From Zingiber officinale (lineage: Eukaryota > Streptophyta > Magnoliopsida > Zingiberales > Zingiberaceae), in assembly GCF_018446385.1 (NCBI RefSeq), contig NC_055998.1:73216744-73280743 (forward strand): a stretch of DNA of 64,000 bases. Direction: 5' to 3'. Shown one piece after another: positions 1 through 64,000 of this stretch. The first letter of the stretch is position 1; each line of letters opens with the position of its first letter. The translations under genes were made by a program, and so were the position numbers. Below the pieces are notes generated by a model, which searched no databases, was not told where the DNA came from, and saw only the letters and a program-made list of their open reading frames with translations.

Positions 1-2781
1 AAATGACATAAGAAGATTCATATAATTGACCTCACGTAGTAGGATAAAGACGGTTATTGTTCTTGTAGGTCATGTACATAAACATTGTAACTCAATAAGC
101 GACACTTTGTTGCTAATAGCTCTAATGCAATCTTAACTGGTTTGGTATTTGATGTAGTCTTATTGGGTGTCATTCTTGGTTTAGTGGAAGTGTTCGAACC
201 AAATTTCATGGATTTAATTTTTAAAAAAAAATCCAGGTTTTCAGCTCTCACGATTAGTCTAATCTTGAAACTGATTGGCTGAGTTCTACGAAAGCTTTTT
301 CCTGACCATGGAGATAAATTGAGAAATACAGATGTAAATTTTTAAAATTCTTCAGGTATAATGTGTATGGATGAGATTTAAATTTCGTTGTCATCCCTCT
401 CATCTTTTACTATCGCATCGTAGCCTAGGGGCAATTCAATGTTGTTTTTGGTTTGATTGTTCGTGGAATGGAATTGAAAAGGAATATACCAATTAGCTCT
501 TGGAGCGAAATAAAGTAGGGGAAGAAAGGAAGGAATGTTAATGTCGTTCGAGTGGATATTGATTTATAGCTCGGAAGGTGAACGAATGGGTTGCATAAAA
601 CTTGTGTGTTTGGTTACTCGTTGTTAAAATTAGTATAATAAATATAATTATTTTTTTTTCACATTGCTCTTGTATTTCAAAAATATCAGAGACAATTTTA
701 ATAAAATTTTCAGATTTTCTTAAAACATATATGATATTCGAATTAACTAAAATTCAATTTGAATTTGAATCGAATAATTATCAAATATATCGAGTTCAAC
801 TCAAATTCAAAATTTAAATACGAATGAAATTTTTTTTTTTTTTGGCCACTCAAAAATCTCGCGATGAGACCGTTTGCACCCCCTATCCAATGGTTGTGTA
901 AATGTCCAATTATTAGACTGGCATAGATGATTAGACTTCCTTTCGTTTTCGGTGAAGAGTCCTTTGTTATATTTTTTAAAGAAAAAAACAACTAACTAAC
1001 AAACAAGCAGACAATGATTGAAATTGAAAACTCAGTGGCCCAAGAACAAACTCTAAAAAGGTATACTTTGGTTTATAAAGGTGCATCTACTTATAATACA
1101 AAAACTCTGAAAGTTTCTGCAGAATGAATACAAGTATAGCTCTAAGTGAAAACAAAGTTCAAGAAAAAGAAAAAGAAAAGAGAAACCTTCGCGATCTAAC
1201 TAATTATACCTATCGCAAAGAAGGAAGCCTCTTGCAGTCAGTGACATCCAGGATCTGCCAGTGCCAGATAATTAATAATCCATATATTGAAAATTAGAGT
1301 CGTCAATTTTGAACACCTGTTTAACATGGAACAACGATCAAGGAAAGAAGTTGGACGAATTCACGAGAGAAAAGAAATATATGCTATCAACATCTATTTT
1401 CTGAAAATGCAATGAAGTTAGTATTGTAATTAGTGCTTGCTTAAAAGAATCAAATACCAAAGTTTTAGGTGAACAGATGCAATGGAATGCGATTTTTCCA
1501 TAAAGAAAATGCAGTTAAAAAACTTGGTTTTTTCTACATATAAACATAAGTATGGCAAGACTGACAACTTAAACAGAAATGAGATGCAGTGTGAACAATT
1601 TAAGTACTTTCCCAATGCAACAGGCAATGACGAAATAATGTTCCATCTAATGCGCAAAACAGGACATATTAGTCTGTGCCCTAGGTTTTAAAGAGGAACC
1701 CAAAAAAACAAGGAAACATTAAACATCCATGGAAGAACTGGTTTCAGTTGAAAATGTTGTTTAACTAAATAAATTGAAACGAGGAAAATAAATTTCATGG
1801 ATTGACTACCAGAGATTATGATACTTTGAGGACCATATTAAAAGTTCAGATAATCACAGAGAAAATGCTAATAAGAAGGTACTTACAGAAACTAATCTAG
1901 TTCAGTTCTCCATTTGCACCTACTGTTGGAAACTCAGCACTTTCACACCCATCCGAAATATAAGCAGAAAATTGTTACTCAATAAAATGTTAGATCAAAT
2001 CGGAGGATCTTCTACTGATCTCCAGGCAGTGTTAACAAGTTCACTAAACCGCCATCTTCATCATGTGAAGGTCTTCAATGAGAAATGAAATTAACAATAG
2101 CATTCACTAGAACATAACTGGCAACTGCTGTATTAACACAACCACGGGCTTTTTTTTTCTTCTATAAGCATCATCATAGTGTTATCATTACAGGAAACAC
2201 AAATTCATGGACACTTCCTTTGGACTTCCCACAAAGTGAATATCAGGGTTCTTTATGCCCACAGAAACATCAGGAGTAATGTGAGACATCAAGAAGAGCA
2301 AGACACCTAATTTTATCTTGGCTTTGTTTATCATTGCTATGTGGAAAGGAAACACAGCAGCAGCCAAATTGGATACAGGTGCCTGATTCTAGATTCAGAA
2401 AACAAGCCGTATCTAAGTTCTGTCTGATCTTGTATCTTGTAACACTTAACAACAACAACAGGTAAGAAGCATATTTTCTTCTGCAGCACCAGAAAAACAT
2501 AGATATACTGACGATTGCAAAAACAGAAGATAAAAAATCTATCATTTACAGGAGAGCTATGGTCAATGGCATCAACTTCAGCTTTCATTCAATCTACACT
2601 CTGGATTGATTCTTAATTAGCAGCTAGGTTTACTTCCATAAGGGTCATACAAGATGTTCAATGTACTCCTGTACTCATCCTGTGGAGGTGAATTATTTTG
2701 GACGACTGTAAGGATCCTTTCATGTTTAAAGCAAAATGTACACTGGCCTCAAATTGGAGCAGACCAAAAAGGCCAAAACAA
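1..2781. other. AT-rich intergenic stretch 3' of the IDM1-like gene
   Basis: No convincing coding exon, RNA gene or bounded mobile element was recognised here. The stretch is AT-rich with T and A runs. Short open frames on both strands lack family signatures. Part of 2600-2781 is probably the 3' untranslated region of the minus-strand IDM1-like gene, whose stop codon lies at 2782-2784. Confidence 0.5.
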
Positions 2782-5700
2782 CTAGGAGTTGGAAACTATG
2801 TCACATTCTTGCTGATCTTTTACTGCATCAACAGCTACAATTTTATTCTCAATAATATCAGAAGTATTGCCAATTAACTCAGTTGTCTGAACAGTTGTAA
2901 GATCGACTTCGGATTTTTCTTCACTATGGAAACTTGTTTTACCTCCTCTAGATAAAATGTTTGTGCAAGCATCACCAGCAGTCTCTACTGACAAATACTG
3001 GGAAGATTTGCCATTGTTAATAGGATCAGCAGAATCATCTGAAATAAAAGATGAATCTTCGGTAGCATTTCCGCAATGGCCAACAGCCTGGGCAGAGTTA
3101 TGGGGCTCGGCTTCAGCAGCAATTAGCTCAGAAGAATCATGAGCTGACTTTATATCTTGATGATCTTTGATGTCGTATTCAATGACTCCAACTGCATAAA
3201 CCACAGAGATGTTTAAAACGGAGAATCACAAAGAAAATGTTCAATAAATGTCAATGTCATCCCATGTGGTCACCTTCATCAACAGGCGTATCATGTTTAG
3301 AAGAATGATTTTCCAGCAGTGGCTTCTGTAGTAAACCAGTACCAGGAAAAACCAATATGTTTATGGACCTAACTTCTAATTCTTGAGAAACCTCAAGCTG
3401 CTTAAAGCTAAATACATTAGTCCATGTTTCCTTTAATTCAGAAATTGCAGGTATGACCAGCTTTTCAATATTAAGGGAAGAGAGAACCTGAAGATGAGAA
3501 CAAATTATTTCAAAAAAAAAAAGAGAGAGAAAATTATTTATAATAACAGATAGCTTGTTAAAGAAAAGGAAAATAGAGATGAGAAAAATTAAATAGTTCA
3601 TAGAATTATAATAAAAGACTGCTTGTTACGAAAGAAAAAGAGGGGACGGGAGAACTACACTATTGCCTAATACAATAGTCTAAGTACTGAAAAATTCACA
3701 AACTGAGTAACAATGTGCACATCCACAAACACCCAAGTGGCTACCTCTTTAAAGTAAAAACAAACCTCAATTAACTATCGACAAAAATGCCTGTAACAAT
3801 GCAATTGCAAACGAAATCAATTTCACACAAAATAACTGCCAATCAGACACCTAATATTTCATTTAGCTTACAGAAGAACCATCAGCCTGTACCAATAAAT
3901 AGTTGGCTAACCCGTAGCCATATTCTTTCATTCTAAAGACAAACATCAGTGAAACATCAGTGGCATTGTAAAGGTTGGCTCCTATGCATCCTCTGCAAGC
4001 CTGGATCTAGGATTTTAAGGCAATCACATAATGGCACTGATCCGGTGGTAAGGTAGGACCCCGCCCCGCAGGAGGTCAACGTCACGTGGAAGGTCAAGGG
4101 CAAGGCGGTCAATGCCCCCAGGCTAGCATCCGACCTGGCGACCCCATCAGCCAGTCGGACTAAGGAATGGTCGGTCCGATGTTAGTACAGCTCGGTCTCG
4201 CACCGAGCTTCCGACACTCAAAGACTATCACCAGAGCAGGCGCCGACCGGCAAGTCATGTGCCGAGCGATTGGGCGTGCATCGTGCAGACATCAGAATCG
4301 CCCACAGATCAGATCACAGCCAACGAAGCGCAGACCCAACCCAGCAAGCCTAGACAGTGGAAATAGCCGAGCGGCCTCCCCGCTCGGCCCAGACAGCAGA
4401 ATTAGCCAAGCGGTCATCCGCTCGGCCCACTAGCAAACAAAAGCTGGCCAAGCGGCCCACCCGCTCGGCCCACTAACAGACAAAGGCAGGATCGACTGGT
4501 ATCCTCCTCGAGACCCGTGCCGCAGACAGATAGCATGGTTGCCGGCATGATCAAGCAGAGAATCGTACGACGGAAGCTTCCACTGTCTTGTCAGGATATG
4601 CTCGAGTTGTTGAGATATGGTGTCAGGTACACTTTTCTGACACGTCCTATCAAGGAAAGCTTTGAGATATGTGCATGCCTCGAGGAGCGTGCGCACGCAC
4701 CCAGGGAGCTCTATATAAAGGACCCCAAGTTTCGACGAAGGTATGTTCATTCTACTGTAGCTACAGTTACGCTGTCACTTTCGCTTCTTTGCTTTCTTGC
4801 TGCTTTCGTCGGAGATCTGACTTGAGCGTCGAAGGGTCATCGTCGGGGAACCACTCCCTGGCTCGGCACTTACGCTTTTGTGCTTGCAGGCTAATCTCAT
4901 CCGAGGTCCACGCACGGTCAACAGGAGCGCCACATCCCCATCGTCCGTCACCTCGACTCTCGGACAGGATCAAATTTGGCGTCGTCTGTGGGAACGCACC
5001 TGCATTCGAGCCGAGAAGATAGAAGAAATTGGACGACTTCACACGGTGACACTCACTCAAGAGGAGCTCGACGCACTTGTACAATCGCGAGCGGCAAAAT
5101 TAGTCGAGCAACAACAGCAAACAGCGCTAGCCGATCGGCTGGTTCAACAAGCAACATCGACTTCGGGAGGCCGAGCGGCCCATGAAGACCAACCGGAGCA
5201 ATTGTCCATCTGGGGGAAGAATAAAGGGTCGACCGACACTCACGGGGAGGCTCCACCCGCGCCTATTCCAGTCCACCGAGCCTTGTTTCAAACGCCCTCC
5301 GAGATTACTCAAGCGAATCAAGGAAGGGGCTCTTCTTCAGATGAAGCACCCGTGCAGGGAGCAAGGAAAGGCAAGACGCCACGAGCTGATTCGTCACCCG
5401 AGCGGATCAACCGCCAGTTCTCCGAGGCAATCCTACAAGATCCGCTGCCAAGGCACTACGCTCCCTTGGCGATCGGAGAATATAACGAGTCGACCGACCC
5501 GGACGACCATCTTGGTAAGTTTGATAACGCTGCTACTCTTCATCAGTACACAGAGGGAGTCAAGTGTCGAGTCTTCCTCGCCACGCTCCCTGGCTCGGCA
5601 CTGACGCTTTTGTGCTTGCAGGCTAGTCTCATCGGAGGTTCACGCACGGTCAACAGGAGCGTCACATCCTCAGCGTCCATCACCTCGACTCTCAGACAGG

Positions 5701-6085
5701 ATCAGCCACATTAGGATCAGTCCTGGGCTAGCCTTTTTATTCTTTTTTCCATCTTACAAATGACATACTTCATAGCACTTCCATTTAGCTTTCCTCTCTA
5801 TGTTAGTAAGGACATTTTCAATGCTCTAAAGTCTAAAACCACACGAATGTTTCCATTTTATCTTCCATATTTAATTGCATTTATAGAAATCACAATCATT
5901 TTGTTTTACAAGAACATTAGATATTTACAAGTTTGTGACCCAAAATAAGTCTATAATCTCTGCAGCTGTAAATATGCATGGTCTGTATGTCATAGTAGTT
6001 AAAATGAATTGAGGCAACATAAATTGAAGCAATCGCTAAGGCTTTAAAGAAAACAAAGAAAGCAGTAGAGGTAGTAGGGAAATTT

Positions 6086-6144
<59 letters not shown>

Positions 6145-9100
6145 TTGAAACAAATATGCTTTCTTGATAATTATGATGGCAGAGAGATGATATTGAAGAT
6201 AATTCAGTTTACAGCTTCTTACCTGCTTTAAACATAGAAATAAAAGAAATTTAATGCATACATGAATATAAACACAATGATTAACATTTACGTTGTATAA
6301 GAATTATAAAATAACATAAAAATAATGAAAGAATGATATACTTATAGTCAAGATGTAGAAAATTTTATAATAGGATGAAAATAGAAAAGAATGGGACAAA
6401 ACATATAGCCTCAATCTATTTATTTTTACTCAAAAACATCCAAGAGAAAATATTTACTGATTCAATTCCACTAAGTAGCCGACGGCACATCCCTTGACGT
6501 CTATACATGTTTCTTGTCCCAATGAAAGGCATTTCTGCCAGTCTGGTTCCGTGAATTCTGTTTGATGCAATAAAATCAACAAAATTCAATATCAAATAGA
6601 GCATAGGTGATGATGAAAAAAAGAAATCAAATCTTGCTGATAATATTCAGAGAAGACTTAATTTTAGATTTACACTTTAGGTTAACTGTCTTTGACAAAT
6701 ACTAGATTTGGTAAGAAAAAATAAGTAGGTGCATCAACTATTGACTAGCCAGAGACAACCATTAGGTTTACTGATATAGCTTAACCGCACCAAAATCATA
6801 TGTTGGAGGTCAAACGATCCTTGTAACTTGTGAGGCTCCATTAAATCCACCCAACAAAAACCTAAATAAATTGCCTGTAAAAATCTATCTTGGCCAGATT
6901 TTTTTCCCCGTAGATTAACTAAATGAACAAGCCACATTGCGATGGAAGAAAAGAAACCAAACAATAATAAGACTCTGAAGGAAAGAAGACAAGGGTTAGC
7001 TATAAAACTAAGTTGCAATGGCCAATGACATCTTGTATTATATTGATACCATTTATAGCTGTGATTATCATCTAAAGACGATGGGCAATAATCCATGTAA
7101 TGGACATCATGTGAGAGAGAAGTCGGATGACAGCACTTGTAGGAAGTGGTTATAAAATAAAAAGAGCAACTACTTAAGCACCAGAGGAGATGATAGGGAA
7201 ACACAACATATGGAAATGGAAGAGAATAAAAATAATGAAACAATTCTGTTTGGAGGTGGGAAAGAAGATTAGATAGTAATTAATTAAAGTAGTGCTTAAA
7301 TACAATCAAAAATGAATTGCAATCTAGCTATATAAAAATGGCACTTTCTTATAGCTAAAGATATGATGACCAAAAATGTCTAAACACTCAGAATACAAAT
7401 CAGTCAGATTATATCAGCTTCAGATTGGATAAATTAGAGTCATCCCAACGAGTCTTCTCCGTTCTAAGAATTTCACATAACAAATGCATCAAGGAGGAAG
7501 AATCATCATTTATTGAACAATATGCTCAACAGAAAGAACAAACCCAAGGTTACATCAACCCAAAAACACTTCAGGGAAGCTTGATCGATAGCAAGTTAAC
7601 TCAAGCAGTTATTACTTGTTATCCAAATATCACCTGTTTAAGAAAATAAGAAAAATGTACCTGATAGATGCCACAGAGATAATTTCATCCCCATGCTCCA
7701 AAATAAAAGTGTAGAAACCGCTGTAATTCAGCCGACTGAAATTTGATCTACACAGAAAACCAAAGTCATACATAGAGCAGAGTTAGTTATATGATATTTA
7801 TTAAGAAATCACAGAGGGCACCTTTACCAACAACTCTCAGTTATTCCAAAAAATAAAAATAAAACTTTGTTCCCTAAATCTTCTAGGGACGATTTTTTCT
7901 TTTTGTGAAAAAATACCTTAAAAAACATAAATATAGAAACACAAATAAAAGACCTTAAAATATTATGAATAATTTTTAGCGACTTACCAAAACATATACA
8001 AAAAAGAAAAGGCACATAAGCTTAAATTCTCTTTAAATAAAATAAAAAATAAAAATGTTAAAATATCTTATTTTGGCTAGGCTCAAATGTTGTGTGATGT
8101 TATCATCTTTGTAAAACTAACAATGAACCGAAGATAAAATAGTTCAACAACAAAAAACATTTAATTATATAATATATTTGAATAACTTTTGAAAAATGTA
8201 CAAAAAATACAATCATTTGGAACATGGAATATCCTAAAATTATTTATAGAACTACTATAATAAAGTTGCTTGTGTAGTCATTTAAAGAACTGTAATTGCA
8301 AATAGCAAATGCATTTGCCAGAACAAAACAAGTTGCAAATGTCATTATATCATTTGCATTTGCCTGCAACATTAATTGTTGGTTACCATAGGGTCTCACC
8401 ATGCAAAGCTCAAATGACAAAAGAGCAAACATTGACTCTAAAAGACCTAAAGCACAGTTAAAATTTTGATGAGAGACATTTTTCTTTCACAAGTCCAAAA
8501 ATTCGAAACAATTTCAAGATATCATTTATAATCTTGTTTCTTCTTACATCATACTGTATATGATTAGCTTTGATGTCCTAGTAAAAAAAAGCTCTACAGC
8601 TTTGTCTGTAGGATCCAATATAGACCAGCAAACCAGCTCCTAGTTTGGTTGACTGGAGAAATTTTGATAAATAGTACATAGGTATTAGGACCCAAATATG
8701 TTGTTGTGTTTTACCAGTTACAAAATCTTAAACATTGGTTAATATGAGAGATTGCATTGGGATGGAAACTAATTCCATTTGGACCACTTTGATACAAAAG
8801 CAATAAAAGCAACATTGATCTGTCTAGCAATTCTGAGTTATCAAGAACAACTTCTATGATTCTATCACCTTACATCAATGCAATATGAAATTCTGGGTAT
8901 CACAAGCATGCAAACTCATTGTTAGTCAGTGCCTAGCTATGGAGTTTAAAATTATAGTATGACAGATGCTTACCCACAATTATACACAACATTATGAATA
9001 AGGTTAATGCCACTTCTCCGGTCAACAATAGGCAGAAAACACTCATCCATAACTGCAAGGGCGACAGCAATCTTTGAGTTGGATTCAGCCGTTTGATGGA

Positions 9101-12100
9101 ACTGTAATGGAGATTTAGAAGAATCCTCATCAAAACGCCTGACAACAGTCCATGAGAATCCTGATTCAATATCATTCTTCATCCCAAGAATCTTCTTTAG
9201 TCCTCGGAAAACCTACAACAAACAAAATTACAAGCCGATGATACCATATCAAAGGTGAATAGACATATTATTCAAATCCTACTACAATACATAAGCATTC
9301 TATTTTCGCACCTTATATAAGAATATTAAACAATACTAATTGGCCAATGTTCAAGAGTTATAAAGCAACCATGGAGGCCTACATTTTCCCCAGTCAGCCT
9401 AATAAGCTATAACTAATGGTTTTTCTCCAGTATATAACATTTTTATATACCTACAGAAGCCAATCATTGCCACTTAATGTTTACATAAGTTACATTTTTA
9501 TACAGAAAAATTAGGCATTCTTGTATATAAGAGCTTCTTAATGATATATCATTAGAAGAATTATGTCCATAAATTCCACATATGATCAACCAAAACAAGT
9601 TTGACTGACAATTATTCTCCTTTTCTTTTCTTTTGCTTGTTTCATTTTATTACCTTACATGCTAAAAATTCTTTTTTGAAAAAAAAAATCCATATACTTC
9701 CATCTGTTATATAAATGTGTCGTGTTAGCATCCCATATTAATAAATGCCATTTATTTATTTTGTTCTTTGTTTTAAGAGATGTTTTCATATCCATAATTT
9801 TGCTTATCTAGTTTCTTAGAGTTGAATTTTTTGATATGCTATAAATGCAAAATTGGAGGTGCCTTTTTGTATTTTGTTTTTGTTGTTTTCCTTTGTATTA
9901 TTATATCTCCTACCTAATATATTGTCATTTACACATTTCTGTTCTTGTATTGCCACCATGATTGTCATCAACCAATATCAATATAGTAATTCGACTTAGA
10001 TTGTTATTGGTAAAGGGTGCAATGATTTTTCCAGAGAAATAGATACACAAAGATTTTTGGCAGAATTTCAAAATTAGGATTCCAAGAAATCACTTAGAAA
10101 TGAGTTAGGTTATACTGTGAAATAGATGGAATTCACTGAAACTTGATCAAATTTAGAGGAAAAATTGAAATAAATGCAATTTTGTCAAATAAGGTTGATT
10201 TAGGAAAACTCGGCCGATGTACCCAATTCTTCGCTGATTGCAACTTGAGTCCTAGCCAACATAACATGAGGAGGAGATATTCTTCGTCACTTATTTGAAT
10301 TGCAGATTAAACTGCTCAACCTCGCCACCTCTAGAAATTTATCACAAAATCAATTGTTTAATCTTACTATTTCTGGAATCTACCACTAGCTAGACCAAGT
10401 ACCCCATCTATCTCATATATCTGTCTCTTGCATGATATTGTCATATCGTTATTACCAATCAAGATAAAATACAGCATCTCTCTTGATAGACAGTAGCCTC
10501 GAAACCTCCTTCCTACATATCAATAATCTAATTTTACTTAACAGCTATATATAAATAAAATATGATCTCATTATTTGTGTTATTATATCATAACAATATA
10601 GTATATATAATATGATACCAATATAATATTATAATAAACTTATGAACCTGATGATACTAAATATTACTATTTTTGATAAGTTTCCTTTATTTTACTATTT
10701 AGTTTTCTATATCTTTATAAACTATTTTTGGAAATTTTTCCTAATAAGTTCATATTATTTTTATTAATTATGTTTAATTCATTATATTTTTTTATTAACT
10801 TTTGTGAATAAATAAACTATAGAAATAAATTAATAATTGTTTTTAAAACTCTATATAGACAAAGAAACATAAGCTTATGGGGCGAGAAACCACCTAGGGT
10901 TTACCTATTCAATCATGTATTGTGCAGCTTACTCCGATCTCTATCTTGTTAATTTCCAAGTCATGTTTAAGTTAATATTTATTTAATTAAATCAATTTTG
11001 CTAAATTGATATAAAAAAATGGGCATATTTTATACATTGCTTACATCAATATGTATATTTTATTCTGGTTAGTTGTATAAATATTCATATGGAAACATAG
11101 ATTGCTTAAAATGATATTATTGAATGAAAGAGGAAAGTTTTATTTGTATTGATTGTTTAGGTTATTTAATTTGATATATTATATAGTCCATGCAAACAAA
11201 CGCATTTTCTTGGCATGCAGCTGTCAACATACCTAAAGTAAGTTTCTAACAAAATATAAACCACGTGTGTTACGTAGAGTATCAACCGTATACCCACCCA
11301 CAAACAACTTTTATAGACCTATTCATTTGAATATATAATTTGAAAGATGTATAAATGAGAGGATGGGCGGACCTTTAACTCATCCTTACAATGTTTGGTT
11401 GGAAGAATGGATCAATCGTGAAGGATAAAGATTCACATTTTCCCCTCATATTTACTCTGCCCAAAATAGGGCAAATCGAGCAAAGGATGGATGAAAATAT
11501 TTTGTTAATCACATCTTTGTCATTCAAATGTTTTGTAACATACTTAGCACCCATCGAACCCTACGCTCGCATCTCTTAGTTCTAGTCAGTTTCTCACGTT
11601 GTGTTATCATGCTTGCTTGCCTACATGCCTTCTTCTTCCATAAAAAACCGAACAAGAGTAGTTAGCTCAAGTCACTTATCCTCAGTAGATTGCTCATACT
11701 ATATACCCTTGTATCGTGCATTTACATGCCCTCACACCTTCTCTGTCGTAAACACAAACAAAATGGGCATTATAAAGGAAAGGCATTAATAAATTGTTAG
11801 ATATGAATTCTTGTATAAAAGTTTGTTGGATTGATTTAATGTTCAGAGAGGAAAGTAGTTATGATGGATTTAATTACAATTCAGTCAGGAAAGTAGTTAT
11901 GAAAAGGAGAGTATTGTTGCCTTTTAAAAATTAAATTATTTATCCTTCAATTTATTAAACCAAGTGAAAGGATAGATGAATTGATGGATCATTTTATTCA
12001 TCCATCTGTTTACAATAAGAAGAAGGATAAGTTAACTTTCATTGAATCTACCCATTTATGCATCCATCCATAACCATACATCGTTCGACTTATCCAGACA

Positions 12101-15100
12101 GACACATGTGTTATTATCTTCTTCATTATAACACAATATGCATGAAAGAAAGCAGAATCTGCTATCAAGAACATTATTGATATAACTGAAGATAGGCATG
12201 TATCCAAACATATAAAACTTTTGATGTAACAAAATCATCGTAAAGGATGCATGAAAAGGTTGATGACTTTCTACAGGAATAATTTGAAATTTCAAACTAG
12301 ATGGAGCTATTTACACATTATGTCATGGTCACATGGATTCGTAGGAATCATTTTTGTACCTTTCTACAACTTGAGGAACAAAAAGAAATGGCAGTACTCT
12401 TGGAAGTGGCAGATATATATTCTGTCTCAGGAATGCAATCTTCATGGTCTGCAAAATCCAATACAAGTAACTCCATAGCTCTTAGAATGTAGAAGGGCAT
12501 TTAAGTAAGAACATATAACAGGAGGATTCATACATTTTGCCTCACACTGGTGACAAGAAAGCAATAAGGAAACTGTTTCATAGCTTGCACTACTAGGATC
12601 AGTAGAGATCTGCCCACAGAACCTGCAGCAGCAGTTGGTACAGTGCCAATCTCCAGGAGGAGGCTTCTGGGATGCAACACAGGAACTTAAGACATTCATG
12701 CATAGCAGAACCAAAAGGCAAAGAAATTACCAAGATTAAGCTGACAATCATGTAGAAAAATAAACTAAAGAATGTGGCAGTTACGAGCATGGAAATACCA
12801 TAGTAGCTAATTATAACATAAATATTACCGGTCAATAAAAATCAATAGTTTTGCAGAAATCCATTTTGCCACCTGCATAATTTTCAGAATCCACAAAAAA
12901 AATGGAGATGGAGAAAGAAAACCATTTATAAAGAACAAATAAAAAAGCCCGATCTATGTTTCTGCAATAACCACATATGCAATAGCAATGCCAACTAACT
13001 ACGGCAATGCGTTCTATAAAGGGTAAGGTTTGTTCAAAGTAAGGATTGTTCAGTTTGATGTACCTCGATGCCCAAGCAAGCCAGATGAAAGGTCGAAGGA
13101 CAACCATCACAACAGATTAAGGGGCCACCATCGCCACAGATACCACAGGTATCATCATTAGGGTCATCACCATTGACATCAATATTGTAGAATCCTTGCC
13201 GTTCAGATTCACCCTGTTTTTTCCATGCCTCAAGCTGGCATTTCAACAGGGAAATTTCTCCATCCTCCAAAAATATATTTTGTGATGGATGTATAAGTTT
13301 GTTACCAGCATGAAGACCGAAGTTTGATAGAGAAAGGATTTTACCACAGCAGCTACAGTTAATGCCGTCTCTAGTTATCCAGCCTTCCAACTTTGTTTTA
13401 GTCATTCGCTGGTTCATATACTTCACTTTTCCATTTATGGGCAATACACCCACATCTATCATCCATGAAAGAACTGTCCTTTTATGCCTGTAAGTGACAT
13501 AATCTGCGTCATCAGCTTCTGACTTATGGTTAATACCACGGGCCAATAGGGTGCATCCTCTCTGTCTGCTTCTTCCGTTGTGATGATTCTTATAAGATGT
13601 GGAACCGACAGAAAACTTTGAGTCTGAAGTCAACTTACCCTTAGTAGCTTGATCTCTAGGATGTCTCTTGTCAGATTTTTTCTTTACTTTCTTCCCTTTA
13701 TACTTTGGGGATTCTTCAGACTCTTCTATCCTTCTTCTTCTCTTGTTAACAACAACTCTTTTCAGTAAATCAAGTGACTCCAAGGGTATGATAGGGTCGC
13801 TCACAGAAGGTGTTCTGCAGTTCCTTCCAGAAGAAATCTTACCCTCCGATTTGTTTGTTCTCTTTAGACGTTCCTGATACACTGCATAAGCCTTTGTGAT
13901 TGACCAATAACCACCATGACCTTCAGGAGGTATGTAAACAGAATCCTCATAGTTCCTGCCTCTTCTTGGCCTCAGATCTATTGTCCAACCAGCATTAAGA
14001 AGTATATCTTTTAACTGATCTCTAAGTTTTTGTTTTTCAGTTCTGCGAGATACGTTTGCACTCTCTGATACTTGTTTTGCCTTAACAACACTTTCTGCAC
14101 TGGAGTTGCTCTTTGTTCTCAGACCAGTCTTACCCTTTGAAATATGTGCTTTCTTTTTTCTTGTTTTATGAAAAACATTCTTCTGCAGTGTTTCACGTCT
14201 GTTTGCACTTTTCTTGAGACTGTCCTTTTTTGACTTTCTCAATTCATTTTTGCTCGGCGAGGCACCTAAGCTTGAATTTTCATCAACTCTTTCAAAGGGA
14301 GACAGGGATTGTTGCTTCAGTGCGGCACGGGTAGCTACACCACGAGAGCTTATGGCCTTTGAGACCTCTTCATAATTCCTTTTAGAATGGTTCTCAAGCC
14401 CATCAACCTTCTTATTACTAGGTAGTACTCGCAAGACGCCAGATTTCCCTTGCATCCTCAGAATATCATCCTTGGGTCGTGAAACACCAATGTCTTCTGC
14501 CCTGTCTCCGGTGACACAGCTACTGTTATCCTTCGCCTCAAGTTTCTGCTTATCTGGTGATTCTATCAGCTTGTTCTTTTCAGTTTCCGTCTTCCCAGTT
14601 TTTTGTAAATTTGTCAGTGTTTGGTTCTCCATTACTCGACCCCTCTTCCTCTTTGCAGGGACTGAGGATTTGGAACTTCCTTCTTTGTGCACATTCATCT
14701 CCTCTTTTTCATCCACACCATCTGAAATAACAGTTTTAGACATATTCCCGCCAGACAGAAATTTCTTCTTTCCTCCTTGTTCCGAAGAATCCAATTTTGA
14801 CTTTTCTGATTGGACTTCAGCACGAGATGACTCTATTCGGCACTTCCTCTCGAGCTCTGTCTCTAACACTTCTTTCTTACAAGAAACTGCGACCTCATCA
14901 GTTTGAGTTCCTTCATAAGACTTCAAAACCTTTTCTTTCTTATCTACATCCGCATTCTCCTCCTCTTCTTTCATCTCCGCCTCATTGTCTTCGCCGCAGA
15001 TGGAGTTGTCCCCATTTCGACTAACTCCACGATCCGCCCTCCGCAAAGAAGCGAGGCAATCATCCAAGTTACACTCCGAATCGCTCATAATCAACCTCCG

Positions 15101-15169
15101 TTTCATATCCTTATTCAACCCATCAACCTTTTCCGCTGCAGAGACTTCGATCCCTCTCCGCTTCTTCAT
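2782..15169 (-). CDS. IDM1/ROS4-like PHD-finger histone acetyltransferase
   Basis: Eight coding exons, frame-checked at every join: 15169-13064, 12666-12534, 12448-12360, 9212-8974, 7747-7661, 6557-6458, 3487-3274 and 3191-2782, giving 1125 aa. Seen in order: a long basic, Lys/Ser-rich N-terminus with NLS-like runs (KRKRGR); a conserved block near residues 385-435 ([20 protein letters not shown]); a TPL-binding-type (TDBD) domain near 593-645 ([15 protein letters not shown]); a PHD finger near 680-725 ([20 protein letters not shown]); a second zinc-binding stretch (CHQCEAKYHEDC) across exons 2-3; and a GNAT acetyltransferase fold near 775-950 with [20 protein letters not shown] and the acetyl-CoA loop RRQGMCRR. 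In Arabidopsis, IDM1/ROS4 acetylates histone H3 and helps the demethylase ROS1 reach methylated loci. That role is inferred from family membership. Introns are large (up to about 3.1 kb) and hold an LTR fossil and a GA microsatellite. A 5'-UTR intron between about 15411 and 15283 is possible. The C-terminal 137 codons (exon 8) are acidic and low in family signatures. Confidence 0.9.
4038..5704 (+). mobile_element. Short Ty3/gypsy-type LTR retrotransposon fossil in an IDM1-like intron
   Basis: A 5' LTR spans about 4038-4972, with TATA-like TATATAAAG at 4712-4720. It is followed by the primer-binding-site style sequence TTTGGCGTCGTCTGTGGGA and a gag-like region to about 5580. The end of a second LTR copy matches 4860-4972 closely over about 5581-5704. 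Flanks GGCAC (4033-4037) and GCCAC (5705-5709) look like a 5-bp target duplication with one difference. It is broken, carries no pol region and is not recent. It lies antisense to the host gene, inside the intron between 6458 and 3487. Confidence 0.8.
6089..6141. repeat. (GA)n microsatellite
   Basis: An uninterrupted run of about 26 GA dinucleotides inside an intron of the IDM1-like gene. On the gene's strand it reads as (TC)n, a pyrimidine tract. Such runs are length-variable, so it could serve as a marker. Confidence 0.95.
11379..12034. mobile_element. Possible degraded DNA transposon (MITE-like) in an IDM1-like intron
   Basis: The left end (CTCATCCTTACAATGTTTGG) and the reverse complement of the right end (ACTTATCCTTCTTC) share a weak terminal inverted repeat. 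TTAA sits at both edges, as expected for a PIF/Harbinger-like TTA/TAA duplication. Motifs of the GGATGGAT kind recur near both ends. The rest of the large intron 9213-12359 is AT-rich with nothing else recognised. Confidence 0.35.
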
Positions 15170-15282
15170 CTAGGATGCGCCAGAAGAACTCAGACGCCTC
15201 CACCCTACAGTATCGACTTCGACCCAGAAACCAAACCAACCGCACCAAGCGACGAAGAACAAAGGATCCCCACACGCCAAGC

Positions 15283-15570
15283 CTAGAGGTAAGATCTAGA
15301 AAAAAAATAAACCAGCTCGGATCCGAGCACGAGTGAAAATAAGCAAAAATGAGCAGAACATCACAGCCCCGACAGAATCAGCGGATCAAGGAGCGAAATC
15401 CTGCATACCTCGAACAGCGATGGGGATTCTCGAGGAATGGCGCGATTTGGCAGGGAGATCAACTGCGGCGAACAGATCTGTGGAGTAGGATTAGGGTTGG
15501 CGACGCAAGATCGATACGGAGGCGGACGCGAAGAGGGGGGGAGCTCGGGGGAGGTGAATGAGGGCGAAGA
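15283..15570 (-). promoter_or_regulatory. Likely 5' leader and promoter region of the IDM1-like gene
   Basis: The GC-richer block upstream of the ATG at 15169 resembles a 5' UTR. On the minus strand a GTATGC donor near 15411 and a TCTAG acceptor near 15283 could bound a leader intron. No convincing TATA box was seen, and the transcription start is not resolved. Confidence 0.4.
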
Positions 15571-16221
15571 GGTGGGGCGCTTTTAAACAACACTATTTCT
15601 TTTTTCCTTTTTTCCTTTTTTTCTTTTTTCTTATTTTAAATCATTTTATTTCATTTTTCTGTCGAACGTGTATAATTACATAATCCAGTTTCCCTCCGTC
15701 TACGAGTCCTCCGATTTGGGAAATTCGATCCGGCACCGAAATTCACACTCTTTTACCTAAACCTTTATTGGACAACCAGCGTAGACCCACCTCTGGACGT
15801 CCGGGAAACAATACGAGTGACAAAATCGGAACGGATTTGTTGCCTTTGAATTCACGTTCAACGTACCTAAATCAGCATCTCAATTAGAACATGCCATGGG
15901 ACCCATCGGCACTGACGAATTGTGAGCAAGTTTCTGATCGCGTCGACTCCATCGAGTAAATAATATCTAAAGGGAATACGATTTTTGACTCTCTTGTGAC
16001 CTTCATCATTATTAAACCCCTAATTCTAGTGGATAAATAATATATATGTGGATAATTTGATTAAATAATGGCTTATAAACTCTTACAATCATACTAATCC
16101 TGATATTGGACAATCTAGCCCCACAGATGGTCATGGTAAAGAGCTATTCTCTCTTAGATTTAGTGGATAGTTTATTGATAAAGACCATCTTCTACTTCGA
16201 TTAAACATTCCTTCTACTTAG
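15571..16221. other. Intergenic stretch between the divergent IDM1-like and ATG8 genes
   Basis: Pyrimidine-rich then AT-rich DNA. No gene or bounded element was recognised apart from the hAT-type MITE that begins at 16230. Confidence 0.5.
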
Positions 16222-16229
16222 AATGTCAC

Positions 16230-16681
16230 TAGGGCTGTAAATGAACCAAGCGTTCGTGAACAAGTTTGGTGTTCATAAGCTTGAACACATATGTGTTCAG
16301 CTCGTTAACGTTCGTGAACAACGTTCGTGAACAATGTTCGTGAACAATATTCGTGAACAACGTTCGTGAACAATGTTCATAAACCATATTTAATAATAAA
16401 ACTCTTTCAATATGCTAAATAAATAATAAAATAAAATAAATAAATTTAAATTATCAATCTTAATAACTAATCAAACAATTAAAAGTTTCAAACAATCAAA
16501 CAAGCTTGAATTGAGAGCTTGATAATATCTAAACGGACCAAGCTCAAACCAAGCTTGAACACTCATTTCAAAAGCTTGGTTCATTTTAAGCTCGGCTCGG
16601 CTCGGCTCGGCTCGATTATCTTATCAAACAAGCTTGAACACCTCAAATCTCGGCTCGGCTCGGCTCATTTATAACCCCCTA
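16230..16681. mobile_element. hAT-type non-autonomous element (MITE)
   Basis: A 452-bp element flanked by a perfect 8-bp target duplication AATGTCAC (16222-16229 and 16682-16689). The left end TAGGGCTGTAAATGAACC and the reverse complement of the right end, TAGGGGGTTATAAATGAGCC, form imperfect terminal inverted repeats. The 8-bp duplication and TAGGG termini fit the hAT superfamily. The interior has tandem GTTCGTGAACAA units near the left (16305-16370) and CTCGG runs near the right. There is no transposase. It lies in the shared upstream region of the IDM1-like gene and ATG8. Confidence 0.9.
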
Positions 16682-17055
16682 AATGTCACATATTGGGTGA
16701 GAGAGGTGGAGCCCACTTTTATGCTATGTTTATTCTAGAGTAGATAATGCAAGAGAGAATTAATACACATTTCTATTACACAATTAATAAGCATATAGTT
16801 ATAAAATCAAAAAGCTATGTTTATAATTCTGGATACTTGAAATATTAAAAAACAAAAGCATCCGCATTTCATTTTTGCCAAAATGTGATTAACTAATTCC
16901 ATCAAAAAGCTCATTTCTTCCTTAACTTGTGGTGAAATGACACTCCTTAACTACACGATGATCCACTAACATACCCACGTATAGTCTTTCGACAACAAAC
17001 CAGGTAGCTTTTGGGTATCCAGAAAAGCCAGAAGATGAAATCGTCTATTCACGCC

Positions 17056-17064
17056 TCTATAAAT
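17056..17064 (+). promoter_or_regulatory. TATA box of ATG8
   Basis: CTCTATAAAT lies in a plausible place, about 225 bases before the ATG at 17288. A leader intron probably runs from a CAG/GTCTGT donor near 17154 to the CGCAG acceptor near 17276. Confidence 0.6.
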
Positions 17065-17287
17065 CGAGACGCTATTTTGTCGACTTCCCCCAAATTCCCT
17101 TCTCCAATCGTTCGAATCACAGCTTTTCCCATCTTCTTCGCGTAATTTTTCAGGTCTGTGATCTTCATCGCTGCAAATTCTACGTGCTTTTGTGGTTGTT
17201 GTTGTTGTTGTTGTTTTTCTGTTCTGTATCACGGATTAGACATCGAAATTATGCTGCTTTATTTTGGAATCGCAGGCGAAGGAGACC

Positions 17288-19767
17288 ATGGCGAAGAATC
17301 CCTTCAAATTGGAGCATCCACTTGGTTCGCTTCCTTTCTTTCCTATCTTTTGATCCAATAATTGGACGCAACTCGTTTAGGGTTTCATTGATCTATCTTC
17401 ACCAACGAGGATTAGAATCCGAAATTGGGATTCACGCGATTGAATCTGGCTTACAATTATGTCCTCCTGATGGTATTACTCTTCTATGGTTCTTAATGTC
17501 GGTACTTGACCTGGAGAATCAGGATTCTGGATTCCGCCCCGCCTTTGAGTTTCGCTGTAAAACTTATTTTAGTAGAATTTGTAATTTAGATGAATAACAA
17601 GGCTTGTCACCAACATACTTCAGATTATGCTATTCTTTTAGCTATTGTTTTCCATATGACAGTCAATTAATCCCTTATTGCACATGATTTAGGTTTTTTA
17701 TTTGTTTTTTCTAAGTTCAAAATATATTACTGATGGTAAGATAATCTCTTACTTGATAATTCCTTCGTCTTTCTCTTCATTTTATCAGTTCATGCTTTAG
17801 GATTGCATTTGGGAGGAACAAAGCAATGTGCTATGATAATATTTAAAACTTAATTAATGAACTTTGGTGTCGTTGGTGATGTGTAGATAATGATGCATAT
17901 CAGTTGACCAAATCGGTATAATAGTTTACAGGGACTTTGTCTAAATCACCATGGTATATCTGTTTAGGTGGTTTATGGTGATGTTTAGAAATTTTGTAAA
18001 TTTTGAATGTAATCCTTTGTTTTGTTTTTCTCTGTCTTTTCCCCCATTAATATGAGAGCATGTAGCTATTTTATTTAGTTTATTGTTTTTTCTAATGAAT
18101 GCTTTTAAGCAGATCAGGCAAGGAATTAACTTTTCAAATTTAATGTTTTTCATGCAATTTGCATATATGTTTTCTATTTTTGGTAAGATGATCTTTGAGT
18201 TAACCCATTCAAATATTCAGAAAGGAGGTTAGCAGAAGCTTCTCGTATCAGGGAGAAGTACCCTGATAGAATTCCTGTGAGTAAATACAATGTGATGTTG
18301 ATTATCCATCATCCATTTAACTAGTTTCTAATGTAACTCATCTAATTGTTTGTATGATAGGTGATTGTGGAGAAGGCAGAGAGGAGTGATATACCAGACA
18401 TTGACAAAAAGAAGTTAGTTATTTCAACACATCTGCCCTGTTTATTTTAAGCTTCGTGGTCTAACATATGCATGCTTTTACATATTTGATGTCTATAGTT
18501 TGTGTTTCATTTCAAGTGACTGATTTTTTTTTTAGACCACTCCTTCACATGATAGCTCTCTCATTCTTCAATCATTTGGGTGATCATCTGATATTAATAT
18601 ATTTCCAAATATAGAATTCTCACATATTGAGTCACATTGAAAATGCACCCTTTGCTTTCTTTGAGAACAATATTCTGCTCTTTTACCTGTGTACATATAA
18701 TATCTATGATGTCTGGAATATATAAAGCATCTTGTTGGATAAATAAAAGAGCTTTCCATGGAAGGCCATCTTTTTTCAATATGGTTTCTTCCAGTACCAA
18801 TTATATCCGTTTTCATTAAAGTCCACTCCATCAAGGAGAGCTCTATCTTTGTGGAATGGGCATGGGCATGTGCATCAGTTTTATTCTCTCCATGTAGAAG
18901 ATTTGCACGTCAGCTTTGTTATTGTCAGATTCTACTGCTTCGCATTGTTAATTTACCCATTGTCCCAGTTCATGTGTAACTAAGCTGAAGCATCACAATA
19001 TACCTCACTGAAGGCTTGACATCCCCAACTCATTTGAAAATCATCCTTAAACTATTTGACTGGTGAGGCTCAATAACGGCTACACCATTTCAAAGGTAGG
19101 TTCTTCCAACACCTTAGGTTCACTTTAATAGCAATTGTGTTGTCCTACTTGGACGAGAAAACCAACTCAATAACTAATTGAACTCAACCATTGACTCAAG
19201 CCCGAGTGAGTAGTAATTAGTTCCCACAAGATTAAACTGGATGCCACAGAATAATTCTATTTTGCTTTGGTAATGTTGGGTCATCTGCATCTGGAACCTA
19301 TTCCATGTCCAAAACAAACAAGTTTAACTTTGCATAGTTTTGAAAGTCCAATGTAAAAAGTTCACCTTTACCAAAATGGAAATTTGCATGCATATATATT
19401 AATGTTAGGAAAGTTAGCTGAGTTTATCCTCCATAATCATACAAACCTCTGAATAACTTCTCAACCCAGGTACCTGGTTCCTGCTGATCTCACAGTCGGG
19501 CAGTTTGTATACGTGGTGCGCAAGAGGATCAAGCTCAGCGCCGAGAAGGCCATCTTCATCTTCGTAAAGAATTCACTACCTCCCACAGGTAAACACAACC
19601 ACAAACACCAAATCAATCAATTAATAGAATTGGTTTTGACGATATTTTCCCCACCCTTTTTCTCTCTTCCAGCTGCAATCATGTCTGCGATCTATGAGGA
19701 GAACAAGGACGAGGATGGTTTTCTTTATATGACTTACAGTGGGGAGAACACATTTGGCTCCCTGTGA
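17288..19767 (+). CDS. ATG8: Autophagy-related ubiquitin-like protein ATG8
   Basis: Five coding exons, 17288-17324, 18221-18276, 18361-18413, 19470-19588 and 19673-19767, join in frame to 119 aa, the usual family length. The protein opens [15 protein letters not shown], then [57 protein letters not shown] and [20 protein letters not shown], and ends TFGSL. ATG8 is made as a precursor. ATG4 cuts after the C-terminal glycine (here Gly117, leaving Ser-Leu), and the glycine is then joined to phosphatidylethanolamine on autophagosome membranes, where ATG8 also binds cargo receptors through its AIM/LIR pocket. All splice sites are GT-AG. The 1056-bp third intron (18414-19469) is AT-rich and holds no recognised element. 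The isoform letter cannot be assigned from sequence alone. Confidence 0.97.
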
Positions 19768-20973
19768 GCTAATCGGATCGTGTTCTGTAAGTAAACATTC
19801 CAAAACGTGTATATTCTTCAGTGCCCACTATGCTAATGTTCCGTCGCAACTCTGCCTTACTATATATTTAATTAAGATCAAACTCCTTGAAAAGTCTTTG
19901 GCTGGTGCCAGTAATGGAACTATATTTCCCACTTATTCCTTTCTGTGATTACACTTTTTACATCATCTCTGAAGTTCTTCAATGAGTGTTGGTCGAGCTT
20001 GCATAAGCCTCGCACCAAATTTTGAAAGTTGGTTATCATTGATAAAGTGTTTCAAGTCGCGCACTCGGTAAAGTTACAATCCTGATTCATTGAAGGGAGG
20101 AGCTTGTTCTCAGTTGGATCTTTAGTGGCCTCGGCTCTCATCTGGCAGAGCTGTTGCCATATTCTGAGGGCATTGGGCGATGGTGATGAAATCTCTAAAC
20201 AGGGAGATCGTCTAGCTGACAATATCTGCAACTTGTAAGGCGGGACTAAAACACATTGCATTGAATGCGATATGTGACCTCTGTGATCTACCGCCTCACC
20301 CTAAATGCTTTTTTGCACCCAAGGGCATGACTTGGGTGTGAATCGTTGTCCCTGAGCTCTACCTCCTCTCCCTTTGTAAGTCTAGCAGCAACCTAACCGC
20401 ATCACCGTTGGCTAACTAACTCTTTTGACGGATGTGCTAAATCGCTTGCCTGATTTGCCTTCTCATCCTCATCCTATTACTGAGGCCGTCTGAGCTAAAG
20501 CATCCTGCGAACTACAAGTGTCTTGAGGTTTTTAGGCTGGAACCGGAGTTTTTGTGACAAAACATCAAAATATTATGGTTTTTTTTTTTTTGCACAAAAT
20601 GATCTTAATGATCAGTTTTGGAGCATCATAAATGATTTTTAGGCATTTTCAAATAAAAAAAAAACTGCACACGTCACAATCCTAGAAAATAAGGCAATGG
20701 GAAATAACATCAAACACATTTCAAGTTTATTGATGAGCAAAAATTATGTTTATAATCCTCAAATAAATGGCAATGGCAAAAAAATAGAGAGAGAGAGAGA
20801 AAAAGGCACAATAAGCCTCGTGGGAACATCATAAACCATGATAATCTGGCTAAATAAATGATAATTGTTTACAAGTTTGATTAAGGCATTTTTCAAACAA
20901 ATCAAAAGGAGCACCTATGTTGTGTAGTTTATTAGTGTGAAAAAAAAATATAATGCTATTCACAATGCATGAT
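19768..20973. other. Convergent intergenic region between ATG8 and the LIFEGUARD-like gene
   Basis: Contains the 3' ends of two converging genes. About 20050-20540 is less AT-rich and may be an old repeat remnant, but no family was recognised. A GA-rich run lies near 20790-20802. Confidence 0.4.
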
Positions 20974-23365
20974 TCAATTGTCAGCATCCCTTAGAATGGA
21001 AAGCAGACTAAGAAACAGGTTTATGATGTCAAGATAGAGAGCAACAGCGGCCCAAATGTACTCATCATAAGAGTATCTCTTGATCAAGTTGTCTGTTTCG
21101 TAGACGAGGTAGCCGGCGTACATAATTGCAGACGCTACTCCATATATCATCACTGAAGTCTTTCCCAGTGGACATAGAATCTGAAGCATGATGGGGAGTA
21201 TGATTCAGAGTCAATGCAGTGCAGAGATTAAAAGGAAAGGGCATTTTAGCAAATTAGGCCCCAACACAGCTTTCCAAAAACCCTTCCACAGATTACGCCT
21301 GTAGATCTCCACAACCCGATTCAGCTTGCACTAATACGATTGGTCAGAATGATCAACACGCTCATTTAGAAATCGGCTTGCAGCATGAATTTCAGTCACA
21401 TTCGGCTTGTTTGAGTCGGTTTGTACCTAGACGGTCGTGTTCGGGTCTCGCATATCATAAAATATGAAAGCTTGCCCATGCAACATGATTTCACTCAAAC
21501 TCAATTTAATTGTGATTTTCTGCAACGAAAACAATCATTTTTGGGTCTCACAATGTATCAATCAACATAGAGCTGGTATGATCCACGAGTTGATTTGCAG
21601 TACTAATTTCACTCAAGATTGTTGTGTTTTGAGTTTGTTTGCACCTAAAGTGATCTTTTATGGGTCTCCCATGCCGTAATGGTGCAAAAACATAGCTGAC
21701 TTTAAAATCAACTGGCACAGGCTTGTGGTTTAGGCCGAGGTTCGTTATGCGGTAAAAGAAGGAATATCCATATAAGTTTTACCTGGATCGATGCGAACAC
21801 CATCATCCCCATGAAAGCAGAAAAGAGGAAAGGGCCTAGAAAACTGAAGTCATGGCCTCTGCGTGCTGCCCAGAATGTGTACACAGTGAGACTAACAACC
21901 ACCACTGCAGTGAGAATAGCTGCTTCCAAAATGATCTTTCCTGTTTGCAAACATCAAGAATCTCAGTTTAACTCCTATAATTCAAAGCATGAATTTCAGG
22001 GGTAAGGGAACCTTCTCAGAAAGGAGAAATCTTAGTCAAGAAATACATCTTTCTACCATCTTAATGCATTTTCTCTTATTTTACTTTCCATTGATGGATA
22101 TTAATTCTATTTTATTTTACATAGTAATATACATCTATTTTAATATTCTCATCTCAATTCTCTGCTACATTAACAATACATGCTTGTTGTTTTCTAATAG
22201 ACCAACATTGAATTTATTAGTAGTTTCTTCTGTTGAATAATAAATCCATGATATTTAAAATTCTTCCATAAAGAAATTTTGTGCCTATCCATCTTGACAT
22301 TCAAGTTGATTCTTTTTAGTGTTGAAAAATACTTCACATATTCAGTCTTAGTTCAACTTAAAATTAAAACCGAAATTAACTTACGAATCACCTTTTCCGC
22401 CTTTCCATCCAAGTAAACACAGTCTAAGTTTCTAAAGTTTTCTTTCATAATGCAACCTTTGTAAAAAGGCGACTCAGTGTCTAAAACTTCCGTTAATGTG
22501 GGGTCTTGAGGAAAGATCTCGTATATAATTTTGCCCTTGTCTTGCAAAAAGTTGTTTTCAAGACTCGAACAAATGACTCCTAGATGACACGACAACAACT
22601 TATCGTTAGGCCAAAACTCTTCTTCAATACAACCTTTGTATGTAAAATAATTATATTCTCGTAACTAGCTAAATGCAGGTTTTATTTTTCCTCTGTTTTT
22701 TTCCCTTAAATGATGTTCACATAATAGAATTGACAAGGAAGTAAAGCATAGAGAGTAATTGGAGTAGAAATCTGTATTCTGGGAGAAGATAATCAGAATA
22801 CATGACAAATTTTTTTGCAGTACGAACAAAAAAAGAGAGATTTCAATCCAATGCTATGAAATTAGTAAGGAGATACTGAGATTAAGGGATTAGGGTTCAA
22901 ATACTACCGCTCGTGAATGCACAGGTCAGTCCAACGGCGAAACTGATTGATACCGTAAACAATCCGAGGAGAAGTAGATTCACAGGGTGCCGCTGATAAT
23001 AGTGAGAAAGAAAGCACAGCGCTGCACGCAATCAACAACGAAAAATGAACGATCGGAGAAAACTAATTCAATGAACAGAGAAAATAGATCAAAGATTGAA
23101 GAGTACCGATTAATGGAAGGATGAAGCTCAACATATAAATTGCCAATCCGGGGCTCGACGAGACGATGAACTGGGAGATGGGGCGGACAGCGATGACGAC
23201 CGAGGCGACAACCACCGTCAAGGCCAGTTGGACAGAGAGAATGAAGTAGATCTTCCTGATGAAGGCCCAGCGGAGATCGGGGCTCTCGAGCATTCCCGGG
23301 TAGAGCGGCTGTGCGGCGCCGGACTCCAAGTCCTCGGATTTCGAGTAACCCGAGTTCTTCCACAT
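20974..23365 (-). CDS. LIFEGUARD / BAX inhibitor-1 family membrane protein
   Basis: Four coding exons, 23365-23107, 23021-22908, 21940-21783 and 21180-20974, join in frame to 245 aa, close to the usual plant LIFEGUARD length. It begins MWKNSGYSKSEDLESG, with the conserved YPGMLESPDLRWAFIRKIY just before the first membrane segment. About seven hydrophobic segments follow, including ALTVVVASVVIAV, YMLSFILPLIA, LLLLGLFTVSISFAVGL, AAILTAVVVVSLTVYTFWA, FLGPFLFSAFMGMMVFAS, YGVASAIMYAGYLVYETD and AAVALYLDIINLFLSLLSI. Family members sit in endoplasmic reticulum, Golgi or vacuole membranes, affect calcium leak and dampen programmed cell death. The frame stays open upstream to another ATG at 23551, but family conservation starts at MWKN. 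Divergent from the heat shock factor gene. Confidence 0.95.
22464..22629 (-). mobile_element. tRNA-derived SINE (Au-SINE-like)
   Basis: A 166-bp element flanked by an 11-bp duplication CAACCTTTGTA (22453-22463 and 22630-22640). Read on the minus strand it has a box-A-like GGCCTAACGATAAGTTG, a box-B-like TTGTTCGAGTCTTG and then TTTTTGCAAGAC, and ends in a short T run. This layout and the T tail match the Au SINE family of flowering plants. It is diverged. It lies inside the 967-bp intron (21941-22907) of the LIFEGUARD-like gene, in the same orientation as the gene. Confidence 0.8.
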
Positions 23366-23551
23366 TTTTCCGGCTACGAATCTCGCGGACCGATGGTCTC
23401 CAGCCGTTCGATCGAGGGCTTCGCCTTCGTCGTCTGTGTTTAGGGTTCCCCGAGCTTGGGGCAGAAGAAGGACACGAATCAAACTAACTGCCGTATCTCG
23501 CGGATTGGTCGACGAGTGCCGTGCATATTCCTGTTTTGCTCGAGGCAGCAA

Positions 23552-24515
23552 TCAGGAAAAGAAAATGTAGTAATTGGTTGAGACGAGTATATTTTGAGTA
23601 GCCCTAACGGCCGCCGAAGAATATTCCAACAAATATTCAAAATCTTATTTTAAAGTTAATAAAATATTATTTATTTTAAAAGACAATAGAATAAATGTCT
23701 AGGATTTAAGATGGTTGGCCTCCCAAAAACGGAGCTGAAGGGGGCCATGGTGGCAATAACATCTCCCCTCTCAATTTTATGCTCTATTTATATGTCAAAG
23801 TGGATGATGATAAATGGATAAAATAAATTTAGGAACATGGCAGGAAGAAATTGAAAAGAGAAAAAAAATTATTTGTATATTTATTTATCTTAATTGAGGA
23901 AGATAAATATGTGATTTTTATAATTAAAAATATATATATACATCATTTTTTTTATATATAATATAATTTTATAAATGAAAAAGGGTATATATTATTTTTT
24001 TATACGTTATTTTTTGTCAAATTTTGAGACGATGAATTTTAACTTTAAAAATATCGCTCATGAATTATATATAAATTCTTCCCCATGAAAATTTTTCTAA
24101 AATTTTATTTTTTTTCCTCCCAAATAAATATAATATTAGTATTGGAGATGTAAGACCATATAAAATAAGTGACAAATAATGAGTAAATAGGAGCACCGAT
24201 ATCACAATCTTTAATATGATATGTATTTTTTATCTGTCTCTTCTAAACGATCTAGTGGTTAGTGTATGAGATATTATCATTATGAGATATAAAATTTAAA
24301 TCTTGACAAAAGATAAATATCTTTTTTATGTATTAATCATTATTTTAAAAATTAATAATCACATACTATTTACCAGATAAAGATAAATTAAAATAAGATT
24401 ATTAATCTTCCAGATTAATTAGATGGATAACTATTAATATATTATCAAGTGACTATAATTCTTTAAAATTATTTCTTAAATTAGTTACATAAAAAATCTA
24501 ACTAGATATTTAAAT
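23552..24515. other. AT-rich intergenic region between LIFEGUARD-like and HSF genes
   Basis: Very AT-rich. About 24240-24370 reads like a degraded tRNA-derived repeat (GATCTAGTGGTTAGTGTATG followed by a weak box-B-like AAATTTAAATC), but no clean target duplication was found. Nothing else was recognised. Confidence 0.35.
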
Positions 24516-24521
24516 GACCGC

Positions 24522-24534
24522 TTCCAGAATCTTC
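24522..24534. promoter_or_regulatory. Heat-shock element 1 (three-unit)
   Basis: TTCCAGAATCTTC is a perfect TTCnnGAAnnTTC trimer site for heat shock factors, about 930 bases upstream of the HSF start codon. A long leader intron is likely, so it may lie close to the promoter. Confidence 0.75.
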
Positions 24535-24585
24535 TACCATTGCATCGCTTTCCAGTTCCGCGCTAATAAAACGACACCTGTCTTC

Positions 24586-24600
24586 TCTAGAATCTTCCAG
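24586..24600. promoter_or_regulatory. Heat-shock element 2
   Basis: CTCTAGAATCTTCCAG contains GAAnnTTC (24590-24597). A further TTC lies just upstream at a non-standard spacing. The same block is repeated exactly 30 bases downstream. Confidence 0.7.
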
Positions 24601-24615
24601 CGCCACCGTTGTAGC

Positions 24616-24630
24616 TCTAGAATCTTCCAT
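24616..24630. promoter_or_regulatory. Heat-shock element 3
   Basis: A second copy of CTCTAGAATCTTCCA, with GAAnnTTC at 24620-24627. The 30-base spacing is about three helical turns, so bound factors would sit on the same face of the DNA. Confidence 0.7.
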
Positions 24631-24800
24631 TACAGAGGAGAAAAGTTGCTATTTTTGGCCGTCCTTTCTACCCCTCTTTGCTCATGGCGGTAACGCGGCG
24701 CCCTCCCGGCATCGATGACACACTCTCTCTTTCAGCTCACTCTCCAACAGAGCTAAGGAATCCTAAACCCGCATTCTATTCGACTCCAAGCAAGAATATC

Positions 24801-25396
24801 CGGTAAATTCAACCTTTTTTGTTCGTCAAAGCTTTGTCGGTCGATTTCGGTTGGATCGTTCTCTCCCCTTTTCGTTCTGCTTTTCCACCGATTTCCCTTT
24901 TTTTCTAAGCGAAAATCGGGTGAAGGACTGATTATTGTTGTTCATGCTCACACCTCACTCTTTTCCTTTGTTTTGGTGGTAAAGCTTCAGTAACTGCTGT
25001 CTCGGCTTCGTTCGAATTCCATTTGTCGCATCAAGTTCAGTGCTTGTAGTGTTTCTGCAATTTGTTCTTTGCAAAGTGTTGTATTTCCACTCTTTTCTGT
25101 TGATATCTTGGTAATCCGAGCAACGAATTTGGTGGTAAAGCATCGGTAATTGGTTTCTCTGTTTCGTTCGGATTCCAACTGTCACTTCATATTGTTCTTC
25201 TCGATTTTGTTCTATGCTTGCTGTCTTCCTTGGCTACTATTTTCCTCCAAAAAATAGAATCTTTAGCTCTAACCTGAAGCTTCTGGAGAATATAGCATTT
25301 TTATTCCTGAGCGGAGTTTGTATCTATCTTCGACCTGAAGATTTGTAAACGTCTACATCAGAATTGCTTTTCCTTGTATCTATTGCCCTTTCGCAG
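24801..25396 (+). other. Probable 5'-leader intron of the HSF gene with an internal direct repeat
   Basis: A GGTAAATTC donor near 24802 and a TTCGCAG acceptor near 25396 would bound a leader intron before the ATG at 25461. It is T-rich. A 56-base block starting TTTGGTGGTAAAG is present twice, at 24972-25027 and 25128-25183, with roughly 80 percent identity. Confidence 0.5.
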
Positions 25397-25460
25397 TAGG
25401 ACTATTTACTTCCATCTTTTACTTGATTTCCAAATTCCCGCTCTTGTCTTCGCTTAATCT

Positions 25461-27244
25461 ATGAATCACATTGTGAAACCAGTGAAAGAGGAGCACCAGG
25501 ACTTCTCTGATGCTTCCTCTGGCTCTGTCAATGGAGCCGTGGATGCTCCTAGGCCACTAGATGGGTTGCATGATGTCGGCCCACCGCCATTTCTGACAAA
25601 AACCTATGAGATAGTTGATGATCCTAACACTGACCAGGTTGTGTCATGGAGCCCTACCAACAACAGTTTCGTTATCTGGGATCCTCAAGCATTCGCGATG
25701 ACTCTTCTTCCTAGATATTTCAAGCACAACAACTTCTCCAGCTTTGTCCGGCAGCTAAATACCTATGTAAGTATTTTGTAATAGCTCATTTAGCTCTCTG
25801 CTAGCGAACTGTTAGCTGTAGATGAACTATTGAGTAGGGAAAATGTGAAAAAGGTAGCAATAAACACTTCAGTTTACTTGCAGAGTTGCATCAGCAAATA
25901 TGCCACTTCATGCACATAAAAATGCTTTATAGATAACTGAATTTTAGTTGCTTTCATCTTTGTATTTGGCTGAATGGAGGAAATAATCAAGCATAGTTTT
26001 GTATGTTCAGATTTAGTTTGAGAAAATGTGTTCACCAGATACTTCATTCGGTACCTTCTTGAAACTTCAAACAGTAGTGTATCATTATTTTTCTTCAAGT
26101 TGTAGGTATTATAGTTTCTCAACGGACAAGCATCCCTATAAAGCTTCAAGTCAGAAGACCAGAAATTGAACTTTTTTGTGACCTTGAGTTTATTTGCTAT
26201 GCAATTTAATAGGGACACTACTTTCATGTTAGGATGTTGAGTTACTGGGATGTTTTCTTTTTCCTGCTCTTTCCTAATTATTATATCCAGTTCATTGTGA
26301 AGGAAAGTTGGCAAAATGGTTAGGTTTTTCCACTGAAATTGCAAAAATTTGTGTTTCAAGTTTATGTTGCCACTTTCTTTGTAGAACGCCATCCATTGAT
26401 TGTTTTTCGTTACTGAACATTTAGTAGTCTAATATCTGAAAGAAGAGTTATGTTTCACCATACGGTTCTAATCTTACTTTCTTGTTGGATATTGTTGACG
26501 CAGGGATTCAGGAAGGTGGATCCTGATCGGTGGGAGTTCGCAAATGAGGGATTCCTGAGAGGCCAGAAACATCTCCTTAAGAGCATCAAGAGAAGAAGGT
26601 CAGCTGCTCATCTTCCTCTGCAGCAGCAGCAGCCTCTTGGTTCATTCCTCGAAGTTGGAGAATTCGGTCTTGAAGGCGAAATTGACAGGCTGAAGCGCGA
26701 CAAACAGTTATTGTTAATGGAGTTGGTGAAGCTGCGACAGGAGCAGCAGAACACGAGATCCAGTCTCAGAGCTATGGAGGAGAAGCTGCATCAGACTGAA
26801 CTGAAGCAACAACAGATGATGGAATTCTTGGCACGCTTGATGCGGAACCCCAGCTTTTTACACCAATTGGTCGAGCAAAAGGAGAGGTTCAAGGAACTCA
26901 AAGATGCGATATCAAGGAAAAGGCGACGACCAATTGAGGGAACTAATGGAAGTGGCATCCCAATCAAAGTCGAAAGCCATGATCTTGCAGACTTCAGCAT
27001 GGAGGCATTGGGGTTGGACATGACCATGGAGATGCAGGGACTGGTCGATGAGGATGATTACCAAGAACAAGTAGGGCTGCCGGATGGGGATTTGAATGAA
27101 GAATTTTGGGAGGATTTGTTGAACGAGGGGATCGACAGCGGCGGTGAAGACGAGTTAAAACTTGCAATTGAAGCAGGAAGCAGAGATGATGTGAATAGTT
27201 TAGCTGATAAATTAGGGTTCCTGAGTTCAACCAGTCCCAGGTAG
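25461..27244 (+). CDS. Class A heat shock transcription factor (HSFA2-like)
   Basis: Two exons, 25461-25766 and 26504-27244, join in frame to 348 aa. The DNA-binding domain spans about residues 40-134 ([18 protein letters not shown] ... [20 protein letters not shown]). The intron splits it at the NTY/GFRK position standard for plant HSFs. A HR-A/B coiled coil follows (about 155-225, [18 protein letters not shown]). Then come a bipartite-type NLS (SRKRRRP near 240), an acidic AHA activator motif ([11 protein letters not shown] near 300) and a leucine-rich export signal ([11 protein letters not shown] near 333-343). This order is that of HSFA2/A6-type activators. The protein binds heat-shock elements as a trimer and drives chaperone genes. 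Three HSEs upstream suggest control by HSFs. Retention of the 737-base intron would give a truncated protein of 106 aa. AATAAA at 27384-27389 is a likely poly(A) signal. Confidence 0.95.
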
Positions 27245-27383
27245 GATGGTAAGCATGTGTTCAATCATAATAAGCTGCACCAAGCCATCAGATTTCAAAA
27301 TTCTCCTTGTGTCACGTAGTTCTAACTGCTTAATTTGTATGAGAAACTTTGGAAGCAATATTCAATATTCCGGTGTCATGCTA

Positions 27384-27389
27384 AATAAA
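27384..27389 (+). terminator. Probable poly(A) signal of the HSF gene
   Basis: AATAAA lies 140 bases after the HSF stop codon, in AT-rich 3' sequence. Confidence 0.55.
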
Positions 27390-27689
27390 ACATCGATGTT
27401 TATTAGTTGGTAGGTGTTTTGAGCTTGTTCTATGTGTTCTCACTTACAATTCTGTTTGTCGCGCTCTCGTTTGAAATTCGTTGCGACGGAATGAATCTTT
27501 GTTGCAGGTGTATTTGCGGAAAAAATTAGGGGCCTAAATTCGGCTAGATTTAGATTCTAAATTCAAATTCGAATACGAATAGCTTAATTAAAAAAACAAA
27601 TTTTTTTATTAATTTTTCTATAATTTTATTACTGAACCCTAAAAAAACCTACTGATACCTAAAAGACAATTCATTTCTTTACGTCTTGA

Positions 27690-28735
27690 TAGTTTTATAC
27701 TGGTTGGATTTCAAGACTCAGTCCTTTCACTTTTTATGAGTAAGGTTCTTAATTTAATTCATAGTTAGATCTTAATCTAATTTCGACTAGTTTTATGTCG
27801 GTCGGATCCCCATAGCTCAGTCCTCTCTTGGGCACCATCCCAGCCTTACTCCCAGTCGGTCTCTTAATTGGTCGGAATCCCTAGAGCTAAGTCTTCTCAC
27901 TTCTAATAGGCAGAATTCTCAATTTACTCCTGATCAACCTTTTAGTCAGTCAGAACCCAAGGGCTCAGCCCCCTTCTCGCAGGCACAGTCCTAGCCTAAC
28001 TTTCGGTCAATTTCTTAGCCGGTCGGAATCCAAGGCTCAATCTCCTTCTCTCGGGCACCATCCCAACCTTACTTCTGGTCGACCTCTTAGTCAATTGGAA
28101 TCCACAAGGTTGTCCCCTCACTTCTCATGGTAAGACTCTTAATCTATTCTTGGTCGATTTCTTATCCGATCGAACCCCAGGGCTTAGTCCCCTTTTCCTG
28201 GGCACCGTCCTAACCTTACTCTCAGTCAGTCTCTTAACCAGTCGGCCCCCATGAGGACAACACTGTCAAATAATCGCAATAACTTGTCAAAGAATAACAA
28301 TTATTCATTAGGGAATATTCCAATACTCTGTTATATACAAATCGTGGAACCTTTCTCTACCCAATGGAAATCTATTGTATATCTTCTTTCACCTGACACC
28401 CTCTGACATTCAATATTCTATGATATCTTATGATTATGGAGGTTACAAAAAACAATATAAAAAGAGGGGTCCTCTCTGTTGATCATGTATGCACTAGACA
28501 TTAGTCTTACTTACGCGCATGCATTTATTGTTCTTTCTTTTTTTTTGCTCGACCTCTCTTCTGATTTCAGCATCAGAGGGTCTACGTCAAAGACCTCTTC
28601 CCTAGTTCTTATTCTAATGCTTTCGGATGATTGGTTTGTGATGTTTACAGGGTCATGGGTACCTTTGGCGATCATCTTTCTCAAGTCCTAGATTCTCCTC
28701 TTTATTAACATTTTTGTTATCGTCAGCAATACCCT
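27690..28735 (+). mobile_element. Old solo LTR-like fossil with internal 70-bp repeats
   Basis: Promoter-like TATAAAAAG at 28455-28463 is followed by CAGCATCAGAGGGTCTACG, which parallels the post-TATA block of the LTR near 4820 (TTGAGCGTCGAAGGGTCAT). Upstream lies an array of about seven monomers of around 70 bp. No internal region or second LTR was seen, so it is either a solo LTR or a fragment. Exact ends and target duplication were not resolved. It looks old. Confidence 0.5.
27700..28250. repeat. Tandem array of two alternating ~70-bp monomer types
   Basis: Monomers start near GGTCGGAATCC. Type B carries CTCGGGCACCATCCCA-like sequence, and type A carries CACTTCTCATGGTAAGACTC-like sequence. 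By eye the order is A B A B B A B. Monomers are diverged from each other, so the array is not a recent expansion. Confidence 0.65.
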
Positions 28736-28739
28736 TATA

Positions 28740-29478
28740 TGACTCAGCTTCTGCTTCTAAAAGAGATCATCTACTAAATTTTAAATCCAAGTCCATCTGG
28801 ATCAACTCGAACTTGATCTAATCCTAACACAACTCTAAAAACTCTAAATCCGACTCGAATTTGAATCCGTAACTCAAACTTGATTTTTTTTTAGTCAATT
28901 CGAATTGAAGTTCGGATCAATTTTTGATATCCTTTGAAAAAACTAAGTATTTTTAACATTGAAAAATTCAATAGGTAGAATGAAAATAAAAGGCTCCTTA
29001 TTTAAAAAATATATATATATTTAAAAAATATTTTTCGTTTTAGAAATATCTTTATTAGTGTTTTTTATTAAAGTCAGATGATTTTAGTTAAATGAAAATT
29101 CTTTATAAATAATATATTATTATATTAAAATAATGTTTTTAATTAATTTAATTTTAAATTATTTAAATATATTCTATTTTTAATAAAATTTAATTATAAA
29201 ACAATGTTAAAATAACAATATGTTTAATTATATCATTACAATAATCAAGTTTTATTCAACTATATAGATTTTTTTATTATTATTTATATTTAAATAAATT
29301 TTTATATTAAGTGTATATGCGTCTTTTCGTACGCTTTTTATAATTTTATTTTTTTAAAAACATTTTTATATTTAATTATATTAAAAACATTGCATAGGAT
29401 GCCATGAATGCTATGAAATAAATATGCAATGTATTTTCAATTCTTGACATAGATCAGGTTTTAAAATCACTAAATCAT
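28740..29478. other. AT-rich intergenic stretch
   Basis: Very AT-rich. Low-complexity AATTCGAATTTGAAT-like sequence near 28840-28910 resembles that at 27540-27590, so an older repeat may have been split by the LTR-like fossil at 27690-28735. Nothing else was recognised. Confidence 0.35.
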
Positions 29479-29485
29479 ATAATAG

Positions 29486-30459
29486 GGGAGTTTATAAATG
29501 ATAAAATTATATACTCACTTCTATCTGTACCCTTGTTATTAATTTTTTTTAATAATCGAATCGATTTTGTTTTTGTTATCCGATTTTAAGCGATTTGTGT
29601 TTAAAAAATTATTGGTCTCAATATATTATATCAAGTTGATGCTTTATAATATTTTTTACCATCAAAAGAACTAGACGAATACATAGAAACTGATTTTATG
29701 TCATTCTAAGATTTCTACGTCTATCAACCGATTTCGATCGAAACCGATTGATGGACTTAGAGAACTCAGAATGGTACAAAATCAATTCCTATGTGTTCAT
29801 CTAATCCTCTTATTTTTAAAAATACTATAAAATATCAATTTAACCCAATATATTATTAATAATAATTTTTTAAACATAATGTGTCTAAAAAATTAATTTG
29901 TGTTTAAAAAATTATTGTTCTTAATATATTTAGTCAAATTTATGTTTAATAATTTTTTATAATTAGAACTAGATAAATACATAGGGGTTGGTTTCACGTA
30001 ATTCCAAAATCTCTAATTGATGAACCTAAGTACTTAGAATGATGTGAAACTAGGTCTTGCGTTCGTCTAGTTCTTATTATTATATTCATTATCTCAAACA
30101 TTAATTTGATCCAATAATTTTTACAGTAAGGAGAATTAGAAAACACATAAAAACTGATTTTATATCATTCCAAGATCTTTAGGTCTATCTGTCAGTTTCG
30201 ACTGAAATTGACTGATGGATTAGAGACATTGGAATGATATAAAATCAATTCCTATATATTCGTTCAGTTTTTTTTTATTATAAAAATACTATTAAATATT
30301 AATTTGACTTAATATATTGAGAGTAGAAATTTTTTGAACATAAATCAATCAATATCGAATAAAAAACAAAATCAATTAGAGTGGCAAAAAATCGATCGAG
30401 GGAATAGTAAGAGAAAAAATATAAATGAACACAGGATTTGGTCATTTATAAACTACTCT
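29486..30459. mobile_element. Foldback (long inverted-repeat) DNA element, 974 bp
   Basis: The left end AGGGGAGTTTATAAATGA and the reverse complement of the right end, AGAGTAGTTTATAAATGA, are matching termini. ATATAAT flanks both sides (29479-29485 and 30460-30466). Inverted similarity continues inward (CGATTTTGTTTTTGTTATCCG against its partner near 30370). The interior holds three related palindromic blocks near 29600-29890, 29900-30110 and 30125-30330, each centred on a hairpin such as ACCGATTTCGATCGAAACCG. No transposase. The 7-8 bp duplication would fit a hAT- or MULE-like MITE. Confidence 0.8.
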
Positions 30460-30499
30460 ATATAATTTCGGATTTGGTAAAAAAAAGCTAAACCCCCCT

Positions 30500-30821
30500 C
30501 ACTTTTTATGGATCAGGGGATAATCCACAATGTAATTGTAGTCGGATTGCAATCATGATTGATTGTGATTCTTTTCTGGGTTCATCTTCCCACCCAAGTT
30601 CTAGTGTGAGTCAGGATGGGTGACCGGAGGTCGTCCCATGCTCGGCGCCTGGTAACCCGGCCACCCGACCACCGTCGACGACCTCTAGCTGTCTATCCCT
30701 ATCCAAATTACAACCTGAATGAGAAAGTGAACTCAGGAAGGGATCACAATCAATTATAGTCGAATCACGATCATGATTTAACCATAATTATATTATGAAC
30801 CATCCCGTAATCTAAAAAATG
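30500..30821. mobile_element. Inverted-repeat MITE with GC-rich core
   Basis: The left arm CACTTTTTATGGATCAGGGG and the right arm read in reverse complement, CATTTTTTAGATTACGGGAT, align along about 75 bases, including ATTGATTGTGAT in both. A GC-rich core of about 110 bases (30590-30700) separates the arms. No clear target duplication was found, so the family is open. Confidence 0.6.
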
Positions 30822-31039
30822 GACCGGAGGATCCCATTTAAATTAAACAAAATGCTCCTAATAAATGTTAAGCTTTTATTAGTTTACCTCCTAATCATTC
30901 AGCCGAGGGATACAATGACAGTTTTGAAAAATATAATGGCCGTTTTGATGAATTTACTAATTTTAAGACTCAAATATATTATTTTGGACTGAAATGAAAT
31001 GCACCCAACTTAGAAACCCTAGAACTTATCTAAATAATA

Positions 31040-32473
31040 TTCCCTTCTCCTTTCTCATTCTCGGTCTCCCTTTGCTTCGGCGGCGACGTCGCACCCTGAC
31101 CTGCTTACTCCGCCACCTCCCTAACGCCCCCTGAACTCCACACAATCGCCGCCTCATTCTGCTCGACTCCTGCGCTCTTCTCTCCAACAATTAAAACGGT
31201 GGGGAAGTCCTCTTTTTTTTAGTGACTGATACTCTACGTTCTCCTTCTGAGTAGATTTCTGATTTACTATCTAGGAAGAATTTGATCGATGCGTATCTGA
31301 ATGCGTTCAAAATAAAATTTTTTTAAAGGAAATATCCATGTTCTTCTTAGCCATTATTGCACAGTCGGGACCATGATTCATGCAGAGAATAATCATATAG
31401 AAACATTAGCAGATCCTTGGTATTCTAACTTCTCTATTAGCTGTTGTTTTAGGGATGGATATTTAGGCAATGGAGAAGAATGGTATTGCTTTTGTGGTCG
31501 ATCACCCATGGCCTTGTTTCCATTCAGTGGATTCTGATGGAGGAATTACATTTCTGATGTTTTAATAAAGTAGATGTGTTATAATCTTAACTAGGTTCAG
31601 ATTGCAGAGTGCAACACAACCACCAGGTAGTGTAGAGTGGGATACTACCGGTCAGATGGATTGGCAGATTCACTTGTTCAAGAAATTGGATATAAGATAT
31701 TAGAAGAAAAAAAATTACGGTTTAAGTGCCAACATCTATTCTTATTGTCACATCCTTAAATTAGGGGTGGGTGAAAATCTGATCCAAGGGATATCTGACC
31801 TGACTAAATTCAATCCAAAAGTTTGGATTGTTGTGTTATTTTTTTATATCTAAGTCAATTTACCAGTTAACCAGACCTGACCCTACATTAAATTATATGA
31901 AGATATAATTTTCTCAAAATTCAATTGCATAGATTGTAAATCACCCATATAGGATCTCATGGTTTGTCTTGGAGACTTTAATGCATTGTATGATTATTAT
32001 GTTTATATGTTTATATGTTTATATTTATAACTGTATGACATTGAATATATTTTTTGAGATCTTTTGTTATGAATATTTAATTTATAATAACATAACTTAA
32101 TTCTTGGTGCATGAAACAATTTTTCTTGTATTAACATTAGTAAGTAGTTTGATGTGACCTAAAAACTGGTAACTATTCCTATCTGATCTGACTTGTGTTG
32201 GTTTGATTCTACCCAACTTGGTTCTGGACATGGTTTGGGTTGATATTCCTTGATCCGAATAAGGGTTGTGCTAAATTTTAGTTGAAAACCAAATTGGCCT
32301 GACCCATGTTTCCCTTACCTTAAATAGGATCTTTGAGAGTTGAGTCTTTAGTTCGATCTTTTCGGAAGCAATTTACAGTAATGATGGTTGAACTGGGAAT
32401 ATATATATTCTGAATTACTATTTTGAGAGGGATTTTTTTAACAATTAAATGCAGCATTTTCAACTAAGGAAAT
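31040..32473 (+). other. 5' leader and leader intron of the cyclophilin gene
   Basis: A CT-rich leader (about 31040-31198) resembles a plant 5' UTR. A leader intron probably ends at the GCAG acceptor 32451-32454, leaving 19 leader bases before the ATG at 32474. The donor near 31199 is weak. The stretch 31760-32340 is AT-rich with no recognised element. Confidence 0.5.
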
Positions 32474-35400
32474 ATGGCAATGAAGAAGAATCCTATTGTC
32501 TTTCTTGAGATTTCGGTGGATGGAAAGCCTCCTGACAGAATGGATATAGAGGTAGGTATTCTTCTGGTCTTCATAACTAGGCTTATTTCTTTGAAAGATA
32601 TCTGGTTACATTTGCTATACCTCTGTGTTACTTTTTTTCTCCCTTGATCATACAGCTTTTTGCTGATGTAGTTCCAAAAACTGCTGAGAATTTTCGAGCA
32701 CTTTGTACTGGTATGTTCTCCAATACCATTTTAACTCTCCACAATAAGATATGACTAGTACTTTTAATGAAAATTAATCCACACAACAATAAATACCCTG
32801 TAAGGTGCATCTTTTCTCTGCAGAATGCATGCCATATAATATGTAGATACTTGAAGGTAATAAGGATCTTGATTCTTGACTGACTTAACAGTGCTAAAAT
32901 ATGACATTGTACCATAGAATTGCAAATAGGCAGATACTTCGTCCCTTATGTTTTTGGTTTTGTGTTATACTAATGAGAAAATATTCATTTTGTCAAGGTG
33001 AAAAAGGCATTGGAGCTTCTACAAAAGTACCATTGTGTTACAAGGGTTCAACCTTCCATCGAATTGTGAAAGGATTTGTTGCTCAAGTACGTCTCTTTCC
33101 CTGTTTCATTGTTGTTCAAAAAATGATTCATAGTTGCTTTTCATATCCATTCATTAGGATGTATCCTGTTGATACTTCTTTATTGGGTTATTTCTTTTGT
33201 TTCCTTGTCAGTTATGAAAATATGTTTTCTTATTTATCATTTTCAATGAGTTAGTGTAATTTGGATTTTATTTTTATAATAATGTCAAATAGTCAGTTAT
33301 TATCAATGGGAAATGATGTTTATTATTTAACAGGGTGGTGATTTATCAAGACAAGATGGTATTTCTTTGTTATGTCCAGGCTTCTACTTTCCATGTGACC
33401 TCTTGCTAATACTTTGAAAGCCAATTAATGTGCTATTTCCAGGCATTGGTGGTGAGAGCATATATGGAAGAAAATTTCCAGGTACATTGGGGGGGGGGCA
33501 CCACATGGTTTCTGGCATGCTATTTTGTTTGTTTTAATCATGGAACATGTTGTTCTGATGCCAATCTTTTCTTTATAGATGAAAATTTTAAGCTCAAGCA
33601 TTCTGGACCTGGCTTTCTATCCATGGCAAGCTCTGCACCCAACTCAAATGGGTCTCAATTTTTTATTACCTTCAGGGCTGCTCCGGAGCTTGATGGGTAA
33701 CTCTTTCCTTTCTGTGAATGTTTTGGATGGACTATGATATATGAAGATTTGCTGTTTACGTACATATGAAGATTTTGTCTTTGGTTTACTCTCTAGTTAG
33801 CTATGCAACCTGAAGGCTGCTATTTCTGCTGGTTACTTTTTATCATGACACCTTACTGATGCTCACAACATATATATACATGTTTTGCAGCAAAAATGTT
33901 GTGTTTGGGAAGGTACTAAGTGGTTCAACCTTGTTGAAGAAGATAGAACGTGCAGGTTCTGAGAAAGGAAAAACCCTTTACATGGCAAAAATTGTTGATT
34001 GTGGTGAAGCTTCTGTTGGTAAGACTCAAGTTGCACCAAGAAAAGAGAAGGGTATGATCTGGAGCATGCATGAAAGCACAAAGCACCGTTTGTTTTGCTA
34101 GTTTATCTGACACATTTGTGGTTCTTGCAGAGAAGCTTAGAAAGGTCAAATCAGATAGCGTATCTAGTGATAGTTCTGATGGAGAACAAAGGTCAAATCA
34201 GAAAAGGAGCATTAAAGATGAAACAAAGAAGAGAAAGAGAAAATACTCATCATCAGATTCTTATAGCTCTGATGATTCTGATTCTGATTCCTACACATCT
34301 GATGGTGCCTCCAGTTCAGATTCTGATTCAGACCCTCACTCATCTGATAGTGCCTCTCATTCAGATTCTGATTCATCATATACAAGTTCATCAAGTGGTT
34401 CTAGGCACAAGAGGAGAAAGAGAACAATAAGAAAAAACAAAGATAAACATGGTAAAAGAAAGAAAGATCGTAATGGAGATAGGTGGCAAAAAAAACATAA
34501 AAATAAATGTACTTACAAACCAAAACGGTATGTTGGTTAATGTCAGCTTCAATAAAGTAATTTATGTGTTGCAAAAGAAATGCAAACAATGTTTTTAAAA
34601 TGTGTCCCATTTTATAGGAGCTCAAGAAGCACCAGTGATTCAGAGACTGAAAGTACAAGGAATAGTAGCTCTGATGGAGAAAAACCTCGTCGTCATGATA
34701 ATATTCAGAAAGCCAAGCAATCAGCACAAACTACTGATATCTCTGCTAAAAACAATGGTAATTGCTCTTATTTACTTCCTTTCTATCAGATAAGATTTGT
34801 TTTCTGACTAAGTTGTTTTGTATTAATTACTATGGTATTTTACACCATTCCATTTGTACTATTTCATACAATGATATGCTTCTTGTTTGTTTCGTTATTG
34901 TCTGTGTTTGCCAATTTGGTAACAAAATTTTGACTTGCGGCTTTTGGTCTGTTTTGCATACACATCCTCGGTCACTTATATGGCATATAATAATCGATAT
35001 ATTTCAATATTTTCAAATTCTTGTGATTGGTAGTGTCAAATGGGTCAACCCGTGGCTGAGCGGGCTGAACTGCCAAAAACCCACCATATGGTGGGGCTGG
35101 CCCGCCATCCTTAACCCAACCCAATCCAAGGTGGGTTGTCAGTTAGGCGGGCCAGCCCACAAGCCCACTAATGAATAAATAAATAAATATATAAAAAAGG
35201 TTGAAACAAACCCATTAAGTTTTTTATTTTAGTTTTAAATTTTAAAAGATTTTTTTCCCTCAACCCACATGCCAATTCGAGCCCACCACAGGACGAGTGG
35301 GTCGTGGGCCTATGTGGGTCGGTCCGCCTCTGGACCCGCCTTAAAATGAGTTATAAAATCTTAACTCAACTCTCTTAAATTGTTTGGTGGGGCGGGTTAA

Positions 35401-38400
35401 CCTGACGGATTCAATCCAAATTGACGGCTCTACTTGTGATGGTGAGGGCCCATTTGTTTTCTTATTTTTTGTAGATGGCAAAAACTATGAATTATTAACT
35501 AGTGGTATATCTCTTCCTTATGTATGCCATAAGTTTGGTTTCACAACATTTATGTGGATGACAACTTTTGTTATATGAACTGATATTTCAATATAATAAA
35601 GAATGACTTAATTTTATTTGAATATTAGTAGTGATGTACTCTTCTATTTGCTCAACCAATGGATAAGTTCATGTAGTCAACCCCAAGTAGTTTGGGTGGC
35701 TTGAAGACAATATCTATGAACGAGCTCAAATACACTGATATCCCTCCATAAAGAATGTGAAACTATACTTACATTTCAAATGCTCCAAAATAAAGATTAC
35801 AAGCTTGTGGCTCCTTTCATTCTATGTATCCATTTTCTGGAAATAGAGGTACTGCAAACTTAGATCATCCCCCCTCATACTTGGCTTTTCGTTTCATGCA
35901 AGAATATTAATTAACTTGAACCTCAGTTTTAGTGATCTGGCGTTCATTAAGTGTCCAAAATACATGAAAAGACATATATTTGTGCGACTCATGATTGTTT
36001 AATGTCAAATGGCTGATTATACTTTCTGCACTATAAACATGGATTTTTTTTGGTCACTTCACATTATCTCTTTGTATGTTGACATTGTATAGTAGCCAAA
36101 GGTGGAGTTCGCCACCCCAGCGGTCCCACACGGTCGGCCCTACGACCATATATGAGGAGATAAATCGGGAAGTTGTAGTTGGCTAGTGTGGGGAAGCTTT
36201 TTTTCCTCGGCTTTGTCGAGATTCAAATCCTTGTTCGATGGTAGCAACTCTATCACGTACTAGCCAACTCAACCCTGTCCTGGGGGCTGTTTGTTGACAT
36301 TGTAGCATGATATGAAGATAGCCAGATTTTCCCCCCTTCCCAATTGTTATTTGTGTTGGTTTCTGAAAAGCTGAGCATCTTGCATGTTCAATAGGAAGGA
36401 AACAATCTCTTCCGGAAGCACCCGTCAAAGCAGTAGCTACTGGAAACCCAACCAAAAGTGGAAGGATAGATCTTGATGTTAATGCCTCACATGAAGCAGG
36501 ACATGCTTTTAAAGAAAAGGGGGATTATCCTGAAGCATTGAATCACTCAATTATCAAATTAAATGAAAGGACCAATCAACCTCCCAATTCAATTGAGAGG
36601 TCAAGACAATCCAGGTATTACTTGTGTATGCTGGCGCTTGCATTTATAGTCTCATCTGTAATTGGCATTATATGCAATTTGTTATGCAGGTATTACTTGT
36701 GTACGTACATATACTGGCTCTTGCATTTACAGTCTCATCTGTAATTAGCATTATATGCAATTTGTTATGCAGGAGCCCAATTAGACCTAAAGAATATTCA
36801 ATCGGAAGTCCTAGGGTTCCCCTAATTGTGGAGCGTACATCCAGCCCGACCAGAGCTCAACATTCTGGTGGTGCTGACCAAAGTTTGGACAAAAGGATAA
36901 GTAGAAGAAGCAAAAGTTGTTCAAGGAGTCCAAGGCAGGAATTGGGTTCAATTAGAAAGCCATCACCGACAGGTCCTCCAAAACGCATTCGGAAGGGACG
37001 TGGTTTTAGTGAACAGTATGCATATGTAAGGAAGTACAGGACACCATCACCAGAGCGTTCTCTTGTTCGCGCCCACTACTACAGAGGCAGATATGAGCAA
37101 GAAAGAGAAAGAAATAGGTATCTGCGGACTTGAAATAATTTGCTTTAATCTTGCATAGATCTTCTGTAAACATTGATGTAAATTCATCTTTTAGGTACCC
37201 AAGGCATCCATTCTACGCTGATCGTTCTCCAGTAAGACGGTACCGAGGCTCTCCAAGAGGCAATAGTCCACCCAGGTACTTGCCGCTTATGTACTTTTAC
37301 ATTTATAGTTTTTTCCCCCTTCTATTAATTTTTCTTTTAGGTATAATTATTGCATTAACTTGATTGAGCTTGCTCTCTGGAGTCAATGAAATTACTAGAT
37401 GAGGAAAAAATGTGTCTATTTGTAGCTGAGGAAAACTATTAACACTGATTGGTTGCAGTCGGTGAAGGCTGATTCCATCTTTCTTTAGAATCTTGGCATC
37501 TTGTGGTGATTGTCTAAGAAATTTTAAGAAAACACATGACAAATGGATGGAACACACACTTGAAGTTACAGTATGGTTATTGCAATGCTAAGTTTAATCA
37601 CTCAACTTTGATGCTGCTAGCTTGGCCGTGTTACTCATGACACAATTCTAACTTGACTTGGAACCTCACCTTTCTCCTTGTCTTAGTCTCGTTCAAGAGA
37701 GAACATTGCTTCCTCTTTTGTTCAATGGATGCTTTTATCTCTCCTTTAAATAAAATTTTAATTTGGATATAATTGAGAATCCAACTAAATTTTTTAACGT
37801 GAAATATCAAACAATATGATTTTATTGAAGCTACATAATTATATATTATTGGATAAAATCCTTAAATTGTTAACTTCTGTTTAATATAACAATATCGTTG
37901 TGAACTATATGTGATTAGCTACTTGGATCATATCCCTTTATTGCACATTTGTACTCTATGTACTTCTAGTACATATCGTATATTAATATTTTAGTAAATA
38001 ATGTGTATTTATTTGTCTAATTATATTAATTTTACTATTTGATATTTTACATTGCCTATTATTAATATTAAAATTTAATAAAACAAAAACATAATAATGC
38101 TTCCAATTGATGAACTTTTTGTTTTGTTTTCTATTGTATTCTCTAGTAAATGAAATAATTTTATTCTCACCAACCCTCTTTTTTGATTCCCTATTGATTT
38201 GATTCTAATGATCCAACCATAGGCTATGACTCTTCATCGTTTTTCTGTTCCATCCTGAACCAATGAAATTCTGTAGCCATGGTCAAGAGGCAAATAGAGT
38301 TTCCCCTCTCTTTCCTACTTGATAGTTCGCATATGGGCTTTTGAACTATTACTGTGTTTACTTGGATAGATAAAACAGAAAACAAATGAAATAAAATAAC

Positions 38401-39229
38401 ATGTTTGATTTCACTTATTAACTTGGAAGGAACTAGAGAAGAGAAAGTTATTAATTCCATCCATTTCCTCTCAATTCTATTTCCCTCCCAAATCGGGTTG
38501 AAATGGACAAGAATAAAGTTTTACACACTAATGAATGGAAATAAGTCAGCTGTTGGACAAGATAAATGAAATAGGTGAAATTATGATGATAGAGTTCATT
38601 GCTTTTCATTTTCCGAAAAAAGGACAGGAGGAGAGGGTGGAGAGAAAATTATGCAAAAAGAAAAAAAAAAAAAAAGGGAAAAAAAGAATGCATGAGAAAT
38701 GGAGCCTCGTGTGTAAATTTATGGCTCTCTTCCTAGCCCTCCCCCTGCCAACATCCCATCCAAGTGAACCAGTCAAAAAATTCGTTAAAACTGGTACATG
38801 CTACTAGCTGTTGAATTCCATGGGGTCTTCCTATGTTTCATTCTCACATTCCCTTTGTGATGTTATTCTCTATTTTTTAGATATCGCACGAGAAGGGATC
38901 GGAGCAAGAGCTTATCACGTAGTCCTGTTCGTGGCTGGCAGAGGGATCGGAGCCAGAGCCGAAACCCCAGACGAAGCCAAAGCCCTTTGGATAGGCAGAA
39001 GCCTGCGCTAAGCAGTCAGCTCCATTCTCGCCTTGGTTCACAGAGACACAATCTTCGCTCTGCCAGAGGGCGATCAGGATCAAAGAGTCCTGGCCGTTCA
39101 AAGTTTAGATCTGATGCAGAACACATGGACACTGCTGATAAGGGAAGATCTGGAAACAGCTCTCGGTCAAGCAGCCCTACCGCTGCCAATGGACTGGTTG
39201 CATACGGAGATGGGAGCCCTGATAAGTAG
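32474..39229 (+). CDS. Cyclophilin-type peptidyl-prolyl isomerase with RS domain (CYP63/CYP95-like)
   Basis: Thirteen coding exons, all GT-AG and in frame: 32474-32551, 32656-32710, 32998-33086, 33334-33358, 33443-33481, 33579-33696, 33891-34051, 34131-34527, 34618-34757, 36395-36614, 36773-37117, 37195-37275 and 38881-39229, giving 698 aa. The cyclophilin fold fills about residues 5-175: [29 protein letters not shown] and [15 protein letters not shown]. The catalytic Arg (FHRI) and Gln (AQGG) are present. The position of Trp121 in human CypA is Glu (PELDG), and that of His126 is Asn (GKNVVFG). The tail is rich in SD/SS repeats (190-290), then RS/SP dipeptides such as SRSRSP-like and [12 protein letters not shown]. 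This is the plan of SR-cyclophilins, which fold proline bonds in splicing factors in nuclear speckles. Two introns hold a hAT MITE and a SINE, and one is a tandem duplication. Confidence 0.93.
35028..35432. mobile_element. hAT-type MITE in a cyclophilin intron
   Basis: A 405-bp element flanked by a perfect 8-bp duplication CTTGTGAT (35020-35027 and 35433-35440). The left end TGGTAGTGTCAAATGGG and the reverse complement of the right end, TAGAGCCGTCAATTTGG, are imperfect inverted repeats. The interior is rich in GGGCGGGCC- and CCCACC-like sequence. There is no transposase. The intact target duplication suggests a moderately young copy. Confidence 0.88.
36090..36291 (-). mobile_element. tRNA-derived SINE in a cyclophilin intron
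   Basis: A 202-bp element flanked by a 13-bp duplication TGTTGACATTGTA (36077-36089 and 36292-36304). On the minus strand there is a box-A-like GTTGGCTAGTACGTG and a box-B-like GGATTTGAATCTC about 35-40 bases apart, as in tRNA-derived SINEs. It lies antisense to the cyclophilin gene, 104 bases before the next exon. Family name not assigned. Confidence 0.75.
36615..36772 (+). repeat. Tandemly duplicated intron with a central AG|GT junction
   Basis: The intron between the exons ending 36614 and starting 36773 consists of two copies of one sequence: 36615-36689 (75 bp) and 36690-36772 (83 bp). Each runs from GTATTACTTGTG to GCAATTTGTTATGCAG, with only a few differences and an 8-bp length difference. 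The copies meet at GCAG|GTATTA, so a 3' splice site abuts a 5' splice site. Confidence 0.9.
37276..38880 (+). other. Large last intron of the cyclophilin gene
   Basis: A 1605-base intron, AT-rich in the middle (37730-38150), with an A-rich run near 38660-38690. No bounded transposon was recognised. An alternative fate is termination of the transcript inside it, but no strong poly(A) signal was singled out. Confidence 0.5.
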
Positions 39230-40439
39230 CTCCTGTGCAGAATCGATGTTGTCGTCAGGATTGTTGACTTATCTTTGCTTAGAAAGTTGCCCAGGACTTG
39301 CCAAGATGGATTCCTTATTATCGCAGATTTGAAACTGCATTTTCCACATCTTTCGGGTGTTTATATTCTTGTATTTGAATCTTAGGACCTATTTACCTGA
39401 GCCCTAGTTTCGGTTTTGGCCTCGGTCTCTGAGAAGGGACACATGGCTAACGCAGATATAGGCTCTGCGTTAGATTCAAATTTAATCTTAGGACTTATTA
39501 AAAAAATAAGTATGGATATTAAATATTAAAAAAAATGAAATAAACAATTTAAAAGAGACGTTAGAAAAATTCACAACAAGATCAAAAAATTTAGATTTAA
39601 TCTTAAATAATCAAAAAGCATGTTATAATAAAATCGGACTAGGATATAAGTCGAATTCAAATAAAACCTTCAACTCATTAATAACCCAATACAAATCAAC
39701 CAGTCTAGCTTGGGTTCCGAAAGCGTGTCTAACCACGCAAGTAGGACTTAATCAATATTATATACCTAAAGAAAAAATACATTATATAAAATCGAATAAA
39801 CCAAACCAAAATCCAAAATACAAACCTAAATCAAATTCAAAATCTAAACAGTTTGAAAATCAACAAAATTATCACCAAGTTAATCATAACTATAGAAAGA
39901 ATCGACACAAGCCTAAAATCAAAATTTATTAAAAGTCAATAATTCAGGGGGAGGTTCCAGAATAGCTGGCACCTCCAAAACTAACTTACCCGACAGGGTA
40001 ACCCAAAATTTACCAACCCGGCAGGGTAATTAGGATTAGTTAAAAGAGACCAAGTTTAACTTGAATCATGGTACTGGTGAAATTTTTGGATGATAGTACG
40101 TTAGGGAAACTTGGGCATCGCATGTCTAGAAAGATATGGTTTCGATCTGGTGCATTTGGCCAAGTGGAACTGACCGAAGCTACCCTTAAACGAATCCTAA
40201 CCAGTTAGACCAAGATTTAGTACTAAGTTCCGTGGATAGGACTATTCGGAAAACCTCGAAAGGTTGGTTACTTCTAATGATGTCCTTGTGACTCACCAAG
40301 TTTAGAAGTTTATCCGAAGAATGCCTATTTGTGGAAACCAAAGCTAAGTCTGAATCTAACACAAGTTAAAACAAAACTCTGTAATCAAACTAATTTCATC
40401 TCACAAAATCATAGGATTCCCTGATTGATAATATAGATC

Positions 40440-40920
40440 GGGTGAGATGAATAAGGCTTAAATTTTATTTTTAAAAGTTCTTTTAATTTCAAAATTAATT
40501 TCAAAATTTTAATTTTAAACTCAAAAATTATTTTCAAAATTTTAATTCTAAACTTAAAAATTATTTTCAAAATTTTAATTCTAAACTTAAAAATCATTTT
40601 CAAAATTTTAATTTTAAACTTAAAAATTATTTTCAAAATTTTAATTTTTAAAAATTATTTTCAAAATTTTAATTTTAAACTTAAAAATTAATTTCAAAAT
40701 TTTAATTTTAAACTTAAAAATTAATTTCAAAATTTTAATTTTAAACTTAAAAATTAATTTCAAAACTTTAATTCTAAACTTAAAAATTATTTTCAATTTT
40801 AAACTTAAAAATTAATTTCAAAATTTTAATTTTAAACTTAAAAATTATTTTCAAAATTCTAATTTTAAACTTAAAAATTATTTTCAAAATTTTTTTTCAA
40901 AATTTTAATTTTAAAACTTA
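40440..40920. repeat. 33-bp AT-rich minisatellite
   Basis: About 13 copies of a 33-bp unit containing CTTAAAAATTAATTTCAAAA, with small variations between AATTAATTT and AATTATTTT. It lies inside the family-A copia fossil, between gag remains and the GC-rich promoter-like block. Confidence 0.9.
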
Positions 40921-40959
40921 ACTCCAAAACCTAAAAAAAAAAAAAAAAATGCAGTCAAA

Positions 40960-41100
40960 AACCAGGGGCGGGCGCCCCTGGTATTCCCCTCCGGGGCGCC
41001 CGGAGGGGATCCGGGCGCCCCGCCCTAAATCAACCCCGGGCGCCCGGAAGGGATCCGGGCGCCCGGAGCTCCCTATAAATAAGGGGCAGCAGGCGCCCCC
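40960..41100 (+). promoter_or_regulatory. Internal promoter-like block of the family-A fossil
   Basis: Repeats of the palindrome CCGGGCGCCCGG and of GGAAGGGATCC lie just before CCCTATAAATAAGG (TATA at 41074-41080). The same layout, GGGCGCCCGGAAGGGATCC then TATA, occurs in the LTR of the same element (44266-44418). It precedes the open region that starts near 41236. Confidence 0.65.
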
Positions 41101-41235
41101 AATTTTTGCACCACTCACTCTCACTTTTGCCAAGGTTCACTTCGAACCTCAGCGCGAAAGTACTTTTAACTAAAATTTTCTTACGGTGAAGACGCTGTCG
41201 CGATTCAACCGAGGTCGTCAGATCTATATTTATCG

Positions 41236-42474
41236 ATGGCTCCTCGGTAAAACCTCTTCCCCTATCTGAAATTTTATTTGAAATTATCTTTGCAAACTCT
41301 CTTAGAATATTTTTTTAAACAGTAAGAAACGAACAAATACTGGTGCTGGACCCTCCAATGCTAGTACAGACCCTAGGTTTCCCACAGACGAACTTAGGAT
41401 TAAGTTTGAGTCCACCATTTATAAGGCCATAAGGACTACCTGCATAGATAGATCGTTCTTTCTAAGGTCATGTCCCTCTGCTTTAGAGGTTATAGGCTAC
41501 TATAACTTAACGAACCTTGTCGAATGTACCAGTCCAATAAACATAAGTCTGTGTGCCGAATTTTGCAATAACCTAGTAAAAGTAGACGATTTCACCTATA
41601 CCACTAGGGCAGCAGGCACTGATATCGTATTTTCCCCTACGACTATCCGAGAGTTTTTAGAGTTGCGTCCATCTACTTGCTCCTTTTTGTGCTATCCTCC
41701 GAGGGATCTACCGTTCGAAGATCCCTACTCACATATTACTCTCGATACGATTTATTCGTATTTTTTCGGGGGAGAGAGAGATCCCACGTGACACAGTTTA
41801 GGTCAATAGAACTTCGAGTCCAGAGGGTTGTAGTCCTTTGCATTTTACCACTGACTACTCGGGACATCGCTGTGATGCGCCCATTCCATTCGTTCTTACT
41901 TTATGCCCTGATTCATAGGTTAGACATTGACATTAGCCTACACATCTTCTCCACCATCATCTATTCAGCTGGATTTGTGACTGACAGTCGAGTCCATATA
42001 CCATTTGGTCACATTCTGACAGCCTATATGTCCTCGTTGCACATTGATGTCACTAGGGGAGACGTTGCCCATATGACCGAGTTCGATGTTATAGCCGCTC
42101 GAAACTTTTCCCTAGCCGGTATCCACATAGATAGAGATGACGGGACTATGTCTTGGCGGAGGGGGGCACAGCACCAGCCCGATCCAGACGCACAGGTGGA
42201 CGAGTTCATGCTCGCACTATTTCCAGAGGAAGCCGCACCGGCTCCACCACCACCCCCAGCTCGAGCACCACGACACGCTCCCCGCACTCTAGCCGACTGT
42301 ATGACCGACTAGAGAGAGCTATGGCGAGTCTCCAGCAGGAGAACTCTGATTTTCATCGGGACATACGGCGAGAGGTTGCCGAGTTACGAGCTGCCGGGGA
42401 CACCCGACACACTGAGCTGATGGCACTTCTTCGATCCTTGGGATCTGGACCACCCCCTTCATCATCTCAGTAGC
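41236..42474 (+). mobile_element. Extra open region of the family-A fossil
   Basis: A coding-like stretch without gag or pol signatures (for example FESTIYKAIRTTCIDRSFF, FGHILTAYMSSLHIDV and a proline-rich run PAPPPPPAR). It resembles the domain named putative plant transposon protein that is often carried by plant LTR elements. That match is from memory. It is broken. The function is unknown, and an env-like role is not supported by any visible membrane segment. Confidence 0.55.
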
Positions 42475-43737
42475 CTTAGTGATGACCTACTTCTGTAGCT
42501 ACACTACTTGTAAAATATTTTGGATTTATCTAGTGGCATTTCAAACTTACATTGAATATGTTCTATCTTAATAGGCTAGGATCTTTCAAAAATACTTTCA
42601 AAAATGATTTTACCAACTTATAGGCTAAACTTGTTTGTTTTCAAACTTTCCATTCTTAGACTTTCAAAAACAGTTTTGGCCTGAGACTAGTTTTGAATCC
42701 TTAGAAAGCATGTACCCATAGGTCTAGTTCTTGAGCATCTCACCAACACCTTAGGTTTACCTTGCTTGTGTTTGATAAACATAGAAAGGGGTGAGATACA
42801 TAGGCCAACTGTCTAGACTTAAGATGCTTATTCCAGTGCATCAGCATAAGTCTGGACGTTAAATACAATTCAGATATTAATCAAATTAAAGTTCATCAGT
42901 CAAGTCAAACACTGACTGGTTGTAATTAACTTAATCTGACTAACCAAGTGAAAGCTACTATCTTCTGATAGTTAGTTAGTACCTAATTGGTTAGACAGCT
43001 GGTTAAAGTTAAGTATCAAGTTCAGGGGGAGAATTAACTCAAATTTTGTGTGTTTGAAAAATGTTTTTTTAAAACCTAACATATGTTTGAACATTGATTT
43101 ACAAAAAGTTAAATTTAACCAAAAATTTTGAAAAATGTGAAAGCTTAATCCCACCTGATTTTCAAACCTGATTTGAAAAGTTAACTATTTCAAAATTTAG
43201 CTCTTATCAAATTAGCCTTAAAAATTAATGTTTGACAAAAAATTTTTCTTGAAAAATTACTTAATTTTTTTTGGTTTGAAAAATCAAAGTTGAAAAACTT
43301 ACCTTTTTGAAAAGTAGATAAAAATTTGAAAAACCTATTTTGAAAATTACCACACGCTTGAGAGTTAAACTTGATTAACTTTAAATTTATACTTTTCAAA
43401 ACTACTTGTCTCCCCCAAGTCAACTTGACTATTTTTTAACTTGGTGTCAAAAATTGCACCTTTTTCAAATGTTGAACCAAACCTAGATTTCTTTCAAAAT
43501 TTGATTACCTGTTACAGTAACTCTTCACTATGATTGTTTACCTTTGTTTATTTTTTTTGATGAATGCCAAAGGGGGAGGAGGGCTAGGTGGTTAAGTTAG
43601 CTAAATCAATTTAAAAATACAAACTAAAATTTAAAAATACAAACTAACAAACTTTAAAACCACATAAATGCATGTTGTTTCTTGCATATGTTTTCACTAA
43701 CTTAACCAGGTTGTCATTCCATCAAAAATGGGGAGAT

Positions 43738-44783
43738 TGTTGGTGCGGGTAGCACTAACGGTCTAACCCAGGTTTTGATGAATGACAAATAGGTTAAGTT
43801 AGTCTTGTTGTTGTCTGACACTTTGATCGAGTGTGCAGGAGAAGTCCAAGCGGGTCGACGGGCTGACCGGACGCTTGGCAAGAAGTCCAGCTAGGTCGAC
43901 GGGCTGACCGGATAGCTGGCAAGAAGTCCAGCTAGGTCGACGGGCTGACCGGATAGCTGGCAAGAAGTCCAGACGGGTCGATGGGCTGACCGGACGTCTG
44001 GCAGATAAGTGAGGTAAGTCACTGGAGGGGAGTGACTGTGAGGACGCATTCCCGAGAAGGGGACATTAGGCGTCGATCCGGCTTAGATCCATTTCGGATG
44101 TCTAAGTCGAGATCGTGACTAGATTCCGGTCTCGGAAAGACGGAATCTAAGTCATACTAACTTATGCCAATTCATACTATTACAAATGTGCTAATAATCT
44201 GTTTTGCAGGATATATATTGCCTCGGACTAACTTTGTTTTGCAGGAAAAAGGAGATTTCTGGAACAAGGAGGTCCGGGCGCCCGGAAGGGATCCGGGCGC
44301 CCGGAATGCAAATTATATTCAGCCGAGTCGTCGCCACGTGGAGCATCATGGTTTGTGCAGCTACGTCACATTCCAGGCGCCCGGAAGGAATCCAGGCGCC
44401 CGGAACAGCATATAAAAGAAGCCCCAGACAGGAGCTTCAGGATCAATCAATTCAAACTGAGAACTCTTCTACTGCTGGTCTTGCTGCTCAACGTTCAGTG
44501 CGACGTCAACAAAGCTCCGACACTACGCTCCGTTCTTTTCCCTTTTGTCGGTATTTGTTTTCACTTTTCATTAGCATCTTTTTGTACTTAAATTGTAATT
44601 ATCCGAATTGCTAGTGAATTGCCCAACGAAAGTACTCAAGGAGTACGGGTCTTCGAGTAGGAGTCGTCAAAGGCTCCGAACGAAGTAAAACCATTGTGTC
44701 TATTTTACTTTTTCCGCTGCACTTATACTCTGTATTTTCGAATCGATATTCACCCCCCCTCTATCGAATCTAACGGTCCTACA
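43738..44783 (+). mobile_element. 3' LTR of the plus-strand family-A fossil
   Basis: A 1046-bp LTR, starting TGTTGGTGCGGG after the polypurine tract and ending TCCTACA. It holds the 41-nt hairpin array (43846-44001), palindromic GGGCGCCCGG pairs (44270-44403) and TATAAAAG at 44411-44418. Confidence 0.85.
43844..44003 (+). repeat. Array of four 41-nt hairpin units with compensating arms
   Basis: Arms lie at 43846-43852/43872-43878 (CCAAGCG/CGCTTGG), 43887-43893/43913-43919 and 43928-43934/43954-43960 (CCAGCTA/TAGCTGG), and 43969-43975/43995-44001 (CCAGACG/CGTCTGG). The core GGTCGACGGGCTGACCGGA is shared, with one change in unit 4. The period is exactly 41 nt. Confidence 0.95.
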
Positions 44784-45430
44784 GAAAGTTTTAAGTAGAT
44801 TTTATTCTTTCGTGTTTCATTTACATCACGTCCTTATTTGTTTACATTTAAATCCATGAGTTATTTCAATTGATTAGTTGAAGTTGGAACTTGAAACCAA
44901 TGTTCTGAAGGAATTGGTGACACACTCTTTCATACCATCTTTTTTTTTCTTCTCTGACTGAAGAAAAAAGGTAAATGATTTAAACTAAGATTCATAAAAA
45001 TTGATTATAAATTTTCCTTCTCTGTCAGTGTTATTTAATTAAGAATTAAAGTGATCATTCTTTGTAAATACCTCTTGGATTTTGAATAAAATTGATTACA
45101 AATAGAATTGCCATTCTTAGATGATTTAATAGTATAGGAATGGAAAAAAAATTATACCAATAGTTTTGGAATTGGTGCTTTATTCTTAATTTCTATGTTA
45201 GAATAGTAGAAATTTATACCTAAATAAAAAAGGAACAATTATCTTATGATAAAAAAATCATCTTCCAACTAAAAAGTTTCCTTATCTCATTTTAGGAAAC
45301 AAAATTTTATAGATTAAAATAATTATTATTTAGGTTGATAGAAGGATAAAATTGGGGCATTATTAATAGTTTTGCCCAGGGCCTTTAAGCAACAAGGACC
45401 GACTCTGTTATCATTACTTAAAGGAATTTT
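44784..45430. other. AT-rich stretch between two retroelement fossils
   Basis: No coding or repeat signature was recognised. Confidence 0.5.
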
Positions 45431-46524
45431 TTCAATAAATGATACCTAGGGTTTGCTCTTGAGAGCTCCCCCTTGACTTATATTTCCTCCTTTAAGCTTT
45501 GTTGATTTATTCTCTTTTTGACATTGACTCCGATAATGTCCTCTTTGATTCCAAGAGAAGCACACAATGTGTTCCTTGCCTTTGCGTACCATGGGACCAA
45601 CCTCCTTTGGCTTCTCCTTAACTTTGGATGCCACTTGAGCCTTCTTCTTAGTCAATGTGGGAGACTTGCTCTTGTAGTGCATTTTTTCCTACACTCAAAG
45701 CAAATAATGTGATCTTTATTTTTATAAATTGAAATTATTATACCTTCTTTATTTGTAAGGTTGACATATGATCCTCCATTTGATTTTTTATTTTATTTTT
45801 GGAGGTGGCACCATCTTCCTCTTCATTTAACCCGGAGGTGGAAGTCTCTTCTTGATCCAGTGTCAATGAGTGACACTCCCCCTCAATCCTAGAGGTGGAG
45901 GCCTCTTCCTCTTCATTCTCATCCTCATGCACATGAAACAAGGAGTATGCTCTCTCCTTGCCTTTGTCTTTGCAATTTGTTAAGGATGCCCCTTCATCTT
46001 CTTCTTTCAATGTTGAACACCTCTCAACTTCGGAGTCCTCTTCCTCTTCTTGATTCAATGAATCTCCTTCTTTGAATTTTTCTTAATTTGGTACAGTGGA
46101 GGGATCTTCATGAATATTTGACAATTTTCTTTAAAGCTCTTTGACATCTTCAAATTCTCTTATCTTGCTCAAGATATTGCTTGGCAATAAATTGACTAAC
46201 AATTTGGTCACTTTGTCATTGGCCTCGCTTTTCTTGACTTGTTCCTCACTCCATTTGCTCTTCTTGATGAGCTTGCCTTTATCATTTGTTGGAGCTTGAA
46301 AGTCTTCCATTAGAGCAAACCATTACTCTATCTCTATCATTAAGAAGTTTTTGATTCTTGATTTCCAAGAATGGAAGCTCATGGATGTAAATGGCGGAGG
46401 CATCCTTGTGTCGTATCCAAGTCCATCTCAAAAATCCATTTGAAGTTGAGCTTTTGAAATCTTTGACTCGTTGACTCTATTGCTTCAACTTCTTCAACCT
46501 CTAGCTAGTTGCCCTTTCGGCAAT
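45431..46524 (-). mobile_element. Copia-type gag fossil
   Basis: Homologous along its length to the gag of the element at 52903-60195. Shared stretches include EANDKVTKLLVNLLPS, DSEVERCST, and a zinc-knuckle-like region near 45560-45620. It is broken, with no LTR attached and no pol. It abuts the gypsy LTR that starts near 46525. Confidence 0.8.
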
Positions 46525-46840
46525 TGATGTACGTAGATTATATACACTTTTATGCATACTTTAATGCACATCTACTTATATGTCATTAGCATAATCTATG
46601 TTTATTGCACCCTATTTCATTATAATATTATAATTCTACTCCTTTTGTTCGAAGATCTACTCTTTGTTTATTTTGATTGATAGGACGTGATTTAGAGTAA
46701 AAACGGAGCTTAAATGAAGTCTAGAGCTTCCAAAGTGTGCGGGCCATGTGGAACTCACACGGGCATGTGAAAACTAAGTTTTTTCATGTTCTGGCCGTGT
46801 GGAAACTACACGGTTGTGTGGAAGCTGTGTGTGTGTGTGG

Positions 46841-46859
46841 GGGGGGGGGGGGGGGGGGG
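46841..46859. repeat. Poly-G run after a GT run
   Basis: About 19 G residues directly follow (GT)n in the gypsy LTR. Such runs are prone to length error in sequencing. Confidence 0.9.
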
Positions 46860-47298
46860 CATGTGGAGGCCATGTGGAATCCACACGACCGTGTGAAATT
46901 TTTAGTACTACAGACTGAAACTAAAATGATCATAACTTTGTGTTCAGTTAGAGTTACGGGTTGTTCTTTATATAAAAATGTAGATAACTTCAAGATCTAC
47001 AACTTTGATGATGACTTCAACTAGAGAAAATCCCATATTGATGGTCTAAAAGATGTTCCAATGAGATATAGCCATGTCAAGGGTCATGCAAGGGTTAAGT
47101 CATAGCTGTGTGAACCACATGGCCGCGTTACATTCCTAGAGAAGAAGAAGCCTTTAGCCGTGTGGAGCATATGATTGTGTCACATTTCCAGAGAAGAAGC
47201 AAAGTTAGGCTGTGTTGATCCGCACGTGCCCGTGTGGAAGTTCCAAAGAAGAAGAAGACTTTGGCCATGTGGACCACACGATCGTGCCATCAGACCAG

Positions 47299-49696
47299 TG
47301 TTGGTTGCTACTCGGAAAACCTATAGGTTCCACTGTACAAAAATTTTGTACAAAGGTCTGAACCTTTTCCTAGCTACCATGTGTTCTTTTAAATTAAATT
47401 TTGGATCGCCTGCGGAACTTAACACGTTTGATCCAAAACTTAATCTATTTGTTCTTTTAGGTTTTGACTTGGATCTCCTGCGGAACTTAACACGTTCGAC
47501 CCAAGTCTCCTTAAGTTATTAATTCCATTAAATATTAATTTCCATAATTGGTTCCCAGTACTGACGTGGCGAGGCACATGACCTTCTTGGATATGGGAGC
47601 AACCACCACCGACTAGACAAAACCTTTTATAGAAAGCTAATATTTAATTTCCTAAAATAACTTTAGGTTAACAAAAGAGAACAATCAAATCACAAGGAAA
47701 AGAAAAAACAAAAGAACACAATATCGAAAAACATATTCGAAATTCTAGAACGTAAGCCTCTTGTATTTGGTATTATTTCCATAAATAACTAGCATGATGC
47801 GGAAAGGAAAAATTACTAGTTATACCTTGTAGAAAAACCTCTTGATCTTCTACCGTATTCCTCTTCTAACCTCGAACGTTGTGTGGGCAACGATCTTCCG
47901 AGATGAGAAACCACCAACCACCTTCTTCTCCTCCAAGCAAGGTTCGGCCACAAAGGAAAAACTTCACCAAGGAGGAAAACCAAAATACTAACCAAGCTCC
48001 AAGAGATGCTAGCTTTCTCTCCTTCTTCTTCTTCTTCTCCGAGTAGTATCCGGCCACCACAAAAGATCCAATGGAAGAGAAGGGTTCGGCCACCACAAGA
48101 GGAAGAGAGGGAGAGGATGGCCGGCCACACCAAGGAACAAAAGAGGGAGAGGAATAATAGATGTTGTTGTCTCATGAAGGCACCCTCACCCCTTCTTTTA
48201 TATTCCTTGGCCTAGGCAAATTAGGAAATTTAATTGCAATAAAATTTCTTCAATTTCCTTGACATGATTTAATTGAGAAAAATAAAATAAAATTTCTCAA
48301 TTAAATCTACATTGGCCGGCCACATCATTGGAGAACAAATTGGACAAGTTTCAATCAATAATTAAAACTTCCTAATTTGTTTCCGGAAATTTTAAAATTA
48401 AAATTTCTCTTTAAAAATCTCTACATGGTTAAGAAATTTCTATAATTTTAATTTTACAACATGTGAATAATTTTTAAAGAGAAAATAAAATATCTCACCA
48501 ATCTACAAATAAGGAAAGAGATCTAATTTCTTTCTTTAATCTTTTGTAAATTTTACAAGAGAGATAATTTAATTTAAATTCTCTTTAATAAATTATTTCT
48601 TCCACATAATAAAAATTAAAATTAAAATTATTTTTAATTTATTTTGGCAGGCCCTACTAGCTTGGGTTCAAGCTAGGGCCGACCACCCAATCTTATACCT
48701 AGGCCGGCCCTAGCTTGTTCCCAAGCTAGCTTGGCCGGCCCCTATTGGGTGGGTATAGAAGGTGGGTATAGGTGGGTATAGAACTCTATAAATAAGAGGC
48801 TACGATAGGGACCGAGAGGAGGAATTGGTTTTGGTCTCCCGATAGAATTAAGCATCCCGTGTTCGCCCCGAACACAACTTATTTTTATCAATGATAATTC
48901 ATTCCACTAGAGAACTATCATTGAACTACCGCACCAATCCCAAATTATATTTTTGGGCTCCTTCTTATTATAAGTGTGTTAGTCTCCTTGTGTTTAAGAT
49001 ATCGAATGTCCACTAATTAAGTGAGTTACTGACAACTCATTTAATTAATATCTTAGTCCAAGAGTAGTACCACTCAACCTTATCGTCATGTCGGACTAAG
49101 TCCACCTATAGGGTTTAACATGACAATCCTTATGAGCTCCTCTTGGGGACATTATCAACCTAGTATCTCTAGGACACAGTTTCCTTCTATAATCAACAAC
49201 ACACACTATAAGTGATACCATTTCCCAACTTATCAGGCTTATTGATTCATCGAACTAAATCTCACCCATTGATAAATTAAAGAAATAAATATCAAATATA
49301 TGTGCTTGTTATTATATTAGGATTAAGAGCACACACTTCCATAATAACCGATGTCTTTGTTTCTTTATAAAATCAGTATAAAAGAAACGACCTCAAATGG
49401 TCCTACTCAATACACTCTAAGTGTACTAGTGTAATTATACAGTTAAGATAAACTGATACCTAATTACACTATGACCTTCTAATGGTTTGTTCCTTTTCAT
49501 TTTGGTCGTGAGCTACTGTTTATAATTTATAAGGTACTGATAACATTATCTTCTGCATATGACACCACATGCTATGTTATCTACAATATAAATTAATTGA
49601 ACAACTACAAACAAATGTAGATGATTTGACCAAATGTGATTCTTTATTCAAGACAAATGTTTACAAAAGCTTAGGCTTTCAGTATACACTCCAACA
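47299..49696. mobile_element. 2.4-kb solo LTR nested in the gypsy LTR
   Basis: Begins TGTTGG and ends CCAACA, flanked by a perfect 5-bp duplication ACCAG (47294-47298 and 49697-49701). The length is 2398 bp. No gag or pol and no internal second LTR were seen, so it reads as a solo LTR left by LTR-LTR recombination. A palindromic GGCCGGCC-rich part lies near 48660-48745. Short open frames inside lack family signatures. Confidence 0.88.
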
Positions 49697-52600
49697 ACCA
49701 GAACCAAGGCAGCACATGGCCGTGTGGATTCACACGGCCGTGTCATGGCCTGTGCAAGGGTCATGCCAAGTGCTATAAAAGGGGGTTTTCTCCCCTTTTC
49801 ATGGATCTTTGGCTTGGGGCTTGCCCCCATTCCTTGGAGAAGGGTTCTCCCCCTTGGGAGAACCATAGAAGCCTCATCTTCGCTGATCCATCCACCTCCG
49901 GAGCAAGGGGACACCTCCAAGGATGCCACGCTTCAAGGATAAGCACTCTCCTCTCTTTACTTATTTGTATTGGGTTGTAGTTTGCTTTCTTCTTTGTCTT
50001 TGGTTGTATTTCCTTTGCTATGGAGTATATATCTAGATCTAGGATGTAAGAAGTAACTATGATGTGATTGTGGATGTATGAGCTATGCATTTAGATATTT
50101 CCTTATTCAATGAAGTGTTATGTCATGCTCTATTTGTGTTGTGCCTTCTATGTGTTTGATGAAGTGTGTTAATGGTGCAAATATGTAGATGTGGATTGAT
50201 TGTGGATCCCATAGAGGGATACCCTAGATCGTATGACCAAGGGATGCTAGTGACAGGTAGATCCCGTTAACAGATGTCTAGGGTATCATCTTGAAAGGAG
50301 AAGAAATTCTCTACAAGGAAGTAGGTAGTCATAGTCAATTGTAATCCTCATCTTTATGTTTATTAAGTAGTGCATGTGTTCCTATGTTGTATGACCTAGG
50401 GACGCTAGTGACAGGCAGATCCCGCTAACGGACTTCATAGGAATCATTTCTATTTAATTGCAAGGGATGTTGATCTAACTACCCTGCCGGTTGTTCACTG
50501 CAGGGGAGAGTCGGTAACTTTCTACATGTGCATAAGAATGGAGGTAAGGAGATGAATAATACATAGAGTCATTAACTAGCATCATAGTGAAACTGAAATC
50601 CTAGTATATATCCATCCCCAAATCCAACTCTCCCTCTTTCTCAATTTTTTACATTCTCTCTTTCCTTCACTCTCTCTTTTCCAATTAACCTTCAATTGTC
50701 TGGACAACTCATCGTGTGAAGTTAACTAGTGCCTAATCAACAGTTCCTATGAGTTCGATATCTTTTGTATTACTGATGACGTAACCGTGTACTTGCGGTT
50801 CGTAATAAGTTTTTAGCACCGTTGCCGGGGACTGTTTTCAATTAACATTAGTTGATTAACATATGAGTTATTCTATACTTGTTAATATGTTTTTCATTTA
50901 TTTGTTTGTTTTTATTTCTGTATTTACTTTTCTTGTTATTAGCTTTTAGTTCTGTTTATTTTTTCCTTTCCCTTAATTTATGCACTTTTCTTTTCTGCAA
51001 TTTAAATTCTACATTTTCTTTCTTGCCTTTAATTCTTCATTTTTATTTTTTCTCATAATTTTTTCTAGATACCATGAGCACTAACATGTCATGCAGGCCT
51101 TTAAGAGACTTTTCTGCACCCATTTCTGCTAGATTTATGTCTCCCATTGTGCAGCCTCATATTGAAGTAGAAAGTTTCCAACTAGACCCAGAGTTAATTG
51201 CTATGATACTAGGTCACAAATTTAGAGGAGAAGTATCAGAAAGCGTTATCTGCACCTTGAGATATTTATAGAGCTTTGTGATATGGTGAACTGTGAAGGA
51301 GTGTTAGCAGATGCTGTTTGATTGATAGAATTTCCTTTCAGTATCAAGGATAAATCAAATGCACCAAGTCGAAGTCATATCTTCCTAGACATGCATAGAC
51401 AGAGCTTCCCTAACCTACTATCATCCAAAACTTCACCAGTACCATAGGTCAAGTTAAACTTTGTCCCTTTTTACTCTAATCCTAATTACCCTGCCGAGTA
51501 GGTTATTTTTGGAGGTGCCAACTAGTTTGGAGCCTCCCCCTGAATTATTGATATGAATTTTTAAGTTTTAGTTTTGGGTTTATGTCAATTACTTTTGTAA
51601 TTATAATAGACTTGATGATGATTTGAGTTTGAGTTTGTTCTATAGTTATTTTTATGATTTATTTTTGGTTTAGTTGATTTAGTTTTGTTTTTAGGATTTT
51701 GAATTGGGTTATTTGATTTTACATAATATATTTTATTTTTAGATATATAGTATTGGTTAATTCCTACTTGTATAGTTACGTTAGGCACGCTTTTGGAACC
51801 TAAGCTTTAGTTTGTGTTTTGTTTTGAGTTACTAGTGATATAAATGATTTATTTGTTAAACTGGGCTTGTATCCAAGCCTAGATTTATTGTATATAGCTT
51901 TTTGATTTTTAAGGATTAGATCCAAGTTTTTGGATCTAGTTGTAAAATTTTCTAGTAGTCCTTTAAGTTTGTTAATTTTAATTTTTAATGTTGAGTTTTC
52001 CTCCTCAAGTTTTACAACTTGATTTGGATTAGAATTTTCGATTTGTTCCTTGAGGTGTTGATTTTCCTCAAGAAGCATCTTGTTTTGATTTTCTTATTCA
52101 GTCAATTTTGTATTTAAGCATGAGATGACTTTAAAAAACTTTTTGCTTAAATTAAAGTATACCTCATCGGAACCTTCGAAAATAAGTACAGACTCGTGGC
52201 TTGATTCAGGTTTGGACCTGTCTTTCGATTCGTCCTCCGATTCCGATTCGCAGACCATCAGCGCGAGGTAGGTTCGATGCTTCTGATCTTCGACATCCGA
52301 TTCATCTGATGATTCATCCCACGCCAACTTGAGTGCTTTCTTATTGTTTGTTTTTTTTTATCATTCTTCAGCTTTGGGCACTCGTTCTTGTAGTGACCCT
52401 TCTTGTTGCATCCGAAGCAGGTCATATTTTTTGGGTCATTAGTGGAGTTGGTCTTATGCAAGTCATTTCTGCTGAAGTTCTTCTTTTTCCTGGTGAACAT
52501 TTTTCTTATCAAGTTCACTAGATATTCTTCGTCTTCTGAGTCTTGGTCAGACTCACCTTCAGGTTTGGTGCTTGACTTTTCCTTGGAGGAACCTGCAAAA

Positions 52601-52902
52601 AGAGCAGTTCCTTTCTCGACCTGTTTTGAGTTAGTCTGCTCATAGAGTTCGAGTTCACAAAATAATTCATCAAGTTTAATTTGGAAAGATTCTTCGAAAT
52701 CTTGTAAGCATCCACGATGGATGCCCACAGTGCATTTTGAGGAAATGCGTTTAGAGCGTACCTTATTAGATCGCGGTTCTCCATTTGGTGGTTGATAGTG
52801 TGAAGCCCGTTGAGGATGCCCTTTATCCTCGCATGGAGTTGACTCGCAGATTCTCCTTCCTGAAGTTTAATATTAAATAACTTATTCAAGTAGAGATCTT
52901 GT

Positions 52903-54436
52903 TGTTAGGACCAAAAGTAGCTAGAGGGGGGGGGGGGGGGGGGGAATAGCTCGTCGCGCTCGCTCGTTGCTCGGCGTTGCTTGTTCCTTCAAAGATGTGC
53001 AGCGGAAATACAAAGAAACAATCACACAACGCTAACACGGTTGGTTTACTTGGTATCCACCTCACAAGAGGTGACTAATCCAAGGATCCACACCAACACA
53101 CACACCCTCCACTAAATAAAACTCTCCTTTATGGTAACTACCAAGGGCGGAGAAGCCCTACAAGACTCAATACAAGAAGAGAGGGAAAGGATACAAGAAA
53201 TACAAGCTTACAAGCTTACAATGAGTATAAACCCTAACCCTAGCTTCTCTTCTTGGCTTTGATCCGCCTCTTGACTTGGAAAACTTCCAAGATCCTTCAA
53301 GAATTGGCGATCTGAGCTTTGTGAGTGCTGTGGAGGAGCTGGCGAGAAATCTGGAGTGAATCGGAGAAGAGATGCCGAAGGAAATGAACGCCTGCGGCCT
53401 TTATCGACGCCAACGGTCGGATCCCGATCGATTCAAATGTTCCCAATCGATCGAGGAGGCTTTGGATCGATCCACGGATCGATCCAGCGCTTATCGAAAA
53501 GCGCCTGGATCGATCAACGGATCGATCCAGCGCTTATCGCGCGAAGCAGCCGCGTCCCAATCGATCCACTGATCGATTGGAACATCTGGATCGATCCACG
53601 GATCGATCCAGAGGCTCTCTATTCGCTTAGGAGAAGCCTGGATCGATCCACTGATCGATCCAACACTAGGTTTTTGCCCAAAACCAAGTTCCAAGCCTCT
53701 CAAACCAACATCCGGTCAACCTTGACCTGTTGGTACATCATGCCTAGCATCTGGTCACTTCTTTGACCTGCTAGGACTTCCCACCAAGTGTCTGGTCAAT
53801 CCCTTTGACCCACTTAGACTTTTCTATTCATGCCAAGTATTTGGTCACTCTCTTGACCTACTTGGACTTCCCAACACCAGATGCCCAATCATCCTTGATC
53901 CATCTGGATTTTCCCTTGCATGGCTTCACTCACTAGGACTTTCACCTAGCTTCACTCACTAGGGTTTTCCATCTGCCTAGCTTCACTCACTAGGGCTTTC
54001 ACCTGGCTTCACTCACCAGGACTTTCACCTAGCTTCACTCATTAGGGTTTTCCTTCTGTCTGGCTTCACTCACCAGGACTTTCACCTAGTTTCACTCACT
54101 AGGGTTTTCACCTGGTTTCACTCACCAAGACTTTCACCTAGCTTCACTCACTAGGGTTTTCCTTCTGCCTGGCTTCACTCACCAGGACTTTCACCTAGCT
54201 TCACTCACTAGGGTTTTCACCTGGTTTCACTTACCAGGATTTTCACCTAGCTTCACTCACTAGGGTTTTCCTTCTGCCTGGCTTCACTCACCAGGACTTC
54301 CTTGTCAAGTATCCGGTCAACCTTGACCTACTTGACTCTTCTTCAATCAATTTCTTATTGTCAAACATCTAAACTCAAACCAAGACTCAGCTTGGTCACC
54401 CAGGTCAACCTTGACCTGAGGGATGTTGCACCAACA
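52903..54436 (-). repeat. 3' LTR of the gag-only element
   Basis: Contains, in plus coordinates, a G run near 52926-52943, a GATCGATC palindrome array (53463-53672), five GGTCA/TGACC hairpins (53705-53907) and a CCTAG/CCTGG hairpin array (53919-54295). Confidence 0.93.
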
Positions 54437-56805
54437 ATCTCCCCCTTTTTGATGTTTGACAATACCACAATAACACTTACAATACCACATGTAAGTTAGG
54501 CTAATCCTATAGCCTCAATCTTCATGCCACTAGGTAATGAACATATAAATTAAGCTCTTCATTCTCCCCATGAGGGCACACTCCCTCTAGGTAATGAAAG
54601 CCTAACTTACACCCATTCATAGGTCCTTTCATTCTCCCCCTATTGGCACACATCAACCCATCTTTGGGCACACATCAACCCATGCCCCAATTTTGGGTAC
54701 ACATCAACAAATCCATTTGTTGACGACTCTCCCCCTGAAGAGTTACTCATCATTGTTCACAACATCACTCGTTGTGATCAACACGATAAAGAAGGTCTCA
54801 TACCCTTCATTTATCCTTAACTTCTCCCTCAATGTAGACAAATACCCAACCTTGAGCATTATCTAACCACTTGAGTTCCCACTTGAAATAATGAGGATAT
54901 CCACTCCCCATTTCAAGTTCAAAAGCTCATACATGAGCATTTTCTTTACAGAAGGTTAACCACCTTCCAAGGTTCATGAAAAGTAATTTTTCATGTCTTT
55001 AAAGAGTCCCTCCCCCTAAAGACATGGTGGTGACTTCTGTCATTGCACCAACAATGACTTGGAATCCCTAAACCTTTAGGAAACCCAAATTTAGAAGTTT
55101 TGAGGTTCAAATACTCAAAATTTGAAACAAACCTCAACCTAAACTTCAATGAAGCCTTCCTTAATCAATACATCCTTGTTTTCACATGAAAACACCCTTT
55201 ATATGTATACAAATGTATTTTAGGGGTTTGGAATGGTTACCTAGACTCAAAGAGGTTCTAAGATGCTGAAATCAAGCCTTCCCAGCCAAAATCAGCAACT
55301 TGGATCGATTGGAGTTGGGTTCCAATCGATTGAACCTTTCTGAATCGATCCACTGATCGATTCAGATCGGCTGATCGATCCAGCGAGCTTCTACTCGCGG
55401 GAGACTTGCCTTCTGAATCGATCCACGGATCGATTCGGGCACTCCAATCGATCCATGGATCGATCGGAGCTCTGATAGTTGCTGAAATTCCATTTCAGTC
55501 AACTTCAGAAACCCCTAGAAAATTCTACAAAAATTCAAAAATCATGAAATTTCGTGTAGACATTATTTAGGGCATACTTAATCATGGAAAAATAGCTTTC
55601 TATGAAAATACGTCATATTTTCAAAGATTGACATAAACTTGAAAACTTGCAAAAACTTTAGTGTTTTTCTTCAAGTTTGTGTCTAACTATTCAATGGTGA
55701 TTACTATCAAAAGATAGCCTTCACCAAGGTTTTCGAAAAACATTTTAAAAACATTTTCAAAACCAATATCCCATCATGTTCCTTGGGCATAATGCACATG
55801 ACTTGTACATTAGCTTTCCCAATGATGGGAAAACACATAACTATGTGTTTTGATGAACCTAAAACTCAAAAGAATGCACTAAATCAACATCTTGAGCTTT
55901 GTTCATCATCCTAACATCTCACTTGTATCTAATGTGCACTAATCACATACAAGTCACCTTATAGTCTTTGTGAGATGTAGATTTTGATTTTTGCCCTAAT
56001 CTAGGGATCATGCATATCTATCTAGGCATTTTAGAAATATTAGACATCCACCTAGGATGTCACTTGTCATTAAGTGTCGTTAAATGCCATTTGTCCTTAA
56101 TTACAAGGAATTAAACTTAATGCATGATTATGTTATGGCATACATCAAAAGAAAATAATTTTCAAAAGAAAATATCCTATTACTACATGATGTATGAATG
56201 TCATGACATGGTATTTTTGGATTTTTCATAATAAAACATGAATGCAAAACTAGACATGATGTCATGGCATATGATGGGCAAACAATCATGGCAAGATTTA
56301 GCATAAATAAAATATACCTAGATTAACTATCTAAGTATCCTTAAAGTCTTAGCTAAACTTACACCTTAAATCTAGATTGCCCTAAAGTGCTACAAGAGAA
56401 TGCCAAAGCCTAAATTGGCATTTCTAATTTCCTTGATTTAATGTATGCCAATTGAAAATAAACATGTCCTCAAATGTTGGCATATTCCATTTTTCCTCAA
56501 GAGTGATTACATAAATCAAGGCCCGGATTGCCTTAAATTTCCAAGAGAATACCAAAATCCCAACTTGGTATTTCTCAAGGTTTTCCCAATTTGTGTCATT
56601 TTAAGATAAAATCAATTTTTCACCATTAGACACATTTTACTCTTTCAAGGAGTAATCAATAATTCCATTTCATTTTCAAAGGTTAACTAAAACCTTGAAA
56701 ATGCTCCTTGAGTGTCAATTTCCTCAAAGTTGGGTTAACTACCCTTCTAATCGGAGTTGACACTCTCTAACCCATCTATGGGGTAGAGAAGATGCTCCTA
56801 GGAAC

Positions 56806-58482
56806 CTAACACCTATTGGTGCTCCTTGGATGCTCTAGGTACTCACTAGGGATAACTTCCCTAGACACCTTCCTAGTGACCTTGTTGGGCTTCTTAGAAG
56901 CCTTGGTCACATTTTCTAGGTCAACTCTAGGGATAGCTTCCCTTGTAACCTTCTTTGTGACTTTCTTAGACTTCTTAGAAGTCTTAGTCACATTTATTGC
57001 AAAAATACTCTTAGGGATGACTTCCCTAGTATTCTTGGCTTGACCACTAGACCTAGGGTTTGTTCCATAACTATATGGAACTCTATGGTAAGAGGGCACA
57101 TCCTTCTTAGCCTTTGGTTTGTATCCCAAACCTCTATGGCCATTAGATGACCTTTGTGCTCCTAGACCTAGGCTATGCTCATTTTGCCCTTTTAGGATAT
57201 TTTCCATCCTTTTTAGGGTCCTTTCCATTTTATCAAGCCTTGACCTCAAGACTTGATTTTCTATCACTAAGTCCTTAGTTTTAGATTTTTCATTTGATTC
57301 ATGAGCATATTTGTTCTTGGGCTTGTATCTAAAATCTTTAGAGTTATTGCCCAAGTGTCTATCTACCTTCCTAACCTTAGGTTGGGTAGTTTTGGCATGT
57401 AGGGCCACATGTTTTTCCTTAAAGCCCTCATGCTTTCTATTCTTATGGTAAATTGCATTAAAATGATAAAAGTTAGAACTATCATGCTTTTTACCATAAT
57501 GTAAAGGAGTAGGCTCAATAAATGTTACCTTCTTCTTTACCTTAGAGACTCCCCCTTGACTAGAGCTTCCTCCATGAGCCTTGACCACCTTCTTCCCCTT
57601 AGGGCATTGACTTCGGTAATGCCCCTTTTGATTGCAAGAGAAGCACACGATGTGCTCCTTGCTCTTCTTTGTTCCGGGGATGGTCTCCTTGGGCTTCTCC
57701 TTGCCCTTTTGTGCCACTTGGCCCTTCTTCTTGGCCAATTTAGGGCATTTTCTCTTGTAGTGCCCACTTTCCCTACACTCAAAACATATTATATGATTTT
57801 TATTTTTAATTGAAACATTTATACCTTCTTGTATAGGGATGGCACTTGCTCCTCCATTTGATATTTCTTGAATTTCGGAGGTGGCACCATCTTCTTCTTC
57901 TTCACTTGACCCGGATGTAGAAGCTTCTCCTTCTTCTTGATCCGGCGTCACCAAGGATTGCTCCCCCTCAATCCTAGAGGTGGAGGCTTCATCATCTTGA
58001 ACATGAAACAAGGAGTATGCTCCCTCCTTGTTCCCTTCGGTGCATTCCCTTGAGGATGAAGCTTCTTGGATTTCCTCTTCTTCGGAGGTTGAGCATCTCT
58101 CAACCTCGGAGTCCTCCTCTTGGTCTTGCTCTAAAGAGTCACCCTCTCTGGATTCTTCATGATCTTGTACAGTGGAGGGGATCTCTTCATGAAGCTTAGC
58201 CAATTTGCTCCAAAGTTCCTTTGCATCTTCAAATTCTCCAATTTTGCAAAGAATGGTGCTTGGCAATAAATTGACCAAAAGCTTGGTCACTTTGTCATTT
58301 GCCTCGCACCTTTGGACTTGCTCCGGGCTCCATTTGCTTTTCTTTAGAACTTTGCCCTTTGAATTTCTTGGAGCCTTGAAGCCTTCCATTAGAGCAAACC
58401 ATTGCTCTATCTCCATCATAAGAAAATTTTCGATTCTTGATTTCCAAGAATCGAAGCTCGTGGAAGTGTATGGAGGAGCCAC
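56806..58482 (-). mobile_element. Gag of the gag-only element
   Basis: A 558-aa open frame. The start has the copia gag pattern (SFDSWKSRIENFLMMEIEQW, KLLVNLLPSTILCKIGEFED). Acidic low-complexity sequence follows, then two CCHC zinc knuckles (CFECRESGHYKRKCP and CFSCNQKGHYRSQCP), then a basic tail. Gag proteins of this type form the particle that packages the element's RNA. It looks whole. Confidence 0.9.
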
Positions 58483-58652
58483 CCTCGTGTCGAATCCGAG
58501 TCCATCTTGGAATTACATCTTGAAGTTGAGCTTTTTGATATCTTTGACTTTGACAATTTTTGCTTCAACTTCTTCACCCTCTAGCTTTTCTTGTTATGCT
58601 TGACCCTTCTGGCGATGATTCCGGTGAAGAGCGGTCTCGCTCTGATACCACT

Positions 58653-60195
58653 TGTTAGGACCAAAAGTAGCTAGAGGGGGGGGGGGAGGTGAATAGCTCG
58701 TCGCGTTCGCTCGTTGCTCGGCGTTGCTTGTTCCTTCAAAGATGTGCAGCGGAAATACAAAGAAACAATCACACAACGCTAACACGGTTGGTTTACTTGG
58801 TATCCACCTCACAAGAGGTGACTAATCCAAGGATCCACACCAACACACACACCCTCCACTAAATAAAACTCTCCTTTATGGTAACTACCAAGGGCGGAGA
58901 AGCCCTACAAGACTCAATACAAGAAGAGAGGGAAAGGATACAAGAAATACAAGCTTACAAGCTTACAATGAGTATAAACCCTAACCCTAGCTTCTCTTCT
59001 TGGCTTTGATCCGCCTCTTGACTTGGAAAACTTCCAAGATCCTTCAAGAACTGGCGATCTGAGCTTTGTGAGTGCTGTGGAGGAGCTGGCGAGAAATCTG
59101 GAGTGAATCGGAGAAGAGATGCCGAAGGAAATGAACGCCTGCGGCCTTTATCGACGCCAACGGTCGGATCCCGATCGATTCGAATGTTCCCAATCGATCG
59201 GGAGGCTTTGGATCGATCCACGGATCGATCCGGCGCTTATCGCGAAAAGCGCTGGATCGATCACGGATCGATCCGGCGCTATCAGCAGCAAGCGGGCCCC
59301 AATCGATCACCGATCGATTGAACATTGGATCGATCCACGGATCGATCCGGAGGCTCTCTGTTAGAGCAGCTGGATCGATCCATTGATCGATCCGGATCTG
59401 AATCGATCCAGCGATCAATCCAACACTTGGTTTTGCCCAAAACCAAGTTCCAAGCCTCTCAAAACAACATCCGGTCAACCTTGACCTGTTGGTACATCAT
59501 GCCTAGCATCTGGTCACTCCTTTGACCTGCTAGGACTTCCCACCAAGTGTCTGGTCAATCCCTTTGACCCACTTAGACTTTTCTATTCATGCTAAGTATC
59601 TGGTCACTCCCTTGACCTACTTGGACTTCCCAACACCAGATGTCCGATCATCCTTGATCCATCTGGATTTTCCCTTGCCTGGCTTCACTCACCAGGACTT
59701 TCACCTAGCTTCACTCACTAGGGTTTTCCATCTGCCTAGCTTCACTCACTAGGGCTTTCACCTGGCTTCACTCACCAGGACTTTCACCTAGCTTCACTCA
59801 CTAGGGTTTTCCTTCTGCCTGGCTTCACTCACCAGGACTTTCACCTAGCTTCACTCACTAGGGTTTTCACCTGGTTTCACTCACCAGGACTTTCACCTAG
59901 CTTCACTCACTAGGGTTTTCCTTCTGCCTGGCTTCACTCACCAGGACTTTCACCTAGCTTCACTCACTAGGGTTTTCACCTGGTTTCACTCACCAGGACT
60001 TTCACCTAGCTTCACTCACTAGGGTTTTCCTTCTGCCTGGCTTCACTCACCAGGACTTCCTTGTCAAGTATCCGGTCAACCTTGACCTACTTGACTCTTC
60101 TTCAATCAATTTCTTATTGTCAAACATCTAAACTCAAACCAAGACTCAGCTTGGTCACCCAGGTCAACCTTGACCTGAGGGATGTTGCACCAACA
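58653..60195 (-). repeat. 5' LTR of the gag-only element
   Basis: Near-identical to 52903-54436 over its first 500 bases; most differences lie in the GATCGATC and hairpin arrays (59212-59432, about 59467-59670, 59678-60054). Confidence 0.93.
59678..60054. repeat. Array of 14 short hairpins with two arm types
   Basis: Each unit is a 5-bp stem with the loop CTTCACTCA or TTTCACTCA: either CCTAG/CTAGG or CCTGG/CCAGG. All 14 units read here have matching arms. The two types are interleaved at roughly 27-38 nt spacing. The counterpart in the other LTR is 53919-54295. Confidence 0.9.
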
Positions 60196-60809
60196 CTTGT
60201 TTGGTTACTTTCGCGTCGTTGGTTCCCTTGTGCAGTTCAATTAGCTTATCCCACAGTTCTTTTGCATTTTCTTGCGAGCCGACGTGGTTCAGTTCCTCCT
60301 TCGTTAGCTCGCACTGGAGTGTGTTGAGAGCTTTGAAGTAAGTCTGGGCTTTCTTCTTCATTTCCAGATTCCAATGTTCCGAGTCCATTGGATTTCTGGA
60401 GTTATCGATGGGAGCCTTGTAGCCTTGGTGATACTGAACCACTGGTCGAAGTCGATCTTCAAATAGACCTCCATTTGCTTCTTCCAGTATGGAAAGTCGT
60501 CGCCATTAAACAAGGGAGGACGGACAATGTTGAATCCCTCGATTTGGACCATAATTCTTGCACACAAAGAAACAAGGAAGAGGATCCTAACACATGGTCT
60601 TGGATTTAGCAGTGCGGGAGAAAAAGTAAAAATTTAAGACTGAATTGGTGTTGCACCAGTTCAGTTTAATTTGCTACGAAAAAGAATTTTTCAATGAGGT
60701 AATTATACCAATTTGGATTATATAAAAAAAACTTATAATAAAAAAAATCACCCCCTTTGCCTAATTAGTGGTTGCACCAAATTAGAGCGGTACCTGCTTT
60801 GATACCACT

Positions 60810-61943
60810 TGTTGGATCGTAAAGTTCGCTAGAGGGGGGTGGGGTGAATAGCGATCGTCAAAAATCGTAAACTAAATCGAATATATAGCGGAAAGTAAAA
60901 ACAAACAATGCTAACAAACCAATTTTACTTGGTTCGGAGCCTTCGTCGACTCCTACTCTAAGGCCCGCACTCGTCGAGTGCTTTTGTTGGACAATCCACT
61001 AATAGTTCGTAAAAAGAGTTACAAGATTAGTACAAGAACTATAGAACTAAATTACCAACAACAAGAAAATTAAAACATAGTCACAGGTTGTCGGAGGAGC
61101 TTCGTAGCATCGTAGGAGTGTCTTTAGAGCAGTGCGCAACAAAGTAATCGTGGGAAAAGAGTTGTTTTTAATGCTCTGGTGGAGGCTCCTTATATAGGTA
61201 GCTCTGGGCATCTAGATCCCTTCCGGGTGCCTGGACCGTGACGTCGGCCCAACTAATCAGAGCGCTCCATATTTGCGACGAGATAAACTTTTGCATTCCG
61301 GGCGCCTGGACCAATTTCGAGCACCCAGACCAGCTCTGAGCACCCGGATCCCTTCCGGGCGCTCGGACCACTTTTTCCAGCAAAGTTTTTTCCTGCAAGA
61401 AAAAGATTAGTCCGAGACAATAAACATTATATTATCCTGCAAAACAAAAATTACCACAATTATAAAAACATAGTAGTAATTATATTCTATCTCCTCGAGA
61501 CCAGAATGTAGTCAAGATCTTAACTTAGATTTCTAAAATGGATCTAAGTTGGATCGACGCCTACTGTTCCCTCAAACGGGGAACGCGTCCTCACCAAGTT
61601 ACTCTCCTCTAATGACTTACCTTAACTTACTGTCTTGACAAACATTCGGTCAGTCTGTCGACCTGTCTGGACTTCGTGCTAGCTATCCGATCGGCTCATT
61701 GACTTAACTAGACTTCGTGCTAGATATCTAGTCAGCCCGTCGACCTATCTGGACTTCATACCAGCTATTCGGTCAGCTCGTCGACCTAGCTAAATTTTGT
61801 ACCAGCTATCCAGTCGGTCCGTCGACCTATCTGGACTTTTCCTGCACACTTAGTTAATTTGTTAGATCACAATAAACCTAGTTTAATTTACTTTGTCGTT
61901 CATCAAAACCTGAGTTAGACCATTAATGCAACTTGCACTAACA
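60810..61943 (-). repeat. 5' LTR of the minus-strand family-A copy
   Basis: A 1134-bp LTR. On the minus strand it starts TGTTAGTGCAAGTTGC and ends GATCCAACA, matching the LTR at 43738-44783. A decayed version of the 41-nt hairpin array lies at about 61630-61840, and GGGCGCC-type motifs at 61200-61370. Confidence 0.85.
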
Positions 61944-62900
61944 CTATGTTCCTGCGCACTTAGACACAAGGGTTAAATACCAATAGGACATAACCTGATT
62001 TGGTTAATCACATCAAAATTACCTTGGGGTACTAACATATGTGACCTGCACCAATGAAATCAAACTGTTACGGAGTGGAAATTGAAAAAACATAATCTTC
62101 GAGGAGCAAAGTGTAGATTGACAATTATTTCGACCAACTATTTAGTGATAGTGCTCTTCTACCATTGTGTGCATAGATTATCGTTAGAGGTTTCTGAACC
62201 TTTAGTAGAGCAGGTGTAGTGTGATGTGTTACAAGACAATGGTTAGTCGACTCAACTAGCATTGTCTACATCAAGTAGCTCAAGACCTTGATCACATAAT
62301 CATTTACCCAAGGTCTCGACGTCTATATTTTTTTATCAAAGCGACCTTTGGTTGACAGTTGTCGAAAGACATTTACGAGCATGATTATGAGAGTTGTGGA
62401 GATACCTTCTTAATGGGTAGACTCTTTGGACATTGGATTGTCATTTCCTTATCGTAGATATTTAAGTATCTAGAATAATGAGAATTGATCATTGGAAGTT
62501 AGATTTATGATCACATGACCGATCTATCTCACCAAAGATATACGATGATAAACTTCCCCACTAGGTATAATCCATTTTAGTTGGTACAACATAGACATGT
62601 AATATTGAACCATGGTGGTTATATTTAAATTTGTTGTCAATGGATGTTGGAGGTTGGATGTCTTCCTTTTTTTTCTCTATTATTGTGCGGAAAGCTATCA
62701 TATTTGATTGATGCTGAGGATGATTTTGGGATTGATGAATATGGTGAAATCAGATGTTGTGATATGTAATTTTCTGATGATCTATTAGCGGATATTTGAT
62801 TTGATGGTCTATTATTTGATATTTTTTGTTGATAGTGACATGAGGAGTAGTATGTCTATGATATTTATGGATTTGATGACCTGTAATGGTTGATCAAATA
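61944..62900. other. Unassigned stretch between retroelement fossils
   Basis: No clear gene. Probably further decayed gypsy-type sequence, since it leads without a visible border into the polymerase remains that follow. Confidence 0.35.
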
Positions 62901-63800
62901 ATAAATCGTTGCCAGTGATCTTATGGTTGTGTGTGCCATTGTACGGACATTATGAGTCCTTGGAAATGTCATTTGGGCTTACTAATACTCTGGATGTTTC
63001 ATGGACTGGATAAACCGGGTATTCCTATGGTGTTTGGACCAATTGTCATTATCTTCATTGATGATGTTGTGATATATTCCTAATCTAAAGTGGATAACGA
63101 ACAACATCATCATATAGTTCAGGAGATGCTTCGACGAGAACATCTCTATACAAAGTTCAGTAAATAACCATTCTGTCTATCTTTTATGGGATTTTTGGGA
63201 CACATTATCTCTAGTAGGGGCATATTAGTAGATTAACAGAAGATAGAGGCTGTTACTAGTTGAGAGTAGTTGAAGTCTGTACAGGCGACTCACAGCTTCC
63301 TTGGTCTCTCTTTGGATATTACAAGAGATTTGTTGAGGGTTTTCCAACATAGCTATGTCATTGATTTGACTATCTAGGAAGGGAATGAAAATTTTACCTA
63401 GATAGAGATTTACAAGGCTAGTTCTTAGGAGCTTAAGTAAAAGCTAGTAACATCAACCATCTTAGTTTTACCTTCCTTTTGTAGATAGATTTGTACTCCA
63501 CATAGATGTATCATACCAGGGGTTTGGTGCAATTTTGATGCAGCACGAGCGAGTAGTATTGTATGCTTCTCGTTAGTTGAAAGAACATGTGAAGAATTAT
63601 AAAGTTTATGATTTAGAGTTAGCTATCCTCCAGGGAAAGCTAATGTGCATTAGGAGTTTTGATTGTCACCGGGTTATGATTACAGGATTGATGCAAAGTT
63701 TCTGAGTTGAGATTGGTAAAGCAGAGACAGGTACAGTGAGGGACTCTGGTGTCCATGGTTGCTTAATCACCTATTGTTGAGCAGATTTAGAGGGCTCAAG
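62900..63800 (+). mobile_element. Ty3/gypsy reverse transcriptase / RNase H fossil
   Basis: Reading-frame fragments keep the order of a chromovirus-type (Del/Tekay-like) polymerase: an FGLTN-like segment near 62975, an FIDDV-like catalytic segment near 63050, an FLGH-like segment near 63190 and RNase H-like remains near 63500-63600. It is heavily broken, with many interruptions, and so is old. It runs towards the right edge of the window. Confidence 0.75.
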
Positions 63801-64000
63801 CTAGAGATCAGTATCTTCAGTTTATATGTAGCAGAGTAGTCTCTAGACTACACATAAAATTTTCATGTGATAAGAATGAGATTCTTTATTACCGTAGAAG
63901 ATTACATGTATTCCCGAGTCACATCTTATCTGAGAGGAGTTACTCCAGAAACCACACTAATCTAGATTTGTTATACGTCCGAGTGGTACCTGATTTATAG

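Follow-up and report, generated by a model that had tools for sequence, protein, structure and literature searches.

Palindromic repeated motifs upstream of the TATA box were described in 2010 for the long terminal repeats (LTRs) of Sireviruses, and that paper also describes an inverted repeat around the PPT/3' LTR junction as well as a C-rich integrase signal near the LTR end (Bousios et al., PMC2829016). In maize, the palindromes of Sirevirus LTRs were linked to small RNAs (Bousios 2016, as cited in PMC10760457). A sequence-only reading of the locus described here had stated that there is no named feature of this kind, which does not hold in view of the motifs known since 2010: LTR palindromes themselves are already known, and the hairpin array with paired arms is a form of a known palindromic control region. 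What appears to be new is the contrast between two-sided arm changes between lineages and one-sided decay within copies. We found no description of covarying arms in an LTR array in the literature covered by our search (titles and beginnings of abstracts, with subscription journals mostly outside the coverage), and neither "compensat" nor "hairpin" occurs in the text of PMC2829016.

The window, which is the entire stretch of 64,000 nucleotides from Zingiber officinale that was analyzed (NC_055998.1, positions 73,216,744 to 73,280,743), carries on its plus strand a 3' LTR of 1046 bp (TG...CA, 43738-44783), delimited by the ends read in the sequence, by family copies and by an older relative within the window. 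The LTR is preceded by the terminal PPT ATGGGGAG (43728-43735), which is one base off the Sirevirus octamer given in PMC2829016 and is followed by AT/TG; extra PPT copies are located in the linker, i.e. an exact octamer at 43571-43578 and another exact copy at 43024. A repeat scan revealed an inverted repeat around the PPT/LTR junction (43696-43803; arms 43696-43732 and 43767-43803, 76% complementary) and four short palindromic boxes, TCC(G/A)GGCGCCCGGA, at 44273, 44292, 44372 and 44391 (together 44273-44404), of which the last two contain an A.C mismatch. A TATA box (TATAAAA) is located in the middle of the LTR (44411-44418) and a C-rich stretch near its end (approximately 44751-44759), all on the plus strand. 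Based on the PPT, the attachment site, the inverted repeat, the TATA box, the C-rich signal and the relatives, we mark the element as a probable Sirevirus (Ty1/copia).

No 5' LTR of this element was found within the 64-kb window, and a scan of ten ORF pieces from 33.8 to 42.5 kb revealed no copia gag or pol domain. The earlier assignment to a copia-type LTR is supported through relatives; L027, for example, contains the domains Retrotran_gag_2, Pol_BBD, rve and RVT_2, i.e. copia gag, integrase and reverse transcriptase. Also among relatives only, the 5' LTR/PBS junction CA/A(T/G)TGG-TATCAGAGC was present within 2 changes in all six long loci, and 5-bp target duplications were identified in L017, L027 and L052, the three elements with both flanks and LTR ends available. 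Within the window, four TCCGGGCGCCCGGA-like boxes followed by TATAAATAA are located at 40991-41081 (plus strand), a block which also occurs in L017 and partly in L048. An ORF weakly matching Transposase_32 (41306-41788) follows about 230 nt downstream of this block, which is LTR-promoter-like and internal to the element; PMC2829016 sought such a promoter near the envelope gene.

As read in the sequence, four hairpins of 33 nt each, separated by 8-nt spacers, follow one another in the LTR at an exact period of 41 nt (43846-44001, plus strand). The tandem-repeat scan reported 3.8 copies with a period of 41 at 43840-43994, and the direct-repeat scan unit spacings of 41, 41 and 41. Unit 1 (43846-43878) carries arm type B (CCAAGCG/CGCTTGG), units 2 (43887-43919) and 3 (43928-43960) carry arm type A (CCAGCTA/TAGCTGG), and unit 4 (43969-44001) carries arm type C (CCAGACG/CGTCTGG). 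The arms are exact reverse complements in all four units, and the core GGTCGACGGGCTGACCGGA is exact in three of them, with one C>T change in the fourth, so that the period, the mirrored arm changes and the nearly constant core are as the sequence-only reading had described them. Single-unit folding, which included units 1, 2 and 4, gave the same structure for the five unit types tried, i.e. a 7-bp arm, a 3-nt bulge on the 3' side (GGA), an inner five-pair stem and a loop of 6 nt. When up to 3 mismatches are allowed, the core is found eight times in the window, four times in the array and four times in an older related minus-strand LTR near 61.7 kb, but not once in any of 100 dinucleotide shuffles of the window. 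In this second LTR (61942-60923), the core search and comparison with relatives identified five decayed units of an older subfamily at 61638-61834 (minus strand). A fresh compensating change within the window array is rejected: its three arm types are inherited and occur across the family, and the array alone therefore provides no evidence of such a change.

The window contains further repeats. Another palindromic tandem array with a period of 39, GCC(G/A)AGCGG...CCGCTCGGC, which represents a different repeat and has a TATA-like site downstream, is located at 4348-4472 (plus strand). Two 95% identical copies with tandem arrays of 26/83/109 nt (TTCACTCACTAGG/CACCAGG) at 52902-54436 and 58652-60195 are possibly the LTR pair of another element.

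Compared with the RM boxes of Sireviruses described in PMC2829016, the array is likewise palindromic, repeated, rich in G+C and CpG (G+C 0.63, CpG observed/expected 0.97 and 1.09), located upstream of a TATA box and found in an element with the same junctions. In contrast to RM boxes, the units are longer (33 nt at a 41-nt period), fold into a bulged stem-loop and have arms that change in pairs. The four long units start about 100 bp into the LTR, compared to 200-400 bp for RM boxes, and are followed by the four short boxes from about 535 bp. RM boxes are present in at least eight copies and form a CpG island; we counted 3-8 units per array in 95 arrays, 3 being required for inclusion. The CGG...CCG signature of RM boxes is present here in some arm types only; the short boxes have it as their core, and a left CGG is confined to types B and C among the 41-nt units. 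The palindrome cluster of maize Sirevirus LTRs is similar in that its palindromes are able to form hairpins, but its motif CACCGGACNNNGTCCGGTG is unlike the units of the window (PMC10760457). On sequence grounds, the best explanation of the array is a palindromic cis region of a Sirevirus LTR with units that would be stem-loops.

In the host assembly (3.09 Gb, 211 contigs), we identified 38,363 exact-core units over the two strands (19,248 and 19,115), while the reversed core used as a control had no match in the whole assembly. Forty of 9,816 LTR candidates were scored for the young family and 40 of 19,177 for the older subfamily, which includes the second LTR of the window. The samples comprise the best-scoring young LTRs (L009-L046), arrays located within the first 11 Mb of contig 1 (L047-L080) and 20 LTRs of the old subfamily (L081-L100). 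The main counts, including those of half-types and chimeras, rest on 492 units in 95 arrays, defined as runs of at least 3 units with a spacing of 38-44 nt and up to 7 core changes, L001-L008 being left out. The divergent minus-strand array of L012 was included in the shuffling of right arms and left out of the counts of short boxes in 40 LTRs and of units per array.

Six arm combinations occur in at least 11 of the 95 arrays, and all six are perfectly complementary: type A (75 arrays), type B (57), type C (44), type D (CCAGACA, 25), type E (CTAGCTA, 16) and type F (CCAGATA, 11). The commonest unpaired combinations, on the other hand, do not exceed 8 arrays each. The distances between the types permit a chain E-A-F-D-C-B of six base-pair steps, each of which is two-sided. 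In a set of one representative per type and one old A unit, all picked as perfect examples, 5 of the 7 arm pairs change on both sides and none on one side, a covariation score that was reached by 0 of 500 shuffles. In old arrays, the slots are fixed, mostly as F A F A D, and young arrays read A B A B C, A B E E A C, D A B A C, D A B A B C and others; in place of the F and D of the old subfamily, young arrays contain D, B and C. In the young best-scoring copies, 175 of 220 units are paired, compared to a mean of 56.8 and a maximum of 78 when right arms were shuffled within arrays. Chance as the source of the matched arms is rejected by these shuffles and by those of the core. The earlier statement that chance cannot easily give the pattern is therefore justified once the relatives are included, with six common types paired and copy changes mostly one-sided. 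A variant of unit B with one extra right-arm base and the next unit at 42 nt is common to L047, L058, L059, L063 and L077 and is a bulged stem that was apparently passed on.

Individual copies show a different pattern. Across all arrays, excluding 8 of the 492 units for which no type lies within 3 changes, 225 changes are one-sided (106 left-only, 119 right-only) and 10 are two-sided (7 complementary; 4.4 expected). When old copies, including that of the window, were compared with their slot types, which were assigned manually (F A F A D or F A F A A D; F F A A D for L096), 63 left-only, 64 right-only and 6 two-sided changes (3 complementary) were counted, with 6.3 two-sided changes expected if the sides are independent. 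The young best-scoring copies show 15 left, 26 right and 1 complementary two-sided change (0.29 expected; 3 of 220 units left out, 3 chimeras set apart). The slight two-sided excess within copies may result from mixed copy ages, unit exchange or a few real compensations. Paired units amount to 117 of 168 in the contig-1 sample and 24 of 104 in the old subfamily. C>T decay is an unlikely source of the matched type changes, since decay is one-sided, with C>T or G>A accounting for 167 of the 225 one-sided changes, and since the step A-F is a transversion. A Fisher test of type steps against copy changes (6/0 vs 7/225) gave 7e-9, a value to be taken as a guide only, because the types were picked by frequency and copies and steps were treated as independent. 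From the paired types, the two-sided type differences and the mostly one-sided copy decay, we conclude that pairing is kept between lineages and lost after insertion. The sequence-only reading had counted independent variation of the arms in other copies against its case; such variation is indeed found within individual copies, but not between lineages.

We consider selection on pairing to be the probable explanation of the matched arms, with a probability of roughly 0.58. Elements with pairable units would be those that keep spreading, and a new arm sequence would persist when both sides match; the near-constant core would be the part that is read and the arm a clamp on it. Against this explanation stand the modest RNA folding, the lack of G.T arm pairs in the common types, the fourth short box that was re-paired in some LTRs, the bulged variant of unit B in five arrays and the slight two-sided excess within copies.

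Alternatively, as the sequence-only reading had suggested, a copying process could keep the arms complementary, with the growing strand folding back during reverse transcription or DNA repair and copying one arm from the other without any selection for structure. It is known that inverted-repeat arms can be matched by template switching, a process that also gives rise to compensatory changes and would likewise explain the matched changes observed here (PMC8794818, PMC8604942). In line with such copying, the common types contain only Watson-Crick arm pairs, four perfectly paired new combinations were found in one array each, and the fourth short box was re-paired in 7 of 40 LTRs. In contrast to the systems described in these papers, however, loop inversion, which one of the template-switch routes would leave behind, is nearly absent, with a single exact inverted core in the genome and none in the 95 arrays, which disfavors switching between strands as the main cause; a fold-back on the same strand would leave the loop uninverted. 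Moreover, the nearby third short box has one unpaired position in all of 40 LTRs, without a single case of re-pairing. Copies decay one-sidedly and fresh changes mostly unpair the arms, although correction limited to transposition would spare dead copies. Because of the rare loop inversion and the persistent mismatch of the third box, selection on pairing is favored, and correction by copying appears unlikely, weakened but with the re-paired fourth box in its favor.

It is less probable still that the units are dyad-symmetric protein-binding sites in DNA, whose symmetry serves a dimer without folding of a strand. Palindromic motifs upstream of the TATA box have been proposed as cis-regulatory boxes (PMC2829016), and the near-constant core would fit such a role; yet sequence-specific binding does not require arms that keep their complementarity while their sequence changes, as is the case here, and the halves are unequal because of the 3-nt bulge. 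An absence of any constraint, with a few ancestral units whose inherited arms were shuffled and amplified, is very improbable and already disfavored. Although the types of the window occur family-wide and whole units distinguish one array from another, each single base-pair step between the types is two-sided, and the old subfamily differs in its types from young arrays. The earlier reading had counted descent from three ancestral units against its case, and the types of the window are indeed inherited.

If pairing is selected, several molecules come into question. Since about 410 bp separate the end of the array from the downstream TATA box, the array is located in U3; it could be active in the DNA of the 5' LTR, in the single-stranded DNA formed by reverse transcription or in the genomic RNA, close to its 3' end. 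When the window array was folded as RNA, this gave a z of -1.59, with 9 of 200 shuffles folding as well, whereas folding with DNA parameters gave a z of -3.70, which none of 200 shuffles matched. In natural arrays with differing neighbors, the probability that paired units pair with their own arm averaged 0.24 for the sense strand and 0.48 for the antisense strand. A strong RNA structure thus has modest support only, in view of the z of -1.59 and the sense value. G.T arm pairs are found in none of the common types, as judged from chosen examples, which is less than expected if only RNA pairing mattered. A stem-loop that is read through its core would show the pattern seen here, with arms of variable sequence but preserved pairing and with a near-constant core, bulge and loop. 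We consider a hairpin on the promoter side or at the cDNA stage more likely than an RNA-only one.

Left and right types match in 312 of the 339 units in which both arms are exact types, although neighboring units differ in type in 271 of 292 cases; the other 27 units are mostly one C>T or G>A apart (A/E, E/A, F/D, D/F, C/D), and units joining clearly different types (A/C twice, B/C, C/A, A/B) occur once per array. Between the two LTRs of one element, the array structure differs in 9 of 11 pairs while the flanks are much alike (alignments read by eye), the pairing of 5 of the 11 being based on spacing, strand and the PPT before the downstream copy only (array pieces). Units were lost, gained or damaged in L017, L027, L054, L055, L068/L069, L070/L071, L072/L073, L075/L076 and L078/L079, and in most of these pairs the hairpin is damaged in at least one LTR; a 21-nt loss of the left arm and loop recurred in L055 and L070, and the target duplication was unreadable for L048, L054 and L055. 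These differences reflect either a real hotspot or assembly errors, and some of the damage looks like the latter.

The arms might also serve as address labels, with selection for pairing within a unit and for difference between units so that hairpins fold on themselves rather than with their neighbors, an idea we regard as doubtful. Same-type neighbors occur less often than after shuffling of the arrays (8 of 100 vs a mean of 17.3, with a fraction of 0.0015 of shuffles as low), based on 26 distinct arrays from the 54 of 95 with left arms that are all exact types, which share ancestry. The own-arm pairing probability of paired units was 0.067 with a same-type neighbor (36 units) and 0.242 without (280 units) in the sense strand, and 0.088 and 0.478, respectively, in the antisense strand. 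Duplication of two-unit blocks is a plainer cause of the alternation of types.

Whether the palindromes of plant LTRs reflect selected pairing or mere binding sites is hard to test in general. The family described here offers tens of thousands of units, with dead copies as a neutral control, and its contrast between lineage changes, which are two-sided, and copy changes, which are one-sided, makes the question of pairing directly testable.
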